DNA from: a virus
Strand: one strand, 5' to 3'
DNA: 21,211 bases
Virus record (IMG/VR): IMGVR_UViG_3300009285_004065
Coordinates: 1 to 21,211 of that record
Translations under genes and position numbers: made by a program
Shown here: positions 1 through 21,211 of the stretch, piece by piece
Position numbering within the stretch: the first letter of the stretch is position 1
Layout: each line of letters starts with the position of its first letter
Notes under the pieces: generated by a model
Seen by the model: only the letters and a program-made list of their open reading frames with translations
Databases searched by the model: none
What the model was told of the DNA's origin: nothing

Positions 1-3000
1 ACGGTAATCCGTTGAATCCCCCAGATTTCTCAGGCGGCAAACCTGACCATCCGTGGTCGAGAACAGCGCATCCTGCGACTGGTTTACCCATTTGACTACA
101 TCGTGATTGTCGTACACCGACCAGGCCCCATACTTCTGGTCGCGTCCTTCTTTGCCGTGATGGTATACAAACACGTAATTATTGATCTCTTGGGCATCCC
201 CGTATGGAATGGACAACCGGTATTGATTCCCGTTGATGTAGTTGAATCCGGCACCAACCGTTTTATAGTCCAGGTCAATACTGGTCCACTCCCTGCCCAG
301 AAGCTCACCGATCGGCTCGACCATGAGGTTCCTACCAAGCCGGTAGACACCAGACTCGTTGGCGAACACCACACCATCCCTAGTGTGGGCCAGTGAGTCT
401 GGGATAGTACAACCACCATATGGCTGTTCTATCTTCTGGTACGCCTTCGTGCGGACATCCAATACATAAATAGAGGCCGACTTGGTGACGACGACCACAC
501 CCTCTTGCTGTGAGGAGCCAAATGATGCCTCACCGAAGAAGGGGATGGACCCGGTAATCTCCTGCCCGTCTGCTGCATTGATGTCAACCGCACTGTCTGA
601 CTCCCCGCTGGGACCGGCTGGGTTGTCCATGATCTCTGGGTAGTTCTGGTAGGAAATCAACACGCGGGATGGGAAGAGACGAGTCAGTGTACTAACCTGT
701 GTCACACCACCAGTACTGCCGCGTTTAATGCTGTTGATGTAGTAGGTGAATGTTTCCGTACCCGCGAGGGCTGGTATCTCAACTTCCAATGTCGTAGAGA
801 ACACGGCTGGTTGCCGTACAATGAGTTGTCCACCCTCGTACTCACTACCAGCATGTGCCGTGAGCCACGGGACAAACGTAGTAAACCCTGCTACCGATGT
901 GTCAGTCATTCGCATGGTTGCATTGATTGCATTCGCAAGCCGCATCATCGCCGCTGTCTCATATGACCACGACGGGTTGGCATTGAGCCATCCGTAGTTG
1001 CCATCGGTACCCAGCAACACGGGGATATTTTGTTTGACAGTGGCAGCAACGTACCGGTCAACATCGGCGGAGGTACCGCCTGTGGTGGTTCTTCCGTGGT
1101 CAGAGAAGTTAATTGTGAAGGCCCCGGAGACCACTGACGCCACTTGCCACCAACCAGCGAATGTGAGGTCCTTATCGTTGGCGACAGCCGAATGGTACAA
1201 GTAAACCCAGTCACCGGCCACCAGGCCATGACTTGCTTCTGCAACCACAAACGTCGTGGCCGTTGTCGTGATGTCCGTGGCTGGGGTGATGGTAACAGCC
1301 CCAGAGGTGACAAACTCGTACTTCGCCCGGTCCACCATGTTTGTCGTACTTACGGTATCCGTGTTATCCTTGCGGAACAGCCAGGTCTTCCCTGACAGGT
1401 TTGCCGTGGTAATGGTGGAGGCCCCAGCCTTCCTACGCAGTATGATGTCCAGTTGTGGGTAATCTTTGCAGTTGGCCTGAATCAGCCTGTTGTCCGCCGT
1501 AGTGATGTACTTGCCCCGCAAAGGCTGTTCCCATGTGGTCCCAATTTCCGACGTTAGAATCGCAACACTTGTCTCATCCCAATCAAACAGCAATTCATCT
1601 GGCGTGGCATCCGTAATGTCGATGTACCCATACCCGGCAGAGAATGAAACATCTACTGTGCGGTTGCGGTAAAACGGGGGTGGTGTGTCCGTCTTGGTAC
1701 AGAACACTTCCAACTCTACCCGGTCATAGTCATAGTTACCGAACACGGGCATGCCCACGAGGCGGATCTTCACGTTACCGGCTGCACCAAGCTCCGCTAC
1801 GCAATCATCGGCCCCAGTAGCCGCAGATGCTACCACATTGTTGTTGGCATCAATGGCATTGAGCCGGAAGTAATATTTACGAGTGACAACGCGGGTTAGG
1901 TTCCCTGAAGCAGCACCGCTAATCGTGTCCTGAACAACGAATACGTACCCAACTGTACCGTTGTCCGACGTGGATTTCACCGTGTATATGGCACCATCCG
2001 CAGAATGAGCAATGCGATCTCCAACCATGAATCCTGTCTCAGATCCCAACCCGACTGTAAACATATTGCCTGTTACAGCACTAACTGCGCCCGTGGTGGA
2101 AGGAACTGTGATCGACCCGGAGGTCTGCACGGCGGCAAACAATTGCGGTTGCCAGCGAAACAGCCCCGCCTGGTAAATATTGGTCCCATCGAATTTCAAT
2201 AATTCATCATTGTCATTAGACAGAAACATTGAATCTGCGATCGTGGTAGACCTGATCTTTGTCTGGTCACCGTAGTCACTGTAATCGAAGTGGCGAAGAT
2301 ACGAGTCTACTGGCAAAGTATCAGTCGGTGTCGGGGCTTCAATCGGAATCCATCTGCCAACGCAGGTGAACGCCGTCGCTGTGTTTGCCCCGTCTTGTAT
2401 CGTAATGGACTCATCCAGGGTACATGTGTACCCATTAACTGTGCCGCCTGTCGATGCAGTGGCATTACTCGTAGTCGCAAATGTAAACGTGGTCGTGGTG
2501 GGCGCTGACAGAATGGTCTTTACCCCATTGTACGCCACTGTACTACACCCGATAATGAGCACTGTTTGCCCGGCTTGCAGATAGTGCGCCGACGTAGTTG
2601 TCACGGTCGCAGCGGTACCATTGCCAACCAGCGCGGTAATTGTGTTGTCGGCCTGGCTATTGACATGCGTAACCCGGACTTTATTATCAATGGATGACAC
2701 CGTGTACATGTCACCGCGTACCAGGTTCGTAGATGTCGCCGTTCCGCTGGCATTCCTGCATGGCACCGTATTTGTGGTTCGCTGGGCGTACACTCTGGTA
2801 TTCGAGATGATCAGTATCTGCTCGGTAACCCCCGATATCACAATTGTGGTGCCACTGGTAGACAGTACCGTCAGGGTGTGCGCAGTGCTGATTGTATCCG
2901 ACCTGATGATGTCACCAGGGATAAACATACTGGTAGCATCCGTGGTGAACTGGTCAGTAAATACCCCTGCCCGACCCCCGGCCCCAGCTTCGTCAAAATC

Positions 3001-4692
3001 ATCATTGAACGTGGCGGTGTTTGTCACCCGAATTACTGTCTGTGTCGCAGTGTCGGATTGCACTGACTGTATTTGGAACGTTCCATTGTTAATAGAATGT
3101 GCCATACCAGTAACAGTAAGATAGTCAGTCGCGGCTATCTCTGTTCCAATTTGAACGCTACCAGTCTTACTGGTGAATGTGAGGGTGTAGTCCATCACAC
3201 CCGCTGACACATGTGCAGCAGCAGTCACCCTTGCCTTGTACCCAGAGATCGAGGCATCCGTGACCAATCCCCTGGTTCTGCTAGCCGTAGACCCTGACAC
3301 ATCAAACAGGGGTGTTACATATGCTGTAGATGCTGCACGGGACCGTATGTTGGCGTAGAACAAGGGCATTCCGTAGGTGCTGTAAGCCTCGGCATATGCT
3401 TGCGCCGAGAACAGATTACCTCCCAACCCGCAGATTAATCTCTCCTCCCCTGTCCGTCGGTATGAATCAAGATGAACAACATGCCCGCCGGCAGACGCCG
3501 CCGTAGCGTATATGTCCGCGTGCGGTAGTCCCCAGATGGTCAACTGTGGGCTGGTATCCGTATACGACTCGCTGACCGCCCCGGAATCCGTGACCACAAT
3601 CTGGTTCAAATTGGCAACCGTGTCCGCATACTCCCAGTACAGGTCAACGAGGTCTGTACCGCCGCCGAGAGTCAGCTCTACGGCCATTCGATCATTAACG
3701 GAATCATACTGTACTGTGTTTGGCTTTACTTCTGTGTAACTTGACGTGGCATCATCGTAAGAATACGCAGCCAGAAACATGTACGGTGACGTCGGGTTAT
3801 TGATGTATACCGTCGCGGTCCCCGGCGTTAACGCCGTGGTCGATCGGTTCGAGCTACTGACTGCCGTGAGGATAATGTCCCCGGTAAATGCTGATCCAAA
3901 GGTGATCGTGACTGTACCGGCTGCACTGATTGTGACGGATTCTGGATCTACCTGTGTGGATGACCCTGCTGTCAGCGCCGTATCGTAACACTTCACAATG
4001 ATATTGTACGTACTGAAATTGTGCTCGACCGCTGTGACAGTAACCGAAGTCTGTGCTGCCACGCTGGCTATGTGCGTAACTTCAGACTCAGTATCCCGCT
4101 CTAGCGTGTAGACAAACCAGGACTCCGCCTCATTTGCAGTGTATCCAATGTCAAGCCCGAACGCGCTCTGCTCAATGACTACGCTGTCAGGGACAACATA
4201 TTCTGAATTAATCGACGATTCGCTGGTCGCTTTCGCAACTCCGACGAACGCATTGTATGTGGCCAGGCCGGTTTCCGTTGCATCGTAAGTCAGTGTACCA
4301 GTACCCGCTGATATTGAAACGCGCCCGCTGACTGTAAAATGATCGTAGTACAGTAAAGCATCTGTCGTTGTTAAATCCCCGGTTGCCGCCGCAGTGGACA
4401 CCTTGCCGTACACCAAAATGGGGGTGCTTCGAAGATTGTTCAGTTCTACTTCATCCGACGTTCCAATTCGAAAACGGATGTTTGTTCCACTGTGAATGAC
4501 AGACGACACCCGAACGGGAACCCATCCGTAGTACCCCTCGTACCCCTTGCGCTTTACTATCTGCCCGCCCTGACCTGGATCTGCATTCAACAAACGCTCC
4601 GCATACCCCTCCTTGATGGCGCTCGGGGCACTCAGAGCATCCACCCCGCGTGAATGGTCTTTGACGGGAATAGTGACAAATTCCAATGGCAT
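1..4692 (-). CDS. Giant tail protein, nozzle-like C-terminal region (3' end truncated)
   Basis: An uninterrupted minus-strand frame starts at ATG 4692 and runs off the left edge, giving 1564 codons without a stop. AAGGG lies 10 nt before the ATG, and the frame begins 21 nt after the adaptor-like gene ends. The protein is Thr/Ser/Val-rich and beta-type, with no signal peptide seen. Around residue 690-750 and again around 1150-1200 there are segments of the FCCH-like type common in phage tail proteins (pattern HxLxxGxxVxI...YNG...TFTF...GGTV). Around residues 1340-1500 a stretch with YQNYPEIMDNPAG, FFGEASFG, SIYVLDVRTKAYQ and DGVVFANESGVYRLG resembles the beta-propeller repeats of podoviral nozzle (tail tubular B or stabilisation) proteins. 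Its place after an adaptor-like gene supports this. It is far longer than T7 gp12 (about 790 aa), so extra domains were probably inserted. The nozzle role is an inference; a structural tail role is likely. Confidence 0.8.
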   Translation of the reverse strand, partial: MPLEFVTIPVKDHSRGVDALSAPSAIKEGYAERLLNADPGQGGQIVKRKGYEGYYGWVPVRVSSVIHSGTNIRFRIGTSDEVELNNLRSTPILVYGKVSTAAATGDLTTTDALLYYDHFTVSGRVSISAGTGTLTYDATETGLATYNAFVGVAKATSESSINSEYVVPDSVVIEQSAFGLDIGYTANEAESWFVYTLERDTESEVTHIASVAAQTSVTVTAVEHNFSTYNIIVKCYDTALTAGSSTQVDPESVTISAAGTVTITFGSAFTGDIILTAVSSSNRSTTALTPGTATVYINNPTSPYMFLAAYSYDDATSSYTEVKPNTVQYDSVNDRMAVELTLGGGTDLVDLYWEYADTVANLNQIVVTDSGAVSESYTDTSPQLTIWGLPHADIYATAASAGGHVVHLDSYRRTGEERLICGLGGNLFSAQAYAEAYSTYGMPLFYANIRSRAASTAYVTPLFDVSGSTASRTRGLVTDASISGYKARVTAAAHVSAGVMDYTLTFTSKTGSVQIGTEIAATDYLTVTGMAHSINNGTFQIQSVQSDTATQTVIRVTNTATFNDDFDEAGAGGRAGVFTDQFTTDATSMFIPGDIIRSDTISTAHTLTVLSTSGTTIVISGVTEQILIISNTRVYAQRTTNTVPCRNASGTATSTNLVRGDMYTVSSIDNKVRVTHVNSQADNTITALVGNGTAATVTTTSAHYLQAGQTVLIIGCSTVAYNGVKTILSAPTTTTFTFATTSNATASTGGTVNGYTCTLDESITIQDGANTATAFTCVGRWIPIEAPTPTDTLPVDSYLRHFDYSDYGDQTKIRSTTIADSMFLSNDNDELLKFDGTNIYQAGLFRWQPQLFAAVQTSGSITVPSTTGAVSAVTGNMFTVGLGSETGFMVGDRIAHSADGAIYTVKSTSDNGTVGYVFVVQDTISGAASGNLTRVVTRKYYFRLNAIDANNNVVASAATGADDCVAELGAAGNVKIRLVGMPVFGNYDYDRVELEVFCTKTDTPPPFYRNRTVDVSFSAGYGYIDITDATPDELLFDWDETSVAILTSEIGTTWEQPLRGKYITTADNRLIQANCKDYPQLDIILRRKAGASTITTANLSGKTWLFRKDNTDTVSTTNMVDRAKYEFVTSGAVTITPATDITTTATTFVVAEASHGLVAGDWVYLYHSAVANDKDLTFAGWWQVASVVSGAFTINFSDHGRTTTGGTSADVDRYVAATVKQNIPVLLGTDGNYGWLNANPSWSYETAAMMRLANAINATMRMTDTSVAGFTTFVPWLTAHAGSEYEGGQLIVRQPAVFSTTLEVEIPALAGTETFTYYINSIKRGSTGGVTQVSTLTRLFPSRVLISYQNYPEIMDNPAGPSGESDSAVDINAADGQEITGSIPFFGEASFGSSQQEGVVVVTKSASIYVLDVRTKAYQKIEQPYGGCTIPDSLAHTRDGVVFANESGVYRLGRNLMVEPIGELLGREWTSIDLDYKTVGAGFNYINGNQYRLSIPYGDAQEINNYVFVYHHGKEGRDQKYGAWSVYDNHDVVKWVNQSQDALFSTTDGQVCRLRNLGDSTDYR

Positions 4693-4713
4693 GTGAATGT
4701 TTCCCTTGAGAAA

Positions 4714-5691
4714 CTACGACCTAGTTCGATACCGTGCGCTCTTGAGCCTGACCCGACGCTTCTGCTCTAGCCCGGCCCATGCGGATGACAGGCTTGCCTC
4801 TTGGTCTTTCAGCTCGGCGAAGTCTTCAGTGGTTGACTCGCCCTTGATGCGCTTGATCGCAACTACAGTGTGCTGGGTCAGATAGTCAGAGTACGCCTCT
4901 GGGACCTCTGGGACGCAGGTTCCATGGACGGTACAAACATAATCATCCACAGCAATACTTGCGGGTAGGGAAGTAGAAATAGTTTTTCCAAGAACTGACG
5001 ATTTGGTAAGACCACTTGCCTTAAACAGTATTTTATTGTTCGTAGAGTCAATAGATGAAATCTGCAAAGACCCCCGTACATTGCCTGTTCTCGGATCAAT
5101 AATGTTCACAAAACAGTTGTTGCCTGTGACTTCTTCTGACAGGGCGGACCCGATGTCATCCACGACCACGTATGGTTCATTGGTAACCGAATCCGTTCCC
5201 GTTGAGCTGATGCACCCTTGCTGCAAAACCAAGGTCTCGGGAATCCTGGTGTACAGTAACCGCAAGGTAAGCCCCGCAGTGGGTGGCGGATACACTTCAA
5301 AATTACGGTGAACAATACAATACCGGGATGGTTCATTTGTATTCGAGGTGGATTTCCAGGCGGCTGTCTCTTGCTTGCGCAGGCGACTCAGGTCATACCA
5401 AGAGCTATCAGACTTGACCAGGATGATGTTCTCCAGGCGGGTACCATATATGTCAGAGGGGAGCGCGTAGCTGACAGTACCTTCGGTGGTCGTGGTATCA
5501 GGGCGGGCAGTCGATCCTGTCTCCGCCAGGAATAGTTCGTCATACCGTGGGACGATTACATTCGTTGCCCGACGTTGCGCCTTGTTGAGTTTCTTGAGAA
5601 TGAACTCATCGGTGATATCAACAATGTTGGACTCGTCGATACCCTCACGCACATTTTGTACCAGATCGTCAACTAGGATAATGTCAGCCAT
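4714..5691 (-). CDS. Head-tail adaptor / tail tubular A-like protein
   Basis: A 325-aa protein. The ATG is preceded by GAGGG at 6 nt, 9 nt after the stop of the upstream acidic gene. The N-terminal 55 residues form a helical segment rich in acidic residues (motif KKLNKAQRRATNVIVPRYDE). It is followed by a beta-rich region with YALPSDIYGTRLENIILV near residues 75-95, and a basic helical C-terminus (QKRRVRLKSARYRTRS). This pattern, a helical start, a PxD..RL..I strand segment and a helical end, is typical of podoviral adaptor proteins such as T7 gp11 or P22 gp4-like head-completion proteins, which sit under the portal and bind the nozzle. The next gene downstream is the nozzle-like protein, as in other podoviruses. 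Its length is larger than T7 gp11 (196 aa), with a middle insertion of roughly 100 residues (about 155-255). The function is inferred from pattern and gene order. Confidence 0.62.
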   Translation of the reverse strand: MADIILVDDLVQNVREGIDESNIVDITDEFILKKLNKAQRRATNVIVPRYDELFLAETGSTARPDTTTTEGTVSYALPSDIYGTRLENIILVKSDSSWYDLSRLRKQETAAWKSTSNTNEPSRYCIVHRNFEVYPPPTAGLTLRLLYTRIPETLVLQQGCISSTGTDSVTNEPYVVVDDIGSALSEEVTGNNCFVNIIDPRTGNVRGSLQISSIDSTNNKILFKASGLTKSSVLGKTISTSLPASIAVDDYVCTVHGTCVPEVPEAYSDYLTQHTVVAIKRIKGESTTEDFAELKDQEASLSSAWAGLEQKRRVRLKSARYRTRS

Positions 5692-5700
5692 TTGCTACCC

Positions 5701-6066
5701 TCATTTTTTGAATCTGGGAAGCGGAGGCATGTCCTCTTCTTCCTCTTCCTCATCCTCCGGTAATCCTTCCGAGTCCTCTTCGGGAAGTACTTCCTCATCC
5801 TCTGGGATTAGTTTTTCGTCCTCGGCCATTGGCATACCCTCACCATCCATGGGCAGCTCCTCACCATCAACAGGCATTTCCTCTTCCATGCTCATTTCGG
5901 GCTCGTCCATACCCATTTCAGGTTCGTCCATACCCTTTTTGGGCTTTTCATCAGCGTAGATTTCCAGCTCGTCAAGCAGCTCATACGCTTCTTCGGGTAG
6001 TTGTTTGCGCAGTCGCATGAGCATTGCCTTGGGGTCTTCCATCATCGGTTTTTCCTTCATCATCAT
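5701..6066 (-). CDS. Acidic Met/Glu-rich protein of unknown function
   Basis: A 121-aa protein that starts ATGATGATG, its first ATG overlapping the stop of the upstream 38-aa gene (ATGA). Residues 1-40 form a charged helical segment (MLMRLRKQLPEEAYELLDELE). The rest is low complexity, dominated by Glu, Asp, Met and Pro, and ends in a run of Glu and a short basic tail (LPRFKK). Two adjacent 21-bp repeats encode MDEPEMG-type heptads. No family is recognised. It lies in the tail gene block, 9 nt before the adaptor gene, so it is co-expressed with virion genes. It could be a chaperone or scaffold-like factor for tail assembly, or a minor internal protein, but nothing in the sequence decides this. 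Confidence 0.7.
   Translation of the reverse strand: MMMKEKPMMEDPKAMLMRLRKQLPEEAYELLDELEIYADEKPKKGMDEPEMGMDEPEMSMEEEMPVDGEELPMDGEGMPMAEDEKLIPEDEEVLPEEDSEGLPEDEEEEEEDMPPLPRFKK
5893..5934. repeat. Two 21-bp tandem repeats inside the acidic gene
   Basis: Two in-frame 21-bp units (5893-5913 and 5914-5934) differ at 2 positions. Each encodes a heptad of the form M-[GS]-M-D-E-P-E read on the minus strand. They keep the frame, so copy number could change without breaking the gene. Confidence 0.75.
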
Positions 6067-6179
6067 TCTTCGTTCTCCTCGTCTTCTTGTTTGGCTTCGC
6101 CAGCATTTTCGTCTTCGTCTTCATCATCCAGTTGTGGTGGATTCTTGGACATTTTCCGCAATAGATCTTCTGGTTTCAT
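6063..6179 (-). CDS. Small acidic protein (38 aa), unknown function
   Basis: A short frame, ATG at 6179 to TGA at 6063, preceded by GGGTGA three nt upstream of the ATG. It begins just downstream of the stop of the coiled-coil membrane protein (8-nt gap) and ends in an ATGA overlap with the next acidic gene. The product starts MKPEDLLRKMSKNPPQ and continues with a run of Asp and Glu ending NEE. The tight spacing on both sides and the overlap argue that it is translated. It has the same design as the next gene (short helical start, acidic tail), so the two may be related or work together. No homologue is recognised. Confidence 0.6.
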   Translation of the reverse strand: MKPEDLLRKMSKNPPQLDDEDEDENAGEAKQEDEENEE

Positions 6180-6187
6180 GGTTCACC

Positions 6188-6409
6188 CTATCTAAAATAT
6201 GTGTACACAGCCTGCCCGACAAACAGCATAACCACACTCAGCAGCCCGGACAGGTAGGCCCTGGTGGTCTTGGCGTACTGCTCAACCTTGGTGAGCCGCT
6301 GGACTTCCTCGTCGCGGTGGGTGGTAATCACCACACGGAGTTCGTCAAGCTTCAGTTCGATGCGGTCAAATCTATCATGTAAGTCATTCATGGTGTCATC
6401 CCAAGTCAT
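6188..6409 (-). CDS. Coiled-coil protein with C-terminal membrane helix (holin/XhlA-like architecture)
   Basis: A 73-aa protein. Residues 8-45 have heptad spacing of Leu/Ile/Val with charged residues (coiled coil), and residues 51-71 (AYLSGLLSVVMLFVGQAVYTY) are a single hydrophobic helix ending in Phe-Arg. Phage haemolysin XhlA-type proteins, which work with holins in lysis, have this layout, but so do other small membrane proteins; no endolysin lies nearby in the window to support a lysis cassette. The start is uncertain. ATG 6409 has GAGG 11 nt upstream, which is long. ATG 6391 (67 aa, MNDLHDRFDR) is the second copy of a duplicated ATG-containing 14-mer. The gene sits between the 934-aa fibre-like gene and the acidic genes. 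Confidence 0.65.
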   Translation of the reverse strand: MTWDDTMNDLHDRFDRIELKLDELRVVITTHRDEEVQRLTKVEQYAKTTRAYLSGLLSVVMLFVGQAVYTYFR

Positions 6410-6416
6410 TCATGGT
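6381..6416. repeat. 14-bp direct repeat at the start of the coiled-coil gene
   Basis: AAGTCATTCATGGT (plus strand) occurs exactly at 6381-6394 and 6403-6416. On the minus strand each copy contains ACCATGAATGACTT. The upstream copy has GAGG at good spacing (7 nt) before its ATG (6413), but that frame ends after five codons. The second copy supplies Met7 of the gene. It looks like a small duplication of a translation start. Confidence 0.8.
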
Positions 6417-6446
6417 ATCGCCTCAGATAACTCACGGCTTAGTCTT

Positions 6447-9251
6447 TTACTGTATCAAGTAACTAAATGAGTAATAGAAAACTACGGTAGTGGCCCCGTC
6501 ACCGTATGCCGTTAGTTCATTGGCAATTGTCACAGTCTGCGCACCAGATGTTGCAGTTACTTTCGCTGTTTCTTTAATTGCATTATTCGCCTTGTACGTA
6601 CCAGCTATGCCTACCGCATCATTCGCGTTGTCGAAATTTGCAGTTGGTATCGGTAAGGTTATCGTAAACGAGGTATCTGTGTTTGTAGCAGCAATTGTCA
6701 CCGAAACCGCGCCGTTTACCTGCACTACGTTACCAATTTGTTGATAATAATGAGTTCCGACACTTGCGGCTGATGTATTGGCAACGTTAGTTGCAGTTGG
6801 AGCATATGACCCCTGGGCTAAATGCTCTAAGACAAACCAGGCGGCACCACTGCAAACGACCACCAAAACTGAATAGCGCCCAGTAACATTTTTGGTTGCT
6901 ACATTATCGATTAACTCGGCACCCTCACCGTCAACGATTACAGACCCCGCGCCACTATCAATTTTCTTGATCGTGATTTTACGTCCAGTGTTGGCTGCTG
7001 CTGTAGGTAGCGTGATTGTGCGGTCAGACGCGCCAGTTGTGACTAGAATGATGTCATATCCATCGTTGTCAAGAATTGCATAGTCGGCACTGTCTATATA
7101 TGTGTAGGTTGATTTAAAATTAATGTCATTATTATTGATTGACTTTGCTTTGTATTCCAGCCCATGCGCATATGCCGTTGTGGTTGCTGAGCCATCACCT
7201 GTCAGCTCGATAACAGCCCCGCCCTCAGTAGCCGCAAGTTGGAAATAATCAGTACTGGCCCCAACTACATAGTAGGTAGTGCTGACAGACAGCCCGGTTG
7301 GCAATGCCCCCGTAGTGGTGAAATAGATACGATCGCCGTTGGCCAGCGGGTGCCCCGTCCAGAGGCAAATATCTTCCGCAGCCCCACCAGTTTCATCAAA
7401 CGTAACCTCAGCCGTAACATACTTCGCGGAGATGTCACCAAGTAGACTGGTGTCAACCGCCGTGGCTTCGTTGGATGCATTACCGATGAACACACTTTCA
7501 TCAGCCAGGGTGCTGGTGAGTGCTGCTGCCCATGATGTATCAGCGCCGTCTGTGGACAGTACCTTACCGCCGTTGCCGGTTTGGGAAGGCAGTAGTGCGT
7601 TCAGAGCTGCATTGGCCGTCGCCTGCCCCGTACCACCCCTGGTGATGTCCAGGGCTGCCTCGAATGTGAGGGTGCCTGCGTTGGAGTATACTGCGCCGCT
7701 GGACCCGGTGATGATGAGTCCACCAAAGGTTGGAGTGGCATCAGACGTGAGATCTTGGTTTACCAGGCTGGATGCCTCAACCGTGAGGTCCCCTGACAAG
7801 CTGACCGTGCGAGCCGCATTGTTAACATTGAGTGTCAAGGTGCGATCTTCCGAACAGCTTGAAGACGAGGCAAGCACAAGATCCCCTGCCCCAGCGTCTG
7901 TTAGTTTCGGCAGGGTCAACACCTTATTCGTCAAGGTTTCCGATCCCGCAAGTGTTGCCAAAGTTCCTGTGGTTGGCAGGGTGACATCCGTGGTGTTCGA
8001 GGTGGTCAGGGTGAGCGAATACGCCCCAGCGGTAACAAACGCACCAGCCGTGGTGATTCCTCCTGCCATGGAGATCGTGCGATCGGCGTTGTTCACATTG
8101 ATCGTCAGGGTTCGATCAGCAGATGCACTGGAACTTGAAGTGATGATCAGATCCCCTACCCCTGCGTCAGTAATCTTTGGGGAGGTAAGGGTCTTGTTAG
8201 TCAGGGTCTCGGAACCAGCCAAGGTGGCAAGGGTTCCTGTAGTAGGTAGCGTGACGCCTGTTGTATTCGTAGCCGTGAGTGTGACAGCGTAGGCACCCAC
8301 CGTGGTTAGTGCACCAGCCGTGGTCAGTGTGCCCCCAAGCGCGATGTTGCCCGCAAGGGAGATGCTCCTGGCAGCATTTTGCATGTTGAGAGTGAGGGTC
8401 CGGCCAGCATCAATAACCGGGTTAGAAGTCGAAACCACCGTCACATCAAATGCAGCCGAGGTGTCCCTCAATGACAGGGAGGTCAGGGAGTCCGCTGTTC
8501 CCCCGTTGATGTCAGGTGCGGTTAGTACTTTATTTGTGAGGGTTTCCGCACCCGCCCGGGTTGCTAGGGTGCCTGTGGTTGGTAGGGTGACATCAGTTGC
8601 AGCAGTGGCACGCAATACCAGTGCATACGCACCAATCGTGGTGAACGCCCCCGCCGTGGCGAGGTCGCCTTCGAGGTTAATCGTGCGGTCCGCATCATTC
8701 ATATTGAATGACAGCGTTCGATCCGCAGTACAAAGTGAAAACGACCCGAGAATTAAATCTCCAAACTCAGAATCAGAAAGTTTTGGGGATGTTAGAGTCT
8801 TATTGGTAAACGTCTCGGTACCTGCAATGGTGGCCAGCGTTCCAGTGGTGGGTAGCGTAACATTGGTGGTATTTGAGGTGGTAAGTGTCAGGGAATACGC
8901 CCCGGATGTGATGAACGCATTGGCTGTAGTCAGGTTACCTGACAGAGATATCGACCGTGACGCATTGTTCATGTTCAGAGTAAGTGTTCGATCCTCTGAA
9001 CAATTAGAATTGGATGTTATGATCAAATCCCCGGCACCAGCGTCGGTGATCTTCGGGGACGTGAGAGTCTTGTTTGTTAGAGTGTCCGTGGTCGCCCTGC
9101 CAACCAAGGTATCCGTAGACACGGGTAGCGTGATCGTGATTGCTGAGGCCACACTAGCATTGCGCTGCACCGTCGTCTGCTCAGTAGCTCCACGAGCGAT
9201 AACAATTGAAGTGCCGTCTTGACTGAGTGACCCACGCAGATATCGTGACAT
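6447..9251 (-). CDS. Fibre-like virion protein with five tandem LTNKTLTSP repeats
   Basis: A 934-aa protein. The ATG has GAGG 5 nt upstream. After a 54-residue head come five repeats of about 90 aa (residues 55-144, 145-234, 235-346, 347-436 and a partial copy to about 492). Each starts with ETLTNKTLTSPKI and ends with VTLPTTGTLAT. Next is a segment typical of phage fibres (LDITRGGTGQATANAALNALL, about 525-545), then a module with GHPLANGDRIYFTTTGALPTGLS of the kind found in tail proteins. The C-terminal 230 residues are beta-rich (TITLPTAAANTGRKITIKKI near 730) and could be the receptor-facing or trimerising tip. No catalytic motif is seen. Repeat and motif content is that of tail or head fibres and side appendages. 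The next gene upstream carries the same module. Its exact place on the virion cannot be read from sequence. Confidence 0.82.
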   Translation of the reverse strand: MSRYLRGSLSQDGTSIVIARGATEQTTVQRNASVASAITITLPVSTDTLVGRATTDTLTNKTLTSPKITDAGAGDLIITSNSNCSEDRTLTLNMNNASRSISLSGNLTTANAFITSGAYSLTLTTSNTTNVTLPTTGTLATIAGTETFTNKTLTSPKLSDSEFGDLILGSFSLCTADRTLSFNMNDADRTINLEGDLATAGAFTTIGAYALVLRATAATDVTLPTTGTLATRAGAETLTNKVLTAPDINGGTADSLTSLSLRDTSAAFDVTVVSTSNPVIDAGRTLTLNMQNAARSISLAGNIALGGTLTTAGALTTVGAYAVTLTATNTTGVTLPTTGTLATLAGSETLTNKTLTSPKITDAGVGDLIITSSSSASADRTLTINVNNADRTISMAGGITTAGAFVTAGAYSLTLTTSNTTDVTLPTTGTLATLAGSETLTNKVLTLPKLTDAGAGDLVLASSSSCSEDRTLTLNVNNAARTVSLSGDLTVEASSLVNQDLTSDATPTFGGLIITGSSGAVYSNAGTLTFEAALDITRGGTGQATANAALNALLPSQTGNGGKVLSTDGADTSWAAALTSTLADESVFIGNASNEATAVDTSLLGDISAKYVTAEVTFDETGGAAEDICLWTGHPLANGDRIYFTTTGALPTGLSVSTTYYVVGASTDYFQLAATEGGAVIELTGDGSATTTAYAHGLEYKAKSINNNDINFKSTYTYIDSADYAILDNDGYDIILVTTGASDRTITLPTAAANTGRKITIKKIDSGAGSVIVDGEGAELIDNVATKNVTGRYSVLVVVCSGAAWFVLEHLAQGSYAPTATNVANTSAASVGTHYYQQIGNVVQVNGAVSVTIAATNTDTSFTITLPIPTANFDNANDAVGIAGTYKANNAIKETAKVTATSGAQTVTIANELTAYGDGATTVVFYYSFSYLIQ
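7776..9089. repeat. Tandem repeats (270-bp period, one 336-bp copy) in the fibre-like gene
   Basis: Five in-frame units: 8820-9089, 8550-8819, 8214-8549, 7944-8213 and a partial 7776-7943. Three have exactly 90 codons; the third has an insertion of about 22 codons. Conserved cores encode LTNKTLTSPKI, DRTLTLNMNNAARSISL and SLTLTTSNTTDVTLPTTGTLAT. Copies have diverged, so they are old rather than a recent slippage product. Confidence 0.85.
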
Positions 9252-9270
9252 GTGCGCCTCATTGAAAGAG

Positions 9271-9294
9271 GGGTGGGGCCATGTGACCCCACCC
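9271..9294 (-). terminator. Hairpin between the two fibre-like genes
   Basis: A perfect 8-bp GC-rich stem (GGGTGGGG / CCCCACCC) with an 8-nt loop lies in the 50-nt gap between the 569-aa and 934-aa genes. On the minus strand it is followed by CTCTTTC, a weak U tract, so it may be a leaky terminator or an mRNA stabilising structure. Confidence 0.4.
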
Positions 9295-9301
9295 GGCAGG
9301 A

Positions 9302-11011
9302 TTACCGAAGAACCATGTACGAGATGATCGAGTCAGCTTGGGGGTCAGCAGAGAACGTGAACGTAACTTTACCAGTACCAGCAACAGCCGATACACCAGT
9401 CACTGATCCACTTCCCCCGTTCAAGATTCCCCACACCACTTTGTTACCAGAGACTGCACCGGCAACAACTACTTCAACCGCTGCACCCATGATCGAATCA
9501 GCAGTAGCCTCTTGCGGGCTATCCCCGTCTTCGTGGGCAGTGGCGTCAGCCATGTGAGTGTTAACCTTGGCCTTGATGTCATTGAGTCTTGTGATGCACT
9601 CAGCCAGCGTGGTCGGGGCAACCGCAGATGCCAGAGAAGCATTCCCCGCCTCTTGTGCAACGTGATAAACCCACGCAGCACCAAGTTCGGCATCGTCATC
9701 ATGCGCATCATAGCTGGTCAGCATTTCCGCAGTCAGCGCGATCAAAGATGCAAGGTCCGACGCATCTGCTTCTGCTAGGGCTGCCTGTGCCGAGGCGTGC
9801 TCTTCCGTACCAGCACCAGCGTCCGCGTAATGGACATTGATGGTGTCTTTGAGTGCATTGGCTAGCAAGATGGTAGACGCTAAACCAGCGACGTTGCCGT
9901 CATCATCGACCGTCAGGGCATCATCACACCCGACATAGAGGGCATCGACATACGCCTTGATCGATTGCTGGGTAGCTAGCTGGGTTGCACTGTCGGTTGC
10001 CATGTCATCTTCATCGAGGACAGCAGTACCAGATACACTAGTCGTCAACACCGGGGTCGTGAGAGCCGCCGACGTAAACGCCGGGGATGCACCACTGGCA
10101 ACACTTTGGTCCAACGTCACATCAGCAGACACGGTTAGTGAAGCACTCAAGGTAAGGATTTCATCAGCGGCGGTCGGCGTGACAATGGTCAATTTGTTTG
10201 CGTCAGCCGAGCTAACTAGTTCCCAACCAGCGCGATCCGCTGCTTGCTTGAAGTAAGCGGTAACCGCCCCGTCTTCTTCAACCTCGATACCAGCACCGCC
10301 ACCAGACGCGGCAGCACCACCATCATTGAGGGTAATGAGTTTGTCCGCAACGAGTGCATTGGTTGTGCTAACCGTGGTCGTAGTGCCTGCAACAGTTAGA
10401 TTACCATTGATGGTAACCGTGTCGGCACCCGTCAGCGTGCTGATCGAGATCAGGTTAGGAACCGCAGCTGCACCAATGACCAGTGCAGTCGCATCATTTG
10501 CTTCCAATACCCAGGCCACGTCTGCCGCAGAACTGGTGATGGTCCCGTTGATAACCGGGCTGGTCAGGGTCTTGTTGGACAACGCCTGGGACGAGGCAAG
10601 ATCCGCCAGGGTCACGGTACCAGCCGGGAGGGTTGCCACCGTGGTGTTCGAAGCAACGAGAGTCAGGGAGTATGCACCACTGGTGACAAACGCACCAGCC
10701 GTGGTCAAGCTTCCCGCGAGACTGATGTTGCCTTGGAGGTCAATCGTTCTGGCCGCATTGAACAGGTCAAAGGTGAGCGCACGGTCAGCAGTAAGTACTG
10801 TGCCGCCGTCACCATTGGCGACCAACTTGACATCATACGCAGCCGTTGTTAGGTCGTTGAGGTGCAATGCAGTGACAATAGTCGGGCTAGTAAAGACACC
10901 GGCCTCTGCCACGGCTTCCGCAATTTTCTTTTGTTTCTTGCTGAATCGGTATTTTCTTGAGGGATGTAGCCCCGCAAGATCCGAAATGTTACTGAGGGTG
11001 ATAGCTGCCAT
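9302..11011 (-). CDS. Fibre/decoration-like virion protein downstream of the capsid gene
   Basis: A 569-aa protein. The ATG is preceded by AAAGGAG at 7 nt, a strong ribosome site. The head has a basic patch (KYRFSKKQKKIAE, residues 20-32). Residues 74-155 are one copy of the module repeated in the next gene (DRALTFDLFNAARTIDL ... LSNKTLTSPVING). Residues 200-265 (NGNLTVAGTTTTVSTTNALV ... GIEVEEDG) match a pattern common in phage tail-fibre proteins. TQLATQQSIKAYVDAL (343-358) is another fibre signature. Residues 385-500 hold about three copies of a His/Asp-rich helical motif (NVHYADA, YDAHDDDA, NTHMADATAHED) seen in phage structural proteins. The last 70 residues form a Gly/Val-rich beta region. 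Location straight after the major capsid gene suggests a head fibre, decoration or appendage; a tail fibre is also possible. Confidence 0.75.
   Translation of the reverse strand: MAAITLSNISDLAGLHPSRKYRFSKKQKKIAEAVAEAGVFTSPTIVTALHLNDLTTAAYDVKLVANGDGGTVLTADRALTFDLFNAARTIDLQGNISLAGSLTTAGAFVTSGAYSLTLVASNTTVATLPAGTVTLADLASSQALSNKTLTSPVINGTITSSAADVAWVLEANDATALVIGAAAVPNLISISTLTGADTVTINGNLTVAGTTTTVSTTNALVADKLITLNDGGAAASGGGAGIEVEEDGAVTAYFKQAADRAGWELVSSADANKLTIVTPTAADEILTLSASLTVSADVTLDQSVASGASPAFTSAALTTPVLTTSVSGTAVLDEDDMATDSATQLATQQSIKAYVDALYVGCDDALTVDDDGNVAGLASTILLANALKDTINVHYADAGAGTEEHASAQAALAEADASDLASLIALTAEMLTSYDAHDDDAELGAAWVYHVAQEAGNASLASAVAPTTLAECITRLNDIKAKVNTHMADATAHEDGDSPQEATADSIMGAAVEVVVAGAVSGNKVVWGILNGGSGSVTGVSAVAGTGKVTFTFSADPQADSIISYMVLR
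10547..10792. repeat. Single copy of the fibre repeat module
   Basis: Encodes residues 74-155 of the 569-aa protein. It matches the repeat family of the adjacent gene in order and spacing (DRxLTxxxxNAARTIxLxG, TTAGAFxTxGAYSLTL, LSNKTLTSP). Shared between neighbouring genes, it suggests descent by duplication or recombination within the cluster. Confidence 0.7.
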
Positions 11012-11065
11012 TTCTTGGCTCCTTTATGAGATGTGCGCCCTGCCAGCGTGGGCTGCAAACAGAAT

Positions 11066-11097
11066 GGTGCCCAGGACCACCATGGCCCTGGGTCACC
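11066..11097 (-). terminator. Strong hairpin after the major capsid gene
   Basis: GGTGCCCAGG (11066-11075) pairs with CCTGGGTCACC (11087-11097), giving a 10-bp stem with one bulged base and an 11-nt loop. It starts 7 nt past the capsid stop on the minus strand and is followed by ATTCTGTTTG, which is only a poor U tract. It may act as a partial terminator or protect the capsid mRNA 3' end. The gap it lies in (11012-11103) has no gene. Confidence 0.5.
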
Positions 11098-11103
11098 GTG
11101 CGG

Positions 11104-12501
11104 TTACGCTGTCACGAAGTTGTGGATGCAGAGGAACGCTGCGGGATGGACGCAATAGAACAGTCCACAGCCTTCCATGTATGCGACTTGCTTTCTGGCA
11201 TACCGGCCCGCCGTGCTCGACGGTTTGTAATGCCAAATCGATCCGCCTTCCGGCTTCACGTATTCGAAGTCACCACCCAGGAATTGGAACACGTCCGATT
11301 TCGGGAAGACGTAGATGCGTTTGCCACGAATGAATTCATCGACCTCAAAGCCGATGAGATCCTTGCGGTGCGCATACTTCATTCCCGGAACGCCGCGAAC
11401 ACCGTCCTGGTACGATTGGAACACGCGATCAGATTCCCGTTCCTCGGCCAGTGCATCCTCGGTCTCGGGGGACATGAACGCCGATTCCCATTTTCCCTTG
11501 TACGTGTTCTGGCCAACGCGGTTCTTGACCGCCGTGAGGCCCTGACGAATGTACTGCGGGTCAATGAGATTTCCGCCGCATGACTGGAGCGTGGAGTCAA
11601 GAGCGCCACTGAGGGCAACGCCATTGATCTTGTACCCGGTTCCGCCGACATCAGCCCAAGCCTCAAGGCCCGGCCACAATTCGGAGTACGCACCAAGGTC
11701 TGACGAGCTGGAAAGCGCCGAAAGATCAGCAAAGGTAATGCCGATACGTCGGATGTAGTCAGACGCCTGCGAATCATCGCCAGCACAAGTGGCCGTGATG
11801 TCAATCAGGGTACCAGCCGAGTTCCGGGGCTTCAACACGATGGTATTGCTGGCCCGGTCCGCCGATTCAACCGTCCAGTGATCAAGACCCGTTGACGCAC
11901 TCGCCGTGTTGTTAACGAGTGCCTTGACTTCCGCATTGGCACTGATCCGATACACATGCACTTTGTCGCCCAGTTCGAACCAGCCCACGAACCCACGATC
12001 CGTGTCAGCGGTTTTGAGAACGATGGTTGACGTGTCAGCCGAGGTGCTATTGGTAACCGAACTGATCGTACCAATGACGCCCGTGGCATCCTGGCAAATC
12101 GAGGCTGAAAGCTGGCGGGCATGCGCAATCGACTTCGCCCGGACTTCCTCAGCAACCGGAGCGCCATAGCGAGCAAAATCCTTGGTCGCCAACTTAATGA
12201 CTGACAGAGGAACTTCGATCGCAACGGAATGCTCTTTGTAGTACGCCGTTGCTTCCGACATCGCACTGTCTTGTCCAGCGGGGAAATCCCCAAACGAGCT
12301 GGAGCTGACGAACTGCGAAGCAGCCGCGCCATAGCTGGAGCGCAGGTTGTACCGGACTTCTCCACCAGCCGCCGCGTCAACTTTGAATTGACGAAGCATG
12401 TATTCCCACATGGCTGATTCTGCATTGAGGTTGTTGTAGACGCCCCCACGGGCGACGATCTTGAGATACTTACCCATATCGGTACTGCGAATCTCGGTCA
12501 T
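11104..12501 (-). CDS. Major capsid protein
   Basis: A 465-aa protein. ATG 12501 has AAGGA 7 nt upstream. It lies directly after the scaffold gene, as expected for the coat protein of a tailed phage. Residues 30-135 fit the N-arm and spine region of HK97-fold coat proteins (ESAMWEYMLRQFKV; YYKEHSVAIEVPLSVIKLA; FARYGAPVAEEVRAKS). Residues about 143-245 form a Thr/Ser/Val-rich beta insertion (WFELGDKVHVYRI; SNTIVLKPRNSAG) that interrupts the core, as seen in several coat families. The C-terminal half includes an A-domain-like part ending VHPAAFLCIHNFVTA. The length fits P22- and N4-type coats rather than the smaller T7 coat. Identity rests on gene order and pattern. A strong hairpin follows the gene. 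Confidence 0.85.
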   Translation of the reverse strand: MTEIRSTDMGKYLKIVARGGVYNNLNAESAMWEYMLRQFKVDAAAGGEVRYNLRSSYGAAASQFVSSSSFGDFPAGQDSAMSEATAYYKEHSVAIEVPLSVIKLATKDFARYGAPVAEEVRAKSIAHARQLSASICQDATGVIGTISSVTNSTSADTSTIVLKTADTDRGFVGWFELGDKVHVYRISANAEVKALVNNTASASTGLDHWTVESADRASNTIVLKPRNSAGTLIDITATCAGDDSQASDYIRRIGITFADLSALSSSSDLGAYSELWPGLEAWADVGGTGYKINGVALSGALDSTLQSCGGNLIDPQYIRQGLTAVKNRVGQNTYKGKWESAFMSPETEDALAEERESDRVFQSYQDGVRGVPGMKYAHRKDLIGFEVDEFIRGKRIYVFPKSDVFQFLGGDFEYVKPEGGSIWHYKPSSTAGRYARKQVAYMEGCGLFYCVHPAAFLCIHNFVTA

Positions 12502-12541
12502 TTCTTAATCCTTTTCGTGCCGTTCCCTGGCGTGCAAAAAC

Positions 12542-13645
12542 CTATTTGCGGCGACCACGGAACATTGTGTTGAAAACTTCCAGTGGGTCTTTGCCTGAAT
12601 ATTTGGACATGTCATCTTTTTGGTAGTTGCGGGTCGCGACTACACCGGCTTTCTGCTTGGCGTCCTTCTTGATCTCTTGGACAGTGGTGCGTACTTTTTC
12701 CTCGGTCTGCTTGGTCACCGAAGCACTGAACAACTTGGCAGCGGCAACTGCTTCTTCCTTGATCATTTTCTGGGTTACTTCAGATGGATCTTTAACCCGG
12801 TCACTGATCTTGGACCACATGCGTTCCCAGATGGCCGCTGCTGTTTCATCGCGAAGCACTGTGTCTTTGATGGCCAGCTGTGACTTGATTTGCTTCCAGT
12901 AGGGAAGTGCCATGGTTTGCAACTCCCGCTCCCTGGCCGCTTCACTTTGCTGTGCCGATCTTTCCTGCGCCTTGGTCTGCTGCTTGGTCACCCTGTCCGC
13001 CTTGCGCTTAGCTTCCTCTGCCTCACGCCTTGCATCCATGGCTTCCCGCTTTTCCTCGCTGGCATCGGCATATTGCCTTTGCCACTCAGCCTCAGCCTTC
13101 ACCACTTCACGCGCATCTTTTCCACCAGTGATGATTGCGTACATCTCGTAGAAATCACCTTCGGCTTCCTCAAGACGGCTGAACAACGCATCGCGCTCTT
13201 TCAGCCTGGGAAGTTCCTTAAGTTCCTCCTTGAGAGATTTCATCTCACCACGTAGTCGGGCAGATTCTTTGAAAGCCCTTTTCCCCGCATTGAACATGCT
13301 CAAACGTTTCTGAATCTCGTCGCGATCTTTCACCGGGTTCAGCTCGTACTCAACTCCGTCATCCTTGAACCTGAATGACTCTTGGCCACCCTGTTCGTCT
13401 GGATCATCAGAGTCTTGTCCTTTGCCTTTGCCGTCTTCGCCGAAAAAGCCTATGTCGCTGTCAGCGGACTCTTGTTCCTCTGCCTGCGTGTCAACTTCTT
13501 CTGCGGGCTCGTCCTTTGCAGGTGGTGCGCCTTCGGCACTCACGGAATCCGGGTCAAATGACTGACCGTTTTTCCCTGAGATTGGGGGAAGCGAATCACC
13601 AACACTGAACGACATCTGATCCAATTGCTGTGGCTTTACTGCCAT
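12542..13645 (-). CDS. Capsid scaffolding protein
   Basis: A 367-aa protein. The start at 13645 was chosen because a full AAGGAG lies 6 nt before it; an in-frame ATG at 13681 has no ribosome site. The first 110 residues are acidic and disordered (DEPAEEVDTQAEEQESADSD). Residues about 125-250 are a long charged helical, coiled-coil region (ARLRGEMKSLKEELKELPRL; ARREAEEAKRKADRV), and the C-terminus is basic (YSGKDPLEVF ... FRGRRK), the end that binds coat subunits in P22-type scaffolds. It sits between portal and coat genes, the standard position. Scaffolds guide procapsid assembly and leave or are degraded. No protease motif is seen in it. Family-level sequence identity cannot be checked here. 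Confidence 0.85.
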   Translation of the reverse strand: MAVKPQQLDQMSFSVGDSLPPISGKNGQSFDPDSVSAEGAPPAKDEPAEEVDTQAEEQESADSDIGFFGEDGKGKGQDSDDPDEQGGQESFRFKDDGVEYELNPVKDRDEIQKRLSMFNAGKRAFKESARLRGEMKSLKEELKELPRLKERDALFSRLEEAEGDFYEMYAIITGGKDAREVVKAEAEWQRQYADASEEKREAMDARREAEEAKRKADRVTKQQTKAQERSAQQSEAARERELQTMALPYWKQIKSQLAIKDTVLRDETAAAIWERMWSKISDRVKDPSEVTQKMIKEEAVAAAKLFSASVTKQTEEKVRTTVQEIKKDAKQKAGVVATRNYQKDDMSKYSGKDPLEVFNTMFRGRRK

Positions 13646-13697
13646 GAGTAACTCCTTGTGACGCCTTTGTGGGGCAGTCATGTAGTGTGACGAGGGT

Positions 13698-13712
13698 CGC
13701 GCACCATGCGCG
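13698..13712 (-). other. Short stem-loop in the portal-scaffold gap
   Basis: CGCGC / GCGCG with a 5-nt loop, in the 84-nt gap between the portal stop and the scaffold start. There is no U tract, so it is not a terminator by itself. It might slow ribosomes or nucleases. The rest of the gap holds only the scaffold ribosome site. Confidence 0.25.
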
Positions 13713-13729
13713 GTGGGTCTCGGAAGGGA

Positions 13730-15643
13730 TTACATGGAGGGCGCTTGGGGAGGCGGTTGCGCAGGTTGCTGCTGGGCAGCAGCTTCCTTGGTCAACGCTT
13801 CGCGGCGTTCCATCATGTGTTGTTCGATGAGCTGCTGTAGCTTTTCGTCTAACGAATCAAACTCTGGCGTCATGTAGTAATAACGACAGTAGTCATACAT
13901 ATTGATATGATCTTCGAACTCACGCGGGGCAACGTAGCTTCTGACACCATACTCATCCCAACGCGAGATCATCTGATCAAAAATCTTCTGTTGCTTGGCA
14001 TGGGCCAACTTCACCCGGTCGAACATGGACTCATCAAAGATGTCAAGGCCCCACTCGCGGGCAACTGCGCCGTAATCAAATCCTGGGATCTTCTCCAGGA
14101 ACGGGGCAAGCTGCATGATCTCTTGTCGCTTTGTCTGGGGGTCCAACGAGAACGACCTACCATACTGGGCCTCAAGGTCCCACCCACCCTTGAAGGATGC
14201 ACCACGAAGATGCCGGATATCCCAGGCCCCGTCTTCCCCGACAACCTTGACCTGCTTTTCGAACTTCCACTCATGTACTGCCAGTGACAGTAGGTATCGA
14301 TACAAATTCTGGATAGACTTGGTGTACTTGTTGTACAGCCTACGGCGCACCATGTTGCCGGACTCGATGGAACGATCCATCGTAAAACTTGAAGTCTCGC
14401 GAGTCATCTGCCCGGTCATGGCATCGTTCATACCCGCAAGGCCCTTCTGGCCCTCGGTCAACTGCTGCCGAATCCGCACTGAGTCAGGCATCGTTGACGG
14501 CGGAGCAAGATACTGAATACCAGAGAGTCCTGGACGGTTCTTAATCTGTATGATGTCAACCGTCGAATCGGTGACCGCCTCGTCATCAATCTCCGCGTCA
14601 CCATCTACCAGTAGGCGCACGATGTTGTGGACAGCCACGTTGGCAAGATCTTGCGTATCTAATGAAGACAAGATCTCTTGGATGGGAGATAGATACTCAA
14701 TGATGGACTTCCCGTACAACTCGTCTTCGATGTCAATGTCAGTCAGAATATCAAGTCCAAGCTGGGCATCTGGATTAAGATTTTCGCCGAATTCTAAAAT
14801 GTACCCATCGGCCAGGCGATAGCATCGTCTGCCACGCATCCCATTGATCGCTGCTCCCTTTTCGAGATACAGGATGATATCAACGGTATTGTCTTCTTCC
14901 TTGTCGCTCGTGGACCAGAAATTAAACTTCCATTTAGACCGGGATGAAGAACCTGCCTGAAGTTTCTCGGCGTGCTCTGGCCAACGAAGAATCGCTTCCT
15001 CCTTGGTCATTTTGAGCAGCTCAAAGAAATGATCCAGCTCGTCAAGGTTCTTAGCATTGGGACTAAGCCAGATGTCCCAGGTGGACGGGGAGTATACGCG
15101 AATGTCCCCTTCCATCCAGATGCAATCACCCTCAACACGAATCGGATCACCAAGGGTCGAATCAAACAGGGAGCGTAGATACCCAGTACCCTTGGTCAGT
15201 GTTTTTAAATTACGCTCGTCAACCCGCTCTTGAATGTTGTATTGGTTTCGAAGGAAGTTCTTGACATGGTTCGCATCGCTGGCAGCAGCCTTGTCCGCGA
15301 TTGTCTTGCTGTATGGCTTGACTACCACATCCGGGGGATTAGCTGACATGAGCGAGTGATTGTAGCGGATATACTGGAATATGTAGTTTACCGCGATGTT
15401 GTCAACGCCCTGCTCGCCCTCGTCCTGTGCCGCCCGCTCGAGATCCTCAATGCTGATGTTGCCGTTCTGCGGCTGCACACCAAGGGCCGTGTAAAACGCC
15501 TGCTCATTGAGTGACCACTGCTGCTCAAAACGCATGCGATCCCGCTTGGCCCGCTGCCAACGTTCCTCAACGTTCTTTTCAAACTCAGGTTTACCCCAAG
15601 ATTGAATCTTTAATGGTGCGCACAGAGCCTCGGATTCACTCAT
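13730..15643 (-). CDS. Portal protein
   Basis: A 637-aa protein. The ATG overlaps the stop of the small membrane protein gene (ATGA), pointing to coupled translation. Portal traits: an N-terminal helical part (VEERWQRAKRDRMRFEQQW), IFQYIRYNHSLMSANPPDVVVKP at residues 88-110 (the usual segment in which the chain reports Asn-Pro-Pro), a GTGYLRSLFD stretch (152-161), a wing and stem region, then a long helical C-terminal part and a Gln/Pro-rich tail (QQQPAQPPPQAPSM). The length matches long podoviral portals (P22 gp1 is 725 aa, T7 gp8 536 aa). It forms the dodecameric ring at the DNA entry vertex and docks the terminase. Gene order TerL, portal, scaffold, coat supports the call. Confidence 0.92.
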   Translation of the reverse strand: MSESEALCAPLKIQSWGKPEFEKNVEERWQRAKRDRMRFEQQWSLNEQAFYTALGVQPQNGNISIEDLERAAQDEGEQGVDNIAVNYIFQYIRYNHSLMSANPPDVVVKPYSKTIADKAAASDANHVKNFLRNQYNIQERVDERNLKTLTKGTGYLRSLFDSTLGDPIRVEGDCIWMEGDIRVYSPSTWDIWLSPNAKNLDELDHFFELLKMTKEEAILRWPEHAEKLQAGSSSRSKWKFNFWSTSDKEEDNTVDIILYLEKGAAINGMRGRRCYRLADGYILEFGENLNPDAQLGLDILTDIDIEDELYGKSIIEYLSPIQEILSSLDTQDLANVAVHNIVRLLVDGDAEIDDEAVTDSTVDIIQIKNRPGLSGIQYLAPPSTMPDSVRIRQQLTEGQKGLAGMNDAMTGQMTRETSSFTMDRSIESGNMVRRRLYNKYTKSIQNLYRYLLSLAVHEWKFEKQVKVVGEDGAWDIRHLRGASFKGGWDLEAQYGRSFSLDPQTKRQEIMQLAPFLEKIPGFDYGAVAREWGLDIFDESMFDRVKLAHAKQQKIFDQMISRWDEYGVRSYVAPREFEDHINMYDYCRYYYMTPEFDSLDEKLQQLIEQHMMERREALTKEAAAQQQPAQPPPQAPSM

Positions 15644-15828
15644 TTACCGGGCCTCCGACCTGACCGTAAGATATTCCGATATCGGTACCTGGCCATGTAC
15701 ATCAGCTTTGCCAACCGGGTGGACGCCTCTTGCTGCCGTTTCGCCGCAGCAATCATCCCGAGCATTATCAGCCCATTGAACGTGAACAACATGCACAGTG
15801 CATATGAGATGAACAGTATGTGTTCCAC
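15640..15828 (-). CDS. Small single-pass membrane protein
   Basis: A 62-aa protein that starts with GTG at 15828, with GGGG 6 nt upstream, just 3 nt after the large terminase stop. It ends in an ATGA overlap with the portal start. Residues about 4-28 are hydrophobic (ILFISYALCMLFTFNGLIML); the rest is very basic and helical (RYRYRNILRSGRRPGK), predicting a cytoplasmic tail. Its close packing between terminase and portal argues that it is a real gene. No family is recognised. A holin or membrane-docking role for assembly would fit, but neither is shown. Confidence 0.65.
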   Translation of the reverse strand: MEHILFISYALCMLFTFNGLIMLGMIAAAKRQQEASTRLAKLMYMARYRYRNILRSGRRPGK

Positions 15829-15831
15829 CGA

Positions 15832-17334
15832 CTACCCCGTCCTTCGCATGACACGAATACCAAGCCTTGACTGGTATTTGCTTGCTCGTACCAGCTTCAG
15901 CTTTCGTGCCTTGGCTTCTTTTTTCTTGCGGTTGTTGTTTGCCGCCCGGAGCAACATGTTGAACGTCATGATCTCAGACTGCGGTGTCCACTTGGGTTTC
16001 ATGTCCACGAAATATTGGAGCCCGTCCAGCAGGTGGAACATCTTGGAGTTGTGAATCGCACCGGGATTGGTCTCAGACCACCGTGCGGTTTCAATCTCCC
16101 CCTCAAGCTCCTCGCATCCATCTGGGACGAGGTAAAGCCACTGATCCAAGAAGGCATTCGTCACACCCTTGATCAGCTCGTTCTTGCGATCCTTTTTGTT
16201 GGGGCTGATGTAGTTACGTTGCCATCGATCTTTCCTGGCTTCTTTGATGAACCAGGTTTCATGCGGATCGCAGATGCGGCAGTGAATGCTGACACACCCG
16301 GTTTCTTTCTCGATCTCTTCGAGCAGCGTTGAGGCAGCCTCTCCTGGGATGTACTTCGCCTTGATGATGTACCAAATGCCACGCTGGTCATTGGGGTCTT
16401 CAGCCAGGAGGAGATACCCAACCTTCCCAGATGCAGCGGGGTCTAGGACCTCGGCGTGTCTCCACGAGCTGCTGTATCCCTCGGGGTATTTTTTGTGCAG
16501 CACGGGGTCGTAGATACCGTAGACGTACTCTTCCTCGTCAAGCCACCCACCCTCAAGTACCGCCCTCTTTGTTTTCTCGCGCACCTCGATAGGAAGTGCG
16601 TTCAGGCGGTCCATGATCTTCTTTTTCTTTTTCTCATCGTAGACCGGGTTGTCAAAGGCATTGAAGACGTAGAACTTCTTGTCATCAAACTCTGACTTAA
16701 TGAACTTCTTAACCCGGGGCGCTGGCTTTTTGGCTGTGTACGTGTACAGCACCAGGCCATCTTTCGCCTGGACTCTGCGGTCAGCTTCTTCGTACAGCGG
16801 GAGGTAGGAGCACAGCTCATCAATCCAAACCAACTCTGCATCAAATGACTGGATGCGCTTGGTACATCCCTTGGGTTCTTCATATGAAAAGAAGTAGATC
16901 TTTGATTTGCCAGCGAGTGGTCCGCACCCGACAATCGAGTACAGCATCTGCGACTGCCGGACCTCGCGGTATGTACCGGGCTCCAGGAAGGGCTTAATCC
17001 GTTTCTCCCAGTGCTCCTCGGCATGCTTACTGGTCTGTGACAGAACAAGGATGGTGACCGTGTTGGGCCACTTGGTAGCGATGTCAAGGTACGGGTGTTC
17101 TCTCTTGAAGAAGAAGGCGCAAGTCCTTGATCCTGCTAGAGATTTGCCAGACTGATTTCCCCCTTCAACCACTTGCGTAGTGCTCAGGGCCTGGTCTCTG
17201 AACAACTGTTCCTGAACCGGAGTTGGCCGGGAGTCGGGGTCAAGCGGGTTCATTGCATCGCGCAACTGCATTGATCGCAGCTTGCGCTCTGCCAACGCCC
17301 GTCTTTGGAGTTGTTCGACCTCGGAAAAATTCAA
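15832..17334 (-). CDS. terL: Terminase large subunit
   Basis: A 500-aa packaging motor. The ATPase has an adenine-side segment (TPVQEQLFRD, 38-47), a P-loop-like GGNQSGKS (58-65), Walker B LVWIDE (168-173) and a coupling motif around LYTYTAKK (196-203). The nuclease has LDPA (D298), ICDPHE (D356) and HLLDGLQY (D437), the three acidic positions of the RNase H-like fold. Together they cut and pump concatemeric DNA into the procapsid. The frame starts with TTG at 17334, right after the TAG of the upstream gene, with GGGG 5 nt before it. An ATG 63 nt further in (17271, Met22) has a poor ribosome site, so TTG is favoured but not certain; either choice keeps the whole motor. Confidence 0.95.
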   Translation of the reverse strand: MNFSEVEQLQRRALAERKLRSMQLRDAMNPLDPDSRPTPVQEQLFRDQALSTTQVVEGGNQSGKSLAGSRTCAFFFKREHPYLDIATKWPNTVTILVLSQTSKHAEEHWEKRIKPFLEPGTYREVRQSQMLYSIVGCGPLAGKSKIYFFSYEEPKGCTKRIQSFDAELVWIDELCSYLPLYEEADRRVQAKDGLVLYTYTAKKPAPRVKKFIKSEFDDKKFYVFNAFDNPVYDEKKKKKIMDRLNALPIEVREKTKRAVLEGGWLDEEEYVYGIYDPVLHKKYPEGYSSSWRHAEVLDPAASGKVGYLLLAEDPNDQRGIWYIIKAKYIPGEAASTLLEEIEKETGCVSIHCRICDPHETWFIKEARKDRWQRNYISPNKKDRKNELIKGVTNAFLDQWLYLVPDGCEELEGEIETARWSETNPGAIHNSKMFHLLDGLQYFVDMKPKWTPQSEIMTFNMLLRAANNNRKKKEAKARKLKLVRASKYQSRLGIRVMRRTG

Positions 17335-17733
17335 CTATGCCCCGATCGACCTAGCAAGGATGTACAACGAGAACGTACCAGCGGTATTTGATCCCTTGGT
17401 GTACACAATACGTGCGTACTCATACGCAAGAGACGTAGCTTTGATCGCATTTGTCGCAGCGGTGGCACTCGCCGTGGTGGCAATCGCCGAGCCCTCGTTA
17501 ATCCAATTGCTGCCATCATTGGATACCTGGAGCTGCCACGAACCATTTGTGTGCGTGCCGTCAACCCACACGATCTGCACCGAAACAGCGTCACGAGTCG
17601 GGATGGGAAAATATTTCGTGGTAGCCTTGCCCGCTTCAGCCAACTGAGGAAACTGATCAGTGGTATTCATCACCTCAGTAACGCACTTGATCCGTTGGAA
17701 ATCAAAGTTGCGCAACGAATTGGTTGTCGTCAT
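17335..17733 (-). CDS. Beta-rich protein, putative virion protein
   Basis: A 132-aa protein. ATG 17733 was preferred because GGAG lies 6 nt upstream; ATG 17736 is 3 nt from it and overlaps the metallopeptidase stop (ATGA). Residues about 50-130 contain a pattern shared by many phage structural beta-sandwich proteins: VSVQIVWVDGTHTNGSWQLQ, SNDGSNWINEG, then an Ala/Thr-rich loop and YARIVYTKGSNTAGTFSLYI. A decoration or minor capsid role is possible, as is another binding role. It is placed between the small-protein genes and terL, and its TAG is followed at once by the terL start. The family is not identified. Confidence 0.68.
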   Translation of the reverse strand: MTTTNSLRNFDFQRIKCVTEVMNTTDQFPQLAEAGKATTKYFPIPTRDAVSVQIVWVDGTHTNGSWQLQVSNDGSNWINEGSAIATTASATAATNAIKATSLAYEYARIVYTKGSNTAGTFSLYILARSIGA

Positions 17734-18032
17734 CATAATCTCCGTTGAAACTTCGGATTGAACTTGAGTAGCGGGAAAAAGTGTGTGTCCAAACAAGCGA
17801 GGATCATCTCAACATCACTGTTTGCGAACTTCACCGCGATGCCAGAGGCGTCAAGGGCCATGTGCACCATCTCGTGCATCAAGGTCAGCTCTCGCTGCCG
17901 TTGATTCTGCCGGGAATCAATGCAGATCTTTTTATCTGACCAGATTGATTCTCCTAGGTTGTTGTCATCCATCTCCCGCTGCGTAACCTTAAACGTGAAC
18001 CCGCATAGTGAAACTTTACGAGGTAACTGCAT
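17733..18032 (-). CDS. Small HExxH metallopeptidase-like protein
   Basis: A 99-aa protein. The ATG has GAGG 5 nt upstream, inside the end of the previous gene. HEMVH (residues 53-57), preceded by RELTLM, is a zinc-binding active-site motif. Glu75 in NSDVEMILACL is a candidate third ligand, at a spacing seen in small phage and ImmA-like metallopeptidases. The protein is just a minimal domain with no extra binding part. It lies between small terminase and terL and overlaps the next gene at ATGA, so it is made with packaging proteins. Possible targets are a scaffold, procapsid component or host repressor; the position does not decide. Without the fold being checked, a proteolytic role remains inference, though the motif is clear. 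Confidence 0.72.
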   Translation of the reverse strand: MQLPRKVSLCGFTFKVTQREMDDNNLGESIWSDKKICIDSRQNQRQRELTLMHEMVHMALDASGIAVKFANSDVEMILACLDTHFFPLLKFNPKFQRRL

Positions 18033-18041
18033 GAGTGCCTC

Positions 18042-18554
18042 TTACTTCGCAACGGACAGTTTGTTCGACTGTCGAAGGAACTCCTCAAGCTCTTCCTTGG
18101 TGTTTGGAATCGTTGTATCCAACACCTTGACTTCCTTGCGGGTCGCAGGTGCACGTCCGGTGATGTCAACAAGGAGCTTGCCTAGATTGATCTTCGCGGT
18201 AAATGACTTGGGGTCCTCGTCCTCCAAGATGCAGTAAACGGAATCAACCCACCGGTCCAGCAGGTACTCCATGCGTTCTTCGATGGACTTGCTATTAAGG
18301 AACCAAGTGCGGAATCCCGCAGTGGACCACCATGATGTAACCCGGCTGTCTCTCGTGACCTCTGCCACATCCTGTGCAGTAACACTATCGGGATCAAGAG
18401 TTGGGTTCTCTCGCATGCGCATCCAGAATGCAGACTTCACACGCAGCTGTGCATCGGTGGGTGCGAACACCATGTCGTCAATGACACGCTCTACTCGGTC
18501 AAGCTTCTGCTCGAATGTTTGTTTGGGATCAATCGTGCTTTTCTTCGTCGCCAT
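18042..18554 (-). CDS. Probable terminase small subunit
   Basis: A 170-aa protein, the first gene after the packaging promoter. The ATG has GTGAG 5 nt upstream. Residues about 35-75 are helical and could form a helix-turn-helix (VKSAFWMRMRENPTLDPDSV; TRDSRVTSWWS), as small terminases use to bind pac or cos sites. A helical middle (SIEERMEYLLDRWVDSVYCI) could oligomerise, and the charged C-terminus (KEELEEFLRQSNK) could contact TerL. Size is within the usual range (about 140-200 aa). Position, first of a block leading to terL and portal, is the main support. It may instead be another DNA-binding accessory protein. Confidence 0.55.
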   Translation of the reverse strand: MATKKSTIDPKQTFEQKLDRVERVIDDMVFAPTDAQLRVKSAFWMRMRENPTLDPDSVTAQDVAEVTRDSRVTSWWSTAGFRTWFLNSKSIEERMEYLLDRWVDSVYCILEDEDPKSFTAKINLGKLLVDITGRAPATRKEVKVLDTTIPNTKEELEEFLRQSNKLSVAK

Positions 18555-18572
18555 GTTCGCTCACAAAAGGTA

Positions 18573-18600
18573 CGCCGGGTGTGCGACTGCTCACCCGACG
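18573..18600 (-). other. Leader hairpin of the packaging operon
   Basis: CGCCGGGTG (18573-18581) pairs with CACCCGACG (18592-18600) through nine pairs, one of them G-U, around a 10-nt loop. It sits about 20 nt before the small-terminase start in an 85-nt leader. CCTTTTG follows on the RNA, a weak T run, so an attenuator or a structure near the ribosome site are both possible. Confidence 0.4.
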
Positions 18601-18644
18601 CCCAAAGGAGGGATGGAGTGTGGCTTTGCTCGACCACTATTATT

Positions 18645-18673
18645 AGCATACAGGACACAAACGTTTTTGTCAA
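18645..18673 (-). promoter_or_regulatory. Sigma70-like promoter of the packaging/head operon
   Basis: On the minus strand: TTGACA (18668-18673), a 17-bp spacer, and TATGCT (18645-18650). It lies right after the stop of the 87-aa gene (18692) and 90 nt before the small-terminase start, in an AT-rich patch with no gene. An inverted repeat overlaps its -35 and spacer. Confidence 0.72.
18654..18671. promoter_or_regulatory. Candidate operator: 18-bp inverted repeat over the promoter
   Basis: GACACAAAC GTTTTTGTC pairs at eight of nine positions. It covers part of the -35 and half of the spacer, where a bound repressor would block RNA polymerase. GACACAAA appears again as the last 8 bases of the window, inside a 12-bp identity (ACAGGACACAAA). 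Confidence 0.45.
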
Positions 18674-18691
18674 GTACAAAATGATGTGTTG

Positions 18692-18955
18692 TTAATTTTT
18701 TTCTAACCCGTCAATCTCCTTGATGAACTGGTCAAGGGCCTGGTGCAACAGCGCCCAGAATCCCCATTTAGACAATGGATTCTTGAGCTTAGCCTCAAAC
18801 CAGGGAGACTCCTCGCCTGGTGGCAGGAATCGCACGATGAAGGTTTCAAACCCAGCAAAGGCAGGGGTATCTGGGTCAAGGTCGATCGTCACTGATCCAA
18901 TATCTTCCCCGTATTCACGGAAGGTTGCACTGATTTGGTACTGCTTGGTTGTCAT
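18692..18955 (-). CDS. Unknown 87-aa protein
   Basis: Starts at ATG 18955 with AAGGA 9 nt upstream, overlapping the end of the upstream winged-helix-like gene by 41 nt, and stops 19 nt before the packaging promoter. The first 55 residues are beta-like with many acidic residues (ISATFREYGEDIGSVTIDLD), and the rest is amphipathic helix (LLHQALDQFIKEIDGLEKN). No motif or family is recognised. It is the last gene of the antirepressor operon, with no hairpin terminator visible after it, so transcription may read on into the packaging operon. Confidence 0.65.
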   Translation of the reverse strand: MTTKQYQISATFREYGEDIGSVTIDLDPDTPAFAGFETFIVRFLPPGEESPWFEAKLKNPLSKWGFWALLHQALDQFIKEIDGLEKN

Positions 18956-19235
18956 CTTTGGTATTCCTTGCGGCTACTGCCAGGGCTCGTGGCATGGTTA
19001 ATCTGCCGTGAATCTTACCTCGGGAGAAGTCCACCCAGGACAGGTACTGGTGCTCGCGCAGGTACAGGAAGTACTCACGCACCTTCTCCTTTGGTACACG
19101 CATTATTCGGCACAGCGGTGGGGTGTCGATGTCAAACGACAACCCTCGCCACCGCAACCACGGATACCGCCCGTACAGCATCAGTGCCAGGACACGATAC
19201 GGGTGCATCTTGTGTCGAACCATCCGACCGGTCAT
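18915..19235 (-). CDS. Small winged-helix-like protein
   Basis: A 106-aa protein. ATG 19235 overlaps the zinc-ribbon stop (ATGA). This start is preferred to an in-frame ATG at 19283 because of the overlap. Residues about 10-30 form a helix (HPYRVLALMLYGRYPWL). Residues 40-85 look like a winged helix: DTPPLCRIMRVPKEKV, then a recognition-like helix REYFLYLREHQYLS and a hairpin wing (WVDFSRGKIHGRLTMPR). The tail is polar. It could bind DNA as a regulator or replication accessory. No named family is recognised, and the fold is inferred from pattern alone. Confidence 0.6.
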   Translation of the reverse strand: MTGRMVRHKMHPYRVLALMLYGRYPWLRWRGLSFDIDTPPLCRIMRVPKEKVREYFLYLREHQYLSWVDFSRGKIHGRLTMPRALAVAARNTKDDNQAVPNQCNLP

Positions 19236-19483
19236 GCGCGCACCATTTCCACCAGTGCCATGGCAAGCAGTACGGCAAACCACAGCAGTAACACCAGATC
19301 AAATGTAATCTTCCCATCGTCGAGGAACCGCCATCGATTGATACTGGCATTGACTCGCTTCACCCATTCAGTACCACCGCACTTGGGGCACGGGACTTCA
19401 GGGGGTCGCAGGTATTCGTCCACGCTGCGCAGCACGTCAACTATTTCCCCGCAGGATTTGCATTCGTGTTGATACATTGGCAT
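19232..19483 (-). CDS. FmdB-like zinc ribbon with a membrane anchor
   Basis: An 83-aa protein. ATG 19483 lies 3 nt after the antirepressor stop and has GAGG 6 nt upstream; ATG 19477 is a second choice. The opening MYQHECKSCG is the start of FmdB-type regulators, and Cys8/Cys11 with Cys32/Cys35 (CPKCGGTEWVKRV) form one zinc ribbon. FmdB-like proteins occur in many phages with no assigned role. Unusual here is the end: residues 61-80 (FDLVLLLWFAVLLAMALVEM) are a membrane helix ending VRA. The ribbon is then predicted to face the cytoplasm. The operon context points to a regulatory or takeover role. Confidence 0.8.
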   Translation of the reverse strand: MPMYQHECKSCGEIVDVLRSVDEYLRPPEVPCPKCGGTEWVKRVNASINRWRFLDDGKITFDLVLLLWFAVLLAMALVEMVRA

Positions 19484-19486
19484 TGC

Positions 19487-20884
19487 TTACCTCACCGGGA
19501 TGTAGGCCGCGATGAATTCCCGAGCAGCCTGGTAATGCTGTTGCTTGATCGACTTCCAAGTGATTTCCTTGCTGACCGACTTGATGAACCGGGCTTTCAG
19601 TTCCCGACGAAGCAGTCCAGAAACTTTGTGATCACCCTTTGGCCAGTACTCGTTCTTGCGCAGCCATGCACACCTGGCACCCATTTCTTTTTCCAAAATG
19701 ACTTGCTGGTCTTGACTGAGGATGCTATCCTCATGTGCACCAATCACGGTAGCCAGCTGCGCTTTAATGGTATTGATCTCTTTTTCCTGTTTCGCGATTG
19801 TCTTGACATGCGTATTCATGTCCGGGGCAGTTGTCTCTCTCAGCTGAGGAATGCTGGGTGCTGATGACAAAGCCGCTATCCGCTGCTCAATAGAATCGAG
19901 GCGCGCAGTGACATCATCTGAAATCAAACGCGACAAATCCTCCCGGAGTGCCTGTAGAATATTGGCTTGCCCTCGCGGCAGTGTTTGCTGCTTGACCGAC
20001 TCGGCAAGCCCTTGCGTACTGTTAATGAACATCTTCGCGTGGTGATGGTAATCCTTGCCCTCGCCCATGGTCAGTAGAAAGCAAACATGGGAAGGGATGT
20101 GGTACCCTTTAGTAGGACGTCCCCTACCTGAATTTCGCCCAGATTTGGGCGTTATAAAATAGTGTTCGTTTTCAATGAGATCGTACTTTTTAATCCTCCG
20201 CTGAATCCAATTGCGAAAACTGTCCTTGACTCCAAGGTATGCCCACACGTCACGCGCCGAGAAGTTACCGTCAGCATCTGGCCTGGGTGCGGTGGGCTGC
20301 GCGGGGATCGCCGGCTGCTGGATCATCGGTAGATTCGTACGAGCAGCAGGCTTTTTCTCCCTGGCTGTTACGCGCAGATACTTTGGATCAATGTTAGCCA
20401 TCTCAGCGCGAACTAAAGCATCTCGCTCGGCCATCTTAACCCGTTTTTTGTGTCCTGCGGCCACTGCTGCCGCATCCATGTGCTCCATGCGGGTACGGGC
20501 ACCCTCAGTCACACGAGTAAAATGACCGGGTTCTATGATGTAATAATCCACACCATGGCGCAGTCCACACTTCATCCGCATTGTATTGAACCACTTGTTG
20601 ACCGTGATATGATCAACTCCACCAACGATTCCCCTGATGTCCTTGAAGATCTCAACGACTGGGTAAATAAAGGGCGAAACAGGTGTCGCTGTCTCCTGTT
20701 GCACAGCAGCGTTCACTTGCTGATCGGCTGCTTCCCCTCGCTGCTCGGGTGCTTCTACTCCCTGTTCGATTGCTTCAACTCCCTGTTCGGATGCGTCCAC
20801 TCGCTGCTCGATTGCATCCATGTGCTGTTGTGCGTTTTCCCTGGAACCAAAGATCCAACTGCAGACTTCTCTGATCTCTTTCAT
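19487..20884 (-). CDS. AntA-type antirepressor with ORF6C-like C-terminus
   Basis: A 465-aa protein. The start is ATG 20884 (GGAG 8 nt upstream); an in-frame ATG at 21007 lies upstream of the promoter -35 and cannot be on its transcript. Residues 21-62: heptad repeats of the form [MV]-[DE]-A-x-E-Q-x. Residues 78-160 look like a degenerate AntA module (VNKWFNTMRMKCGLRHGVDY). Residues 207-288 are a clear AntA/AntB domain: NFSARDVWAYLGV, FRNWIQRRIKKYDLIENEHY, GRPTKGYHI. Residues 325-380 may be coiled coil. Residues 385-462 match the ORF6C pattern (SQDQQVILEKEMG; GLLRRELKARFIKSVSKEIT). Such proteins relieve phage repression by binding the repressor or operator. It is first in its operon. Length exceeds the usual 200-300 aa because of the extra modules. 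Confidence 0.85.
   Translation of the reverse strand: MKEIREVCSWIFGSRENAQQHMDAIEQRVDASEQGVEAIEQGVEAPEQRGEAADQQVNAAVQQETATPVSPFIYPVVEIFKDIRGIVGGVDHITVNKWFNTMRMKCGLRHGVDYYIIEPGHFTRVTEGARTRMEHMDAAAVAAGHKKRVKMAERDALVRAEMANIDPKYLRVTAREKKPAARTNLPMIQQPAIPAQPTAPRPDADGNFSARDVWAYLGVKDSFRNWIQRRIKKYDLIENEHYFITPKSGRNSGRGRPTKGYHIPSHVCFLLTMGEGKDYHHHAKMFINSTQGLAESVKQQTLPRGQANILQALREDLSRLISDDVTARLDSIEQRIAALSSAPSIPQLRETTAPDMNTHVKTIAKQEKEINTIKAQLATVIGAHEDSILSQDQQVILEKEMGARCAWLRKNEYWPKGDHKVSGLLRRELKARFIKSVSKEITWKSIKQQHYQAAREFIAAYIPVR
20717..20821. repeat. 21-bp tandem repeats in the antirepressor gene
   Basis: Five units of 21 bp (20717, 20738, 20759, 20780, 20801), plus a decayed sixth at 20696. Each encodes a heptad such as MDAIEQR or VEAIEQG. 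They keep the frame and form a regular a/d-like helix or a flexible linker ahead of the first DNA-binding-like module. Confidence 0.85.
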
Positions 20885-20899
20885 CGCCAAAACTCCAAC

Positions 20900-20912
20900 C
20901 AAACAGTGTTTG
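20900..20912. promoter_or_regulatory. 13-bp palindrome in the antirepressor leader
   Basis: CAAACAGTGTTTG is a perfect inverted repeat of six pairs around one base. It lies between the expected transcript start (near 20956) and the ribosome site, close to the RBS. Its CAAAC/GTTTG arms resemble those of the 18654-18671 palindrome. It is a candidate protein binding site. Confidence 0.35.
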
Positions 20913-20962
20913 ACCAAGCAGACAACCTGCCGGGCCTGGGCTGGTCTTGCAACCCTACTACT

Positions 20963-20991
20963 AATATAACCAACACCAATGCTCCTGTCAA
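20963..20991 (-). promoter_or_regulatory. Sigma70-like promoter of the antirepressor operon
   Basis: Minus strand: TTGACA (20986-20991), 17-bp spacer, TATATT (20963-20968). A near-consensus promoter. It places the transcript start near 20956, about 70 nt before ATG 20884, and so fixes the antirepressor start. Confidence 0.78.
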
Positions 20992-21211
20992 GGACATTAA
21001 GGGTCATGTCGCAACATTTTTATTTCACTCACGATTACCCATAGATACATCTAACTCCCAGGAGTCCCCCACAATCACATCAATGGGTTACGGAAAATCA
21101 CCGTTGGACAAAAATATTTTGCTGCCCAAAAAGTTGACACTGGGCGGTTTTTGCCACTACTCGGCTGATCACACCGGGGAATTCGAAAAAATTGCCTCGA
21201 CAGGACACAAA
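20992..21211. other. Right-edge region without an assigned gene
   Basis: No supported gene. It holds a stem (CTGCCCA 21122-21128 with TGGGCGG 21141-21147, 12-nt loop) followed by TTTTT on the plus strand, a possible terminator reading rightward. An open plus frame from ATG 21083 runs off the window (43 codons, no ribosome site). The final 12 bases repeat those at 18650-18661, next to the packaging promoter. The region could be a control area facing an unseen neighbour. Confidence 0.4.

Follow-up and report, generated by a model that had tools for sequence, protein, structure and literature searches.

Phage antirepressors evolve through module swapping, and the antirepressor-family gene described here raises the question of whether its product carries one AntA module or two. 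The window analysed was a whole virus record of 21,211 bases. A sequence-only reading had proposed that the 465-aa protein possesses a clear AntA domain, preceded by a segment with the same succession of residues that was taken to be a duplicated and diverged AntA module; the segment lies behind a heptad array, and an ORF6C end closes the protein. The features of the locus are collected in Table 1.

Table 1. Positions of the features of the antirepressor-family gene, its product and its surroundings
Feature	Position in window	Strand	Evidence
FmdB-like zinc-ribbon protein, 83 aa	19232..19483	-	Pfam PF09723, E 7.6e-10
Antirepressor-family gene, 465 aa	19487..20884	-	Open frame, translation, AntA match
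ORF6C-like C-terminal domain, residues 391-463	19496..19714	-	Own profile; three modelled helices
Second helical, coiled-coil-like stretch, residues 304-385	19730..19975	-	Modelled helices 304-340 and 353-385
AntA domain, residues 207-290	20015..20266	-	Pfam PF08346, E 1.2e-13; model pLDDT; closest solved folds
Pro/Ala-rich linker, residues 171-205	20270..20374	-	Translation; model confidence mostly low
Module 1, weakly AntA-like segment, residues 70-165	20390..20677	-	Profile scores, hhalign, model
Core of the AntA-like signal, residues 96-118 (W98, L108, D113, Y114)	20531..20599	-	Sub-segment score, profile columns 34-56
Heptad array, six seven-residue units, residues 22-63	20696..20821	-	Translation, DNA repeats, modelled helices
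GGAG Shine-Dalgarno-like site, 8 nt upstream of the ATG	20893..20896	-	Sequence read directly
Sigma-70-type promoter-like site upstream of the gene, TTGACA-17-TATATT, 11 of 12 matches	20963..20991	-	Motif scan

The gene and its surroundings

The start codon of the 465-aa frame is the ATG at 20884 on the minus strand, whilst a longer alternative frame of 506 aa would start at 21007. The shorter version was preferred because a promoter-like site lies between the two starts, and the GGAG site also supports this choice. Four promoter-like sites were found in 3.9 kb, compared with a mean of 3.3 in shuffled sequences, the one upstream of the gene being the best match. The antirepressor-family gene of 465 codons is real and has promoter-like and Shine-Dalgarno sites of its own. 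A 16-nt inverted repeat (88 % identity) has one arm inside the gene (20631-20646), whilst the other (20988-21003) runs into the promoter-like site at its -35 end; this pairing may be due to chance.

The frame for the FmdB-like zinc-ribbon protein begins 3 bases past the antirepressor-family stop codon. Further products of this strand include a small M78-like peptidase, a terminase, a P22/SU10-like portal and an SU10-like adaptor. The M78/IrrE-like metallopeptidase (99 aa, 17733-18032) lies near the terminase gene, and another locus (L003) has a 99-aa HExxH protein at the corresponding place. The terminase and portal (13730-17334) shared 41-47 % identity with their counterparts on two short IMG/VR contigs. 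No other near relatives came up in a terminase-based search for sister phages, which suggests a sparsely sampled phage lineage; neither of these contigs shows the antirepressor-family gene. Several overlapping tandem repeats of 21-24 bp were seen at 5738-5945 in a 121-aa frame. A perfect LexA-like 16-mer lies at 16734-16749, inside the terminase gene; it was rejected as a LexA box, near-matches being in total fewer than in shuffled sequences. No Rfam families or tRNAs were found in the window, and no repressor, integrase or other lysogeny gene was recognised within its 21,211 bases. The phage may be virulent, and the record is perhaps a fragment of its genome.

AntA domain, helical stretches and C-terminus

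The Pfam AntA match covered residues 209-263 with 51.9 bits, against a curated cut-off of 27 bits (46.8 bits in a six-frame search), and our own AntA profile extended the domain over residues 208-288. The columns found to be invariant in 11 AntA sequences (L217, F223, W226 and M273) were all present, and the PHROG antirepressor families were concordant (best E 5.6e-15). In an AlphaFold model based on a 46-row alignment, ten-residue blocks over residues 201-290 had pLDDT values of 78-97. The AntA domain that had been read at residues 207-288 was therefore borne out by library match, profile and model.

When the modelled AntA part was re-aligned to 342 solved chains, the best fold was that of the MBP1 DNA-binding domain (1bm8; Z 7.2, rmsd 2.5 over 77 residues), with further matches to PCG2 in a DNA complex (4ux5; Z 6.4) and Bqt4 (Z 5.5-5.7). 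A human Ski-like fragment (Z 6.7), granulovirus Orf22 (Z 6.6) and DdrC (Z 5.0-5.2) matched as well, and all of these Z values are modest. MBP1, PCG2 and Bqt4, which we take to be folds of the APSES/KilA-N type, fit a kinship of these phage domains with fungal APSES domains that Iyer and colleagues reportedly proposed in 2002. By computation, the AntA domain has a predicted fold that is APSES/KilA-N-like. Sequence searches of solved structures gave nothing useful. The top rows of a Foldseek search in BFVD included antirepressor and repressor-domain proteins (11 of 261 matches at E ≤ 0.001); as these rows give no aligned ranges, they have no bearing on the segment ahead of the AntA domain.

Computation showed two helical stretches in the protein. 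The N-terminal one is the heptad array, for which the earlier description was confirmed: it is encoded by in-register 21-bp repeats, with five copies of a 52-nt reference spaced by 21 nt at 20694-20829, and helices were modelled at residues 15-43 and 51-65 (same 46-row alignment). The other stretch connects the AntA domain to the C-terminal end.

The proposed ORF6C end was upheld by our own profile and by a good model, whilst Pfam PF10552 (cut-off 22 bits) returned no match at E ≤ 10 either in the window or with C-terminal pieces. An initial ORF6C profile from three sequences also gave no match. The working profile comprised 70 rows, drawn from the AntA-ORF6C proteins of phages Tuc2009 and ul36 and from IMG/VR relatives; residues 351-465 scored 17.7 bits against it (none of 3000 shuffles) and the core, residues 386-465, scored 12.5 bits (none of 5000 shuffles). 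Only one of 1260 windows from other frames reached 17.7 bits, and it lies in a locus (L094) that the Pfam ORF6C model had also picked, at 18.5 bits, which is under its cut-off. Helices were modelled at 391-411, 419-436 and 448-460, with pLDDT values of 77-95 by ten-residue blocks. Since the C-terminus was recognised by our own profile and not by PF10552, it is labelled ORF6C-like and is not filed as a member of that family.

The segment ahead of the AntA domain

In the segment here called module 1, W98 and Y114 are 16 residues apart, the same gapless spacing as that between W226 and Y242 in the AntA domain, and D113-Y114 agrees with the AntA consensus D-Y. Against AntA profiles, module 1 scored 1.6 bits (11 sequences), 4.1 bits (78 sequences; reached by 4 of 2000 shuffles), 6.4 bits (49 non-redundant sequences; 4 of 5000) and 6.7 bits (228 rows; none of 3000 and, on rerunning, 2 of 2000), the true significance being below these fractions because the segment had been picked by eye, though a single hypothesis was tested. 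Controls with real proteins used 110-residue windows from other frames of the fetched loci, in which the module 1 score was reached by 3 of 559 windows (78 sequences), 2 of 1095 (49 sequences) and 3 of 1783 (228 rows). Pfam assigns KilAC, and weakly pRha, to the pair of ORFs from which the last three windows came; without the frames that matched our own KilAC or Bro-N profiles, none of 1744 windows reached 6.7 bits and the best scored 5.8 bits. Among the other genes of the 21,211-base window, none of 238 windows exceeded 1.7 bits with the AntA profile. The scores point to a weak but AntA-specific similarity in module 1, which rises with the profile.

Residues 66-121 alone scored 3.7 bits with the AntA profile (3 of 2000 shuffles), whereas residues 121-175 alone gave no signal (787 of 2000 shuffles). 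The profile alignment spanned N96-R154 and left the first 33 AntA columns unaligned; hhalign compared module 1 with AntA at P 0.0047 and a probability of 7.5 %. The succession of residues that had been read in the N-terminal segment could be followed for about 23 residues (96-118), but the basic helix said to come after it found no support on its own. A profile search of module 1, which had been suggested as a check, likewise gave a divided answer, as the home-made AntA profile scored weakly above chance and Pfam AntA produced no row on any piece of module 1, leaving a single AntA stretch in the protein.

No family in Pfam, PHROGs or NCBIfam accounted for the segment. Pfam gave no Bro-N, KilAC, KilA-N or P22_AR_N row on module 1, and with residues 66-175 only chance-level rows were obtained from Pfam, PHROGs and NCBIfam (Abi_C, E 0.29; DcuR, E 0.11). 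Matches to pRha (PF09669) and guanylate kinase (PF00625) were absent from the window at E ≤ 10. Module 1 also scored nothing with home-made profiles of Bro-N (12 rows), KilAC (98 rows), KilA-N and P22_AR_N (one sequence each); an iteration seeded with pRha drew in AntA (279 rows) and for this reason was not used as a separate pRha test.

Structure prediction, the other suggested check, modelled only the AntA and ORF6C-like parts well and not module 1, where no ten-residue block between 71 and 140 reached a pLDDT of 60 (AlphaFold, 46-row alignment). The low-confidence model consisted of two helices followed by one long helix, 128-163, with no strand; AntA, with the fold order helix, helix, hairpin, helices, has a strand and turn where this long helix is placed. 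A single-sequence model (mean pLDDT 40.2, unusable) put helices at 74-87 and 92-105 ahead of D113-Y114, as the AntA domain has at 210-217 and 221-233, with pLDDT near 30.

Relatives of module 1 were sought widely. Searches with tblastn yielded only three chance rows in phages (virion proteins of Pseudomonas phages, E 8-9) and none in plasmids. Scanning IMG/VR for peptide patterns of the whole protein and of module 1, and GTDB genomes for those of module 1, turned up no relatives; DNA patterns for W-F-x-x-M...D-Y gave one match in IMG/VR, with frames unlike the query, and none in a second scan. Searches of 8 genomes and then of 369 and 385 found no relatives either: the latter 754 genomes returned nine rows at E ≤ 0.01 per genome, compared with about 7.5 expected by chance, and the eight that were read comprised two guanylate kinases, recognised by eye, and frames without regulatory likeness. 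The guanylate kinase G-x-D-Y-Y stretch scored 20.2 bits against module 1 with a two-sequence profile (none of 3000 shuffles), above the AntA score. Identity of module 1 with guanylate kinase was rejected, as the match was post hoc from a very large search and Pfam PF00625 gave no match. It follows from this match that the G-V-D-Y-Y motif is not diagnostic and that chance can go far with module 1.

Architecture, rival readings and role

AntA proteins were sampled as 273 frames (224 unique) from 241 loci, which is not a census because the ranking followed similarity to the query or to the Tuc2009 protein. None of the 224 unique frames carried two full AntA domains. The four frames with two AntA hits (L017:2941-3528, L019:1866-2456, L233:2941-3531 and L250:2878-3702) contained overlapping pieces of a single domain, and in L017 a short AntA piece (E-N-x-D-F-V-S-F-T...V-K-P) is repeated within the domain. 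Four AntA frames stand in tandem on one viral contig (L020:2460-5223), a layout common to L023, L026, L027 and L054. More than 60 residues preceded AntA in eight frames, including the query. The other seven were read: one is a clear two-module protein, from Thiocystis minor, the front of L216 was masked, and the remaining five look like upstream read-through or, in L244, an N-terminal extension. The PHROG profiles phrog_63 and phrog_373 place AntA after 100-130 positions. The earlier statement that antirepressors usually have one such module agrees with the sample as far as two full AntA domains are concerned, but P22_AR_N ahead of AntA does occur.

This is the case in the Thiocystis minor protein (L262:1590-3152; P22_AR_N 75-184, AntA 252-320), which provides a precedent for an extra module before AntA. 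It resembles the query in having an extra N-terminal module and a Pro-rich linker, but its first module is a clear P22_AR_N whereas module 1 matches no family. The proteins of Lactococcus phages Tuc2009 and ul36 resemble the query in combining AntA, a spacer and a full ORF6C in one frame, and the AntA, helical spacer and ORF6C-like end of the query are therefore ordinary. These proteins have only 238-248 aa, with AntA near the N-terminus; they have neither the heptad array nor module 1, and their ORF6C passes the Pfam cut-off, unlike the ORF6C-like end of the query. Antirepressors of the AntA/AntB type (PF08346; AntB of phage Aaphi23) share the invariant L, F, W and M columns, although in most of those sampled the domain lies close to the extreme N-terminus. 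In the literature, antirepressors are described as having two domains and interacting with the repressor (PMC2701414), the domain-swapping Bro network (Bro-N, KilA-N, ORF6N, pRha, P22_AR, ANT and AntA) is said to include AntA among its exchangeable modules, as in the query (PMC10111431), and the immA operon of the telomere phage N15 is reported to carry antA, icd and antB (PMC4488713). Module 1 is none of the named Bro-network modules at library thresholds. A fused AntA pair was not described in the passages of these three papers found by a limited literature search.

What, then, is module 1? The duplicated and diverged AntA module of the sequence-only reading retains a weak AntA-specific profile score, set against the lack of a library match and a model without strands. 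That module 1 represents a full second copy of the AntA domain is possible, but we regard it as unlikely; such a double-AntA protein, perhaps derived from a fusion of tandem antA-like genes, could bridge two sites or hold repressor and DNA at once. The gapless W...Y spacing and the D-Y match speak for it, as do the alignment over residues 96-154, with G-x-R and K-x-x-x-M-x-E-R correspondences, and the tandem AntA genes of phages (four at L020), which would be raw material for fusion. Against it stand the silence of residues 121-175 on their own, the unaligned first AntA columns, the strandless model and the sampled frames, in which two full domains never occurred. Equally improbable is the elaboration in which two AntA-like winged-helix modules of different specificity, held by the N-terminal and central coiled coils, would allow one oligomer to grip repressor and operator, or two operators, simultaneously.

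The opposite view, that module 1 is unrelated to AntA, a helical segment peculiar to this lineage which separates the coiled coil from the linker, its likeness reflecting chance and selection by eye, falls somewhat short of an even chance. It is favoured by the absence of any family match, by the phage, plasmid, IMG/VR and GTDB genome scans, which gave no relative, by the chance-level rows in the 754 sampled genomes, by the long modelled helix and by the even better match to guanylate kinase after a large search. The shuffle and real-protein controls, made for one prior hypothesis, AntA, argue against it. On balance we lean slightly towards module 1 holding a diverged relative of AntA or of the winged-helix domains akin to it, which would probably amount to a short helix-turn-strand element and fall short of a full second AntA domain. 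The best unrelated windows, which come close to module 1 in score (5.8 against 6.7 bits), the silent second half and the long modelled helix count against this reading.

Our overall explanation, which includes this reading of module 1 and to which we give a probability of roughly one half, is that the protein is a phage regulator of the Bro-network antirepressor type, built on AntA and ORF6C-like parts, with a long N-terminal extension. The helical stretches would assemble the protein into an oligomer, and the AntA domain would contact either DNA or a repressor bound to it. Partner binding or multimerisation may be the task of the ORF6C-like end. The N-terminal extension, a heptad coiled coil followed by module 1, would offer an extra contact surface, joined to the AntA domain through the flexible Pro/Ala linker. 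The net effect would be that repression is lifted or phage genes are otherwise switched. Its family leads one to expect a protein that opposes a repressor or works at operators; the term antirepressor is taken from the family, given that no repressor or integrase was recognised in the window. As for its role, which is a separate question, the protein might not be an antirepressor; in this tentative alternative, which we rate clearly below even odds, it would regulate transcription directly or bind DNA in a virulent phage that has kept the AntA-ORF6C layout. The structures closest to the AntA model include DNA-binding APSES domains and DdrC, and head and packaging genes of the SU10/P22-portal kind are found with no recognised lysogeny gene, but the known part of the phage is 21 kb only and the family is named for antirepression.

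The unusual part of the protein is its front half, the heptads and module 1, whilst the layout of AntA, spacer and ORF6C-like end is already familiar. The extra module would leave the general picture of antirepressor evolution unchanged. Heptads and an extra, possibly AntA-derived module ahead of AntA-ORF6C would represent an added architecture in the antirepressor repertoire, and module 1 would offer a testable case of module gain or decay.
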